In this document: one piece after another, positions 1 through 50,142 of the stretch
How positions within the stretch are numbered: the first letter of the stretch is position 1
Layout: each line of letters opens with the position of its first letter
DNA from: Lachnospiraceae bacterium
GTDB taxonomy: Bacteria > Bacillota > Clostridia > Lachnospirales > Lachnospiraceae
Assembly: GCA_017552715.1 (NCBI GenBank)
Contig: JAFZOW010000031.1
Span: forward strand, 1-50,142
DNA: 50,142 nucleotides
Reading direction: 5' to 3'
Translations under genes and position numbers: made by a program
The notes under the pieces: model-generated
Seen by the model: only the letters and a program-made list of their open reading frames with translations
Told to the model about the DNA's origin: nothing
Databases searched by the model: none

Positions 1-1
1 A

Positions 2-3000
2 TACCAGTCCCGTATGGGAGATTTCCTGCTGGCCAACCGGCAGTATCTTACGGAAGTCAATCTGAAGGTGCTGGGTTCATCGACGCCTGAGCGCCTGCCC
101 ATGAACACCTTCCAGGGCTGCCTGAGGCTTAAGGATGTGGTCCTGGACAGAGCCCAGAACCAGCTTAAGCTGGATGCCAATCTGTTCCGCAGCTCCACCG
201 TTAACGAGCTTACAGTGAACGGGCCGGAGTATGCCACGGCCAATACCGGGCGGCAGGACGGTGCGGGACGTTATTATGCCCGTCCCCGTATGAGCAGCTG
301 GGCCTGTTTTTCCGCTGTAGCCGACTATGTACCCTATTGCTATCCCGAAAACCACTTTGAGGTGGGTTATCCCATCCAGGACGATTCTTTTCTATTTGAC
401 CTTTCAGTGGAAGGCAGTGATACGGCATCGATCCGGAGCTGCACCTACATGGGGAATGTCGATGCGGCAGGCCTTTTCGGTACAACGAAGGATAAGCCCT
501 TCTCCATACCCGATGTTGTTGCGGGCTATAAGGTGAATGCCCTGCAGGACGGCTGCCTGGACAGTGTCCGTGATCACATCGTATATCTGCAGATCCCGGA
601 TGATACGTTAACTACCCTGAATAACAGGGTGTTTTCGGAAGCCGATGAGCTTAAGGGAGTGGATATCGGTAACAGCGTTACTTCCATCGGGGAAGGCTGT
701 TTCATGAAATGCGGCAAGCTGGAAGAGGTGACCATAGGGGAAGGCATCCGTGAGATCGGCACAAACTGCTTTGCCGACTGCCCGAAGCTCAAGCATGTAT
801 TCTGGGATGTACCTGCAACTCCGGGCAGCGTGATGATAGCCGGCAATGCTTTTAAGACCATACCCAGCGGCACTCCGGCAAGTCAGGTCAATGCCCTTTA
901 TTTCCACGGTTATGCGGAGGATGCATCCTACGGGCCCCTGGCTTATGCCATGAGCGGTGTGACCATAGACGAAAAGGGGACGGGGATCTGCTACATGTCT
1001 CCCGTGAACGTCAATGTGAACGGCTTTTCCACGCCCGTGGAAGAATCCGCGATCCAGACCTACAGCATGATCATGGATAAGAAGACCAACAAGATCACCC
1101 TGATCGATTATCCTCATTTTGGCGATCTGCCTGCAGGCATACAGCAGAAATTCTTAAACGGCCAGAGCCTGACGGATCCGGAGCGCAGCCTGATACTTGA
1201 GAGCACCATCATACAGGTGCCTGCGGCGGTGCAGTCCATCGACGTGGACAGCTTCTTAAACAATAATATCAATAATCTGAACTGGAGCTACCTCAGTGCG
1301 GAAAAACAGGAGCGCTACGGGAAGAGAACGGCGGATGCCGCTGCAGAGGATGTCGTGGGCGGGCTCTTCTCTGCTGTGACCAACGAGACCGCCGCCATAC
1401 AGGCGGGAGCCGGACAGAAACTGGGCTGTGAACTGGCAGGGGATGAGAGCTTTTCCGAAGCTTCTCCCGACCATGCCGAACGCGGTAATGACTGGATCAC
1501 GAACGTTACCCTGCCCCGGGTGGAGTTCATCCCCGAGGGCGCCTTCGACAGTTGCGAACGCCTTCAGAAAGTAAACATAGGTGAGAAGTGCTCTAAAGTA
1601 GGCACCCTGGCCTTCCGTGACTGTAATGAGCTGAAGACCATCGAGACGTCCTATACAACGGCTAATCCCTACTTTGAGTTCAACAATTACATCCTTTATG
1701 AGAAGCTGTCTGCCGACGGCAAGGAGATCAACTGCTGCCTTCCTTACCGCGGCAGGGAGATGGGGCCCGAGACCAGTATCGCTTCGGATGTGGACGGCGA
1801 TATCCTTAACCAGGTAGTATCCATCCATGAATCTGCTTTTGCAGGCTGCGTGAGGATACGCAGCGTGGATCTGGAAGAAACAGCTCTTACCCGTGTTGGA
1901 GCCGGCTGCTTCGACGGCTGCGAAAAGTTAAATACCGTCAAGCTGCCGGAAAGTGTTACTAAAATAGGCGACAGGGCATTTACCGGCTGCGCGGACGGCC
2001 TGATGGTGAACATCCCCAACATGATGACCTATATCACCAAGGATGCCTTTGATCCTCCCAGCAGCGGGAACGTGGTCTATATCCGCACACCGAAGGATTC
2101 CACGGCTTACAATATCACCAACATAGTGGTGCAGGATAACCGCAACATCAACTGGGTGGACATGGTAGCCTATATGGTGAGGTTCTTCAATGACGACCGT
2201 GTGACCCAGATTGGGGAGACCCAGCTCATTGAAACACCTGGGAGCAACGCCCGCATTCCCGATACCGCTGATCTTGTATCCACCCGTAATCCCGATGCGG
2301 CTTTCGATCATTGGGAGTGGGTAAATCCGGCCACCGGCGAGATCGTTACAGGGCAGAAGACGGTTGAAAACGTAAATGAGGACAGGGATATCTTCGCTGT
2401 TTATGATTCCGTGACCCATACCGTAACATTTAATAATGACGACGGTTCCCTGATCGCCATCCGTATCGTGAACCATGGAGAATATGTGGTGCCGCCCAGC
2501 GAGCGTAACCTGACCACCAAGCTGCATCCCGGGGAGGAGGATCAGTATGAATTCAGCCGCTGGCTGGTGACCATAAACGGCGTCGATTCCAACTTCGATC
2601 CCTACAGTGATCCGGTGACTGTGGACGTAGTGTGCACGGCCTGCTTTGTGAAGAACGGCGGATCGATCCTGGCTCCGGAAGAGGATGAACTCAGGATCTA
2701 TTTCGTTTCCAGCGGCACCCAGAGCCTGGAGACCGAATATACCGGAGATGCTATCAAACCTTCGGTGGCGGTGATGTGCAAGAATACCCTGCTTACCCAG
2801 GGCGTGGATTATACCGTAAAGTACAGCAATAATGTAAATGTGAGCCAGAGCGGCAAGCCTGCCCTTGCGATCATCAACGGGAAGGGGAATTTCAGCGGCA
2901 GTTACAAAATGGAATTCCGTATCACCCCGAAGAAGCTTTCCGATATCAACGGTAATCCCGCCGCCGGTATACAGATCGCAGGCATGAGCCTTAAGGAAGG

Positions 3001-4261
3001 GGCAAAGCCCAAGCCGAAGCTTGTATATAACGGAAAGAACATCGCAGGCAAACAGTACAGTTTCTTCTGGAACCCCGCAGATGATACCGTGAGCTTCTCG
3101 GCCAAGAGCGGAGGAAACTTCAGCGGTACCATTGCGCCGCAGCCCATAAGCCGTATCAAAGAGGCGGATTACAGGATACGCGGTATCAAGGTAAGCCTGA
3201 GTGTAAGTGAGAAGATCTATAACGGAAGAAGCCAGACCTTGGGAGCCGATGAACTGCTGGTCACGGATGCCTCCGGTTTGATCCCTCTGGTGAAGAACAG
3301 GGATTATTTCGTGAACTATATCGGAGATACCGTAAATGCAGGTACCGTAAAAGTGCGTGTCTGCGGTATGGGGGATTACCACGGTGATATCACCAAGAGC
3401 TACCGCATCAAGAGTGCGGGGAAAGCTGCGGTATCGGTCAATCTGATCCCCGAAAAGAGCGGGAGCGTAAGCTATACCTACCGCAAGAGCGGAGTGCGTC
3501 CGGCGGTGAAGGTCACCGTGCAGACAGACGGATATACCCGGACCCTGCGGGAAGGCGTGGATTATAAACTCAGCTACAGCGGAAACAAGAGAGCCGGCAA
3601 AAAGGGCTGCTGTAAGCTTAAGTTTATCGGGAACTACAAGGGCGTAAAGACGATCAAGAAGGAATTTGAGATCCTTCAGGCGGATCTTAAGGATGCAACG
3701 GTCATAGTCGGGGATATGAAATACACGACACCCGGGAAGTACCGTTCCAAGGCCGTTGTGCTCCTGAACAACGAACTGGTGGCGGCAAATGAGTACAAGG
3801 TTATCTATCTGGATGAAAACGGAAGTGAACTGAACGGGAAAATGAGGCTCACCGCCGATAAGACCATCAGTGTAAACGTACTGGCCAAAAACAAAAACTA
3901 TACGGGCATCAGTACTACCGTAACATATAAGATCAGCCCGGGGATGACGCTGCAGGATATCTCCAAGGCAAAACTGTCCCTTACGTCCCGGGGCGGGAAA
4001 ACCGTAAAGTCGGTGGGCTATACCGGCGATTATGTACGCTTTGATCCCGAAAACCCCGCGAGACAGGCGGATCTGGTGATGAACATCGGAAGGTATTACA
4101 AGTACAACGGCAGGGATATATACAGTAACTTTGAAGTGATCTACGTGGATAACGTAAACTGCGGTACGGCAACGGTGATCCTTGTTCCCAGGGATGACAG
4201 CATTCACAGTGGTATCTGTGTAGGTAAATTCAAGATCAGGAAAAACAAAATGAAGAAATAA
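2..4261 (+). CDS. BspA-like leucine-rich repeat surface protein, 5' end cut by window
   Basis: The reading frame is open to the left edge, so the N-terminus and any signal peptide lie outside; the first internal ATG is at 14, and residue numbers count from it. Visible order: BspA/LRR_5-type leucine-rich repeats around residues 190-300 and 490-720 (recurrent motifs such as SVTSIGEGCF and VTKIGDRAFTGC), two InlB-B/Listeria-Bacteroides-type beta repeats around 745-925 (VRFFNDD and VTFNNDDG starts), then four to five C-terminal beta modules of about 80-90 residues marked by YTG/YNG, GVDYTVKYSNN and GNF/GNYKG motifs. The C-terminus is basic and has no LPXTG or hydrophobic anchor. The family is extracellular and often adhesive; the ligand is unknown. 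The same C-terminal modules recur in the protease at 12618-16871, which suggests a shared display module (inference). Confidence 0.85.
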   Translation, partial: YQSRMGDFLLANRQYLTEVNLKVLGSSTPERLPMNTFQGCLRLKDVVLDRAQNQLKLDANLFRSSTVNELTVNGPEYATANTGRQDGAGRYYARPRMSSWACFSAVADYVPYCYPENHFEVGYPIQDDSFLFDLSVEGSDTASIRSCTYMGNVDAAGLFGTTKDKPFSIPDVVAGYKVNALQDGCLDSVRDHIVYLQIPDDTLTTLNNRVFSEADELKGVDIGNSVTSIGEGCFMKCGKLEEVTIGEGIREIGTNCFADCPKLKHVFWDVPATPGSVMIAGNAFKTIPSGTPASQVNALYFHGYAEDASYGPLAYAMSGVTIDEKGTGICYMSPVNVNVNGFSTPVEESAIQTYSMIMDKKTNKITLIDYPHFGDLPAGIQQKFLNGQSLTDPERSLILESTIIQVPAAVQSIDVDSFLNNNINNLNWSYLSAEKQERYGKRTADAAAEDVVGGLFSAVTNETAAIQAGAGQKLGCELAGDESFSEASPDHAERGNDWITNVTLPRVEFIPEGAFDSCERLQKVNIGEKCSKVGTLAFRDCNELKTIETSYTTANPYFEFNNYILYEKLSADGKEINCCLPYRGREMGPETSIASDVDGDILNQVVSIHESAFAGCVRIRSVDLEETALTRVGAGCFDGCEKLNTVKLPESVTKIGDRAFTGCADGLMVNIPNMMTYITKDAFDPPSSGNVVYIRTPKDSTAYNITNIVVQDNRNINWVDMVAYMVRFFNDDRVTQIGETQLIETPGSNARIPDTADLVSTRNPDAAFDHWEWVNPATGEIVTGQKTVENVNEDRDIFAVYDSVTHTVTFNNDDGSLIAIRIVNHGEYVVPPSERNLTTKLHPGEEDQYEFSRWLVTINGVDSNFDPYSDPVTVDVVCTACFVKNGGSILAPEEDELRIYFVSSGTQSLETEYTGDAIKPSVAVMCKNTLLTQGVDYTVKYSNNVNVSQSGKPALAIINGKGNFSGSYKMEFRITPKKLSDINGNPAAGIQIAGMSLKEGAKPKPKLVYNGKNIAGKQYSFFWNPADDTVSFSAKSGGNFSGTIAPQPISRIKEADYRIRGIKVSLSVSEKIYNGRSQTLGADELLVTDASGLIPLVKNRDYFVNYIGDTVNAGTVKVRVCGMGDYHGDITKSYRIKSAGKAAVSVNLIPEKSGSVSYTYRKSGVRPAVKVTVQTDGYTRTLREGVDYKLSYSGNKRAGKKGCCKLKFIGNYKGVKTIKKEFEILQADLKDATVIVGDMKYTTPGKYRSKAVVLLNNELVAANEYKVIYLDENGSELNGKMRLTADKTISVNVLAKNKNYTGISTTVTYKISPGMTLQDISKAKLSLTSRGGKTVKSVGYTGDYVRFDPENPARQADLVMNIGRYYKYNGRDIYSNFEVIYVDNVNCGTATVILVPRDDSIHSGICVGKFKIRKNKMKK

Positions 4262-4269
4262 GGAGTTGT

Positions 4270-4890
4270 ATGAGGAAAAAAGTACGGCTGGTATACAATG
4301 TGATCATGTTTGCCTTCGTGCTGTATGCGTGGCTTCGGATGTTCTTTGACCGGGAGGAGAGCCGTCTTTCTTCCAGGGGTTTTACGAATCTGAAGTACTT
4401 TACTACCTTGTCCAACATTTTTGCGGGAGCCGTGGCGCTGGCTCTGATCATCATCGTGCTGCGAAAGAAGGATACTGCCGCATTGTGCCGCTGGAAATAT
4501 GTATCGGCCTGTGCGGTGGGCCTGACCTTCCTGGTGGTCCTTGGTTTTCTGGGTCCGCTTTACGGCTTTGGGACGATGTATGTGCGTTCCAATTTCTTCT
4601 TCCATCTGACCGTCCCCCTGATGGCCATGGCGGAGTTTATCATCTTTAATGAGCGTAAAATGAGCGCGAAGGAGAATCTCCTGGTGATCATCCCGCCGCT
4701 CCTGTACGGAACGGTATATATCATCAATACGCTGCTGCGGGGTGTGAAGGGGAATGATATCTATGGCTTCCTGAACTGGGGCTATCCCGTGGGAATACTG
4801 ATCTTTGCGGTGATCGGACTGGTGACCTGGCTGTTGGGGCTTTTACTACGGCTTTTGGGGAGACATAAAAATACGGCGGCGGAGCTATAA
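4270..4890 (+). CDS. Pr6Pr-type six-helix integral membrane protein
   Basis: The 206-residue protein has about six hydrophobic segments (roughly residues 8-25, 45-65, 78-98, 105-125, 135-155 and 170-195) with few charges between them. Its layout resembles the Pr6Pr / FAR-17a-like family of bacterial membrane proteins, whose function is not established. A Shine-Dalgarno AAGGAG overlaps the stop region of the preceding surface protein, and the start lies 8 bases after that stop, so the two genes are probably cotranscribed. No catalytic motif is recognised. The family name rests on overall pattern only. Confidence 0.65.
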   Translation: MRKKVRLVYNVIMFAFVLYAWLRMFFDREESRLSSRGFTNLKYFTTLSNIFAGAVALALIIIVLRKKDTAALCRWKYVSACAVGLTFLVVLGFLGPLYGFGTMYVRSNFFFHLTVPLMAMAEFIIFNERKMSAKENLLVIIPPLLYGTVYIINTLLRGVKGNDIYGFLNWGYPVGILIFAVIGLVTWLLGLLLRLLGRHKNTAAEL

Positions 4891-4916
4891 GCCTGCGCTG
4901 AGTACTGAGGTGGACC

Positions 4917-5300
4917 ATGAAACATGAAAAGGGCTGGAATCCCTTTATGGAATACAACGGGATCGAGATCGTATCGGAGTCGGAGGAGAGGACGGTACTT
5001 AAGGCACAGCTTAATGAAAACTCCTTAAATCCTTACGGCATGATACACGGCGGGCTTATGTATACCATGATCGACTGCGCGGCGGGGATCACCGCCCGGG
5101 CGGACGGACAGCTTTACGTGACCCAGAATACCTATGTGAATTACCTTTCCAATGTGAAGGGAGAGAAGGAGATCTTTGCGGAGGCAAAGCCGGTGCGGCG
5201 GGGCTCTACCGTGGTCGTACTGCATGTGACGGTAAGTACGGCAGACGGAAAGCTGCTGGCCGACGGTATGGTAGACATGTTCCATATACAGGAACGATGA
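4917..5300 (+). CDS. PaaI/YdiI-family hotdog-fold acyl-CoA thioesterase
   Basis: The 127-residue length fits a single hotdog domain. The motif NPYGMIHGGLMYTMIDCAAG (around residues 38-57) matches the PaaI-type active-site helix with its HGG turn. The strand pattern that follows (YVTQNTYVNYL, then EIFAEAKPVRRGST, then VVVLHVTVS) is typical of the fold. The family hydrolyses acyl-CoA thioesters, often aromatic or medium-chain; the substrate here cannot be read from sequence. The start follows a GAGGTGG ribosome site. It lies between a membrane protein and a DUF2804 gene on the same strand with short gaps, consistent with a small operon. Confidence 0.8.
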   Translation: MKHEKGWNPFMEYNGIEIVSESEERTVLKAQLNENSLNPYGMIHGGLMYTMIDCAAGITARADGQLYVTQNTYVNYLSNVKGEKEIFAEAKPVRRGSTVVVLHVTVSTADGKLLADGMVDMFHIQER

Positions 5301-5312
5301 GGGGGAAGGCGG

Positions 5313-6338
5313 ATGAGCAGAAACCATGAAGTGACGAAGGCCCAGGCGCTGCTGGATAAGTCGGGAGAGCTGACGGAGCCCGGCTGGGCCAGGCAGCAGC
5401 TATGGCGTTACGAAAGGAAAGCCATAAAGGCACCGAAGTGGCGGATCAAGGAATGGGATTACTATCTGGTGATGGGGCAGGGCTTTGCCCTGGCCCTCAC
5501 GATCTCGGATGACGGTTATATCGGCCTGCAGTCGGCTTCCTTCCTGCTTTTCGGGGAGAACTGCAGGGAACATACGGAGACGGTATTGAATGCCCTGCCC
5601 CTGGGAAAATTCAAGCTGCCGGAGAATTCCTCCGCCGGCGTTACGAAATACGCGGATAAGCGCCTGAAGATGAAGTTTGAAGTGCTGGAAGGCGAAAGGC
5701 GCCTGCGCTGTATCTTCCGGAACTTCTCCGACGGGAAGCCGTTGAAATGCGACATCCTGCTGCAGCAGCCCGAGATGGACAGCATGGTCATCGCCACACC
5801 CTGGGATCAGAAGCATGCCTTTTATTACAACCAGAAGATCAATACCATGCGGGCTTCCGGTACCGTTGAGTTTGAGGGAAAACGCTACGAATTCGATCCC
5901 ATCACCGATTTCGGGACCCTGGACTGGGGAAGGGGGGTATGGACTTACGATAATACCTGGTACTGGGGCTCGGGAAATAAGGATATCGACGGCCACAGCT
6001 TCGGCTTCAATATAGGCTACGGCTTCGGCAATACCTCGGCGGCCACGGAGAATGTGCTCTTCTATGACGGGAAGGTACACAAGCTGGATGATATCGAGTT
6101 CCACATCCCGGAGGATTCCTATATGAAGCCCTGGAGATTCACTTCCTCGGACGGACGTTTTGAGACGGAGTTCACACCGGTGCTGGACCGAGCAGCCTGC
6201 CTGGATTACAAAGTGATCGTATCCGACCAGCATCAGGTCTTCGGGAAGATGAACGGGAAGGCGGTGCTGGATGACGGGACCGCGATAGAGATAAAAGACA
6301 TGATGTGTTTTGCCGAGAAGGTGCACAACCGTTACTGA
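5313..6338 (+). CDS. DUF2804 domain-containing protein
   Basis: The 341-residue soluble protein matches my recollection of the DUF2804 family: an N-terminal phrase on a Leu-Trp-Arg-Tyr core (QQLWRYERKAIKAPKWRIKE), a beta-rich body with many Trp and Tyr residues, and a conserved DFGTLDWGRGVWTYDNTWYW block around residues 197-216. No signal peptide or membrane segment is present. The biochemical role of the family is unknown; the fold is thought to be beta-barrel/lipocalin-like, which I infer from the motif layout only. It starts 12 bases after the thioesterase stop behind a GGGGGAAGG ribosome site, so the two may share a transcript. Confidence 0.7.
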   Translation: MSRNHEVTKAQALLDKSGELTEPGWARQQLWRYERKAIKAPKWRIKEWDYYLVMGQGFALALTISDDGYIGLQSASFLLFGENCREHTETVLNALPLGKFKLPENSSAGVTKYADKRLKMKFEVLEGERRLRCIFRNFSDGKPLKCDILLQQPEMDSMVIATPWDQKHAFYYNQKINTMRASGTVEFEGKRYEFDPITDFGTLDWGRGVWTYDNTWYWGSGNKDIDGHSFGFNIGYGFGNTSAATENVLFYDGKVHKLDDIEFHIPEDSYMKPWRFTSSDGRFETEFTPVLDRAACLDYKVIVSDQHQVFGKMNGKAVLDDGTAIEIKDMMCFAEKVHNRY

Positions 6339-6345
6339 AGCCGCA

Positions 6346-6374
6346 TTGTCACGGCGGGGCGGCTGTGGTATAAT
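6346..6374 (+). promoter_or_regulatory. Sigma-A type promoter with extended -10
   Basis: TTGTCA at 6346-6351 and TATAAT at 6369-6374 are separated by exactly 17 bases, and TGG directly before the -10 makes it an extended -10. The start point would fall near 6381, giving a leader of about 40 bases before the PNPOx-like gene at 6421. Confidence 0.85.
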
Positions 6375-6420
6375 CGCAGTGTTGGAATCCAATGCAGCAG
6401 GGCTGCGGAAAGGACGGGAT

Positions 6421-6813
6421 ATGGAAAGAGTAGCGAAATTTCTGAAAGAAGCGGAAACCTATTATCTTGCGACCGTGGATGGGGACCAGCCACGGGTTAG
6501 GCCCTTCGGGACCATCAATATCTTTGAAGGAAAGCTGTATATCCAGACCGGTAAGAGCAAGGATGTATCCAAACAGATCCATGCCAATCCCAAGGCGGAG
6601 ATCTGTGCCTTCAAGAACGGGGAGTGGCTGCGTGTGGCCTGCGAACTGATCGAGGATGACCGCAGGGAAGCCAGGGTATCCATGCTGGAGGCTTATCCTT
6701 CCCTTCAGGGCATGTATTCGGCAGATGACGGCAACACCGAGGTGCTGTATCTCAAAAATGCAAAGGCTACCTTCAGTTCCTTTACGGGAGCGCCCGAGGT
6801 AGTTGAGTTCTGA
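6421..6813 (+). CDS. Pyridoxamine 5'-phosphate oxidase-like flavin-binding protein
   Basis: The 130-residue protein starts MERVAKFLKEAETYYLATVD and continues with PRVRPFGTINIFEGKLYIQT, the split-barrel pattern of small PNPOx-like FMN-binding proteins. These bind FMN or F420-like cofactors; many are of unknown substrate. An in-frame opening extends upstream to 6310, but it overlaps the previous gene, and a consensus promoter at 6346-6374 sits inside it, so ATG 6421 is chosen; GGAAAGGA precedes it. The gene is followed with almost no gap by the pseudouridine synthase gene, which probably shares the transcript. Confidence 0.8.
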   Translation: MERVAKFLKEAETYYLATVDGDQPRVRPFGTINIFEGKLYIQTGKSKDVSKQIHANPKAEICAFKNGEWLRVACELIEDDRREARVSMLEAYPSLQGMYSADDGNTEVLYLKNAKATFSSFTGAPEVVEF

Positions 6814-6823
6814 TCCACGGATC

Positions 6824-7768
6824 ATGCAGGAAATAAGTATAGATGAAAAGGATGCCGGACAGCGTCTGGACAAGTACCTGAAAAAGTACCTGCCCGGCGC
6901 TGCGTCCGGTTTTCTTTATAAGATGCTCCGGAAGAAGAACATCACCCTGAACGGAAAGAAGGCGGAGGGGAAAGAGCTGCTTGCAGCCGGCGACCGTATC
7001 CAAAGCTTCTTTTCGGAGGAGACTTATGCCAAGCTTAAAGGAGCTTTGACGGAGAATACGGCTGAAAAGCGGGGGAGGGAAGCCTTTGAGAAGCTCCCGG
7101 CCCTTCCCGTGGTCTATGAGGATGAGGACCTGCTCTTTCTCAATAAGCCGGCGGGGCTGCATAGCCAGTCGGATGAGAGCGGGGCTTATTCCGCAAATGA
7201 CTGGCTTTACGCTTACTGCCTGTCCAAGGGTGAACTTAAGGAGGCCTACCGCCCTTCGGTCTGCAACCGCCTGGACAGGAATACCTCGGGGCTGCTGCTC
7301 TGCGCCAAGACATATGCCGGAAGCCGTTTCCTTTCGGATATGATACAGGGACACGAGCTTAGGAAGATCTACCATGCCCTGGCAGAGGGAGAGTTGAAAG
7401 GAGAAGGTGTGCTCCGGGGGCTGTGGAAGAAGGACCCCGTGAAAAATCGGGTGACTATAAAGGATGCCGGGGCAGATGGTTTACATAAGAATATTACGGA
7501 AACCGATGGGGTTTATGTGGAGACCCGTTACCGTGTGTTGTCCTTCGAAGAAGGCTATTCACTTCTGGAAGTGGAGCTGGTCACCGGACGATCCCATCAG
7601 ATCCGTGCCCATCTGGCCTCCATAGGACATCCTCTGGCAGGTGATATCAAGTACGGCGGTCATCCTTATAAAGGACGGAAGGTGCAGCAGCTCCGTGCCG
7701 TCCGTGTGGTCTTCCCGCAGATCGAAGGACGATTTGCCTATCTGTCCGGTAAGGAGATAGGGATCTGA
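6824..7768 (+). CDS. RluA-family 23S rRNA-type pseudouridine synthase
   Basis: This enzyme class converts specific uridines in rRNA or tRNA to pseudouridine. An N-terminal S4 RNA-binding domain occupies about residues 5-60 (DAGQRLDKYLKKYLPGA), followed by the catalytic domain. The signature RLDRNTSGLLL places the catalytic aspartate at residue 151 counted from ATG 6824, and VTGRSHQIRAHL is the second conserved motif. The frame is also open to a TTG at 6803, which would overlap the upstream gene; ATG 6824 gives the usual family N-terminus, though neither start has a strong ribosome site, so translation may be coupled to the upstream gene. The target uridine is not predictable. Confidence 0.88.
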   Translation: MQEISIDEKDAGQRLDKYLKKYLPGAASGFLYKMLRKKNITLNGKKAEGKELLAAGDRIQSFFSEETYAKLKGALTENTAEKRGREAFEKLPALPVVYEDEDLLFLNKPAGLHSQSDESGAYSANDWLYAYCLSKGELKEAYRPSVCNRLDRNTSGLLLCAKTYAGSRFLSDMIQGHELRKIYHALAEGELKGEGVLRGLWKKDPVKNRVTIKDAGADGLHKNITETDGVYVETRYRVLSFEEGYSLLEVELVTGRSHQIRAHLASIGHPLAGDIKYGGHPYKGRKVQQLRAVRVVFPQIEGRFAYLSGKEIGI

Positions 7769-7811
7769 AGTTTAAAAGCGGCAGCGGGAGGGTCTCTCCA
7801 AGCTGTTATCC

Positions 7812-7840
7812 TTGCAAAAAAGCCTGTTTTCCCTTATAAT
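7812..7840 (+). promoter_or_regulatory. Sigma-A type promoter for the protease pair
   Basis: TTGCAA (7812-7817) and TATAAT (7835-7840) with a 17-base spacer. The start point would be near 7847, leaving a leader of about 38 bases that contains GGAGGT at 7871-7876 ahead of the first protease. Confidence 0.85.
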
Positions 7841-7884
7841 ATTTCTGTATTTTACCCATTTTGCAGTGATGGAGGTATATGCTC

Positions 7885-10800
7885 ATGAAGATACGTAACA
7901 GGATCCTTACATGCCTGCTTTCTTTTGTTATGGTCGCGGGAGAGGTGCTGCCCGTGAGCGCCGGGGATGTTGAGCCGCAAGCCGGGGGAGAAATGGTGGC
8001 TGAGTCTGAGGATATTCCTTACGATGGCGCTGATGGAAGCATATTCGGGGGAGGATATATTCCTAGCGAGATGGAGCAGCATCCTGCTTCTTTTAATTCT
8101 GATCTGTCATATGCCGAAATGCGTTCTGCATTGGTTAAAGAGGGAGATCCCTTCTATCTGGAGAATGAATATGGAGCTGCGGACGCAGAAGAACAGAGTT
8201 ATTTTCCTAAACGCTATACGGAGAATTGGCGTGGGTATATGAACGAAAAGTATCCCGCTACAAGAGATCAGAACCCTTGGGGGACATGTTGGGCACATGC
8301 TAGTATCGGGCTGTCTGAGTTTTACATGATCAATCATGGGATGGCGGATAAGACTGTAGATAACAGCGAGCTTCATCTAGTATACTGGACTTACAATAAC
8401 GGTACACCCTCCATTGCGGGAGATACGGGGGATAGCGTATCTGTACAGAATCAGAAGGTGGCTCTTGAGAGCGGAGGGAATCTGCAGCAGGCGGCTCAGA
8501 CAATGTTTCAGCGCAGGGGTGTTGCAGCTGAGAGTACGGCTTCTTATGAACAGGTCCGTGATTCAAATACCGGCTTTAGCGGTCTGAATCCTTCTACGGA
8601 AAGGATGGATGTCTTATACATACGTAATGCGTATTTTGTGGATATCGGTAATCATGCATCCGAGGTAAAGGAAGCGATCAGGGAAAACGGAGCCGTAGGG
8701 GTGTCGATCTGCGCCAGCGATAGCTTTTATAATTCTTCAAAGAATGCTTTCTATTGCCCTGTAAATTATCAGACGGATCATGCGATCATGTTAGTAGGCT
8801 GGGATGATGATTATCCTGCATCCAATTTTAAGACGAATCCGGATCAAAACGGAGCCTGGCTGGCACGAAACAGTTGGGATACATCATCCGGTGCAAGTTT
8901 TTTTACTTATTTTTGGCTCTCCTATGCGGATGAATCCATGGAAGGAGCATGGGTGTATGAATTTGATGATACTGATTATGAAAATCAGTATTCTTACGAT
9001 TCCCAGATTCATAATCTGTCATATTTTCCTGTTTCAGGAAGGACATTTTATTCGGCAAATATCTTTACCGTGAAGGGCAGAGGGGAAGCTTCGCAGGAAC
9101 TCCTGAAAGCCATCAGCTTTGAAGTGCCTGATACGTGGGCCGGAGGAACGGCATATACAGCTTATGTATATACAGATCTGACGAATTCATCCAATCCGGC
9201 ATCCGGAACAAAGAATAAAGTTGCGGAGGGGACAGTTTATTATCCGGGCGAATATACAATCGAACTCTCCTCGCCTGTTCTATTGAATAAAGGAGAAAAA
9301 TACTCTGTCGTGATAGAAAGTGAGAACGGTGGTTCGGTTGGGATGGAATACGCAATTTCTAATTGGTCATTTCTTAATAATTCTATAGGAGTACAGGCAG
9401 GACAGAGTTATTACTCGTATACGTTGACTTCATGGAAAGATTGTGCAACGGATGATTATGGAGATATGGGAAATGTACTGATCTCTGCATATACGGATGA
9501 CATGAACGGTTCAGAACCCGTGCCGAAGACCATCAGCCTTACTCCTGCCTCCGTGAAGTTTACAGCAAAGAACGAGACGAAGCAGCTGTCGGTCACGGTT
9601 ACCGATACGAACGGAAACAGTATGAGCAATCCTTCTCTAAGTTTTACCAGCAGCAATGCAAATGTTGTAACGGTGAGTGATACGGGGCTCATGAAGGCAG
9701 TGGCTAACGGCAGTGCCACAGTTACGGTTAAATGCGGCAGTATTTCAAAGAGTTGTGCGGTTACCGTGGCGATCCCGCAGGTGGTCGGGACGGTTACGGT
9801 CACGCCTGCTTCCAAAACATTTACTGAGATCGGGGCGAAGCAGCAGCTGACAGTTACGGTCAAAGATACAGAGGGCAATACCATCACGGCCCCCGTGCTC
9901 AGTTTTTCCAGTTCTGCACCCGCTGTGGCTGCCGTGAATAGCAGTGGTCTTGTTACGGCTAAGGCGGATGGCACAGCGACGATCACTGTAAGCTGCGGAG
10001 AGGTTTCCGGCAGCTGCAGCGTTACGGTTGCCATTCCTGTTGTTCCCAAGACCATCAGTGTGGATCCTGCCAGTATCGCTTTTGATCTTATCGGTGATAC
10101 GCAGCAGATTGATGTGACAGTGGTGGATAATAAAGGAAACGTGATGACGGATCCCGAACTGGAGTTTTCAAGCTCGGATACTTCGGTTGCTACAGTTAGC
10201 GACACCGGTCTGGTTACGGCTGTGGCTTTGGGCAGCACAGGCATCACAGTCTGCTGCGGTACTCTGGAAACCACAGTGGATGTGCTGGTGGATCCCTTAA
10301 AGACGGCTAAGCCCGTGGCTCAGCCCGGCGAGGGGACGGTGCTCCATGCGGGGGACAGTGTGAGCCTGTGCTGTGCAACGGCAGGTGCCGAGATCTATTA
10401 CACGCTGGACCGCAGCACGCCGGATCAGAGCAGTACAAAGTACAGTGCGCCCATCCCGGTGACGGAGGATATGATCGGAACGGGGCTGGTGATCAATGCC
10501 TATGCTTATGCTGAGGGTAGGGAAAAGAGTAAGCTCTTCTATGCAAGCTATACGGTTTCGGATGACAGCTGTCTTAAGCTGGAGCCTGCGGAGCTTACTA
10601 TCGGCAGCATGGAGGAAGAATGTGAGAGCATTACGGCGGTCTTTTACGATGCCCGGGGTGAGGAAAAGGATATGTCCGGTTCCTATAGCTGGACCGTGGG
10701 TGATGAGGAACTCTTAAGCCTTAAAGCCGGTGCAGACGGAAAGGATGATACAGCCGTGCTCACGGGCTTGAAGAACGGCAGCACAACGGTTGGTGCAAGT

Positions 10801-12618
10801 CTCACGGTGGATGGAAAGACCTATACGGCAGAGGCTGCGGTGGCTCTGGCCATGCCCCAGGCACAGGCTCCCGAAGCTTCACCTTTAAGCGGGAGTGTTC
10901 TGAGTGTCGGAGATACGGTTATCCTGAGTGCTGCGCCGGGAGCGGAGATCCTTTATGATGAAGGGGACGGTTACAAAACTTACACGGAACCCATCACGAT
11001 AAGCGAAAATATGCTCGGTCAGACCCTCAGAATAAAGGCTTATGCGAAAGAAGACGGGAAGCTTGACAGTGAAGAGAAGAGCTTCATCTATACGCTTACG
11101 GATGAGGAGCAGGTACCGAAGCGCATCACCCTTACTCCTTCCCTGCTGGAATTACATCCGGGAGAGACAGCAAGCTTAAGGGCAACGGTATATGACGCGG
11201 ATGACTATGTGATCACAGGCGCTGCAGTGAGTTTCAGCAGCAGTGCTGCTTCGGTAGCCACCGTAGATGCCGACGGGAAAGTGACGGCTGTAGGCTTGGG
11301 AGAAAGCAGGATCCGGGCCTATATCGGTGAAGTACAGGCTTTCTGTAACATAAAGGTGCGGGATCCCCAGGGTGGAGAAGAGAAGGAACATTCCCCCATG
11401 GATCCGGTTCCGGAGGATATGGATAAGGAAGAAGGAACCCTTTATCTGGTGAAGGGCCAGAGTGTGGAACTGCCTGTGTCCGGTGCCTGGGAGCTTACGG
11501 GGGGTGTTGTAAGTGTAAACAAGAAGGGTAAGCTTACGGCAAGGAAAGAAGGGACAGGAAGTGTCTCCATCCATACGGAATACTTCAGCTACTCCTATGA
11601 TGTGGTGGTGGTGAAACCGGAGCTGAAACTGAGCAGTAAGAACCTGCTGCCCGGGGAGTGCGCTACACTCCGTCTGGATTTCAGTTACGGAAATGAAGAT
11701 TATTCGGACTATTACGGTGCGGTATTTGAAAGCAGTGCACCGGCAGTGGCTTCCGTGAGTCCCGAGGAAGACGGCAGCGCCACGGTGATCGGCTGGAGCA
11801 AGGGCAGCGCAAAGATAAGAGCTTATCTGAACGGTAAGGCCTACAGCTGCACCGTTAAAGTTTCGGATTACAAAAAAGTAAAGCTTTCCGCGGAAACGGA
11901 GCGCATCGAGCTTAAGCCCATGCAGAGCGTCGCCCTGAAGCTGAAGGGCTACAGCTTTAAAAAGCGGGAGTGGATCTCCGATCACGAGATGAGCCTGAAG
12001 GGGAAGAATTATGAGGACGGCATCGTGCGGATCAGCAAGAGCGGAAAGCTTACGGCCATTGGCAGCGGAGAGACCACGATCTCTGTTTTGGATGAATCGG
12101 GAGAGATCGAATGGTCGCTGCAGGTCTTTGTACAGGAGACGGTAGAACGGCCCCTGTATATGAACAAGGGTAGTTCCAAAAAGCTGAAGATCTACGGAGT
12201 AAAGAACAGTGCTGCCGTGTGGGATACAAACGAAGCTCCCGGCCTGGATGTGAGTTCCTCCGGGAAAGTTACGGCAGTGAAAGCCGGCATATATACTTTA
12301 AAGTGCAGATATGAAAACTTTGAGTATCCCATCACGGTTTATGTGGATAACTGGAGCCTGAAGACCGATGCGCAGCTGAGGGCCGGCAAGAACCAGTATT
12401 CTTACAGTATCACGCTTGGTGAAGGCGATGAATACAAGATCGTACTGTTGAACAACGGAAATGAAGAGTGTTTTGAACGTGTACTTTTCCGCAGTAAAAA
12501 AGATGCGGTGGTATTTGCCGACGAGAACGGTGTGCTTCATGCCCGCGGGCAGGGAAGTACCACGGTAAGTGCCCTGGTGAACGGAAAGAAGATCACGATC
12601 AAAGTGAAGGTGGAATGA
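7885..12618 (+). CDS. Secreted papain-like (C1) cysteine protease with lectin-like and Ig-like domains
   Basis: A signal peptide (MKIRNRILTCLLSFVMVAGE, cleavage after VSA) precedes a C1 peptidase domain at roughly residues 100-340. Catalytic residues are visible: the oxyanion Gln and Cys135 in QNPWGTCWAHAS, His299 in DHAIMLVGWDD and Asn329 in NSWD. A lectin-like beta domain follows (about 355-535), then several BIG2-type Ig-like repeats (from about 545), and two segments resembling chitobiase C-terminal (CHB_HEX_C) domains near 810 and 1000. No LPXTG anchor is seen. ATG 7885 is preferred over ATG 7879 because GGAGGT ends only two bases before the latter. The peptidase half is visibly AT-richer than the tail. 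It probably degrades extracellular protein; the substrate is unknown. Confidence 0.88.
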   Translation: MKIRNRILTCLLSFVMVAGEVLPVSAGDVEPQAGGEMVAESEDIPYDGADGSIFGGGYIPSEMEQHPASFNSDLSYAEMRSALVKEGDPFYLENEYGAADAEEQSYFPKRYTENWRGYMNEKYPATRDQNPWGTCWAHASIGLSEFYMINHGMADKTVDNSELHLVYWTYNNGTPSIAGDTGDSVSVQNQKVALESGGNLQQAAQTMFQRRGVAAESTASYEQVRDSNTGFSGLNPSTERMDVLYIRNAYFVDIGNHASEVKEAIRENGAVGVSICASDSFYNSSKNAFYCPVNYQTDHAIMLVGWDDDYPASNFKTNPDQNGAWLARNSWDTSSGASFFTYFWLSYADESMEGAWVYEFDDTDYENQYSYDSQIHNLSYFPVSGRTFYSANIFTVKGRGEASQELLKAISFEVPDTWAGGTAYTAYVYTDLTNSSNPASGTKNKVAEGTVYYPGEYTIELSSPVLLNKGEKYSVVIESENGGSVGMEYAISNWSFLNNSIGVQAGQSYYSYTLTSWKDCATDDYGDMGNVLISAYTDDMNGSEPVPKTISLTPASVKFTAKNETKQLSVTVTDTNGNSMSNPSLSFTSSNANVVTVSDTGLMKAVANGSATVTVKCGSISKSCAVTVAIPQVVGTVTVTPASKTFTEIGAKQQLTVTVKDTEGNTITAPVLSFSSSAPAVAAVNSSGLVTAKADGTATITVSCGEVSGSCSVTVAIPVVPKTISVDPASIAFDLIGDTQQIDVTVVDNKGNVMTDPELEFSSSDTSVATVSDTGLVTAVALGSTGITVCCGTLETTVDVLVDPLKTAKPVAQPGEGTVLHAGDSVSLCCATAGAEIYYTLDRSTPDQSSTKYSAPIPVTEDMIGTGLVINAYAYAEGREKSKLFYASYTVSDDSCLKLEPAELTIGSMEEECESITAVFYDARGEEKDMSGSYSWTVGDEELLSLKAGADGKDDTAVLTGLKNGSTTVGASLTVDGKTYTAEAAVALAMPQAQAPEASPLSGSVLSVGDTVILSAAPGAEILYDEGDGYKTYTEPITISENMLGQTLRIKAYAKEDGKLDSEEKSFIYTLTDEEQVPKRITLTPSLLELHPGETASLRATVYDADDYVITGAAVSFSSSAASVATVDADGKVTAVGLGESRIRAYIGEVQAFCNIKVRDPQGGEEKEHSPMDPVPEDMDKEEGTLYLVKGQSVELPVSGAWELTGGVVSVNKKGKLTARKEGTGSVSIHTEYFSYSYDVVVVKPELKLSSKNLLPGECATLRLDFSYGNEDYSDYYGAVFESSAPAVASVSPEEDGSATVIGWSKGSAKIRAYLNGKAYSCTVKVSDYKKVKLSAETERIELKPMQSVALKLKGYSFKKREWISDHEMSLKGKNYEDGIVRISKSGKLTAIGSGETTISVLDESGEIEWSLQVFVQETVERPLYMNKGSSKKLKIYGVKNSAAVWDTNEAPGLDVSSSGKVTAVKAGIYTLKCRYENFEYPITVYVDNWSLKTDAQLRAGKNQYSYSITLGEGDEYKIVLLNNGNEECFERVLFRSKKDAVVFADENGVLHARGQGSTTVSALVNGKKITIKVKVE

Positions 12619-15600
12619 TGAAAAAAAAGTACAGGGGACGTTTTCGTTCCGTAACAGGCTGGTTGCTTACCCTGTCTCTGTTGATGGGACAGGGGATGAG
12701 TGTTCTTGCCGGAGGGGAAGAAGCCGGCGAAAGTGAGATAGAGCTGACGGTATCGGATGACTATGGCTTGCCGGAAAGCGGCAACGCCGGGCCGGATACG
12801 GAGGATGAGGAGCTCCTTATCCCGGAAGAAGTACAGTTGGAAGATGACAATGACCCGGTGGAGGAGAATACCGGTTATCTGGAAGCGCCGGATGAGCACG
12901 AGCTTCTTCCCGTGGATACGGGCTTAAGCTATTCCGAGATGATGGACAGGCTGGTGGATGGAGATGATGTCGCGGGCGTGGGGCAGTCTGCCTCCATGCG
13001 GGAAGAACGTCCGGACGGAAGTCTTGCTTCGGCTGCGGATGCCGCTTTCCCGGCGGATCATAACAGTGACTGGCTGAGTTATTTCAAGGACCGTTACCCG
13101 GCCACCCGTGATCAGAATCCCTTCGGTACCTGCTGGGCCCATTCCTCCATCGGGCTTTCGGAATTCTATATGATCAACCACGGTATGGCGGACAAGAGCG
13201 TGGATCTCAGCGAGCTGCACCTGGTGTACTGGAATTACACAAAGGATTCCGGCTCCCCTGCCGGAGATACCGGGGACGGGGTACAGATACGGAACAACGA
13301 TATACGCTATATCTTTGACGGGGGAAACCTGGAGCATTCCATCAATACCCTGATGCATCAGCGGGGCCTTGCGGCGGAAAGTACGGCTCCGTATAAATCC
13401 CTGCCCTCTAAATCCGAGATCTCGGGCTGGGAAGGGCTGGATGCCGCCACCGAGAGGAATGACGTGGCCTGGATGGACAGGGGTTACCGTATCGGTATAA
13501 AGGAAAACCCCATGCAGGTCAAAGAAGCCATCATCCGGAACGGAGCGGTGGGGATCTCTTTCTATGTGGCCGGAAGGTACTATGATAAGAACAGCAATTC
13601 CTATTACTGTTACGACATGAATTCCACGAATCATGCCGTGATGGTGGTGGGCTGGGATGATGATTTTCCCAGGGGGAATTTTGAACGGGACGGCAATGTC
13701 CCTTCCAAAAACGGAGCCTGGCTGATACGCAACAGCTACAGTACGGTTTCAAAGGCGGACTATGATTCCTATATGTGGCTTTCCTATGAGGACAGCTCCA
13801 TTACGGGCGGCTTTGCCTTCGAGGTCACAGACCGTAAGCCCTGCGATAATAACTATTATTATGATTCCCAGATCCACTGGACAGGGGCTCCCAGCTATAA
13901 CGGGGCTGAGCGATGCTATACGGCCAACGTGTTCACTGCCAGCGGCAACAGCGCACAGGAACGTCTGAATGCCGTGAGTTTTCAGACTTCCTCCGGCTGG
14001 GTCGGCGGAACGGGATATACGGTATATATCTATACGGATCTTACGGATCCCGAAAACCCCATTTCCGGAACCCTTCAGGAGAGTGCCACCACTTCCGGTA
14101 CCGTGTATTATAAGGGGCAGTATACCGTTAATCTGAAGGACAGCGTCCTTCTGGATAAGGGGGAGCGTTTCTCTGTGGTCATATGCTCCGAGTGCCCTTA
14201 TACCGTAGCCAGCGAGTCGGCTCTTACCAACTGGCCCCAGATCGCTTCATCCTCGGTGAGTGCGGCTCCCGGGCAGAGCTTCTGTATTGATTCCCTGGAT
14301 AAAGAATGGTGCGATTACGGAGCCGAAAAGGGCAGGAACTTTGTTATCTCGGCCCTTACCTATGATGTAACGGGAACGGAAGCGGAACAGGGAAGTCTCA
14401 TCGTGAACCCCGTATCCGCAAACTTTACGGTTTCCGGCCAGAGCATACAGCTTTATCCTACACTGCTGGACCGTTACGGCCGCGTGGAGGAAGAGGCCGA
14501 GATGAGCTACACAAGTTCCGATACAGGGGTTGTTACTGTGGATGAGTCGGGGCTTATGAGCTGTGTTGCCAACGGTACCGCAAAGGTTACGGTAAGCAGC
14601 AGCGGCTTAAGTGCCGTATGTTCCGTGAGCGTTGACCTTACGGAAAAGATCGTGGGTGACCCCTATCGTATAAGGCTTTCCCAGTCTTCCTTCCTTTTTG
14701 AAAGACTGGGGCAGGAACGGGAACTCAGTGCCGTGGTGCTGGATAAGGACAATAAGCGCATCGATGATGCGGAGGTCACTTTTACCAGCAGCGATCCCGT
14801 AGCCGTATCCCTTACCACCACGGGAAGGAACAGCTGCATACTGAAAGGTTCCCGCAGCGGTGCGGGTAAGATCACGGCGGAATGCAGCGGGGTAAGCGCC
14901 AACGCTTCCTTTATGGCGGATATCTTTATCCCGCTGGAAGGTATGGACATAAGTCTTTCGGGGAACAACGTACTCCACCCGGGGGATGAGCTCTGGTTCG
15001 AGACGGAGTTTTACCCCGATTATGCCAGCGATAAAAAGGTACAATGGACCTACGAAAGCTCGCTTTTGTCGGCTGAAGAGACGGATGAAGGACTGCACGT
15101 CAAGGCCCTCTGGCCGGAATCCTGGGATGAGGAATATATCGGGCAGCCCCGCTCCCTGAGCACGGATGTGGTTGCGGTCTCCCGGGACGGGGGACACAGG
15201 CTCGTACGTACCTTGTGGATCGTGGAAGAAAACGATTATGTCACGGCCTGCTTCGCGGAAGGTGACAGCTATACTTATACCGGTTCGGCCATCTGCCCGA
15301 AGCTTAAGGTTTTCCGGGGAGATAAGGAGCTGAGGGAAGGCGTTGACTACAGCGTAAAGTATAAGAACAACGTAAAGGCTTCGGCGGATGCGGAGGGATC
15401 GAAAAGGCCCTGCGCCGTTATCACGGGGAAGACCGTGGCGGCAAGCAAAACCCTGTATTTTGATATCCTTCCCAGAAGCCTGGAGGACAGCGGTGTATAC
15501 GTGACGGGCCTTACGGTGAAGAGCGGTTCCGCTTTTACGCCGGGCATCTATTACAACGGCCGGAAGCTTTCCGGACGGGATTTTGAATTTGCGAACCCGG

Positions 15601-16871
15601 CCATGGCGAAGGAAAGGATCACGGTAAGCCGGAATGTGGTATTGCGGGGAAAGGGGAACTTTGCGGGAGAAAGAACGGTCACGGTCTTTGTGGAAGCCGA
15701 TCTTTTAAAGATCCGCGTAGAAGAGTTCAGCCCGAAGCTCCGTACTTACAACGCGGAGATGCAGCCGCTCCTGAACACGGATGAACAATCCAGGGATTGC
15801 GAACTGATCGTAAATACCGCTAAGGGCGTTCTGCCCCTTAAAGAAGGGGTGGACTATATGGTGCTTTATCCGCAGGATATGAAGAATGCCGGGAAGAAGA
15901 CCGTGCATATCGTGGGGATCGGCTCTTACAGCGGAAGTGTGAGCAAGAGCTTTAATGTGCTTCCGGCCACGGAGCTTAAGTCTTTCTCGGCCAAGGTCAT
16001 CGGGAGCACCAGTTATAACGGAACGGCGGTTAAGCCCGAGCTGGAAGTAAGCTGCGAACTGGGCGGGGAGCGTATTACCCTGGTGGAAGGCAGCGATTAC
16101 AGCGTAAGCTACAGCAACAATAAGAAGGCCGGAAGTAAGGCTGCTGTTGCAAAGCTTAAGTTTATGGGCAATTTCAAAGGGGCCTATAAGGGAGCCAACA
16201 GCAAAAAGCTTTACTTCCAGGTCCGCCCTGCGGATATCGCTGCGGCTGAGGTAAAGGCAGCGGATAAGGTGCTTGCGGATGCGAAGGCTGTGAAGCTTGC
16301 CCCGGTATTTTTTGCCGAGATGAACGGAAGAGCTTTAAAGAGCAGGGACTACCGTGTGACGAAGCTGGTGGTGGGCAGCAAGGTGTACGGAGCGAAAGAC
16401 CGCATAAAGGCTTCGGATCTGGGCGGGCTTAAGTCCGTCAGTGCACAGATCTTCCTGGAAGGACAGGGAAATTACTGCGGTACCGTATCCGGAGAGTTCA
16501 TGCTGAAGGATATCAGCGGTCCCGGGGGCAGCGCTGCGGTGGATCTTTCCAAAGCAAAGGTGAAACTCGTTGATGCTTCCGGAAAGAAGCTGGGGAAACA
16601 GGCTTATACGGGAGACCGGGTGTATCTTCCCGCGGACTGCCGTATGGAACTTACGGTGAAGTACGCCGGTAAAAGCTATACCCTTAAGGAAGGCATTGAT
16701 TTTGAACGTATCCTGAAAGAGGACTACGTGAACAATGTGGAAAAAGGAAAGGCCTATGTCCTGATCCGTGGGATGGGAGAGGCCGGTGCGGGAGAGCTGC
16801 ACTGTTATGGTGCCAAGAGTATAAGCTTTAACATAGGAAAAGGCACTTTTCAGTATTTTGTGCTGCACTGA
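12618..16871 (+). CDS. Second secreted C1 cysteine protease, paralogue with a different C-terminal tail
   Basis: The start codon overlaps the stop of the first protease (TGATG), so the two are translationally coupled. A signal peptide (GWLLTLSLLMGQGMSVLAGG region) leads to a C1 peptidase domain that repeats the first protein almost motif by motif: QNPFGTCWAHSS with Cys172, NHAVMVVGWDD with His339 and NSYS with Asn372. A lectin-like domain and one or two BIG2-type repeats follow. The last 540 residues differ from the paralogue: they carry YTG/YNG-GVDYSVKY-type beta modules like those of the LRR protein ending at 4261. There is no sortase motif. Tandem duplication followed by tail exchange is the simplest reading (inference). 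ATG 12615 is an alternative start. Confidence 0.87.
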   Translation: MKKKYRGRFRSVTGWLLTLSLLMGQGMSVLAGGEEAGESEIELTVSDDYGLPESGNAGPDTEDEELLIPEEVQLEDDNDPVEENTGYLEAPDEHELLPVDTGLSYSEMMDRLVDGDDVAGVGQSASMREERPDGSLASAADAAFPADHNSDWLSYFKDRYPATRDQNPFGTCWAHSSIGLSEFYMINHGMADKSVDLSELHLVYWNYTKDSGSPAGDTGDGVQIRNNDIRYIFDGGNLEHSINTLMHQRGLAAESTAPYKSLPSKSEISGWEGLDAATERNDVAWMDRGYRIGIKENPMQVKEAIIRNGAVGISFYVAGRYYDKNSNSYYCYDMNSTNHAVMVVGWDDDFPRGNFERDGNVPSKNGAWLIRNSYSTVSKADYDSYMWLSYEDSSITGGFAFEVTDRKPCDNNYYYDSQIHWTGAPSYNGAERCYTANVFTASGNSAQERLNAVSFQTSSGWVGGTGYTVYIYTDLTDPENPISGTLQESATTSGTVYYKGQYTVNLKDSVLLDKGERFSVVICSECPYTVASESALTNWPQIASSSVSAAPGQSFCIDSLDKEWCDYGAEKGRNFVISALTYDVTGTEAEQGSLIVNPVSANFTVSGQSIQLYPTLLDRYGRVEEEAEMSYTSSDTGVVTVDESGLMSCVANGTAKVTVSSSGLSAVCSVSVDLTEKIVGDPYRIRLSQSSFLFERLGQERELSAVVLDKDNKRIDDAEVTFTSSDPVAVSLTTTGRNSCILKGSRSGAGKITAECSGVSANASFMADIFIPLEGMDISLSGNNVLHPGDELWFETEFYPDYASDKKVQWTYESSLLSAEETDEGLHVKALWPESWDEEYIGQPRSLSTDVVAVSRDGGHRLVRTLWIVEENDYVTACFAEGDSYTYTGSAICPKLKVFRGDKELREGVDYSVKYKNNVKASADAEGSKRPCAVITGKTVAASKTLYFDILPRSLEDSGVYVTGLTVKSGSAFTPGIYYNGRKLSGRDFEFANPAMAKERITVSRNVVLRGKGNFAGERTVTVFVEADLLKIRVEEFSPKLRTYNAEMQPLLNTDEQSRDCELIVNTAKGVLPLKEGVDYMVLYPQDMKNAGKKTVHIVGIGSYSGSVSKSFNVLPATELKSFSAKVIGSTSYNGTAVKPELEVSCELGGERITLVEGSDYSVSYSNNKKAGSKAAVAKLKFMGNFKGAYKGANSKKLYFQVRPADIAAAEVKAADKVLADAKAVKLAPVFFAEMNGRALKSRDYRVTKLVVGSKVYGAKDRIKASDLGGLKSVSAQIFLEGQGNYCGTVSGEFMLKDISGPGGSAAVDLSKAKVKLVDASGKKLGKQAYTGDRVYLPADCRMELTVKYAGKSYTLKEGIDFERILKEDYVNNVEKGKAYVLIRGMGEAGAGELHCYGAKSISFNIGKGTFQYFVLH

Positions 16872-16880
16872 TCCAAAAAG

Positions 16881-16909
16881 TTGACATAAGTGGCATTATT
16901 CTCTATACT
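16881..16909 (+). promoter_or_regulatory. Consensus promoter of the his operon, placed for leaderless transcription
   Basis: TTGACA (16881-16886), a 17-base spacer and TATACT (16904-16909). The expected start point (16915-16919) falls zero to four bases from the ATG of hisZ, and no Shine-Dalgarno sequence lies upstream. Confidence 0.85.
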
Positions 16910-16918
16910 GTATTGGTT

Positions 16919-18112
16919 ATGGAAAGATTACTTATTCATACCCCGGAAGGGGTAAAAGATGTTTACGGCGCCGAACTGGCCGGAAAGAAGGCCCTGGGGA
17001 AGCGCATTCATGAGGCACTGGCGGCTTTCGGCTACCGGGAGATCCGTACGCCTTCCTTCGAATTCTTTGATGTGTTTTCCCGTGAGGTGGGGACTACGCC
17101 CTCCAAGGATCTGTTCAAGTTTTTCGACAAGGAAGGGAACACCCTGGCCCTGCGGCCCGACTTTACACCATCCGTGGCACGCTGTGCCGCAAAGTATTTT
17201 CTGGAGGACGGCATGCCCGTGCGCCTCTGTTACGAAGGCAATGCCTTTGTAAATACCTCAGAGCTGCAGGGGAAGCTGAAGGAAAATACCCAGATGGGAG
17301 CGGAGCTTTTAGGGGATGCTTCGGCGGATGCGGATGCGGAGATGCTCTGCCTGGTGATCGAGGGCCTGAAACGCTGCGGCCTGGAGCGCTTCACCGTAAG
17401 TGTGGGCGAGATCGAATTCTTTAAGGGTATATGCGAAGAATGCGGTCTGGATGAGGAGACCATTTCGGAGCTGCGGGAGCAGATCTCGGTGAAGAATTAT
17501 TTCGGCGCGGAGGAGATACTTTCCAATGCCGGAGTGGCGGAGCATTATCTGAAGCTCTTACGTCATGCCGGGGATGTATGTACTCTGGAGGAGCTGACGG
17601 AGACTAAAAAGATGGTGAGCAATCTGCGCTCCATGAACGCCATCGAGCGCCTGATCCGCGTATATGAACTGGTGGAACAGTACGGGCTGGCGGAATACCT
17701 TTCCTTCGACCTGGGGATGCTGTCCAAGTTCCATTATTATACGGGAGTGATCTTCAAGGCCTATACCTATGGCGTGGGAGATGCGGTAGTAAAGGGCGGC
17801 CGTTACGACGAACTGCTGGCACGTTTCGGGAAACCGGCCCCGGCAGTAGGCTGCGTATTCCTTCTGGATGATCTGGAGGCTGCACTTTCCGCCCAGGGAG
17901 GACTGCATGAAGAGCCGGAGGCGATCTCCTGGATCATTTATGACGAAGAAGGACGCGCTGACGCACTGGAGGAGATACGTAAGCTCCGGGAACAGGGACT
18001 GCGGGTATCCGGTATATTATATGATCCGGCCATCGGCCGGGAGGCTTATACGGACTATGCAGCTAAACAGCAGATCCGTTATGTCCGTTTTTACGGGAGT
18101 ATGGAAGCATGA
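16919..18112 (+). CDS. hisZ: ATP phosphoribosyltransferase regulatory subunit
   Basis: HisZ is a catalytically inactive histidyl-tRNA synthetase paralogue that forms a complex with short-form HisG and is needed for the first step of histidine synthesis. The 397-residue protein begins with HTPEGVKDVYG and shows class II motifs (REIRTPSFEFFDVFSRE, LALRPDFTPSVARCAAKYF, and YYTGVIFKAYTYG with GGRYDELL) but lacks the anticodon-binding C-terminal domain of HisRS. Start: the frame also opens at TTG 16913, but ATG 16919 fits the family. The promoter leaves essentially no 5' leader. The stop overlaps the hisG start (ATGA), so hisZ and hisG are coupled, as expected for partners. Confidence 0.93.
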   Translation: MERLLIHTPEGVKDVYGAELAGKKALGKRIHEALAAFGYREIRTPSFEFFDVFSREVGTTPSKDLFKFFDKEGNTLALRPDFTPSVARCAAKYFLEDGMPVRLCYEGNAFVNTSELQGKLKENTQMGAELLGDASADADAEMLCLVIEGLKRCGLERFTVSVGEIEFFKGICEECGLDEETISELREQISVKNYFGAEEILSNAGVAEHYLKLLRHAGDVCTLEELTETKKMVSNLRSMNAIERLIRVYELVEQYGLAEYLSFDLGMLSKFHYYTGVIFKAYTYGVGDAVVKGGRYDELLARFGKPAPAVGCVFLLDDLEAALSAQGGLHEEPEAISWIIYDEEGRADALEEIRKLREQGLRVSGILYDPAIGREAYTDYAAKQQIRYVRFYGSMEA

Positions 18113-18765
18113 GTGAAGAAAGATATCTGACCTTTGCCCTTACAAAGGGCCGTCTGGCGGATAAGACCATGGAGCTGCTTTCCAAGGCAGGCCTGGAATG
18201 CCGCGAGATGGAGGATAAGAGCAGCCGCAAGCTGGTATTTGTAAACGAAGAGACGAAGACACGCTTTTTCCTGGCCAAGGCGCCGGATGTTCCCACCTAT
18301 GTGGAATACGGGGTGGCGGATATAGGCGTGACCGGCAAGGATACCATCATGGAAGAAGCCAGACGGGTTTTTGAAGTGCTGGATCTGAAGCTGGGGAAGT
18401 GCCGCATGTGTGTCTGCGGACCGGAATCCGCCAGAGAGCTTTTGGAGCACCATGAGCAGATCCGCGTGGCCAGCAAGTACCCGCGGATCGCCAAGGATTA
18501 TTTTTATAACAGCAAATACCAGACCGTGGATATCATCAAGCTGAACGGCTCCGTGGAGCTGGGGCCCATCGTGGGGCTTTCGGATGTGATCGTGGATATC
18601 GTGGAGACCGGAGGGACTTTACGGGAGAACGGCCTGGAGGTCCTGGAAGAGATCTGTCCGCTGAGCGCACGCATGATCGTGAATCAGGTGAGCATGCGGA
18701 TGGAGAATGCACGTATACGAAAACTGGTGGATACCCTTAAGGGGCTGATCGGACAGGAGGAATAA
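18109..18765 (+). CDS. hisG: ATP phosphoribosyltransferase, short form
   Basis: HisG condenses ATP with phosphoribosyl pyrophosphate, the committed step of histidine synthesis. At 218 residues it is the short form without the C-terminal allosteric domain, which requires HisZ; hisZ lies immediately upstream and overlaps. Motifs include LTFALTKGRLADKTMELL at the N-terminus and DVIVDIVETGGTLRENGLEV, the PRPP-binding loop, around residues 160-178. Feedback control by histidine would act through HisZ (family knowledge). hisD follows after one base. Confidence 0.95.
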   Translation: MSEERYLTFALTKGRLADKTMELLSKAGLECREMEDKSSRKLVFVNEETKTRFFLAKAPDVPTYVEYGVADIGVTGKDTIMEEARRVFEVLDLKLGKCRMCVCGPESARELLEHHEQIRVASKYPRIAKDYFYNSKYQTVDIIKLNGSVELGPIVGLSDVIVDIVETGGTLRENGLEVLEEICPLSARMIVNQVSMRMENARIRKLVDTLKGLIGQEE

Positions 18766-18766
18766 G

Positions 18767-20068
18767 ATGCAGATCATAGAATTGAATGAAGAGACGAGAG
18801 AAGAGTTTAAAAAGATCCTGAGCCGCAGAGCCGCGGATCAGTTTCCCGATATCGAAGAGAAGGTGGCGACTATCATCGAGCGCGTACGTGGCCGGGGAGA
18901 TGCCGCCCTTTTTGATTATTCCAGACAGTTCGATCACTTTGAACTGACGGCGGAGAACATCCGCGTATCCGATGCCGAGATCGAGGAAGCCGAAAAGGTA
19001 CTGGATCCGGAGTTCAGGGGAGTACTGGAGCGGGCAGCCGCCAATATCCGTGATTTCCATGAAAAGCAGAAGCGCTTAAGCTGGATCGACACGAAACCCG
19101 ACGGGAGCATACTGGGCCAGAAGATCACGGCCATCGAAAAGGTGGGTATGTATGTGCCCGGCGGATCGGCTCCCCTTTCTTCCTCGGTGCTGATGGATAT
19201 CATCCCCGCCAAAGTGGCAGGGGTGGATAAGATCATAATGTGTACGCCTCCCGGACAGGGAGGGAAGATCGATCCCGCCATCCTTACGGCAGCCCGCATC
19301 GCTGGAGTGGACGAGATCTACCGTGTGGGCGGTGCCCAGGCCATCGCAGCCATGGCCCACGGAACGGAGAGCATTCCGAAGGTGCACAAGATCTGCGGCC
19401 CCGGAAATATCTTCGTGGCTCTGGCCAAAAAGGCGGTATACGGACAGGTGGGCATCGATTCCATCGCAGGGCCCTCCGAGATACTGGTACTGGCAGACGA
19501 AAGCGCCAATGCGCGTTTTGTGGCAGCGGATATGCTGTCCCAGGCAGAGCACGATCCCAGGGCCAGTGCCGTACTGGTGACCACTTCCCGGGAACTGGCG
19601 GAGCAGGTGGCGGAAGAGCTTACGAAGCAGACTGCCCTTCTGAGCCGGAAGGAGATCATCGAGAAGTCCCTGGAAGAGTATGGCTTCATATTTGTGGCGA
19701 AGGATATGGACAGCGCTGTGGAAACGGTAAATGACATCGCTTCCGAGCATCTGGAGATCCAGACCAAAGATCCCTTTGCGCTGCTTTCCAAGGTGCGGAA
19801 TGCCGGGGCGATCTTCCTTGGGAGCTGGTCTTCCGAGCCTCTGGGAGATTATTATGCAGGACCCAACCACATCCTGCCTACCAACGGTACGGCGAAGTTC
19901 TTCTCGCCCCTTTCCGTGGATGATTTTATCAAGAAGAGCAGCATCATCGCCTATTCGCGGGAGGCGCTGCTTCGGGATCACAAAGATATAGAGCTTTTTG
20001 CCAAAGGTGAGAGTCTTACGGCACACGCTAATTCCGTGGCCGTACGTTTTGAAGGAGAAGAAGGATGA
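18767..20068 (+). CDS. hisD: Histidinol dehydrogenase
   Basis: HisD oxidises L-histidinol to L-histidine in two NAD-dependent steps, the last reactions of the pathway, using a zinc ion. The 433-residue length is normal. Visible motifs: YVPGGSAPLSSSVLMDIIPA, GGAQAIAAMAHGTESIPKV, KICGPGNIFVALAKK, IAGPSEILVLAD, and the zinc/catalytic segment SQAEHDPRAS. NHILPTNGTAKFFSPLSVDDF near the C-terminus is also conserved. A strong AGGAGG ribosome site precedes ATG. The stop overlaps the start of hisB. Confidence 0.96.
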   Translation: MQIIELNEETREEFKKILSRRAADQFPDIEEKVATIIERVRGRGDAALFDYSRQFDHFELTAENIRVSDAEIEEAEKVLDPEFRGVLERAAANIRDFHEKQKRLSWIDTKPDGSILGQKITAIEKVGMYVPGGSAPLSSSVLMDIIPAKVAGVDKIIMCTPPGQGGKIDPAILTAARIAGVDEIYRVGGAQAIAAMAHGTESIPKVHKICGPGNIFVALAKKAVYGQVGIDSIAGPSEILVLADESANARFVAADMLSQAEHDPRASAVLVTTSRELAEQVAEELTKQTALLSRKEIIEKSLEEYGFIFVAKDMDSAVETVNDIASEHLEIQTKDPFALLSKVRNAGAIFLGSWSSEPLGDYYAGPNHILPTNGTAKFFSPLSVDDFIKKSSIIAYSREALLRDHKDIELFAKGESLTAHANSVAVRFEGEEG

Positions 20069-20655
20069 GAAAAGCGGAGATCGTTCGCACAACAAAAGAA
20101 ACGGATATCCGTGCAGAGCTTGTACTGGACGGAAGCGGAAAGAGCAGCATCGATACGGGGATAGGTTTCTTTGATCATATGCTGACCAGCTTTTCCAAGC
20201 ACGGTTTTTTTGACTTGAAACTCAGCGCAAAAGGGGACCTGAAGGTGGACGGCCACCATACGGTGGAGGACTGCGGCATCGTGCTGGGACAGGCTTTTAA
20301 GGAGGCCGTCGGAGACAAAGCCGGGATGCGGCGTTACGGCAGTTTTACCCTGCCCATGGACGACGCTCTGGTGCTCTGTGCCGTGGATTTCTGCGGCCGG
20401 CCCTACTTTGTTTACGATCTGGACGTAAGGGAAGAGCGCTGCGGGGAATTTGAATGCGTGCTTGCAAGGGAATTCTTTTACGCCTTCAGCTGGAGTGCGG
20501 GCATCAATCTGCACATACGCAAACTTGGAGGCGAGAACGGACATCATATCCTGGAGGCGGCTTTCAAGGCCTTCGGCCGGGCGGTGGATCAGGCCACGCA
20601 GCTGGATCCCCGGGTGGAAGGCGTGCTTAGTACGAAGGGAGCATTGGAAGGATGA
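20065..20655 (+). CDS. hisB: Imidazoleglycerol-phosphate dehydratase
   Basis: HisB is a Mn2+-dependent dehydratase that converts imidazole glycerol phosphate to imidazole acetol phosphate. The protein is monofunctional (196 residues) and shows the metal-binding repeats: GFFDHMLTSFSKHG and DGHHTVEDCGIVLGQ in the first half and ENGHHILEAAFKAFGRA in the second. It overlaps hisD by four bases (ATGA) and hisIE by four bases. hisC, hisH, hisA and hisF, which often lie between or after these genes, are absent from this window and must be encoded elsewhere if the pathway is complete. Confidence 0.95.
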   Translation: MRKAEIVRTTKETDIRAELVLDGSGKSSIDTGIGFFDHMLTSFSKHGFFDLKLSAKGDLKVDGHHTVEDCGIVLGQAFKEAVGDKAGMRRYGSFTLPMDDALVLCAVDFCGRPYFVYDLDVREERCGEFECVLAREFFYAFSWSAGINLHIRKLGGENGHHILEAAFKAFGRAVDQATQLDPRVEGVLSTKGALEG

Positions 20656-21941
20656 AACGGAAACTTATAGCAACTATATATCTGGATAAGGGAAAGGCGG
20701 TGAAGAGCCGTCTGGACCGTACGGCACTTGCGGAGGATGTAGAGGAGCTGGCAAAACGCTACAGCGACCTGGGAGCGGACGAGATCCTGGTCTTTGACCT
20801 TTCGGAGGGAGACGAGGAGCATGATAAGGCCATCGGAGAGCTGCGCCGCATCGTAAGTGCCGCTGAAGTGAATGTATGTGCCTGCGGAAATATCCGTCGG
20901 GTGGAGGATGTGAAGAAGATCCTTTATACCGGCTGTGCATACTGTGCCCTGAATTTTTCCAAGGCCTCCAATGTGGAGATGGCGGAAGAGGTTTCGAAGC
21001 GCTTTGGGGCGGATAAGCTCCGGGCCTGTGTGAGTGATCCTTCCGAGCTGGGGGATGCGGCGGGCTTTGTTTCCGGCCTCATCGTTATCACGGGGGCCGA
21101 GGACCATTACAGCAGTGCGGTGGTGAACGGCCTGGCCGGTGAGACGGAGCTTCCCCTTTATGTACCCATGCCGGATGCGGCACTTGTAAAGATCGCGGAG
21201 CTTTTACAGAGGGACTTCGTGGCAGGACTTTTCGGGCCCCTGCTGAATGCCAGCATGGAGGAACTTAATGCCATTAAGAATTTCTGCTCCGAGGAAGGGG
21301 CGGAGATGTGCGTGTTTGTGCCGGAGCTTCGTTTTGACGAACTGACGGCCAATGCCGACGGCCTGGTACCCGTGATCGTGCAGGACTATCGCACAAAGGA
21401 AGTGCTGATGATGGCCTGGATGAATGAAGAGGCTTACAATGCGACCATACAGAGCGGGCGTATGAATTACTATTCCCGTTCCCGTAAGAGCCAGTGGCTC
21501 AAGGGTGAGACCAGCGGGCATTATCAGTATGTCAAGGAGCTTACGGCAGATTGCGACAAGGATACGCTGCTGGCAAAGGTGAGCCAGGTGGGGGCGGCCT
21601 GCCATACCGGTTCGCGCAGCTGCTTCTTTAACGGCATCATGAAAAAGGATTACATCGATACGGATCCCATGAAGGTCTTTGAAGATGTATTTGCCGTGAT
21701 CCAGGACCGGAAGCTGCATCCAAAGGAAGGCTCCTATACCAATTATCTGTTTGACAAGGGTATCGACAAGATCCTTAAAAAAGTGGGAGAAGAATGCACC
21801 GAGATCGTGATCGCGGCCAAGAATCCCGATCCGGAGGAGATAAAGTACGAGATCTCGGATTTCCTCTATCATGTTATGGTTCTGATGGCGGAACGGGGGG
21901 TCAGCTGGGAGGATATCACCCGGGAACTGGCCCGCAGATAG
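20652..21941 (+). CDS. hisI: HisIE bifunctional enzyme with an extra HisA/HisF-like N-terminal barrel domain
   Basis: Residues from about 231 on are HisI (phosphoribosyl-AMP cyclohydrolase: VIVQDYRTKEVLMMAWMNEE, zinc-binding ADCDKDTLL, and GAACHTGSRSCFF) followed at about 346-429 by HisE (phosphoribosyl-ATP pyrophosphatase: VGEECTEIVIAAKN, YEISDFLYHVMVLMAERG). These catalyse steps 2 and 3 of the pathway. The first 225 or so residues resemble a HisA/HisF TIM barrel (GADEILVFDLSEGDEEHDKA and VCACGNIRRVEDVKK) but appear degenerate: where HisF has its first catalytic Asp, Tyr10 seems to align, and the barrel phosphate-binding glycines are weak. I think this fusion is known in Lachnospiraceae; its role there is not known to me. 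It is the last his gene here. Confidence 0.9.
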   Translation: MKRKLIATIYLDKGKAVKSRLDRTALAEDVEELAKRYSDLGADEILVFDLSEGDEEHDKAIGELRRIVSAAEVNVCACGNIRRVEDVKKILYTGCAYCALNFSKASNVEMAEEVSKRFGADKLRACVSDPSELGDAAGFVSGLIVITGAEDHYSSAVVNGLAGETELPLYVPMPDAALVKIAELLQRDFVAGLFGPLLNASMEELNAIKNFCSEEGAEMCVFVPELRFDELTANADGLVPVIVQDYRTKEVLMMAWMNEEAYNATIQSGRMNYYSRSRKSQWLKGETSGHYQYVKELTADCDKDTLLAKVSQVGAACHTGSRSCFFNGIMKKDYIDTDPMKVFEDVFAVIQDRKLHPKEGSYTNYLFDKGIDKILKKVGEECTEIVIAAKNPDPEEIKYEISDFLYHVMVLMAERGVSWEDITRELARR

Positions 21942-21949
21942 GTAAACTT

Positions 21950-23827
21950 ATGGATTTTAGTGAGAGAAAGCTTGCACTCCCGCCGGAAGTGCTCATGCGC
22001 ATCGAGAAGCCTGCGCGCTATACCGGTGGGGAAATGAACAGTATCATGAAGGAAGCGGATCGGGTAAAGATCCGCTTCTGTATGTGTTTCCCGGATGTGT
22101 ACGAGATCGGCATGTCCCATCTGGGGCTGCAGATCCTTTACGGGATGATGAACAACTATGAGGATGTGTGGTGCGAGCGGCTCTTTTCGCCCTGGACCGA
22201 CCTGGATGCGATCTTAAGGAAAGAGAACATACCGCTCTTTGCCCTGGAGAGCCAGGAGGCCGTAAAGGGCTTTGACTTCCTGGGAATGACGCTGCAGTAT
22301 GAGATGTGCTATGTCAATATCCTGCAGATCCTGGAGCTTTCCGGTATCCCTCTGTATGCGGCAGAGCGCGGCGAAGACGATCCCATCGTGATCGGCGGCG
22401 GTCCCTGTACGTATAATCCCGAACCCATCGCAGATTTCTTTGATCTTTTCTATATCGGGGAAGGGGAGACTTCCTACAGAGCGCTCTTTGACCTGTATGA
22501 GGAGGGGCTGCCTCGGCAGGAGTTTTTAAGACGGGCTGCCTCCATCGAAGGGATCTATGTTCCCTCTCTTTATGATATCAGCTATAATGCGGATGGAACG
22601 CTGGCTTCCATGGAGCCGAACTGTGAAGGCGTACCCCGACGGGTTAAGAAGAGCCTGGTGAAGGAGCTGGACGACTGCTTTTACCCCACGGCACCGGTGG
22701 TGCCCTTTATCCAGGCAGCTCAGGACAGGGCAGTGCTGGAGGTGATGCGGGGCTGCATCCGGGGCTGCCGTTTCTGCCAGGCCGGCCAGATCTATAAACC
22801 CACACGCACCCGCAGTGTGGAGAAGCTCATGAACTATGCGGAACAGCTGCTGGCCAATACAGGTTACGAGGAGCTGTCCCTTTCCTCTCTTTCCACCTCC
22901 GATTATCCGGAGCTTAAAAGACTGCTGGAGAGCCTGATCGAATTCTGCAATGCGAAGATGGTGAACATCTCGCTGCCTTCGCTGCGTATCGATGCCTTTT
23001 CCCTGGATGTGATGAACAAGGTGCAGGATGTGAAAAAGAACAGCCTGACCTTTGCGCCCGAGGCCGGCAGCCAGCGTATGCGGGATGTGATCAATAAGGG
23101 CCTGACAAAGGAAGATATACTGAACGGCGCGGAGATGGCTTTCCGCGGCGGCTGGAACAAGGTAAAGCTCTATTTCATGCTGGGCCTGCCGGGAGAAGAA
23201 GAGGAAGATATCGCAGCCATCTCAGAACTCTGCAACGATATCGCGGCCCTGTATTATGATACAGTACCAAAGAGCGAGAGGAAGGGGAGAGTGAGCATCA
23301 CGGCCAGTTCCTCCTTCTTTGTGCCCAAGCCTTTTACGGCTTTTCAGTACGCCCCCATGGACAGACGGGAACGCTTTCTGGAAAAGGCGGCCTTCTGTAA
23401 GAAGAATGTGCGGGCGCAGCTGAACCAGAAGAGCCTGGTGTATCATTATCATGATGCGGATACCACCATGATCGAGGGCATACTGGCCAGAGGTGACCGC
23501 AGGCTCTCGGGGGCAATCGAGACTGCCTATCGGAAAGGAGCTCTCTTTGATGCCTGGACAGAGACCTTTTCCTACGAACGCTGGATGGAGGCCTTTGCGG
23601 ACTGTGGACTGGATACGGATGTCTATATATTCCGTGAGCGGGGAGGGGATGAGCTCTTCCCCTGGGATTTTATAGACTGCGGAGTAACGAAGGAGTATCT
23701 GTATCGTGAGTGGCTGCAGGCGAAGCAGGGCGTGAAGAGTTCAAACTGCCGCGAGCGCTGCACGGGCTGCGGCTGCATGACTTATCAGTGCGGAGTGTGT
23801 ATAGCGCCGAGAGGAGGTGCGGCATGA
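21950..23827 (+). CDS. TIGR03960-type radical SAM protein with B12-binding-like N-terminus
   Basis: The 625-residue protein has a B12-binding-like N-terminal region (VYEIGMSHLGLQILYG, residues about 45-60) and a radical SAM core whose CxxxCxxC cluster is Cys269, Cys273 and Cys276 in RGCIRGCRFCQAG. A Cys-rich C-terminus (NCRERCTGCGCMTYQCGVC) may bind another metal. It belongs with a recurrent pair in Firmicutes: this protein and a DUF2344 partner, usually near rng and rplU. The reaction is not established. The frame extends upstream to 21794 inside hisIE; ATG 21950 gives the usual N-terminus, with only a weak ribosome site. The stop overlaps the partner gene. Confidence 0.88.
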   Translation: MDFSERKLALPPEVLMRIEKPARYTGGEMNSIMKEADRVKIRFCMCFPDVYEIGMSHLGLQILYGMMNNYEDVWCERLFSPWTDLDAILRKENIPLFALESQEAVKGFDFLGMTLQYEMCYVNILQILELSGIPLYAAERGEDDPIVIGGGPCTYNPEPIADFFDLFYIGEGETSYRALFDLYEEGLPRQEFLRRAASIEGIYVPSLYDISYNADGTLASMEPNCEGVPRRVKKSLVKELDDCFYPTAPVVPFIQAAQDRAVLEVMRGCIRGCRFCQAGQIYKPTRTRSVEKLMNYAEQLLANTGYEELSLSSLSTSDYPELKRLLESLIEFCNAKMVNISLPSLRIDAFSLDVMNKVQDVKKNSLTFAPEAGSQRMRDVINKGLTKEDILNGAEMAFRGGWNKVKLYFMLGLPGEEEEDIAAISELCNDIAALYYDTVPKSERKGRVSITASSSFFVPKPFTAFQYAPMDRRERFLEKAAFCKKNVRAQLNQKSLVYHYHDADTTMIEGILARGDRRLSGAIETAYRKGALFDAWTETFSYERWMEAFADCGLDTDVYIFRERGGDELFPWDFIDCGVTKEYLYREWLQAKQGVKSSNCRERCTGCGCMTYQCGVCIAPRGGAA

Positions 23828-24504
23828 GTGAAGCGGCATCGACGGTGGTGACGGCACGTTTCCGTTTTTCCAGAAAAGGACCGGTGCGCTATCTGGGGCA
23901 TCTGGATATGCTGCGCTATTTTCAGAAGATCGTGTGTAAGAGCGGGATACCCGCCAAGTATTCGGAGGGCTTTCATCCCCACCAGCTCATGAGTTTTGCT
24001 TATCCCCTGGCGGTGGGCATGGAAACGGAAGGGGATTACATGGACCTGGTGCTGAAGGAGCCGGTCCCGGAGGAGGAGCTTGCGAGCGCCATGAATTCCA
24101 TGATGCACGAAGGTGTGGGGGTCAGCCGGGTAAGCCTTCTGAAGGAAGGGGCCGATAATGCCATGGCTTTAGTGGAGGCGGCGGATTACCGCCTGCGTAT
24201 CCGGGCGGACCGTAAGGATGCGGAAGACGCTCTTAAAAAGCTGCTTTCCGGCCAAGAACTGCTGAACGAAAAAGGAAAAGACATACGGCCTGGCATAATG
24301 GATGCGTGCTGCGAGGAGGACGGGATCTTCCTGCGCCTTAAGAGCGGAAGCCGGGGGAATGTACGTCCGGCGGATGTATATCTTCATCTGCGCAGCTTTA
24401 TGCCGGCTTTGCCGGAGATCCCGGATATCCTGCGGCTGGAGATCTACGGAGAGGAAGAGGGAAAGCTCCGGCCCCTGATCGAGATGGGGAGGGTCAATGC
24501 GTAA
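23824..24504 (+). CDS. TIGR03936 / DUF2344 radical SAM-associated protein
   Basis: The 226-residue protein carries the family N-terminus: RFRFSRKGPVRYLGHLDMLR, then SEGFHPHQLMSFAYPLAVGM. It has no cluster-binding cysteines of its own and is thought to work with the upstream radical SAM protein. The frame is open from 23710, but a GAGGAGG ribosome site just before ATG 23824 and the ATGA overlap with the upstream stop fix the start. It overlaps the ribonuclease gene downstream by eight bases, so the three genes are a tight operon. Confidence 0.87.
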   Translation: MSEAASTVVTARFRFSRKGPVRYLGHLDMLRYFQKIVCKSGIPAKYSEGFHPHQLMSFAYPLAVGMETEGDYMDLVLKEPVPEEELASAMNSMMHEGVGVSRVSLLKEGADNAMALVEAADYRLRIRADRKDAEDALKKLLSGQELLNEKGKDIRPGIMDACCEEDGIFLRLKSGSRGNVRPADVYLHLRSFMPALPEIPDILRLEIYGEEEGKLRPLIEMGRVNA

Positions 24505-25516
24505 GGACCGTCAGCTTCTGGCTGAATTTTCTGTCCCGGACCTGCGCATCCTGGCCTGGCGGGGCGAAGATAAGGACGGAAGGGAAAAGCTCTGCATCCT
24601 TTATGTGGCGGGCGGTCGTATCGTCCGTCTGGATACACAGAAGGAGGGAGAACTGTTCCCCGGGGATATCTATATGGCCCGGGTTCTGAAACGGCAGCCG
24701 AATCTGGATGCCGCCTTCGCTGATATAGGAAAGGACAGGAATGTGTTCCTGCCCGGTGATCATAAGACAGGGGAAGAGCTTCCGCTGATGATACGTACCA
24801 CGGCCTACAGGGATAAGCTGGCCAGGGCTACGGACCGGCTGCCGGAGGAGATGAAAGAGGAGATCCTGGCCCGGGCCGCCCACAGTATCAAGGGAAGCCT
24901 TTTGTATGCCGCTGAAAGGCCTTTGGATAAGTCTCTCCGCATCGCGGCAGAGACGGAGGGCGCAAAGTGGCTGACGGAGGATCCCCAGCTTTATGAACGG
25001 GCAGCGAAGCTTGCACCGCAGGCTCCCGCCCGGCTGCATGCGGATGAAAGGATAGGACTGTGCGAACTCTACGGGCTCAGGAGCAAGACGGAGAGAGTTT
25101 TTTCCAACCGGGTTCTTTTAGACAGCGGGGCGGAACTGGTATTTGCGGAAACGGAAGCACTATGTGCCATTGACGTGAATTCCGCCAAAGCCGACAAGGG
25201 CAGAGATAAGGAGGCGGCGGGCCTGCTCATCAACCGGGAAGCGGCAAAAGAGATAGCCTTTCAGCTGAAACTGAGGCGTATCGCCGGGATCGTCCTCATC
25301 GATTTTATCAGCATGAAAAAGAAGGAAAGTGAAACAATATTGCTTGAGGAACTGTCGGAAGCCATGCGGGCAAATGAGGTGGACGGAAGAGTGGAAGATA
25401 TAACAAAATTGGGCATTGTAGAGCTTTCGGTCCGTCGTTTCGGCCCATCCCTATCGGCAGAAAGAAGCTTTGTTAATAGTACTATATTGACGAAGGACGA
25501 GAAAAACACCCGATAA
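24497..25516 (+). CDS. rng: RNase E/G family ribonuclease, short form
   Basis: This is an endoribonuclease of the RNase G type, likely acting in rRNA maturation and mRNA decay. Catalytic aspartates are visible as Asp226 in CAIDVNS and Asp269 in VLIDFISM. An S1-like N-terminal region (GDIYMARVLKRQPNLDAAFADIG, split around a loop) precedes the nuclease core. At 339 residues it is short: it ends soon after the RRFGPSLS segment and lacks the zinc-link cysteines and small domain that make E. coli RNase G about 490 residues long. The stop codon lies in the loop of a strong terminator, so the 3' end of the coding region is part of the hairpin. Confidence 0.88.
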   Translation: MRKDRQLLAEFSVPDLRILAWRGEDKDGREKLCILYVAGGRIVRLDTQKEGELFPGDIYMARVLKRQPNLDAAFADIGKDRNVFLPGDHKTGEELPLMIRTTAYRDKLARATDRLPEEMKEEILARAAHSIKGSLLYAAERPLDKSLRIAAETEGAKWLTEDPQLYERAAKLAPQAPARLHADERIGLCELYGLRSKTERVFSNRVLLDSGAELVFAETEALCAIDVNSAKADKGRDKEAAGLLINREAAKEIAFQLKLRRIAGIVLIDFISMKKKESETILLEELSEAMRANEVDGRVEDITKLGIVELSVRRFGPSLSAERSFVNSTILTKDEKNTR

Positions 25517-25532
25517 AACGCGGGTGTTTTTT
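25504..25532 (+). terminator. Intrinsic terminator containing the rng stop codon
   Basis: AAACACCCG (25504-25512) pairs with CGGGTGTTT (25521-25529) across an eight-base loop, followed by more T. The TAA of rng (25514-25516) sits in the loop. Confidence 0.9.
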
Positions 25533-25584
25533 GCAGTATATGAGTGAAAAGCCTGATATAGGGGCTTTTCGGGGCTTGCCCCAC

Positions 25585-25613
25585 TTGAAAAGGGGGACTT
25601 GAACTGATATATT
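25585..25613 (+). promoter_or_regulatory. Sigma-A type promoter for the SHOCT-repeat gene
   Basis: TTGAAA (25585-25590), a 17-base spacer and TATATT (25608-25613). The start point would be near 25620. The remaining leader holds a small hairpin (AGCGG/CCGCT, loop GGAAAGT, about 25634-25650) just before the ribosome site AAGGAGG. Confidence 0.75.
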
Positions 25614-25666
25614 TAGGGCAACATAAAGTAAGAGCGGGGAAAGTCCGCTACTAAGGAGGAAAAAAG

Positions 25667-27343
25667 ATGGCAGTACAGGTATTTCAGTGTAATTGGGGTT
25701 CCAGTTTAAAGTCGTTTCTGTCTGCAAAGAGCCAGGACAAGCTTTATCTGCAGGTTGATACGACCAAGCCGGATGATGTTAAGATCAAGCTGAAAGGCTA
25801 CATCTGTAACGAAGACGGTAAGAACGAATATATTTCCGAGTCCGATATCGCGGCCAAGGATATCCGCGATGTTCATAAGGGCGAATTCCAGGGCTCCAAT
25901 GCACTGATCATCGTGACACGTCTCCAGACCCTGTACGGCGTTAAGAAGACCCAGAATATCCTCCCGGGTCTTAAAGATATGGATAAGGCTCTTGAGCTGC
26001 TTACGGATGTAGCCACCAAGGCCGGCGGTATCGGTGGAAGTGCTCCCGCTGCCGCAAAGGCTGCTGCTCCCGCTGCTGCTGCAAAGCCCGCTGCTCCCGC
26101 GGCTGCCAAGCCCGCCCCCAAAGCAGCACCTGCACCGGCTCCCGCCCCTGCAGCTCCCGCGCCTGCCCCTGCGCCCGCACCGGCTCCTGCTCCTGCGCCC
26201 GCACCGGCTCCTGCGCCTGCACCGGCTCCCGCCCCTGCACCCGCCCCTGCACCGGTTCCTACTCCTGTAGTTCCCGCATATACTCCTTCCCAGACAGCTG
26301 CCGCCGGAGTGGCTTCGGCTCCCGCAGCTTCCGCACCGGCTCCGTCTGCGCCTCCCAAGAAGAACGAAAGCTACGAAGAGAAGCTTCGTAAGCTGGAGGT
26401 TATCCATGAGAGCGGCATGTGCAGCGATGACGAGTATAAGGAAAAGAAGCTTAAGCTGCTCTGCGACGAGAAGGGCATGGGAGCTTTCTACGAAAAGATC
26501 CAGAAGCTCTTCGTGGTTATGCGTTCCGGCGTGATGAACGAGGCCGAGTTTGCAGCCAACCGCAATCAGATCGTGGATGCCTGCTTCGATCCCAACGTAA
26601 CGGATCTGAACGTATTCCGCGAGAATACTTCCCGCCTGCCCATCATCCTGATGAGCGAGCTGCTGACCGAGGCAGAGTACAATTCCAAGAAGGATGCGCT
26701 GCTGGCCAGTGTTGCCTATAATCCGATGGATGATAATTCCCTCTTTACCTTAAAGCTTCAGAAGCTGCCCATCCTTGTGGATGCCGAGCTGGTTCCGAAG
26801 GAGGAGTTTGAGAGCGATAAGGCCGAGCTGAAGAATATGCTGGATCCGAAGATCAGCGATACCATCGATGCTCTGGATATGAAGCTGGCCCGCTGGCCGG
26901 CGATGGTGGTGGCCGGTGCCGCTACCGATGCGGAGTATAAAGAGAAGCAGGCAAGACTCATCTCCGAAGTGATGACCATGCCTGCAGCAGATGAGAGCTC
27001 CTTCCGCAACAAGGTCCTGCGCGTGATGAAGCTGAAAGAGCGTTCCTGGCTGTCCGAGATGGATTTCCACGGTAAGAAGGTAGAGATCCTGAAAGAGGTT
27101 GAGACCTTCGGTGATGTGGTGCTGCGTATGCGCCTGAACATGATCGCAAGAGACTGCGGCCTGATCAGCACCGAGGACTTCGAGGTGAAGAAGCAGGCTC
27201 TGATCAAGGACATCTTTGCTCCTTACGAGAGCATGGATCAGTTCCAGGAGAAGGTAACACTGCTGAAGAACCTGGCAGGCGGCAACATCATTACGGACGA
27301 TGAGTTCAACTCTTACCGTAACAAGCTGATGAGCGATCTGTAA
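25667..27343 (+). CDS. Uncharacterised protein with eight tandem SHOCT-like repeats behind an Ala-Pro linker
   Basis: I do not recognise this 558-residue protein as a whole. Residues 1-124 form a soluble mixed alpha/beta-looking domain (MAVQVFQCNWGSSLKSFL; SNALIIVTRLQTLYGVKK). Residues 125-230 are an Ala/Pro linker including a long Ala-Pro alternation, likely extended and flexible. From 233 to the end I count eight units of about 41 residues that fit a SHOCT-like pattern: hydrophobic-xxKLxxL, then a turn such as ESGMCSDDEYKEKK or AELVPKEEFESDK, then a short helix. SHOCT modules are small helical elements, often single and at C-termini; a run of eight is unusual. There is no signal peptide or membrane segment. 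It has its own promoter and AAGGAGG site and is flanked by terminator-like hairpins, so it is probably monocistronic. Function unknown; a scaffold is one possibility. Confidence 0.85.
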   Translation: MAVQVFQCNWGSSLKSFLSAKSQDKLYLQVDTTKPDDVKIKLKGYICNEDGKNEYISESDIAAKDIRDVHKGEFQGSNALIIVTRLQTLYGVKKTQNILPGLKDMDKALELLTDVATKAGGIGGSAPAAAKAAAPAAAAKPAAPAAAKPAPKAAPAPAPAPAAPAPAPAPAPAPAPAPAPAPAPAPAPAPAPAPAPVPTPVVPAYTPSQTAAAGVASAPAASAPAPSAPPKKNESYEEKLRKLEVIHESGMCSDDEYKEKKLKLLCDEKGMGAFYEKIQKLFVVMRSGVMNEAEFAANRNQIVDACFDPNVTDLNVFRENTSRLPIILMSELLTEAEYNSKKDALLASVAYNPMDDNSLFTLKLQKLPILVDAELVPKEEFESDKAELKNMLDPKISDTIDALDMKLARWPAMVVAGAATDAEYKEKQARLISEVMTMPAADESSFRNKVLRVMKLKERSWLSEMDFHGKKVEILKEVETFGDVVLRMRLNMIARDCGLISTEDFEVKKQALIKDIFAPYESMDQFQEKVTLLKNLAGGNIITDDEFNSYRNKLMSDL

Positions 27344-27362
27344 GAATAAGATTAATAACGAA

Positions 27363-27429
27363 GGGATGTGAAGGCTTTACATCCCGGAGGATGCGGAGGG
27401 ATCTTAAGCTTCGGGCATAAGATCCCTCC
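27363..27429 (+). terminator. Paired hairpins downstream of the SHOCT-repeat gene
   Basis: A 7-bp hairpin (GGGATGT/ACATCCC, 27363-27385) is followed by a perfect 12-bp hairpin (GGAGGGATCTTA at 27395-27406 with TAAGATCCCTCC at 27418-27429, loop 11). The T-run after it is weak (ATACATTTTAG), so it may protect the 3' end as much as terminate. Confidence 0.6.
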
Positions 27430-27456
27430 ATACATTTTAGGATCAAAAAATTTTTC

Positions 27457-27484
27457 TTGCAAAATTCGAACTATAATGTATAAT
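27457..27484 (+). promoter_or_regulatory. Promoter of tRNA-Thr
   Basis: TTGCAA (27457-27462) and TATAAT (27479-27484) with a 16-base spacer. The tRNA begins 10 bases after the -10, so the primary transcript would start close to the mature 5' end. Confidence 0.75.
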
Positions 27485-27494
27485 AAAGAACGTT

Positions 27495-27567
27495 GCTGGA
27501 ATAGCTCAGTCGGTAGAGCACTTCACTCGTAATGAAGGGGTCGAGAGTTCGAGTCTCTTTTCCAGCT
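27495..27567 (+). tRNA. tRNA-Thr (anticodon CGT)
   Basis: A 73-base cloverleaf can be folded by hand. The acceptor stem is GCTGGAA with TTCCAGC, the D-arm region is TAGCTCAGTCGGTAGAGCA, the anticodon stem CTTCA/TGAAG encloses loop CTCGTAA giving anticodon CGT for the ACG codon, and the T-arm is GAGAG-TTCGAGT-CTCTT. CCA is not encoded. Confidence 0.95.
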
Positions 27568-27577
27568 TGAGATATCA

Positions 27578-27636
27578 GGCCATCAAGCACGTGCGGTGTT
27601 CATGCTTGCATGGGACACCGCACGTATTTGATGGCC
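27578..27636. repeat. Long imperfect hairpin directly after tRNA-Thr
   Basis: GGCCATCAA (27578-27586) pairs with TTGATGGCC (27628-27636), then, after a two-base mismatch on each side, ACGTGCGGTGT pairs with ACACCGCACGT. The 15-base apex contains CATG twice. This is 20 paired bases with a nearly symmetrical arrangement. No T-run follows, so it is not a standard terminator. Confidence 0.85.
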
Positions 27637-27638
27637 GA

Positions 27639-27699
27639 ACAGACATGAGGAAGAAGCAAGTCGCGCTAGAGCGCGACGCCGCGGATTCCGAATGTCTGT
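27639..27699. repeat. Second hairpin with an inner GC-rich stem-loop
   Basis: ACAGACAT (27639-27646) pairs with ATGTCTGT (27692-27699), enclosing an inner stem GTCGCGC-TAGA-GCGCGAC (27660-27677). It lies between the first hairpin and the 70-bp repeats. Confidence 0.75.
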
Positions 27700-27701
27700 G
27701 C

Positions 27702-27905
27702 GGATCGCGAAAGCTGCGAAGCAGCGAAGCGATACGCAGATATCTGTTATGTGGCGATCCGACTGCGTAAAGGATCGCGAAAGCTGCGAAGCAGCGAAGC
27801 GATACGCAGATATCTGTTATGTGGCGATTTGATTGCGTAAAGTATCGCGAAAGCTGCGAAGCAGCGAAGCGATACGCAGATATCGTTTATGTGGCTATAA
27901 CAAAC
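27702..27905. repeat. Three 70-bp tandem direct repeats, each able to fold
   Basis: Units start at 27702, 27772 and 27842, an exact 70-base period; the third is cut short near 27905. Units 1 and 2 differ at only a few positions around the ATCCGACTG/ATTTGATTG segment. Each unit has a nested hairpin: an outer ATCGC/GCGAT stem and an inner GCTGC-GAA-GCAGC stem. Units 1 and 2 also carry the palindrome CAGATATCTG. Adjacent units can pair differently, since the end of unit 1 (GCGATCC) complements the start of unit 2 (GGATCGC). Too regular for a gene and not a CRISPR array. Role unknown. Confidence 0.9.
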
Positions 27906-27934
27906 CGTATCTACCCGAGGTACGGATTTTTTTT
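27905..27934 (+). terminator. Terminator or attenuator directly before alaS
   Basis: CCGTATCT (27905-27912) pairs with AGGTACGG (27918-27925, one T-G wobble) with a five-base loop, followed by A and eight T. Only 20 bases separate it from the alaS start, leaving no room for another promoter. Confidence 0.85.
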
Positions 27935-27954
27935 ACAGAAAGGATTTAAGTCTC

Positions 27955-30645
27955 ATGGAAAAGTACGGCGTAAACCAGCTTCGCAGAATGTTTCTTGATT
28001 TTTTCGAGAGTAAAGATCATCTTCGCATGAAGAGTTTTTCTCTCATTCCCCACAACGATAATTCCCTTCTGATCATCAATTCCGGTATGGCACCCTTAAA
28101 GCCTTATTTCACCGGGCAGGAGATCCCGCCCCGCAAGCGTGTTACTACCTGTCAGAAATGTGTGCGTACCGGCGATATCGAGAATGTGGGTAAAACAGCC
28201 CGTCATCTGACCTTCTTCGAGATGCTGGGTAATTTCTCCTTCGGGGATTATTTCAAGACCGAAGCTCTTCATTTTTCCTGGGAATTCCTGACCAAGGTGG
28301 TAGGCCTTGATCCCGATCGTCTGTATCCTTCCGTATATTATGAAGATGACGAGGCCATCCGCATCTGGACGGAGGAGATCGGTGTACCTGCCGAAAAGAT
28401 CACGAAGTTTTATCGTGACGAAAACGGAAAGTGCGATAACTTCTGGGAGCACGGCGCAGGTCCCTGCGGTCCCAGTTCCGAGATCTATTACGACCGCGGC
28501 GAGAAATACGGCTGCGGAAAGCCGGACTGTAAGGTGGGCTGCGAATGCGACCGCTTTATGGAAGTCTGGAACGATGTGTTTACCCAGTTTGAAGGGGACG
28601 GCAAGGGCAATTATACGGAACTGAAGCAGAAGAACATCGATACCGGCATGGGCCTGGAGCGTCTGGCCGTAGTGGTACAGGATGTGGATTCTGTCTTTGA
28701 TATCGATACCATGAAGGCCATCCGGGACCGGGTCTGCGAGCTGGCGGGAGTGACTTATCAGACAGATGATAAGAAGGATGTTTCCATACGTCTGATCACG
28801 GATCATATCCGTTCCGCCACCTTCATGATCAGCGACGGCATCACGCCCTCCAATGTGGGCCGCGGCTATGTGCTGCGCCGCATCATCCGCAGGGCTGCCC
28901 GTCACGGCAGGCTTCTGGGGATCGAGGGAGTTTTCCTTGCAGATCTGGCAAAGACCGTGATCGAAGGCAGCAAGGACGGCTATCCCGAGCTGGATGAGAA
29001 AAAGGACTTTATCCTTAACAATCTGAAGCAGGAGGAGAACCAGTTTGCCCGTACTATCGATCAGGGCCTGAGCCTCCTGAATGATATGGAAGAGAAGCTG
29101 AAGGCTGCCGGCAGCAAGGAGCTGGCGGGAGCGGATGCCTTCAAGCTCTACGATACTTACGGCTTCCCTCTGGATCTGACGGTAGAGATCCTGGAGGAAC
29201 GCGGCTTCTCCCTGGATCAGGCCGGTTTTGATGCGGCCATGCAGGAGCAGAAGGACCGCGCCAGGGCTGCAAGAAAGGGAACCAATTATATGGGAGCCGA
29301 GGCTACGGTCTACGAGAGCCTGGATGCTTCCAAGACCACGGAATTTATCGGCTATGACCGGCTGGAGAACGAGAGCGGCATCATCGCACTGGTGGAACTG
29401 AAGAGTGCGAAGGAAAAGGAAGCCGGAGAAGAAGATGCCGTTGTGAGCGCGCTTACCGACGGAATGCGCGGTGCGGTGATCGTGGAACAGAGCTGCTTCT
29501 ACGGGACCATGGGCGGCCAGCTGGGTGACCAGGGTGTGATCGAGACCGCCGACGGCAGCTTTGTGGTGGAAGAGACGCTGCATGTTGCAGGCTCCAAGCT
29601 GGCACACATCGGTGTGGTGAACAGGGGGATGATAAGGGACGGCAGTACCGCCAGCCTTAAGGTGGATGCTGAGCTTCGCATGCGCACCTGCCAGAACCAT
29701 TCCGCAACTCATCTGCTGCAGAAAGCCCTGCGTGAAGTCCTGGGCAGTCATGTGGAACAGAAGGGATCCTATCAGGATCCGGAGAGAACGCGCTTTGACT
29801 TTTCCCATTTCCAGGCTATGACCAAGGAAGAGCTGGAGAAGGTGGAGCGTATCGTAAACGAAAAGATCTCGGAGAACCTTCCGGTGGTGACCAAGCTCAT
29901 GAGCCTGGAGGAAGCCCGCAAGACCGGAGCCATGGCTCTGTTCGGAGAGAAATACGGCACGGAAGTGCGCGTGGTGGATATGGGCGGCTGGTCCGTAGAA
30001 CTCTGCGGCGGTACCCATGTATCTTCCACCGGCAGCATCTCCGCTTTCAAGATCGTGTCGGAATCCGGTATCGCAGCTGGTACCCGCAGGATCGAAGCCA
30101 TCACGGGTGAGGCTGTGTTTGCCTACTACCGTGATATCGAGCAGAAGCTGGAAGAGGCGGCAGAGGCCTTGAAGACCCGTCCCGCAGAACTGCTGGGCCG
30201 TATCGAAAGCCTGCTTGCCGAGAATAAGAGCCTGAAGGGTGAAGTGAATTCCTTAAAGAGCAAGGCTGCAGGGGATGCCCTGGGTGATATCGTAGCGGCG
30301 GCGAAAGAGATCGGCGGTGCCAAGTTCGTGACCCGTGCCCTGGAAGGGGTGGATATGAACGGAATGCGTGATCTGGCTGACCGGGTATGCGATCAGCTTG
30401 GAGAAGCGGCGGTGGTACTCTTCTCCGCAGCCGATGGCAGGGTAAACATCATCGTCAAGGTTACGGATGAACTGGTGAAGCGCGGCGTGAATGCCGGCAA
30501 TCTGATCAAAGCCGTAGCTCCCCTGGTGGGCGGCGGCGGCGGCGGAAAGCCCAATATGGCCCAGGCCGGCGGCAAAGATCCTTCCGGTATCGAAAAGGCC
30601 CTTGCGGCAGCCGAGGAGAGCTTTACGAGCCAGATCGGCGGATGA
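27955..30645 (+). CDS. alaS: Alanyl-tRNA synthetase
   Basis: AlaS charges tRNA-Ala with alanine and edits misacylated serine and glycine. The 896-residue protein has the class II catalytic domain (MEKYGVNQLRRMFLDFFESK, NSGMAPLKPYFTG, FFEMLGNFSFGDYF), the tRNA-recognition region, and the editing domain with zinc ligands His582 and His586 in NHSATHLL and Cys684 and His688 in CGGTHV. The C-terminal domain ends in the glycine-rich segment GGGGGGKPNMAQAGGKDP. The ribosome site is AAAGGA about 14 bases upstream. No T-box motif is seen; instead a terminator and a folded repeat array precede the gene. It overlaps the following gene by four bases. Confidence 0.97.
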   Translation: MEKYGVNQLRRMFLDFFESKDHLRMKSFSLIPHNDNSLLIINSGMAPLKPYFTGQEIPPRKRVTTCQKCVRTGDIENVGKTARHLTFFEMLGNFSFGDYFKTEALHFSWEFLTKVVGLDPDRLYPSVYYEDDEAIRIWTEEIGVPAEKITKFYRDENGKCDNFWEHGAGPCGPSSEIYYDRGEKYGCGKPDCKVGCECDRFMEVWNDVFTQFEGDGKGNYTELKQKNIDTGMGLERLAVVVQDVDSVFDIDTMKAIRDRVCELAGVTYQTDDKKDVSIRLITDHIRSATFMISDGITPSNVGRGYVLRRIIRRAARHGRLLGIEGVFLADLAKTVIEGSKDGYPELDEKKDFILNNLKQEENQFARTIDQGLSLLNDMEEKLKAAGSKELAGADAFKLYDTYGFPLDLTVEILEERGFSLDQAGFDAAMQEQKDRARAARKGTNYMGAEATVYESLDASKTTEFIGYDRLENESGIIALVELKSAKEKEAGEEDAVVSALTDGMRGAVIVEQSCFYGTMGGQLGDQGVIETADGSFVVEETLHVAGSKLAHIGVVNRGMIRDGSTASLKVDAELRMRTCQNHSATHLLQKALREVLGSHVEQKGSYQDPERTRFDFSHFQAMTKEELEKVERIVNEKISENLPVVTKLMSLEEARKTGAMALFGEKYGTEVRVVDMGGWSVELCGGTHVSSTGSISAFKIVSESGIAAGTRRIEAITGEAVFAYYRDIEQKLEEAAEALKTRPAELLGRIESLLAENKSLKGEVNSLKSKAAGDALGDIVAAAKEIGGAKFVTRALEGVDMNGMRDLADRVCDQLGEAAVVLFSAADGRVNIIVKVTDELVKRGVNAGNLIKAVAPLVGGGGGGKPNMAQAGGKDPSGIEKALAAAEESFTSQIGG

Positions 30646-31748
30646 GCATCGAAACGCCTGTATTTAAGGAAGAAGACTACGACAGCTTCTGCTGTCTGAT
30701 GCAGAAGTGTCCCGACAACTGCTGTCACGGCTGGGGAGTCCCGCTGGATGATGATGCCCTGAAACGTTTCAGGGCCGAGAAGGGTCTGTTTGGCCTTAAG
30801 CTGAGACTTACGATCCACGGGAAGGAACAGAAGATATTTTCGCCCCTGTCCCTGTCCTGTCCGCATCTGCGGCCGGACGGACTGTGCGGCTTACAGAAGA
30901 AAAAAGGGGAAGCCTTTATTGCAGAGGTCTGCAGGATCTATCCCCGGGTGATGATCAATTACGGACCCCGGGCAGAGTTCCTTCTGGATCTGTCCTGCAT
31001 ACATGCGGCTTCTCTTTTTCTTTCCCGTGGGAACACCCTGCTGATCCCGGGGAAGGAAGAAGAACTGCCGGAACAGTACGGTAATAATGATGAGGAAGCA
31101 TATTTTGAAAAGCTCTTAAGCTCGAGAGAGGAAATGAGCTGCAGGCTGCGGGATACAAAGGGAGACGCGGAAGGACTGGACAGCCTGCTACGCATCCTTC
31201 TTGCAGGAAGCAGAAAACTCCAGGACGGACTTTTGAAGGGCGGAGGAGAAGAGGAGTGGGCGCTCTTTGGGGCAAAGCCCTGTGCAAAAAGGCTCTTTCC
31301 CCTGCCCATCGCGGATCTGAACGAGATGATGAGTACCTGCTTCTACGAGGAGTGGCTTAAGTATTCCCTGCCTTTCCTTTACCGGATCTGCCGGCTCTAC
31401 TACCGGCGTTTCGACCGCCTGAGTTATGAAAAGGGCGAGAGGGAGCTTATGCGCCTGTTTGAAAAACATGTGGCGGGCAAAGAGGAGCTGGTGAGCCTGT
31501 TTACGGAGCATATCATCTCCGTGCTCCTTCGGCGCTATCTCATGAGCTATGAAGATTACAGTCCCTTCCGTCATGTGAAGGAGGCTCTGCTGGCCTGCAA
31601 TCTCTTCCTGCTCTTTTATATGTTGTGGAGTGAAAAGTACGGCCCGCCCATCCCGCTGACTATGGCACATATCCTTTCCGTTACGGAGAAGCGCATGTTT
31701 CACAATGAGTATGCGCTGAAGGATCTGCTGGCTGCCGTTAAACTGTAA
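30642..31748 (+). CDS. FliB-like flagellin lysine-N-methylase family protein
   Basis: The 368-residue protein matches the Cys-rich N-terminus of the FliB family: CPDNCCHGWGVPLDDDALKR, then CPHLRPDGLCGLQ and AEVCRIYPRVM. These cysteines (around residues 15-22, 68-78 and 90) probably bind a metal or Fe-S cluster. Family members near flagellar genes methylate lysines of flagellin, but no flagellar gene lies in this window, so the substrate here is open. ATG overlaps the alaS stop (ATGA), so it is cotranslated with alaS. No terminator with a T-run follows; a short AAGGGC/GCCCTT hairpin at 31747-31769 overlaps the rpsU promoter. Confidence 0.75.
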   Translation: MSIETPVFKEEDYDSFCCLMQKCPDNCCHGWGVPLDDDALKRFRAEKGLFGLKLRLTIHGKEQKIFSPLSLSCPHLRPDGLCGLQKKKGEAFIAEVCRIYPRVMINYGPRAEFLLDLSCIHAASLFLSRGNTLLIPGKEEELPEQYGNNDEEAYFEKLLSSREEMSCRLRDTKGDAEGLDSLLRILLAGSRKLQDGLLKGGGEEEWALFGAKPCAKRLFPLPIADLNEMMSTCFYEEWLKYSLPFLYRICRLYYRRFDRLSYEKGERELMRLFEKHVAGKEELVSLFTEHIISVLLRRYLMSYEDYSPFRHVKEALLACNLFLLFYMLWSEKYGPPIPLTMAHILSVTEKRMFHNEYALKDLLAAVKL

Positions 31749-31767
31749 GGGCATAAAGAAAAAGCCC

Positions 31768-31796
31768 TTGACAAAAGCGGGCGGATATGCTTAAAT
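31768..31796 (+). promoter_or_regulatory. Promoter of rpsU
   Basis: TTGACA (31768-31773), a 17-base spacer ending in TGC (extended -10), and TTAAAT (31791-31796). The start point would be near 31803. The leader then begins with a short hairpin (GTGAG-AAAGGT-CTCAC, 31807-31822). Confidence 0.8.
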
Positions 31797-31854
31797 TTAC
31801 GAGTGTGTGAGAAAGGTCTCACGAATCTACAACCGAGGGGAGGTTGAGTTTAGG

Positions 31855-32031
31855 GTGTCAAGGATTGAAGTTAAGCCGAATGAAGATCTGGACAGCGCAC
31901 TGAGACGCTTCAAGAGAAGCTGCGCCAAGGCCGGCATTCAGCAGGAGATCCGCAAGCGCGAGCACTATGAGAAGCCCAGCGTACGTCGGAAGAAGAAATC
32001 TGAAGCTGCCAGAAAACGTAAATATAACTAA
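31855..32031 (+). CDS. rpsU: 30S ribosomal protein S21
   Basis: S21 is a small basic protein of the 30S subunit. GTG at 31855 gives 58 residues, the usual length, with [16 protein letters not shown] and the basic tail EAARKRKYN. The frame is open upstream to 31807, but that region is the 5' leader with its hairpin and GGGGAGG ribosome site (about 11 bases before GTG), so the longer form is rejected. Its own promoter and terminator make it monocistronic. Confidence 0.95.
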
Positions 32032-32040
32032 GATATAAAA

Positions 32041-32066
32041 GGGCTGCACTGTGCGGCTCTTTTTTC
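32041..32066 (+). terminator. rpsU terminator
   Basis: GGGCTGCA pairs with TGCGGCTC (two G-T wobbles, loop CTG), followed by TTTTTTCTTTT. Confidence 0.85.
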
Positions 32067-32092
32067 TTTTGATAAAAAGATCTTATGTAATC

Positions 32093-32122
32093 TTGAAAAG
32101 CAACATCATCTTGTGCTATAAT
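32093..32122 (+). promoter_or_regulatory. Promoter of the metallophosphoesterase-scpAB unit
   Basis: TTGAAA (32093-32098), an 18-base spacer ending in TGC, and TATAAT (32117-32122). The extended -10 supports the call. The leader to the GTG at 32163 is about 34 bases. Confidence 0.8.
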
Positions 32123-32162
32123 CGCAAAGCTGTAACAAAATGTGGTATCGATGGGGTGAAGT

Positions 32163-33038
32163 GTGGGACTGCTTTCCTTTCTGCTGGGTCTCCTGTGTTC
32201 CTTTTTTACGGGAGTGATACACAGCGATATTCATAATATCCGTGTGCGCGGCTATCGTTTTGCCGACGGGAGAGTGAAGAAAAAGCTGCGCATGGTAGTG
32301 CTTTCGGATCTGCACGGGCGAGTATTCGGCAAGGGTAACCGTAAGCTGCTTAAGAAGATACGCTCCCTCAAGCCGGATCTTGTGCTGATGGCCGGGGATA
32401 TCATGACGGCCAAGGAACTGTTTCACAGCATACCTGCTACGGTGGATGTGGCATGCGACCTCATCCGGGAGCTTTCCCGGGACTATCCGGTGTATTTTGC
32501 CCTGGGGAATCATGAGAGCCGTATCGCCTGGAAACCGGAGAAATACTCCTTCACTTATGAGTGCATGATGCGGCGCTTTAAAGAGGCCGGAGCCCATATA
32601 CTGGATAATGACAGCGAAGTGCTGAAGGAATACGGCATAAGGATATACGGGCTGAGCCTGGGCCCCGGACATTTTCTGGCAAGGCGCTATGATCATGTAT
32701 CCCGGGAGATGCTTAAGGCACTGCTGGGAGAGAAAGACAGGGAGCATTACTGCATACTGCTGGCCCATGACCCCGAGTTCCTTCCGGACTATGCCGGCTG
32801 GGGAGCGGATCTGAGCTTTTCCGGGCACTATCACGGCGGTATCGTCCGGCTGCCTTTCCTCGGAGGGCTCATCAGTCCCAAGCGATACATCCTTCCGGAT
32901 TTTACCGCAGGCTGCTTTTCACTGGAAGGCAGGCACCAGCTGGTGAGCTGCGGGCTCGGAACCCATACACTGCCCGTTAGGGTATTTAACCCTGCGGAAC
33001 TTTTATATGTAGAATTAAAACCATCAGGAGAAGAGTAA
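32163..33038 (+). CDS. Membrane-anchored calcineurin-like metallophosphoesterase
   Basis: An N-terminal hydrophobic segment (GLLSFLLGLLCSFFTGVIH, residues 2-20) is followed by the two-metal phosphoesterase motifs in order: SDLHGR (about 48), GDIM (about 79), GNHES (about 117), AHDPEF (about 201) and SGHYHGG (about 220-226). It resembles the YkuE/LpxH-like group of metallophosphoesterases; the substrate is unknown, perhaps a lipid or nucleotide. The start is GTG 32163 with GGGGTGAAG upstream. The stop lies one base before ATG of scpA, so the genes are cotranscribed. Confidence 0.88.
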   Translation: MGLLSFLLGLLCSFFTGVIHSDIHNIRVRGYRFADGRVKKKLRMVVLSDLHGRVFGKGNRKLLKKIRSLKPDLVLMAGDIMTAKELFHSIPATVDVACDLIRELSRDYPVYFALGNHESRIAWKPEKYSFTYECMMRRFKEAGAHILDNDSEVLKEYGIRIYGLSLGPGHFLARRYDHVSREMLKALLGEKDREHYCILLAHDPEFLPDYAGWGADLSFSGHYHGGIVRLPFLGGLISPKRYILPDFTAGCFSLEGRHQLVSCGLGTHTLPVRVFNPAELLYVELKPSGEE

Positions 33039-33039
33039 A

Positions 33040-33825
33040 ATGGCTATTCCGGTAAAGCTTGAGGTATTTGAAGGTCCCCTGGATCTGCTGCTGCACCTGA
33101 TCGAAAAGAATAAGGTGGATATCTACGATATCCCCATCGTCGAGATCACGGCCCAGTATCTGGATTACATCCGGGCCATGGAGCGGGAGGACATGAACAT
33201 CATGAGCGAGTTCCTTGTGATGGCGGCCACCCTGCTTTCCATCAAGTGCCGTATGCTCCTGCCTAAACAGAAGAATGAGGACGGCGAGGAGGAAGATCCC
33301 AGAGCAGAACTGGTTCAGAAGCTTCTGGAGCATAAGATGTACAAGTACATGGCCTTTGAACTGAAGGACCGCTATGTGGATGCGGGAAAATCCATGTATA
33401 AGGCCCCCAGCATGCCGGAAGCTGTACTGAACTACAGGGAGCCCACCGACTATGAAGCCCTGGTGCGGGATCTGAACTTAATGAAGCTGGGAGAGATCTA
33501 CCGGGAGATGCTCAAGCGGGTAGAGGACCGGGTGGACCCCATCCGCAGCAAGTTCGGAAACATCACCAAAGACGAGGTCTCGGTAGAGAATAAGCAGAAC
33601 GAGATACTGAAATACTTAAACGAACACGAGATCTGCTCTTTCCGGGAACTCTTAAACGGCCAGGTGCGGCGGATCGATATCATCGTAAGCTTTCTGGTGG
33701 TACTGGAGCTTATGAAGCTGGGGCAGATCGTTATCCGTCAGGATGCGCTCTTCGATGACATCCTGATCGAGCGGGCCGAGGATGTGAGCGCCATGGAACT
33801 GGACGAAAGCTTTGCGATCATGTAG
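33040..33825 (+). CDS. scpA: Segregation and condensation protein A
   Basis: ScpA is the kleisin subunit that bridges the SMC dimer and binds ScpB for chromosome condensation and segregation. The 261-residue protein begins with the conserved FEGPLDLLLHLIEKNKVDIY, followed by MSEFLVMAATLLSIKCRMLL, and ends with a winged-helix segment (VSFLVVLELMKLGQI), the SMC-binding end. AGGAGA precedes ATG. scpB follows 10 bases after the stop. Confidence 0.96.
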   Translation: MAIPVKLEVFEGPLDLLLHLIEKNKVDIYDIPIVEITAQYLDYIRAMEREDMNIMSEFLVMAATLLSIKCRMLLPKQKNEDGEEEDPRAELVQKLLEHKMYKYMAFELKDRYVDAGKSMYKAPSMPEAVLNYREPTDYEALVRDLNLMKLGEIYREMLKRVEDRVDPIRSKFGNITKDEVSVENKQNEILKYLNEHEICSFRELLNGQVRRIDIIVSFLVVLELMKLGQIVIRQDALFDDILIERAEDVSAMELDESFAIM

Positions 33826-33835
33826 GAGTGCATAA

Positions 33836-34735
33836 ATGGAAAAAACGGAAGTGACAGAAACAGAAGAGATAAAAGAGGCGGAAGAGAGCCTGGAGGCGCA
33901 GAAAGCGGCCGTGGAAGCGGAAACGGTCAAAGAAGCCGAAGCTTCTACAGATGCGGAAGAAAGCGCTGAAGCTGAAGCGGTGGAAGAAGCCAAAGATGCG
34001 GAAGCTTCCGGAGATGCGGAAGAAGGTGCCGAAGCGGAGGCTGCCGGAGAGAGTGCGGAAAAAGAAATAAAGGAAAGCGCTAAGAAAAAGAAGACGAAAA
34101 AGGCAAAGGAAGAAAAGGACAGGCCGGAAGAGGCGGCGGAGAATGATGATATCCCCGCTCCGGAAAATCCGGAAGCCGCCATCGAGGCTATCCTCTTTGC
34201 CACGGGCAATTCCGTAAAGATCGAGCGCCTTTGCGAAGTACTGCATATGTCGGAACTGGAAGTGCATGCCGCCATCGACCGGATGAAAAAGGAATATGCC
34301 GAGGGCAAGCGGGGGATACAGCTTACGGAACTGGAAGACGCCGTGCAGCTGGGGACCAAGGGAGAGTATTACGAATACCTGATCCGTCTGGCCAGGAGCC
34401 CGAAGCGGGCCAGCCTTTCGGACAGCGCCATCGAAACTCTTTCCATCATCGCCTACAAGCAGCCCGTGACCAAGGCCGAGATCGAACGCATCCGCGGGGT
34501 TTCCTGCGAGCACGCGCTGAACCGTCTGCTGGAATATGACCTGATCGAGGAACTGGGACGCCTGGATGCACCGGGCCGGCCGCTGCTCTTCGGGACCACC
34601 GAGCAGTTCCTGCGTTCCTTCGGGGTAAGCTCCCTGGGAGAGCTGCCCACCTTAAGCCCCGAACTGGTGGAAGATTTCCGTATCCAGGCGGAAGCGGAGG
34701 CGGAGGAAGACATGCAGCTGACGCTGGATGTGTAA
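33836..34735 (+). CDS. scpB: Segregation and condensation protein B with a long acidic N-terminal extension
   Basis: ScpB dimers bind the kleisin ScpA in the SMC complex. The conserved core starts near residue 109 (PEAAIEAILFATGNSVKIER) and carries the tandem winged helices with SDSAIETLSIIAYKQPVTKA, RGVSCEHALNRLLEYDLIEE and the GRPLLFGTTEQFLRSFG motif. About 105 residues before this are Glu/Ala/Lys-rich, low-complexity and probably disordered; typical ScpB proteins of about 190 residues lack them. The ribosome site AGGAG and ATG 33836 favour the long form, and no better start is seen close to the core. The extension could tune solubility or nucleoid interactions (inference). Confidence 0.93.
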   Translation: MEKTEVTETEEIKEAEESLEAQKAAVEAETVKEAEASTDAEESAEAEAVEEAKDAEASGDAEEGAEAEAAGESAEKEIKESAKKKKTKKAKEEKDRPEEAAENDDIPAPENPEAAIEAILFATGNSVKIERLCEVLHMSELEVHAAIDRMKKEYAEGKRGIQLTELEDAVQLGTKGEYYEYLIRLARSPKRASLSDSAIETLSIIAYKQPVTKAEIERIRGVSCEHALNRLLEYDLIEELGRLDAPGRPLLFGTTEQFLRSFGVSSLGELPTLSPELVEDFRIQAEAEAEEDMQLTLDV

Positions 34736-34781
34736 AATTCGTGATGAATGTGAAAAAGTCCTAGGAAAAGTTTTTCTTTTG

Positions 34782-34790
34782 TGTTATAAT
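34782..34790 (+). promoter_or_regulatory. Extended -10 promoter of the carboxyltransferase operon
   Basis: TGTTATAAT at 34782-34790 is an extended -10 with a consensus hexamer. A -35 at the right distance is poor (TAGGAA near 34762). The leader would start near 34797, about 68 bases before ATG 34865. Confidence 0.6.
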
Positions 34791-34864
34791 CGGAAACGGT
34801 GTGCCGCGGCAAACCTGTGCCGGGGCGTGAGAACATTTTTATAAGCTTAACGGAGGTAAAAGGA

Positions 34865-36253
34865 ATGGGTAGTTCAACAAGCTTAAGCCGGGGGCGGATC
34901 GATCAGCTTCTGGACGAGAAAAGTTTCGTTGAGATCGGTTCTGCCATAAAGGCCAGAGCCACCGATTTCAATCAGAAACCCGCCGATGCCGCATCGGACG
35001 GTGTCGTCACCGGCTATGGTACCATCGAGGGCCGCCGGGTCTATGTGTACAGCCAGGATGCTGCTGTGCTGGGCGGAAGTATCGGTGAGATGCATGCGAA
35101 GAAGATCTGTGCGATCTATGATCTGGCTCTGAAGACCGGAACCCCGGTGATCGGCCTGATCGATTCCACGGGACTGCGTCTTACGGAATCCACCGACGCG
35201 CTGAATTCCCTCGGCGAGATCTATTTCAAGCAGGCTATGGCAAAGGGCGTGGTACCCCAGATCACTGCAGTGTTCGGAAACTGCGGCGGCGGTCTTGCTC
35301 TGGTCCCGGCTATGACGGATTTCTGCTTCATGGAGGAGAAGAACGGACACATCTTTGTGAATTCCCCGGATGCCATTGACGGGAATTATACAGAGAAGAA
35401 TGACACTTCTGCCGCAAAGTTCCAGTTTGAGGAGAGCGGTAATGCGGATTTCGTAGGCAGCGCCGAGGAGATCTGTGCCGATATCCGCAAGCTCGTCACC
35501 ATGCTTCCCCAGAATGATGATGATGTGGCGATCACGGATACCCAGGACGATTTGAACCGTGTGATCCCCGATCTTGCAGGGGCTGCGGGTGATACCTCCA
35601 TTCTGCTTTCCAATATCGCGGATGACAATGATTTCGTGGAAGTCGGCAGCGGCTACGCGAAGGATATGGTCACCGGCTTTATCCGCCTGGACGGCATCAC
35701 GGTAGGCTGCGTTGCCAACCGCTGCGAGATCGTAGGGGATGACGGGAAGGTTAACAAGCTTTCCGGACGCATGAGCCACAAGGGTGCTTACAAGGCTGCG
35801 GATTTTGTATACTTCTGCGACAGCTTCGGGATCCCCGTACTTTCCGTAACGAATGTAACGGGCTTCGAAGCTACCATGTGCAGTGAGAAGAATATGGCCA
35901 AGGCGGCTGCAACCCTGACGGAAGCCTTTGCCAATTGCGATGTGCCCAGAGTGAACCTGATCGTAGGTAAGGCTTACGGCAGCGCTTATGTCTGCATGAA
36001 CTCCAAGGGTATCGGAGCGGATCTTGTGTATGCATGGCCCGGCGCCGAGATCGGTCCCATGGAAGCAAAGCAGGCAGCGAAGCTTCTTTATGAAGGAAAG
36101 GATGCGGCTCTGGTGGATGCGGCTGCGAAGGAATTTGCCGCTCTGCAGAACAATGCGGCCTCTGCGGCGGCCCGCGGTTATGTGGATGCGATCATCGAAC
36201 CGCAGGATTCCCGTAAGCATCTGATCTACGCCATCGAGATGCTCTTTGAGTGA
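34865..36253 (+). CDS. 12S/MmdA-type CoA-ester carboxyltransferase subunit
   Basis: The 462-residue protein is a biotin-dependent carboxyltransferase of the methylmalonyl-CoA decarboxylase alpha / transcarboxylase 12S group. It moves a carboxyl group between biotin and an acyl-CoA. Motifs: FGNCGGGLALVPAMTDF (oxyanion loop, around residue 140-155), KAYGSAYVCMNSKGIGADLV and YAWPGAEIGPMEA in the C-terminal half. It is shorter than typical members (about 510 residues). ATG 34865 is chosen because GGAGGT lies seven bases upstream; the frame is open back to 34799. It heads an operon with OadG, a biotin carrier, OadB and a 5S-type protein. The CoA ester (malonyl- or methylmalonyl-CoA) is not determinable. 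Confidence 0.85.
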   Translation: MGSSTSLSRGRIDQLLDEKSFVEIGSAIKARATDFNQKPADAASDGVVTGYGTIEGRRVYVYSQDAAVLGGSIGEMHAKKICAIYDLALKTGTPVIGLIDSTGLRLTESTDALNSLGEIYFKQAMAKGVVPQITAVFGNCGGGLALVPAMTDFCFMEEKNGHIFVNSPDAIDGNYTEKNDTSAAKFQFEESGNADFVGSAEEICADIRKLVTMLPQNDDDVAITDTQDDLNRVIPDLAGAAGDTSILLSNIADDNDFVEVGSGYAKDMVTGFIRLDGITVGCVANRCEIVGDDGKVNKLSGRMSHKGAYKAADFVYFCDSFGIPVLSVTNVTGFEATMCSEKNMAKAAATLTEAFANCDVPRVNLIVGKAYGSAYVCMNSKGIGADLVYAWPGAEIGPMEAKQAAKLLYEGKDAALVDAAAKEFAALQNNAASAAARGYVDAIIEPQDSRKHLIYAIEMLFE

Positions 36254-36281
36254 TATGGTGCAGGGAAGGAGAAGATTGCAA

Positions 36282-37112
36282 ATGAAGAAAAAGATTAAAG
36301 CGCTTCTGCTCATGCTCGTCTGCATCTTCGCTCTGACAGCCTGTGGAGAGACGACGGTCAAGCCTCTTCTGGAGGATCCGCATTCGGAGCTGGATGAAGA
36401 GGTGCAGGAGATCTGCGCTCTTGTGGTTTCTCTCGGCAGCGCCACTGCAGAGGAGCTGGCGTATTACGACGAGATGAAGATTGATGAGGTGGAATACCTT
36501 AACCAGTTGCTGTCTCAGAGCTATGGCGTGCGGACGGATTTTTCCATCATCCTTAAGGGAGCTCATTCCTATGCGGATTCAAAGAAGCTGCTCCTGGATA
36601 ATGAACTGGAGAATGCTCTGCCCGAAACCGGGAGCATCACTTACGATGTGGATGCTGACCAGGTGATCGCCAATGTTCACTTCAAGACCCTTAAGCCCAA
36701 TGAGGGCGGTCATGACGGTATCGTGGAGATCATCTACGATAAGAATCTCCATGTAACGGCCGTTACGGTGAATACCATTCTGGGTCTGGGCGAGTCCATG
36801 CAGAGAGCCGGAACGAACACCCTGATCGGTATGGGCACAGTGTTCATCATGCTGATCCTTATAGCGATCATCATTTCGATGCTCAAGTATGTGCCCAAGC
36901 TTCTGGATGCCTTTAAGGCACCGGCAGAGGGAGTTACCGAGGCTTCCGTAGACAAGGCCATCGCCGGCATCGTTGAGCGCGAGGAAGCGCAGCAGGATGA
37001 GGCGGATGATACGGAACTCATTGCCGTTATCGCGGCAGCCATAGCGGCAGCCGGCGGCGAGAGCGCATCCACGGACGGTTTCGTGGTGCGCAGCATCAGA
37101 AGGATCAGATAA
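36282..37112 (+). CDS. OadG-like lipoprotein, small membrane subunit of the Na+ pump
   Basis: A lipoprotein signal (LLMLVCIFALTAC, lipobox LTAC with Cys21) is followed by an extracytoplasmic domain with a DUF3887-like look, then one transmembrane helix around residues 197-215 (GMGTVFIMLILIAIIISML), then a cytoplasmic stretch rich in Ala and acidic residues ending FVVRSIRRIR. The helix and C-terminal part correspond to the gamma subunit (OadG/MmdD) of Na+-translocating decarboxylases, which anchors the complex. The fusion to an exported lipoprotein domain is unusual compared with the small classical OadG. ATG 36282 follows AAGGAGA; the frame also opens at TTG 36246 without support. Confidence 0.78.
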   Translation: MKKKIKALLLMLVCIFALTACGETTVKPLLEDPHSELDEEVQEICALVVSLGSATAEELAYYDEMKIDEVEYLNQLLSQSYGVRTDFSIILKGAHSYADSKKLLLDNELENALPETGSITYDVDADQVIANVHFKTLKPNEGGHDGIVEIIYDKNLHVTAVTVNTILGLGESMQRAGTNTLIGMGTVFIMLILIAIIISMLKYVPKLLDAFKAPAEGVTEASVDKAIAGIVEREEAQQDEADDTELIAVIAAAIAAAGGESASTDGFVVRSIRRIR

Positions 37113-37139
37113 TAGAAAATCATTCAGGAGGATTAAAAA

Positions 37140-37508
37140 ATGAAAAACTATACCATCACCGTGAACGGCAATGTATATGATGTAACCGTGGAAGAGGGCG
37201 CAGGCAGCGGCGCAGCTGCTGCAGCTCCCAAGGCAGCCCCTAAGGCAGCTCCCAAGGCAGCTCCCGCTGCAAAGAGCAGTTCTGCCGGCGCAGGCAGCAT
37301 CAAGATCGAAGCCGGTGCAGCCGGTAAGGTCTTCAAGATCGAGAAGAATGTTGGCGATTCCGTTAAGAAGGGCGATGCAGTGCTGATCATCGAGGCCATG
37401 AAGATGGAGATCCCTCAGGTGGCTCCCGCCGACGGTAAGGTTGCCAGCATCGATGTGGCTGTGGGCGATGCCTGTGAGGCAGGTCAGGTTCTGGCTACCC
37501 TGAACTGA
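37140..37508 (+). CDS. Biotin carboxyl carrier protein (1.3S-type)
   Basis: The 122-residue protein ends in a biotinyl domain with the canonical EAMKMEI motif; Lys88 is the biotin attachment site. A short Ala/Pro/Lys linker (about residues 25-45) links an N-terminal beta segment to it. It carries the carboxyl group between the two carboxyltransferases and the membrane pump. AGGAGG precedes ATG. Placed between oadG-like and oadB genes, as in decarboxylase operons. Confidence 0.93.
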   Translation: MKNYTITVNGNVYDVTVEEGAGSGAAAAAPKAAPKAAPKAAPAAKSSSAGAGSIKIEAGAAGKVFKIEKNVGDSVKKGDAVLIIEAMKMEIPQVAPADGKVASIDVAVGDACEAGQVLATLN

Positions 37509-37543
37509 GAGGACTGTTAGATTATTGCGGAGGTATTTGATCA

Positions 37544-38710
37544 ATGAGTGAGATCATTAACAATCTGCTCGGCCAGATGGCGTTCATGAATCCGTCCTTT
37601 ACCTATAAGAACGTGATCATGATCTGCGTGGCGCTCTTTTTCCTCTACCTGGCGATCCGGCATGAATTTGAACCCCTGCTGCTGGTACCGATCGCATTCG
37701 GTATGCTGCTGGTGAACATTTATCCGGATATCATGATGCGGGCCGAGGATTCGCCGAACGGCGTGGGCGGATTACTGTATTATTTCTACGTACTGGATGA
37801 GTGGGCCATCCTGCCCTCCCTCATCTTCATGGGCGTGGGAGCCATGACCGATTTCGGCCCCCTGATCGCCAACCCGGCCAGCTTCCTTCTGGGTGCGGCC
37901 GCGCAGTTCGGTATCTTTGCCGCCTACTTCGGTGCACTCTTTGCAGGTGCCATGGGCTGGGCGGACTTTAACGACAAGGCTGCAGCCGCCATCTCCATCA
38001 TCGGCGGCGCAGATGGTCCTACATCCATCTTCCTTGCAGGAAAACTGGGTCAGACCAAGTATCTGGGCCCCATTGCCGTGGCTGCTTATTCCTACATGTC
38101 ACTGGTGCCCATCATCCAGCCCCCCATCATGAAGGCTCTTACCACCAAGAAAGAGCGTCAGATCAAGATGGGACAGCTCAGACCCGTGTCCAAGCTGGAG
38201 AAGATCCTCTTCCCCATCATCGTGACCATCGTGGTCTCCATCGTACTGCCGACTACGGCTCCTCTGGTGGGTATGCTCATGCTGGGTAATCTCTTCCGTG
38301 AGTCCGGTGTGGTCCGTCAGCTTACCGAGACTGCATCCAATGCACTTATGTACATCGTGGTGATCGTGCTGGGAACTTCCGTGGGTGCTACCACTTCCGC
38401 TGAAGCTTTCCTGAATACGGATACGCTCTTCATCGTTGCTCTGGGTCTGGTGGCCTTCGCCTTCGGTACGGCGGCCGGTACACTCTTCGGCAAGCTGATG
38501 TGTGTGATCACCAAGGGTAAGGTCAATCCGTTGATCGGTTCGGCCGGTGTGAGCGCGGTGCCTATGGCGGCCCGTGTTTCCCAGAGGGTTGGTGCCGAGG
38601 AGGATCCTACCAATTTCCTGCTCATGCATGCCATGGGACCCAATGTGGCAGGCGTGATCGGTACGGCGGTGGCCGCAGGTACCTTCATGGCCATCTTCGG
38701 TGTGTTCTGA
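37544..38710 (+). CDS. oadB: Na+-translocating decarboxylase beta subunit
   Basis: The beta subunit is the integral membrane part that decarboxylates carboxybiotin and pumps Na+ outward. The 388-residue protein has about ten hydrophobic segments. The highly conserved IIGGADGPTSIFLA motif contains the Na+-site aspartate, Asp157 here; a second conserved stretch is GVSAVPMAARVSQRVG near residue 335. GGAGGT precedes ATG. The orthologue could equally be called MmdB or GcdB, because the beta subunit does not reveal the substrate. Confidence 0.94.
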   Translation: MSEIINNLLGQMAFMNPSFTYKNVIMICVALFFLYLAIRHEFEPLLLVPIAFGMLLVNIYPDIMMRAEDSPNGVGGLLYYFYVLDEWAILPSLIFMGVGAMTDFGPLIANPASFLLGAAAQFGIFAAYFGALFAGAMGWADFNDKAAAAISIIGGADGPTSIFLAGKLGQTKYLGPIAVAAYSYMSLVPIIQPPIMKALTTKKERQIKMGQLRPVSKLEKILFPIIVTIVVSIVLPTTAPLVGMLMLGNLFRESGVVRQLTETASNALMYIVVIVLGTSVGATTSAEAFLNTDTLFIVALGLVAFAFGTAAGTLFGKLMCVITKGKVNPLIGSAGVSAVPMAARVSQRVGAEEDPTNFLLMHAMGPNVAGVIGTAVAAGTFMAIFGVF

Positions 38711-38763
38711 GGATAAGTGCATAGCACGGATCCCTGTACAGCGATTTTTAGGAGGATAGAGAA

Positions 38764-40257
38764 ATGGCAAAAAATAATAATAACAGCAAGGTCGAAGTGA
38801 AAACGACCGAAAAGCGGGCAGAGAGCACCATCGAGAAGAAGCCCGTTGGCATTATGGAAACGGTGCTGCGTGATGCGCATCAGTCCCTGATCGCCACCCG
38901 TATGCCTACCGAGAAGATGCTGCCCATCGTACCCACCATGGACAAGGTCGGTTATCATGCCGTAGAGTGCTGGGGCGGTGCTACTTTCGATGCATCCCTG
39001 CGTTTCCTGAAGGAAGATCCCTGGGAGCGCCTGCGCAAGCTGCGTGACGGCTTCAAGAACACCAAGCTGCAGATGCTCTTCCGCGGACAGAACATCTTAG
39101 GCTATCGTCCTTACGCGGATGATGTGGTGTACGCTTTCGTTGAGAAGTCCGTAGCAAACGGTATCGATGTGATCCGTATCTTCGACTGCCTGAATGATAT
39201 CCGTAACCTGCAGGCAGCGGTGGATGCCACCAACAAGATCAAGAAGCAGGAAGGCCGCGGTGAATCCCAGATCGCCCTTTCCTATACCCTGGGTGATGCC
39301 TATACCCTGGAGTACTGGGCAGATATGGCCAAGAAGATCGAGGAGATGGGAGCGGATTCCATCTGCATCAAGGATATGGCCGGCCTGCTGGTTCCTTATC
39401 GTGCAGCCGAGCTGGTGAAGACCCTGAAGGAGAGCACCAAGCTTCCCATCCAGCTTCATACCCACTACACCTCCGGTGTGGCTTCCATGACTTATCTGAA
39501 GGCTGTAGAAGCCGGTGTAGACGTTATAGACTGCGCCATCTCGCCTTTCGCACTGGGTACTTCCCAGCCTGCCACCGAGGTTATGGTGGAGACCTTCAAG
39601 GGAACTCCCTATGATACCGGTTACGATCAGAAGATCCTGGCCGAGATCGCCGATTACTGGAGACCTTATCGTGAGGAGTGCATCGAGAGCGGCCTCATGA
39701 GCACCAAGGTGCTGGGCGTAAACATAAAGACCCTGCTTTATCAGGTACCCGGCGGAATGCTTTCCAACATGGTATCGCAGCTTAAAGAGCAGCATGCCGA
39801 GGATAAGTACAACGATGTGCTGGAGGAGATCCCCCGCGTACGTAAAGACTGCGGTGAGCCCCCTCTGGTCACACCTTCGTCCCAGATCGTTGGTACCCAG
39901 GCTATCTTCAACGTACTCATGGGTGAGCGTTACAAGACTGCAACCGGTGAGTTCAAGGATCTGCTCCGCGGTAATTACGGCCAGACCGTTAAGCCCATGA
40001 ACAAGGACGTGATCAACAAGGTCATCCCCGGCGAGAAGCGTTCCACGGCCCGCAGTGCCGAGGCTACCGGTCACGATAAGCCCGAGCTGGAAGCTATCGA
40101 AGCGGAGATGAAGCAGTACAAGCAGCAGGATGAGGACGTGCTGTCCTATGCACTTTTCCCTCAGGTTGCCACGGACTTCTTCAAGTACCGCGAAGCACAG
40201 CAGCAGAAGGTAGATGCGAAGAAGGCAGATACCAAGAACGGTGCTTACCCTGTATAA
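38764..40257 (+). CDS. oadA: 5S-type carboxyltransferase (oxaloacetate decarboxylase alpha / pyruvate carboxylase-like)
   Basis: The 497-residue protein carries the HMGL-like TIM barrel that transfers carboxyl groups between a keto acid and biotin. It shows TVLRDAHQSLIATRM, LFRGQNILGYRPYADDV, CIKDMAGLLVPYRA with catalytic Lys203, and QLHTHYTSGVA with metal-binding His232 and His234, then PGGMLSNM. It ends without a fused biotin domain, which is supplied by the separate carrier gene. A lysine-rich N-terminal tail (about 25 residues) precedes the core. Its presence with a 12S-type subunit in the same operon resembles methylmalonyl-CoA:pyruvate transcarboxylase. A strong AGGAGG site precedes ATG; a terminator closes the operon. 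Confidence 0.9.
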   Translation: MAKNNNNSKVEVKTTEKRAESTIEKKPVGIMETVLRDAHQSLIATRMPTEKMLPIVPTMDKVGYHAVECWGGATFDASLRFLKEDPWERLRKLRDGFKNTKLQMLFRGQNILGYRPYADDVVYAFVEKSVANGIDVIRIFDCLNDIRNLQAAVDATNKIKKQEGRGESQIALSYTLGDAYTLEYWADMAKKIEEMGADSICIKDMAGLLVPYRAAELVKTLKESTKLPIQLHTHYTSGVASMTYLKAVEAGVDVIDCAISPFALGTSQPATEVMVETFKGTPYDTGYDQKILAEIADYWRPYREECIESGLMSTKVLGVNIKTLLYQVPGGMLSNMVSQLKEQHAEDKYNDVLEEIPRVRKDCGEPPLVTPSSQIVGTQAIFNVLMGERYKTATGEFKDLLRGNYGQTVKPMNKDVINKVIPGEKRSTARSAEATGHDKPELEAIEAEMKQYKQQDEDVLSYALFPQVATDFFKYREAQQQKVDAKKADTKNGAYPV

Positions 40258-40280
40258 ATCCGTACTTTAATGATGTGAAA

Positions 40281-40311
40281 GTGGCTTTGTTCTGACAAGG
40301 CCACTTTTTTT
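40281..40311 (+). terminator. Terminator of the carboxyltransferase operon
   Basis: GTGGCTTTGT (40281-40290) pairs with ACAAGGCCAC (40295-40304, one T-G wobble), loop TCTG, followed by seven T. Confidence 0.92.
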
Positions 40312-40341
40312 CGAATCAGGCATAATTACCGGGAGAAGGAA

Positions 40342-41208
40342 ATGATCGAAGAGCTTAAGGAACAATACGGGCATCTGAGTAAAGGTCATCGCAGGATCGC
40401 CGATTATGTGGCGGAGAATGCAGAGAGCGCGGCCTTCCTTACGGCGGCGAAGCTGGGGGAGGCCTGCGGAGTCAGCGAATCCACGGTGGTGCGTTTTGCC
40501 ATGCGCCTGGGCTATGACGGCTACGGGGATTTCCAGAAAGCCCTGGCCGACGAAGTAAAGGACCGGCTGATCCCGCCCAAGGTGAACCAGACCATGCGGC
40601 TTAAGGAGGATCCTTCGGAACTGATGCGCAAGGTGCTGGTACGGGATGCCCAGAATATCGTGGACAGCATACATATGGTGTCGGCGACTTCCTTCGATAC
40701 GGCGGTGGACCTTCTTAAGGAGGCTCCCCATGTGTATATCCTGGGGATACGCAGCTGTGCGCCTCTTGCCCAGTATTTTTCCTACTATCTGGGCCTGATG
40801 CGGAAGAACGTGATATCACTTTCCAGTAACAATGTGAATGAACTCTTTGAGCAGCTGGCCTGGCTGGAGCAGGGAGATGCGGTGGTGGGGATCAGCTTCC
40901 CGCGCTACTCCTTAAGAACGCTGAAAGCCATGGATTACGCAAATTCCAGAGGGGCACGGCTCATCACCATCACCGACAGTGAATACTCTCCCATGAACAT
41001 GTATTCCTCCTGCAATCTGTGGGTCAGGTCGGATATGATCACGCTGGTGGATTCCATGGTGGCTCCCATGAGCCTCATCAATTCCCTGATCGTGGCACTG
41101 TATATGCGGGATCAGGACAGGATCAACGAATACCTGGGACGGATGGAAGAGATCTGGGATAATTACCAGACCTATGCCTCGGACGATCTTTCCGAGCCGG
41201 GGGAATAA
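40342..41208 (+). CDS. MurR/RpiR-family transcriptional regulator
   Basis: The 288-residue protein has the N-terminal helix-turn-helix of the RpiR family (residues about 1-77; ACGVSESTVVRFAMRLGYDG) and a C-terminal SIS sugar-phosphate-binding domain from about 125 (VYILGIRSCAPLAQYFSYYL; GDAVVGISFPRYS; ITDSEYSPM). Such regulators sense phosphosugars and control sugar or amino-sugar catabolism. No sugar genes are adjacent, so the target is unknown. It starts 30 bases after the upstream terminator behind GGGAGAAGG, and the stop abuts the next ATG, so the two genes are cotranscribed. Confidence 0.9.
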   Translation: MIEELKEQYGHLSKGHRRIADYVAENAESAAFLTAAKLGEACGVSESTVVRFAMRLGYDGYGDFQKALADEVKDRLIPPKVNQTMRLKEDPSELMRKVLVRDAQNIVDSIHMVSATSFDTAVDLLKEAPHVYILGIRSCAPLAQYFSYYLGLMRKNVISLSSNNVNELFEQLAWLEQGDAVVGISFPRYSLRTLKAMDYANSRGARLITITDSEYSPMNMYSSCNLWVRSDMITLVDSMVAPMSLINSLIVALYMRDQDRINEYLGRMEEIWDNYQTYASDDLSEPGE

Positions 41209-42465
41209 ATGGAACGCAGGATCGCCGTACTTGGCGGCGGGGCAGCGGGAATGATGGCGGCCATTGCGGCGGCGGAAGCCGGCGCGAGGGTCGTTGTTTT
41301 TGAAAAGAACGAGAAAAGCGGGAAAAAGCTCTTCATCACGGGAAAAGGCCGCTGTAATCTGACCAACAGCATGGATACGGCGGATTTCTTTTCGCAGGTG
41401 GTACGCAATCCCCGCTTTTTATACAGTGCGGTATACTCCTTCGATCATGATGCGGTATGGGATTTCTTTGAGAGCCGGGGGCTTACCCTGAAAGAAGAGC
41501 GCGGCGGACGTATCTTTCCTGCCTCTGACCATTCCTCGGATGTGATACGTACCCTGGATCAGAGCCTTAAAAAGGCGGGGGGAGAACTGCGGCTTAACAG
41601 TGAAGTGACGGATATCCTTCCCTCAGGAGAGGGATTTGAACTTAAAATAAAGCAGGGGGGCAAGCTTTCCGCAGAAAAGGCAGATGCCGTGATCGTGGCC
41701 TGCGGCGGCGCCAGCTATCCCTCTACCGGTTCCGACGGTAAGAGCTTCGGGCTGCTTCGGAAGCTGGGGCACAGCCTGGGCTGCAGCCTGCGTCCCGCTC
41801 TGGTGCCGCTGTGCTGTGAGGAGGCGGAAGAATGCGCTTATCTTTCCGGCCTTTCCCTTAAGAATGTTTCCCTGAAACTTGTGAAGGGGAAGAAAAAGCT
41901 TTACGAAGGCTTCGGAGAGCTGCTTTACACCCATTTCGGCTTAAGCGGTCCGCTGATCCTTTCCGCATCTTCCTACCTGCCGGAGGAGGCAGCGGAGTGT
42001 GAGCTGCTCATCGATCTGAAAGCGGCCTTATCGGAGCAGCAGCTGGATGAGCGTATCCTGCGGGAATTCGGGGATAACAAGAACAAGGCTTTCGGTACCA
42101 TACTCAGGCACTTCCTGCCGGGAAAGCTGGCGGATGTGTTTCCGGAAAGATGCGGTATAGATGCGGCAAAGCAGCTGAATGCCGTAACGAAAGAGGAGCG
42201 TGCACGTTTCCTTCATACCCTGAAGGAACTGCGCTACCATATCACCGGGACCCGGGGCTTTGCGGAGGCTGTGATCACCCGGGGAGGAGTGAACGTAAAG
42301 GAAGTGGATCCCTCCACTATGGGATCAAAGACAGTACCCGGCTTGTATATCGCCGGGGAAGCGCTGGACTGCGATGCCCTGACCGGGGGCTTTAATCTGC
42401 AGATCGCCTGGTCTACCGGATATCTGGCGGGGATCAGTGCGGCGGAGTATATAAAGGCACTGTAA
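41209..42465 (+). CDS. BaiN/HI0933-like FAD-dependent oxidoreductase
   Basis: The 418-residue protein has an N-terminal dinucleotide-binding motif (GGGAAGMMAAIAAAEAGARV), the GKGRCNLTNS segment characteristic of the HI0933/YhiN/BaiN family, and a C-terminal FAD motif (GLYIAGEALDCDALTGGFNL). Family members are flavoproteins of mostly unknown substrate; BaiN of bile-acid degraders is one named member, so a steroid-related role here would be a guess. It begins directly after the regulator stop codon and is followed by cmk with a 66-base gap, a common Clostridia order. Confidence 0.87.
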   Translation: MERRIAVLGGGAAGMMAAIAAAEAGARVVVFEKNEKSGKKLFITGKGRCNLTNSMDTADFFSQVVRNPRFLYSAVYSFDHDAVWDFFESRGLTLKEERGGRIFPASDHSSDVIRTLDQSLKKAGGELRLNSEVTDILPSGEGFELKIKQGGKLSAEKADAVIVACGGASYPSTGSDGKSFGLLRKLGHSLGCSLRPALVPLCCEEAEECAYLSGLSLKNVSLKLVKGKKKLYEGFGELLYTHFGLSGPLILSASSYLPEEAAECELLIDLKAALSEQQLDERILREFGDNKNKAFGTILRHFLPGKLADVFPERCGIDAAKQLNAVTKEERARFLHTLKELRYHITGTRGFAEAVITRGGVNVKEVDPSTMGSKTVPGLYIAGEALDCDALTGGFNLQIAWSTGYLAGISAAEYIKAL

Positions 42466-42531
42466 AGATCAATGTAAGGATCAATGCATATCCCGAAGGG
42501 GGATCCCCCGGGATACAGGGAGGAGAAAGAG

Positions 42532-43212
42532 ATGAGCAAAGAGATTTTTTCCATCGCCATTGACGGCCCCGCAGGGGCAGGTAAGAGCACCATCGCAAAG
42601 CTTCTTGCTAAAAGGCTTGGGGTGATCTATGTGGATACCGGTGCCATGTACCGGGCCATGGCGCTTTACATGCTGCGCAAGGGGGTGGATCTTTCAGATG
42701 CGGCTGCCGTCAGTGCTACCTGTGTTTCGGCGGATATCACCATTGCCTTTGAAGAAGGAGTGCAGCAGGTGATACTGAACGGCGAGAACGTGAGCGGCCT
42801 GATCCGTACGGAAGAGGTGAGCGCCGCGGCATCAAAGACCAGCGTGAACCCGGATGTGCGGGCAAAGCTTGTGGAACTGCAGAAAAAGCTTGCGGGAGAA
42901 AAGAGTCTGGTGATGGACGGCCGGGATATCGGTACCGTGGTACTGCCCAAGGCGGAGGTGAAGATCTATCTGAGTGCATCTTCCGCGGTACGGGCAAAGC
43001 GGCGCTATGATGAACTTATAGCCAAAGGGGAAGAATGCGATCTGGCAGCCATAGAAGCCGAGATCATTGAAAGGGACGAGCGGGATATGAAGCGGGAGAT
43101 CTCTCCTTTAAAGCAGGCTGAGGATGCCATACTTGTGGACAGCTCCGATATGAGCATCGAGGAAGTGGAGGAGAAGCTGCTTTCCATCGTAAAGGAGAAA
43201 GGCCTTGGTTGA
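42532..43212 (+). CDS. cmk: Cytidylate kinase
   Basis: Cmk phosphorylates CMP and dCMP with ATP. The 226-residue protein has the P-loop GPAGAGKST at residues 12-20, the substrate-binding YVDTGAMYRAMALYML and the MDGRDIGTVVLP segment. ATG 42532 follows GGAGAAAGAG; the frame is open upstream to 42484 but that start would add 16 unusual residues. The stop overlaps the ispH start region. Confidence 0.95.
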   Translation: MSKEIFSIAIDGPAGAGKSTIAKLLAKRLGVIYVDTGAMYRAMALYMLRKGVDLSDAAAVSATCVSADITIAFEEGVQQVILNGENVSGLIRTEEVSAAASKTSVNPDVRAKLVELQKKLAGEKSLVMDGRDIGTVVLPKAEVKIYLSASSAVRAKRRYDELIAKGEECDLAAIEAEIIERDERDMKREISPLKQAEDAILVDSSDMSIEEVEEKLLSIVKEKGLG

Positions 43213-44053
43213 GATCATAACGGCCGAGACCGCGGGTTTCTGCTTCGGCGTGAAGAAGGCCGTGGACGAAGCCTTCCGCCTTGCGGAGGAAAAGAAGGAA
43301 CTTTATACCTACGGTCCGGTGATCCATAACGATGAAGTGATGCGCCGCCTTACGGAGAAAGGGGTAAAGCTTGTGGAAAGCGAAGAAGAACTGGCGGCCC
43401 TTTCCGGCGGCACGGTGCTTTTGCGCTCCCACGGGGTTCCGAAGCGGGTGATCACCCTGCTGGACGAGAAGGGCATCGACTATGTGGATGTGTGCTGCCC
43501 CTTCGTCAAGCGTATCCACGGCATCGTGGACCGTGAGAGCGGGGAGAAGCAGATCGTCATCATCGGCAATCCGAAGCACCCGGAGGTGGAAGGCATCATG
43601 GGCTGGTGCCGGACGCCGGCGGAGGTCCTATCTACGGAAGAAGAAGCTTCGGAATACACGCCCAAAGATGACAGAGCTATATGCGTTGTAGCGCAAACGA
43701 CATTTAATCATAATTTATTTAAAAAAATCCTTGAAATATTTGAAAAAAAATCGTATGATGTTACTGTTGTGGATACTATCTGTAATGCCACCTTCCGACA
43801 CCAGTCGGAGGCCCGGGAGATAGCAGGCCGCGTGGATGCTATGATCGTGATCGGCGATACGAAAAGCTCCAATTCAAGGAAGCTTTACGAGATCTGCCGC
43901 AAGGAGTGCGATCGTACGGAATTCATTCAGACGGTCTCCGGGCTTACGCTCGTGCAGGACGGTTCCATACATACAGTTGGGATCACAGCGGGGGCTTCCA
44001 CCCCAAACTATATTATTGAGGAGGTTCAAAAACATGTCCGAAGAGAGTTTTGA
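43205..44053 (+). CDS. ispH: 4-hydroxy-3-methylbut-2-enyl diphosphate reductase
   Basis: IspH is the Fe-S enzyme of the last MEP-pathway step, making isopentenyl and dimethylallyl diphosphate. The 282-residue protein shows the three cluster cysteines in AGFCFGVKKAV, VCCPFVKRIHG and ICNATFRHQSEA, plus the SHGVP, HPEVEGI, QTTFNHN and SSNSRKL motifs. The start is TTG 43205, with AAGGAG seven bases upstream; no ATG or GTG fits. A strip around 43680-43790 is much AT-richer than the rest. In many Clostridia IspH is fused to ribosomal protein S1; here the S1-domain gene is separate but overlaps by 20 bases. Confidence 0.94.
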   Translation: MVEIITAETAGFCFGVKKAVDEAFRLAEEKKELYTYGPVIHNDEVMRRLTEKGVKLVESEEELAALSGGTVLLRSHGVPKRVITLLDEKGIDYVDVCCPFVKRIHGIVDRESGEKQIVIIGNPKHPEVEGIMGWCRTPAEVLSTEEEASEYTPKDDRAICVVAQTTFNHNLFKKILEIFEKKSYDVTVVDTICNATFRHQSEAREIAGRVDAMIVIGDTKSSNSRKLYEICRKECDRTEFIQTVSGLTLVQDGSIHTVGITAGASTPNYIIEEVQKHVRREF

Positions 44054-45131
44054 ATCATTATTGGAAGAATCTTTACAAAAAAATATTCATACGGGGGATG
44101 TGGTGGAAGGTACCGTTATCTCAGTTACTCCTTCTGAGATCGCTGTCAATATCAACTATAAGTCCGATGGCATCGTCACCAGAAACGAGTACTCCAACGA
44201 TCCCACGCTGGACCTGACCACGGTTGTCAAGGCCGGCGATCCTATCGAGGTCAAGGTGTTGAAGCTCAATGACGGCGACGGTCAGGTGGTGCTCTCCCAC
44301 AAGCGTATCATTGCCGAAAAGGTGAGCAAGGTACTGGAAGATGCTTTCAACGAGCAGACAGTACTGAAAGCCAAGGTCACCGAAGTGGTGAAGGGCGGTC
44401 TGGTAGCTACCGTGGACGAAGTTCCGGTATTCATTCCCGCCAGCCTGGCATCGGATACCTATACCAAGAACCTGAACGTTTTTGCGGATCAGGAGATCGA
44501 GTTCGTGATGAGCGAGTTCAATCCCAAGAAGCGCCGTTACATCGGTGACTGCAAGACCGTCCTTAAGGAGCGCCGTGAAAAGGCCAAGTCCGAGGCTCTG
44601 CTGCGCATCCAGGAAGGTGATGTGGTTGAAGGTACCGTGAAGAACGTGACAAGCTTCGGCGCATTTGTGGACATCGGCGGCATCGACGGCCTGCTTCATA
44701 TCTCCGAGATGAGCTGGGGACGTATCGATTATCCTCAGAACGTGTTCAAGAAGGGTGATACCGTACGCGTCATCATCAAAGAGATCAAGGGCGACAAGAT
44801 CGCACTTTCCGCCAAGTTCGATGAGAACAATCCCTGGCTTTCCGTGGAGAGCCGTTATCCCATCGGTGCAGTGGTCAAGGGAACCGTTGCCCGCATGACC
44901 GAGTTCGGTGCTTTCGTTCAGCTGGAAGAGGGTGTGGATGCACTGCTTCACGTATCCCAGATCTCCCGCAAGCACATCGAGAAGCCTTCCGATGTACTGA
45001 AGGTGGGTGAAGAGATCGAAGCCCGCGTGGTCGATCTTAATGTGGAAGATCACAAGATCTCCTTAAGCATCAAGGATCTTCTTCCCGAGGAAGAAGAGGA
45101 CGCAGCAGGGACGGACGAAGGAGAAGAGTAA
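44034..45131 (+). CDS. rpsA: S1 RNA-binding domain protein (ribosomal protein S1-like)
   Basis: The 365-residue protein has four S1 domains (about residues 18-85, 100-165, 186-255 and 270-340), e.g. GDVVEGTVKNVTSFGAFVDI and GAVVKGTVARMTEFGAFVQL, followed by an acidic tail. It is the Firmicutes S1-like protein, expected to bind mRNA on or near the ribosome. ATG 44034 follows GAGGAGG and lies inside the ispH 3' end. A longer frame starting at 43977 is rejected because the ribosome site sits just before 44034. Confidence 0.92.
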   Translation: MSEESFESLLEESLQKNIHTGDVVEGTVISVTPSEIAVNINYKSDGIVTRNEYSNDPTLDLTTVVKAGDPIEVKVLKLNDGDGQVVLSHKRIIAEKVSKVLEDAFNEQTVLKAKVTEVVKGGLVATVDEVPVFIPASLASDTYTKNLNVFADQEIEFVMSEFNPKKRRYIGDCKTVLKERREKAKSEALLRIQEGDVVEGTVKNVTSFGAFVDIGGIDGLLHISEMSWGRIDYPQNVFKKGDTVRVIIKEIKGDKIALSAKFDENNPWLSVESRYPIGAVVKGTVARMTEFGAFVQLEEGVDALLHVSQISRKHIEKPSDVLKVGEEIEARVVDLNVEDHKISLSIKDLLPEEEEDAAGTDEGEE

Positions 45132-45977
45132 ATGCCTGTAAACGACTACAAGTATCTTAAAGAAAAGATACTGGGTCTGACCGGTGTGGATCTGAATGCT
45201 TACAAAGAAGCGCAGATGAAACGCCGTATCGATCAGCTGATCACCAAAAAGGGTATCAAGGAGTATTCGGCTTATATCGATCTGCTGAAAAAGGACAGGG
45301 ATGCGATGGAGGAGTTCTTAAACCACTTCACCATCAATGTGTCCAACTTCTACCGGAACCCCGAGCAGTGGGAGTTCATGGATAAGGAAGTGATCCCGAC
45401 CCTGATCAAGCGTTTCGGCAAAAGCCTGAAGATCTGGTCGGCCGCCTGCTCCACGGGAGATGAGCCTTATTCACTTGTGATGGCTCTTTCGAAGCACCTG
45501 CCCCTGAACATGATCCGCATTTATGCCACGGATATAGACAAGACCATACTGTACAAGGCTAAACGCGGTATCTACGTCGAGAAGTCCCTGGAGGACATGC
45601 CCAAGGAATTCAAGACTAAGTACTTTACCAAGATCGAAGGCAAGGAGCTGGATGCCGTTGCCAAGGAAAAGGGCAACGAGGATCTGAAGACCCTGCGCAC
45701 GGCCTGGAAGATCAATGACGAGATCAAAAACCGCGTGACCTTTAAGCAGGCCAATCTGCTGGAACCTAAGGATTATCCGAAGGACTATCAGATGATCGTA
45801 TGCCGTAACGTGCTGATCTACTTTACGGAAGAAGCCAAGGACGAAGTGTTCCGCCGTTTCCATGATGTGCTGGTGCACGAGGGAATGCTCTTCATCGGCT
45901 CCACGGAGCAGATCACAGGTTACAAGGATATGAACTATGCAAGGAAAAATTCTTTCTTCTACGAGAGGATAGATTGA
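45132..45977 (+). CDS. cheR: CheR-type protein-glutamate O-methyltransferase
   Basis: CheR methylates glutamates of chemoreceptors with S-adenosylmethionine. The 281-residue protein has an N-terminal helical domain and the methyltransferase core with WSAACSTGDEPYSLVMAL (SAM motif, around residue 103-120), YATDIDKTILYKA and VCRNVLIYF. It starts directly after the S1 gene stop, with AAGGAGA upstream, so it lies in the ispH-rpsA transcript rather than in a chemotaxis operon. Its partners (receptor, CheB) are not in the window. Confidence 0.92.
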   Translation: MPVNDYKYLKEKILGLTGVDLNAYKEAQMKRRIDQLITKKGIKEYSAYIDLLKKDRDAMEEFLNHFTINVSNFYRNPEQWEFMDKEVIPTLIKRFGKSLKIWSAACSTGDEPYSLVMALSKHLPLNMIRIYATDIDKTILYKAKRGIYVEKSLEDMPKEFKTKYFTKIEGKELDAVAKEKGNEDLKTLRTAWKINDEIKNRVTFKQANLLEPKDYPKDYQMIVCRNVLIYFTEEAKDEVFRRFHDVLVHEGMLFIGSTEQITGYKDMNYARKNSFFYERID

Positions 45978-46002
45978 AAAAAGGGCTTCGGCCCTTTTTT
46001 TG
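45977..46002 (+). terminator. Terminator after cheR
   Basis: AAAAAAGGGC (45977-45986), TTCG tetraloop, GCCCTTTTTT (45991-46000) and a further T. The A-run on the left also makes it usable from the other strand. Confidence 0.92.
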
Positions 46003-46009
46003 TGCATTG

Positions 46010-46036
46010 AAAAACCGGGGTCATGCCCCGGTTTTT
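46010..46036 (-). terminator. Terminator of the convergent nuclease gene
   Basis: AAAAACCGGGG (46010-46020) pairs with CCCCGGTTTTT (46026-46036) over loop TCATG. It lies 28 bases beyond the minus-strand stop and is symmetrical, so it can act in both directions. Confidence 0.9.
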
Positions 46037-46063
46037 ACATACGCTTTTATCGTGCTGTAAACA

Positions 46064-47182
46064 TCATTCGTCCCGGTACTGGTACATGCTGCTTAAGATA
46101 TGCTCCGCATACATGTTGAAACCGGAGCGGCTCTTCTTGAATTCATCCGTAAGCTCGAAGTACAGATCCCTGGATTTATATTCCCGTTTGAAGAAGGGCG
46201 TGAAGAGCACTTCCCACTGGGGAAGATAAAGGGATTTTTTGCGGGTGTAGCAATTGGAAGCAGTGGCCTGTACCCGGTGTTCCTTATCCACAAAACCGGC
46301 GATAGCCTTATGCATGGCCATATCCTCTGCCGGGAGATAGTAGTAATCCCTGTAATTCGAATAGAAGTACTTAAGCTCTTCTTCGTAAAGAGGTACCTTC
46401 AGGGAACCGTCGATACCGTCGGCGGAGAAATAGCAGCCCAGAGCCCGGAAGGATATGGGCTTCGGCAGGGGAGAGATAAAGCGGAGCTTTAAGATGATCT
46501 CCTGACTGCGCTTCTTATTGGCATCGCGGAAATAATTCGCATGCACCTTCATTACACGTATGGGCTTTAAGAAGAGGTCGGGATAGGAGAGCATGGATAC
46601 TACGGAGAGCATGCCCTTCAGATCCTCGGCATTGTGCTGCACCAGGCTTTCCGCCAGACGTTCGTCCTTGTCGCAGACATAATCGTGATAGCAGCTGATG
46701 AGCTGGCCGCCGGTAAAGGGATCTTCACGTTCAATACCAAGAAATTCTTCGATGGTGCGCTGCTTCAGATCCGGCAGTCCCAGAATGTCCTTATAACCCA
46801 GGATACGACGGTAGATATCGATACCGTCTACGTTTTCGAAGGTATAGGGCAGCTTGTACTGTTCGGCCTTCTGCTCCAAATAGGGCAGGTCGAAACGATT
46901 TCCGTTATAGTGGATCAGGAAGCGGTAATTATGCAGGAATTCAAAGAAAGCCGTAAGTACCTGCAATTCCTCATCGTAATTCTCCGCAAGCCACTGTATG
47001 CTCTGCCAGTGTTCGTCGCGATAGTAGAGGCAGCCGGCCATGTAGAGGCTGGAGTTCCTGGCTGTGAGCCCGGTGGTCTCGATATCGATAAAAAGCACAT
47101 CTCCGAGCTTTTCCTCTTCGGGCAGAAGCTGCTCTATGGGGTATTCGGGTTTGGTATCCAATACAGCTGTGATGGTCTTCAT
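46064..47182 (-). CDS. YprB-like RNase H-fold nuclease
   Basis: The 372-residue protein has the RNase H-like exonuclease motifs of the YprB family (RNase_H_2): FIDIETTGL with Asp33 and Glu35, HYNGNRFDLPYL near residue 105 and QHNAEDLKGMLSV near 200. It is likely a 3'-5' type nucleic-acid exonuclease or a DNA/RNA processing nuclease; the substrate is unknown. The C-terminal 160 residues form an extra domain of no recognised family. The frame opens upstream to 47230, but GGAAAGGA about eight bases before ATG 47182 fixes the start. It is the only clear minus-strand gene, divergent from rnfC. Confidence 0.87.
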   Translation of the reverse strand: MKTITAVLDTKPEYPIEQLLPEEEKLGDVLFIDIETTGLTARNSSLYMAGCLYYRDEHWQSIQWLAENYDEELQVLTAFFEFLHNYRFLIHYNGNRFDLPYLEQKAEQYKLPYTFENVDGIDIYRRILGYKDILGLPDLKQRTIEEFLGIEREDPFTGGQLISCYHDYVCDKDERLAESLVQHNAEDLKGMLSVVSMLSYPDLFLKPIRVMKVHANYFRDANKKRSQEIILKLRFISPLPKPISFRALGCYFSADGIDGSLKVPLYEEELKYFYSNYRDYYYLPAEDMAMHKAIAGFVDKEHRVQATASNCYTRKKSLYLPQWEVLFTPFFKREYKSRDLYFELTDEFKKSRSGFNMYAEHILSSMYQYRDE

Positions 47183-47220
47183 CGCAACAATCCTTTCCGG
47201 AAATATTATGTCTACCAAAT

Positions 47221-47229
47221 ATAATATCA
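47221..47229 (-). promoter_or_regulatory. Possible extended -10 promoter of the nuclease gene
   Basis: Read on the - strand, TGATATTAT is an extended -10 with no convincing -35. The start point would lie about 32 bases before ATG 47182. Confidence 0.4.
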
Positions 47230-47268
47230 CACTTTTTGAAATTTCTGTAGTGTTTTTTTAAAAAAATG

Positions 47269-47277
47269 TGGTATAGT
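47269..47277 (+). promoter_or_regulatory. Extended -10 promoter of rnfC, placed for leaderless transcription
   Basis: TGGTATAGT at 47269-47277 is an extended -10; no clear -35 is seen at the usual distance. Six bases separate the hexamer from ATG 47284, so the expected start point coincides with the A of the start codon. No ribosome site is present. Confidence 0.7.
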
Positions 47278-47283
47278 AATCTC

Positions 47284-48600
47284 ATGGGAAAATTTACATT
47301 TCGAGGCGGCGTTCATCCCTACGACGGGAAGGCGCTTTCAAAAGACAAAGCCATACAGACACTGGAGCCGAAGGGCGATCTTGTTTATCCTTTAAGCCAG
47401 CATATCGGTGCTCCCGCAAAAGCGATCGTTGCGAAAGGACAGCAGGTTAAGCGGGGAGAGTGTATCGCGGAAGCCGGCGGTTTTGTTTCCGCGCCGGTCT
47501 ACAGTACAGTCTCCGGCACCGTAAAGGCCATCGAAAAAAGGCGTACCGTTACCGGTGATCTGGTGGACTGTATCATCATCGAAAATGATGGGGCGGATGA
47601 GATGGCTCCGCCGATCCACGACAAAAAATACGAGGATATGAGCCGGGAGGATGTGATCGCTGCGGTGCAGAAGGCGGGCATCGTCGGTATGGGCGGTGCA
47701 GGTTTCCCCACCCATGTAAAGCTTTCGCCCAAGGATCCCGATGCCATCGACACCATCATCGTCAACTGCGCCGAGTGCGAACCCTATCTCACCAGCGACT
47801 ACCGCAAGATGCTGGAGGAGCCGGATGAGCTCGTGGAAGGGCTTTCCATCGTGGTGAAGCTCTTTCCCAATGCAAGAGGCGTGCTGGCGGTGGAGGACAA
47901 TAAACCGGACTGCATCGAACGGCTCACTGAAAAGTGCGCAGGCAAGGATAAGATCTCGGTGGCGGCGCTGAAGACCAAATATCCTCAGGGTTCCGAACGG
48001 CAGCTGATCTACGCTGTTACCGGCCGGCAGATCAATTCGAAGATGCTCCCGGCGGATGCGGGCTGTATCGTTAATAACGTGGATACGGTGATCGCCATCC
48101 GCAATGCGGTGATGGAAGGGGAACCCCTCATGACCCGTATCGTTACGGTGACGGGAGATGCCATTGCGGATCCCCGGAACTTCAGGGTGCGCTGCGGTAC
48201 CAATTATGCCGAGCTCATCGACGCGGCGGGAGGCTTTAAGAAGGAGCCGAAAAAGATCATATCCGGCGGACCCATGATGGGCTTTGCCCTTTTCGGTCTG
48301 GATGTGCCCGTGACCAAAACCTCCTCGGCCCTGCTTTGCATGAGTGAGGATGAGGTGGCAAAATGGGAGCCCACGGCCTGCATCAACTGCGGGCGCTGCG
48401 TGGATGCATGCCCTTCGGGTCTGATCCCTTCCAGACTGGCGGATCATGCCGCACATTTCAACGAAGAAGAGTTCCTGCGCATGTACGGTATGGAATGCGT
48501 GGAGTGCGGGAGCTGTTCCTATATCTGCCCGGCGAAGCGGCAGCTGGCCCAGAGTATAAAGACCATGCGTAAGCTTCAGCTGGCGAAAAGGAAGAAATAA
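47284..48600 (+). CDS. rnfC: Rnf complex subunit C (NADH-side Fe-S subunit)
   Basis: RnfC is the peripheral subunit of the ferredoxin:NAD+ oxidoreductase that pumps Na+ or H+; it binds FMN and NADH. The 438-residue protein begins GKFTFRGGVHPYDGKALSKD, has the glycine-rich GIVGMGGAGFPTHVKLSPKD flavin/NAD motif near residue 133 and two 4Fe-4S motifs at the C-terminus: CINCGRCVDACPSG and CVECGSCSYICPAK. ATG 47284 gives the family N-terminus; the upstream ATG 47266 would put the promoter -10 inside the gene. rnfD follows after four bases. Confidence 0.95.
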   Translation: MGKFTFRGGVHPYDGKALSKDKAIQTLEPKGDLVYPLSQHIGAPAKAIVAKGQQVKRGECIAEAGGFVSAPVYSTVSGTVKAIEKRRTVTGDLVDCIIIENDGADEMAPPIHDKKYEDMSREDVIAAVQKAGIVGMGGAGFPTHVKLSPKDPDAIDTIIVNCAECEPYLTSDYRKMLEEPDELVEGLSIVVKLFPNARGVLAVEDNKPDCIERLTEKCAGKDKISVAALKTKYPQGSERQLIYAVTGRQINSKMLPADAGCIVNNVDTVIAIRNAVMEGEPLMTRIVTVTGDAIADPRNFRVRCGTNYAELIDAAGGFKKEPKKIISGGPMMGFALFGLDVPVTKTSSALLCMSEDEVAKWEPTACINCGRCVDACPSGLIPSRLADHAAHFNEEEFLRMYGMECVECGSCSYICPAKRQLAQSIKTMRKLQLAKRKK

Positions 48601-48604
48601 GGCT

Positions 48605-49639
48605 ATGGCGGAAGAAAAGACAGAAGAGAAGATAACGGAAAAGAAAGAAGAGAAGAAGGAAGAAAAGAAAGAACTCCGGTTCAGCGTCAGTGCGACCCCG
48701 CATGTAAGGGATAAGAGCAGCACCCGTTCCATCATGGGAATGGTGCTGATGGGCCTGCTGCCTGCCACCATCGTAGGCGTGGTGCACTTCGGACCCCGGG
48801 CGCTGCTGATCCTTCTTCTTTCCATCGGAAGCTGCATCCTTTCGGAATGGGGCTTTTGTGCTGTTACTAAACAGAAGAACACGGCTGTGGATCTGTCCTG
48901 TGTGGTGACAGGGCTTTTGCTGGGCTTAAACCTGCCGGTGTCGGTACCGGTATGGATCCCCGTGCTGGGCGGCTTCTTTGCCATCGTGGTGGTGAAGATG
49001 CTCTTCGGCGGACTGGGCCAGAATTTCATGAATCCGGCTCTGGGAGCCCGCTGTTTCCTTGTACTTTCCTTCACGAAATACATGACGGATTTTTCCTATC
49101 GTCCGGGCTGGCGTGCCGCTGCGGATGTGGTGAGCGGCGCTACCCCTCTGGCGGAGGTGAAGAACGGCGCGTCCTGGAATGTGATGAACATGTTCCTTGG
49201 AAACGAAGCCGGTACCATCGGTGAGACCTCGGCCCTGGCCATACTGATCGGCGGCCTTTTCCTCATCGCCATGGATGTGATCAGCTGGCATGTATGCCTG
49301 ACCTACATCGGCAGTCTGATGATCTTTGTCTGCATATTCGGAGGCCACGGTATCGATCCCGCGTATCTCGCAGCCCATGTATACGGCGGCGGTCTTATGC
49401 TGGGTGCTTTCTTTATGGCTACCGATTACGTGACCCGGCCCATCACCAAGAAGGGGCAGGTGATCTACGGTATCTTCCTGGGGATACTCACCGGGATCTT
49501 CCGTATCTTCGGACCCGGTGCCGAAGGCGTGAGCTATGCCATCATCATCGGCAATCTGCTGGTACCGCTGATCGAGCGTATCTCCGAACCCAAGCATTTC
49601 GGATATAAAAAGCCCGGGAAAGAGAGGGCGAAAGCATGA
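48605..49639 (+). CDS. rnfD: Rnf complex subunit D (membrane flavoprotein)
   Basis: RnfD is an integral membrane subunit carrying covalently bound FMN. The 344-residue protein has about nine hydrophobic segments and the flavinylation motif SGATPLA, with Thr180 as the expected FMN attachment site. FMNPALGARCFLVLSF and FMATDYVTRPIT are also conserved. The first 25 residues are a Lys/Glu-rich tail (EEKTEEKITEKKEEKKEEKK) absent from many family members. The stop overlaps the rnfG start (ATGA). Confidence 0.95.
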   Translation: MAEEKTEEKITEKKEEKKEEKKELRFSVSATPHVRDKSSTRSIMGMVLMGLLPATIVGVVHFGPRALLILLLSIGSCILSEWGFCAVTKQKNTAVDLSCVVTGLLLGLNLPVSVPVWIPVLGGFFAIVVVKMLFGGLGQNFMNPALGARCFLVLSFTKYMTDFSYRPGWRAAADVVSGATPLAEVKNGASWNVMNMFLGNEAGTIGETSALAILIGGLFLIAMDVISWHVCLTYIGSLMIFVCIFGGHGIDPAYLAAHVYGGGLMLGAFFMATDYVTRPITKKGQVIYGIFLGILTGIFRIFGPGAEGVSYAIIIGNLLVPLIERISEPKHFGYKKPGKERAKA

Positions 49640-50142
49640 AGAATATCATCAAAGATGCCATGATACTTTTTGCCATCACAGCTGTAGCCGGTGTGCTGCT
49701 GGCTGTGGTGAACGAAGTGACGAAAGCTCCCATCGCAGCCCAGAAGCAGGCGGCCATCGAAGCGGCCTGCAGGGAAGTCTTTTCCGAGGCCGAAAGCTTT
49801 ACGGAGGAAAAGGCTCCCTCGGAGTACCCGGAATATGCTGCTTTTGCGGCGGCTTATCCCAAGGATTCCATCGACCGTATCTATACGGCTAAGGATGCTT
49901 CCGGAAAAGTGCTGGGGCTTGTACTGAATGTAACGAACAAAGAAGGCTACGGCGGCAGCATCCGTTTTTCCCTGGGTGTGGCCCTGGACGGTACCGTGAC
50001 CGGAGTTTCCATACTGGAGACGGGGGAGACCCCGGGCCTGGGTCTGCGGGCGGATACGGAGCTGGTCCCGCAGTTTGCCGGTAAGAAGGCGGAGCGCTTT
50101 GAATATGTCAAGGGCGGCGGAGCGGCGGCGGAGAACCAGGTG
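49636..50142 (+). CDS. rnfG: Rnf complex subunit G, 3' end cut by window
   Basis: RnfG carries a covalently bound FMN and faces the outside of the membrane in the Rnf electron chain. The frame is open for 169 codons to the right edge. An N-terminal membrane segment (DAMILFAITAVAGVLLAVVN) and the FMN-binding-domain motif ILETGETPGLGLRAD are visible; the flavinylated SGAT motif should lie just beyond the last residues seen (AAAENQV). ATG overlaps the rnfD stop, so the three rnf genes are translationally coupled. rnfE, rnfA and rnfB are expected downstream. Confidence 0.93.
   Translation, partial: MKNIIKDAMILFAITAVAGVLLAVVNEVTKAPIAAQKQAAIEAACREVFSEAESFTEEKAPSEYPEYAAFAAAYPKDSIDRIYTAKDASGKVLGLVLNVTNKEGYGGSIRFSLGVALDGTVTGVSILETGETPGLGLRADTELVPQFAGKKAERFEYVKGGGAAAENQV

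Follow-up and report, generated by a model that had tools for sequence, protein, structure and literature searches.

An eight-unit SHOCT-type array protein of Lachnospiraceae, a variant form built from an already known module

The SHOCT domain, as defined by Eberhardt et al. (2013), is widespread in bacteria and occurs mostly in one copy per protein, its role being described there as not known (PMC3581485). A single C-terminal copy is the usual trait of the domain but not a strict requirement, and multi-copy proteins are named in the same paper: two proteins of the amoeba Naegleria have three SHOCT copies and another, D2VS68 of Naegleria gruberi, has eight, with which eight SHOCT repeats in one protein are already in print (PMC3581485). 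In the available text of that paper, no self-assembly was found for one SHOCT fused to a carrier. In a paper on PSP, SHOCT-like domains are proposed to recruit proteins to the inner face of the membrane (PMC11237479). No bacterial multi-SHOCT protein was found in the titles and abstracts that searches on SHOCT gave in the open-licence PMC literature.

The protein considered here is encoded in a 50,142-nucleotide stretch of DNA from a bacterium of the Lachnospiraceae, a family that lives in the gut (hereafter the window), which belongs to a genome of 3.43 Mb across 134 contigs. The open reading frame at 25667-27343 (+) encodes 558 amino acids (about 60.3 kDa) and comprises, from N- to C-terminus, a domain of about 124 residues, an Ala/Pro linker, and a C-terminal part of 329 residues with eight SHOCT-type units (the octa-SHOCT protein). 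An earlier note on this DNA had stated that no named family is known to have such an architecture and, in agreement with this, neither Pfam nor NCBIfam was found to hold a family covering the full length of the protein. The features of the gene and its flanks are as follows:

25585..25613, + strand, sigma-70-type promoter TTGAAA-17-TATATT with extended -10 (TG before the second hexamer), found by scan with 10/12 matches
25653..25659, + strand, Shine-Dalgarno sequence AAGGAGG, read from the sequence and similar in orthologues
25667..26038, + strand, N-terminal domain, residues 1-124, with conserved motifs and no Pfam family over cut-off
26039..26365, + strand, Ala/Pro-rich linker, from composition and compared in 28 genus proteins
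26366..26485, + strand, SHOCT-like unit 1, residues 234-273, from leave-one-out HMM, AlphaFold2 and unit comparison
26486..26608, + strand, SHOCT-like unit 2, residues 274-314, on the same evidence
26609..26740, + strand, SHOCT-like unit 3, residues 315-358, likewise, its first helix predicted in two short pieces
26741..26866, + strand, SHOCT-like unit 4, residues 359-400, from leave-one-out HMM, AlphaFold2 and unit comparison
26867..26998, + strand, SHOCT-like unit 5, residues 401-444, on the same evidence
26999..27118, + strand, SHOCT-like unit 6, residues 445-484, likewise, the weakest in the shuffle test
27119..27235, + strand, SHOCT-like unit 7, residues 485-523, likewise, containing the best Pfam SHOCT stretch
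27236..27340, + strand, SHOCT-like unit 8, residues 524-558, from leave-one-out HMM, AlphaFold2 and unit comparison
27395-27406 and 27418-27429, + strand, perfect 12-bp inverted repeat after the stop codon, seen by eye, a possible terminator without T-run

Instead of the single copy near the C-terminus that is usual for SHOCT, the window protein has eight, residues 234-558 being made up of eight units of 35-44 residues each. The eight consecutive SHOCT-like units of the earlier note are confirmed at the level of sequence, as profile searches align them both with SHOCT and with one another. In a leave-one-out test, an HMM built from seven units was tested on the eighth and on 1000 shuffled versions of it; for units 1 to 8, respectively, 0, 1, 0, 0, 0, 3, 0, and 0 shuffles per 1000 scored as well as the real one, so that the likeness of each unit to the rest exceeds that expected from shuffling. 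With hmmscan, Pfam SHOCT (PF09851) gives 29.1 bits for the whole protein and 32.6 bits for the C-terminal part, over the gathering cut-off of 27, which is also exceeded by the proteins of loci L056, L057, L063, L087, and L060. Outside the genus, the whole-protein score is above the cut-off in L056, L057, and L087 and below it in L089 (13.0 bits) and L091 (24.7 bits), which are distant members from genus g22. Two single stretches of the window C-terminal part reach E <= 1 for SHOCT, and in the C-part alignment all 13 aligned members have a match at E <= 1 (best 1.5e-11). Of the residues conserved in SHOCT, a Gly at the turn and a Glu in the second helix, the Gly is present by eye in half of the window units (1, 2, 5, and 7), and the aromatic residue is preceded by Glu in six units and by Asp in the remaining two. 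When four single SHOCTs were compared with the array, units 1, 2, and 8 were the closest to them.

The number of units had been expected to vary among homologues, but all complete proteins compared have eight, and the sequence conserved in each unit is particular to that unit. The 42 proteins of the genus loci reduce to 30 non-identical ones, from which two short ones were left out (L013, which runs off its contig, and L026, whose frame stops in the linker at the last bases of its stretch); in all 28 complete ones the array is 328-330 residues long. The linker, about 107 residues in the window protein (about 105 in the earlier note), measures 89-125 residues in these 28, with 57-80% Ala+Pro, and is the only part of the protein that varies in length within the genus, the array being nearly constant. 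Outside the genus, six genomes from three further Lachnospiraceae genera (G204 and G661 of g164, G208 of g168, and G566, G625, and G519 of g22) also have eight units; for G661, G566, G625, and G519, a unit profile made from genus sequences alone detects eight domains each, some being weak singly. Three genus proteins (L008, L029, and L030) and five from outside (G204, G661, G208, G566, and G625) were compared with the window protein unit by unit: 62 of the 64 units best fit the same-numbered window unit, those off register being unit 5 of G566 and unit 5 of G625, and the unit lengths in the five outside proteins are 40/41/44/42/44/40/39-40/34-35. Since number, order, and near-constant unit lengths are shared across genera, the eightfold form probably predates the split of these genera, the units having probably specialised since. 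Both the array and the N-terminal domain are under purifying selection, which is stronger on the latter; in one genome pair, with L031, dN is 0.145 and dS 0.887 for the array, and dN is 0.023 and dS 0.998 for the N-terminal domain.

Structure prediction of the repeat chain, which had been suggested as a check, returned eight helix pairs. The AlphaFold2 model of the C-terminal part (13 sequences; mean pLDDT 89.2, pTM 0.72) has 17 helices, two per unit with one helix of unit 3 split, and the two alpha-helices and short turn that characterise SHOCT are predicted in all eight units, with short segments between them. Comparison of the array with solved structures gave no match by sequence at E <= 1 and weak matches only by structure, none of them clear. 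A row of such modules might be a flexible string of independent SHOCT beads, gaining avidity for a repetitive partner or for the membrane, as would suit a domain that mostly occurs as a single small module (PMC3581485) and whose SHOCT-like counterparts are proposed as anchors at the inner membrane face (PMC11237479). The string is nevertheless unlikely, given a fixed number, near-fixed spacing, and unit-specific conservation in four genera, as well as short inter-unit segments and an array predicted at pLDDT 89 and pTM 0.72. In the preferred reading, that of a scaffold, the eight hairpins would pack head to tail to give a single rigid rod resembling an alpha-solenoid, whose surfaces would be position-specific and could hold one or more putative partners.

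The N-terminal domain is conserved in the motifs CNWGxSxKS, NE[ED]GKNEY, GEFQG, LYG, and an IxPG-type motif, with 32 invariant columns among 29 members. It had been described as unassigned, and residues 1-124 indeed have no significant family in Pfam, NCBIfam, or PHROG (best Pfam E among the 29 members, 0.013). Its structure model is poor (pLDDT 40.7), and profile matches to the PDB were rejected as chance, since most were to designed TIM barrels, each of which gave several weak matches. A PH-like reading, guessed from the strand pattern, was dropped after the bPH_3 (PF14470) profile had found no match in the window genome at E <= 0.001 and hhalign of the domain with six bPH_3 sets had given probabilities of 0.1-14.4%.

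Among the ORFs of 13 loci, the profile of the domain matches a region of L065 (E 3.3e-5), which combines, as do L067 and L068, a Cys-pair motif, an N-type domain, and an Ala/Pro linker with a single SHOCT. The profile alone does not match L067 and L068 at E <= 0.1, though they resemble L065 in sequence; with hhalign, the profile aligns with the three at E 8.4e-6 and a probability of 83%, versus E 0.13-0.18 for reversed controls. It also aligns with the single-SHOCT protein L094 (E 1.2e-4, probability 55%), while L094 and the L065 set do not match each other (E 0.14). By these profile comparisons, the N-terminal domain has a distant relative in a domain of a single-SHOCT protein with the same order of parts, a protein that is likely the ancestral form; the octa-SHOCT protein would then probably have arisen when the one SHOCT behind an N-type domain and an Ala/Pro linker was amplified, at an early stage, to eight. 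L065 and L068 adjoin cotJB/cotJC-type and gerA-type genes (by Pfam for L065, by eye for L068) and are perhaps linked to sporulation.

Searched with the N-terminal domain, 29 of 144 genomes gave a match, all from the genus of the window, where they make up 29 of 35; the relatives with names found in this way are Lachnospiraceae, several of them from rumen or omasum. Carriers of the gene include Lachnospiraceae NK4A179 (locus L037) and XPB1003 (locus L041). In the family, the profile of the C-terminal part matched 7 of 299 genomes, four of which have full arrays. The weak matches were in G081, G265 (two places), and G288: G081, G265:C1, and G288 were rejected as array carriers, their proteins having one SHOCT each, and G265:C11 (L066) gave no ORF match on follow-up. 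The N-terminal profile matched 5 of 299 genomes in the family, one of them falsely, as the G321 match was rejected for a protein that we recognise from its sequence as HisH-like. With L065 as query, 13 of 392 genomes of the order were matched, five of them octa-SHOCT genomes. In the phylum, a wider C-terminal profile matched 4 of 398 genomes, with a full array in the window genome only and partial matches in G1020, G1007, and G998. The unit profile matched 51 of 246 genomes of the order at E <= 0.01, with at least two unit matches per ORF only in the window genome (eight, by construction) and in G519 (four). As G519 has eight units on closer look, of which just half were found, this search is not exhaustive. 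Similarly, a six-frame search of the window genome with Pfam SHOCT gave nothing at E <= 0.001, though hmmscan of the protein does match; we take this as a limit of that search, and the surveys may therefore also miss members. Proteins with one SHOCT behind what is presumably an SPFH-like part (L088, L090, L093, and L096) were set aside as other families.

The window genome has one octa-SHOCT copy. In G006, G009, G017, and G021, two genes share a contig, and G032 has a second copy. A short protein of about 133 residues with the N-terminal domain only is encoded in G013 (L061:5981-6379) and G033 (G033:C211); in G013 its gene is followed by one that we take to be valS-like, with a TPR protein further on. 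An origin from mobile elements was rejected: tblastn of the array gave no match in phage and plasmid collections, viral contigs scanned with the N- and C-terminal alignments held no relative, and a viral fold library gave no match at E <= 0.001.

Regarding expression, six promoter-like sites lie in the 2.5 kb scanned, versus a shuffle mean of 1.9, and the promoter of its own that had been claimed for the gene is borne out by the orthologues, most of 12 having, by eye, a comparable element in the corresponding position. The claim of terminator-like hairpins on the 3' side stands in part: the inverted repeat (27395-27429) is perfect over 12 bp, but it lacks a T-run and is not among the terminators listed by the scan. 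By eye, 11 of 12 orthologues have a hairpin 3' of the gene, mostly with T-run. Another hairpin, with a short T-run, can be seen between the preceding rng-like gene and the octa-SHOCT gene (25505-25532), and from this hairpin and the promoter the gene is probably its own transcription unit.

Housekeeping-like codon use, also claimed, holds for the array (CAI 0.762, versus 0.715 for a ribosomal/EF-Tu reference set) but not for the N-terminal domain (0.621) or the linker (0.539), so that it is the array, not the whole protein, that has ribosomal-like codon use; the whole gene, at 0.680, ranks third among the 37 longest non-overlapping window ORFs, some of which are probably chance ORFs. An abundant protein is plausible, given that the codon use of the array is close to that of ribosomal genes and that the promoter is conserved. 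The highest codon adaptation among the window ORFs belongs to 37140-37508, whose product, with an Ala/Pro/Lys linker, we take to be biotin-carboxyl-carrier-like. High codon adaptation of the array, together with the cotJB/cotJC-type genes beside L065 and L068, might suggest a structural protein of the cell body, e.g., of the spore coat or a cytoplasmic filament. Such a role is quite improbable, as no neighbours of cotJB/cotJC type were recognised at the octa-SHOCT loci examined and the octa-SHOCT promoter is of sigma-70 type.

In the window, the genes ahead of the octa-SHOCT gene are taken to be hisD, hisB, a hisF/hisI-like gene, a radical-SAM gene, a DUF2344-like gene, and then the rng-like gene. 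The latter is RNase_E_G (PF10150) by Pfam and adjoins the octa-SHOCT gene in 12 of 12 genus contig loci and in G208; loci of sufficient length keep more of the window gene row, and L040 and L041 have DUF2344 and rng separated by other DNA. The rng-like gene of the window (24497-25516) is short (339 aa) and fast-changing, its identity across genus loci being 33-53%, versus 44-81% for its listed neighbours. In G208, the genes after octa-SHOCT are presumably those for ribosomal L21 and L27 and an obg-like gene. An accessory protein of RNase E/G, or one otherwise linked to RNA, would account for an octa-SHOCT gene that follows the rng-like gene in the window, in all 12 contig loci, and in G208, and nucleic acid binding has been raised for SHOCT (Eberhardt et al., 2013; PMC3581485). 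Against this, a promoter of its own precedes the gene, with a T-run hairpin after rng; moreover, the 13 kb examined of G204 contain no rng match, none was recognised among the listed neighbours in G661, G566, and G625, and the array is acidic (pI 5.0), which together leave this explanation very improbable. On the 3' side, a tRNA-Thr(cgt) (27495-27567) directly precedes a Clostridiales-1 RNA (Rfam RF01699, 27570-27745 (+), 110.1 bits, gathering 48), whose 3' end is overlapped by the first copy of a 70-bp unit in 2.8 tandem copies (27702-27895); partial copies of this unit can be found on contigs C66 and C93 of the same genome.

A different neighbourhood is found in g164 (G204 and G661; L056 and L087), where the octa-SHOCT gene is followed by a Ser/Thr kinase gene and a calcineurin-like phosphatase gene (PF00149). 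The kinase has an N-terminal Cys-rich motif and a DUF6273 part, and was detected by PF00069 in G661 (E 9.4e-32) and via tblastn in G204. On the other side of the octa-SHOCT gene, the g164 loci have a divergent T2SSE/MshEN ATPase gene. The kinase-phosphatase pair also occurs in G002, about 12 kb from the octa-SHOCT gene, and on contig C93 of the window genome. The array might be an adaptor for Ser/Thr phospho-signalling that holds this zinc-ribbon kinase and its partner phosphatase, as the direct adjacency in both g164 genomes seen and the pair in G002 and the window genome would suggest. Nonetheless, two genomes of one genus count as one event, the window genome carries the pair on a different contig from the octa-SHOCT gene, and kinase matches of E <= 1e-211 or better are found in 33 of 35 genus genomes (weaker in G011 and G003), four of which are without octa-SHOCT, so that presence of the kinase does not track the array protein. 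The adjacency in g164 offers a lead but no evidence that the pair and the array protein are linked in the window genome, and the adaptor for phospho-signalling is a minor possibility.

The octa-SHOCT protein is best read as a probably abundant cytoplasmic scaffold or adaptor, close to the abundant cytoplasmic scaffold or binding array of the earlier note, a judgement that we hold with evenly balanced confidence and that draws on sequence patterns and the predicted model. Its cytoplasmic location is suggested by the lack, by eye, of a signal or membrane segment. In such a scaffold, the N-terminal domain would bind a separate, conserved target and would swing on the flexible Ala/Pro arm, which would let it and the array work over a distance. 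In a bolder version, SHOCT would be the unit from which a separate class of repeat proteins is built, a new type of alpha-solenoid that in Lachnospiraceae would serve as an abundant sub-membrane scaffold for a signalling complex, be it the Ser/Thr kinase-phosphatase pair or another, with the N-terminal domain as recruiting head; this is rather doubtful. As a likely abundant chain that carries eight units, all of them conserved and specialised, the octa-SHOCT protein makes the role of SHOCT testable: a structure of the array would reveal how SHOCT units pack, one protein offers eight surfaces at once, and the single-SHOCT relatives provide a matched comparison.

Regarding known systems, gas vesicle protein G (GvpG, PF05120) gives a weak profile match in 13 of 13 array members at E <= 1, but its cut-off of 30.6 bits is not reached (23.7 and 28.7 bits for the window protein, 29.4 at best among the members scored). 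HEAT, MIF4G, VPS35, and other alpha-solenoids consist of a row of helix pairs, as predicted for the array, but differ from it insofar as its sequence matches no solved structure at E <= 1 and its structural matches are weak. L065, L067, and L068 share the order of parts and a distantly related N-terminal domain with the octa-SHOCT protein, from which they differ in having one SHOCT and an extra N-terminal Cys-pair motif. Compared by description only, D2VS68 of N. gruberi has eight non-identical SHOCT repeats like the Lachnospiraceae array, but is a protein of a eukaryote (PMC3581485). With Pfam SHOCT itself (PF09851; PMC3581485), the array shares the two-helix hairpin, a score over the cut-off, and a last unit at the C-terminus, while SHOCT as described there occurs mostly in one copy and the array has eight fixed, diverged copies. 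The eight-SHOCT array protein of Lachnospiraceae is a variant form built from this already known module.
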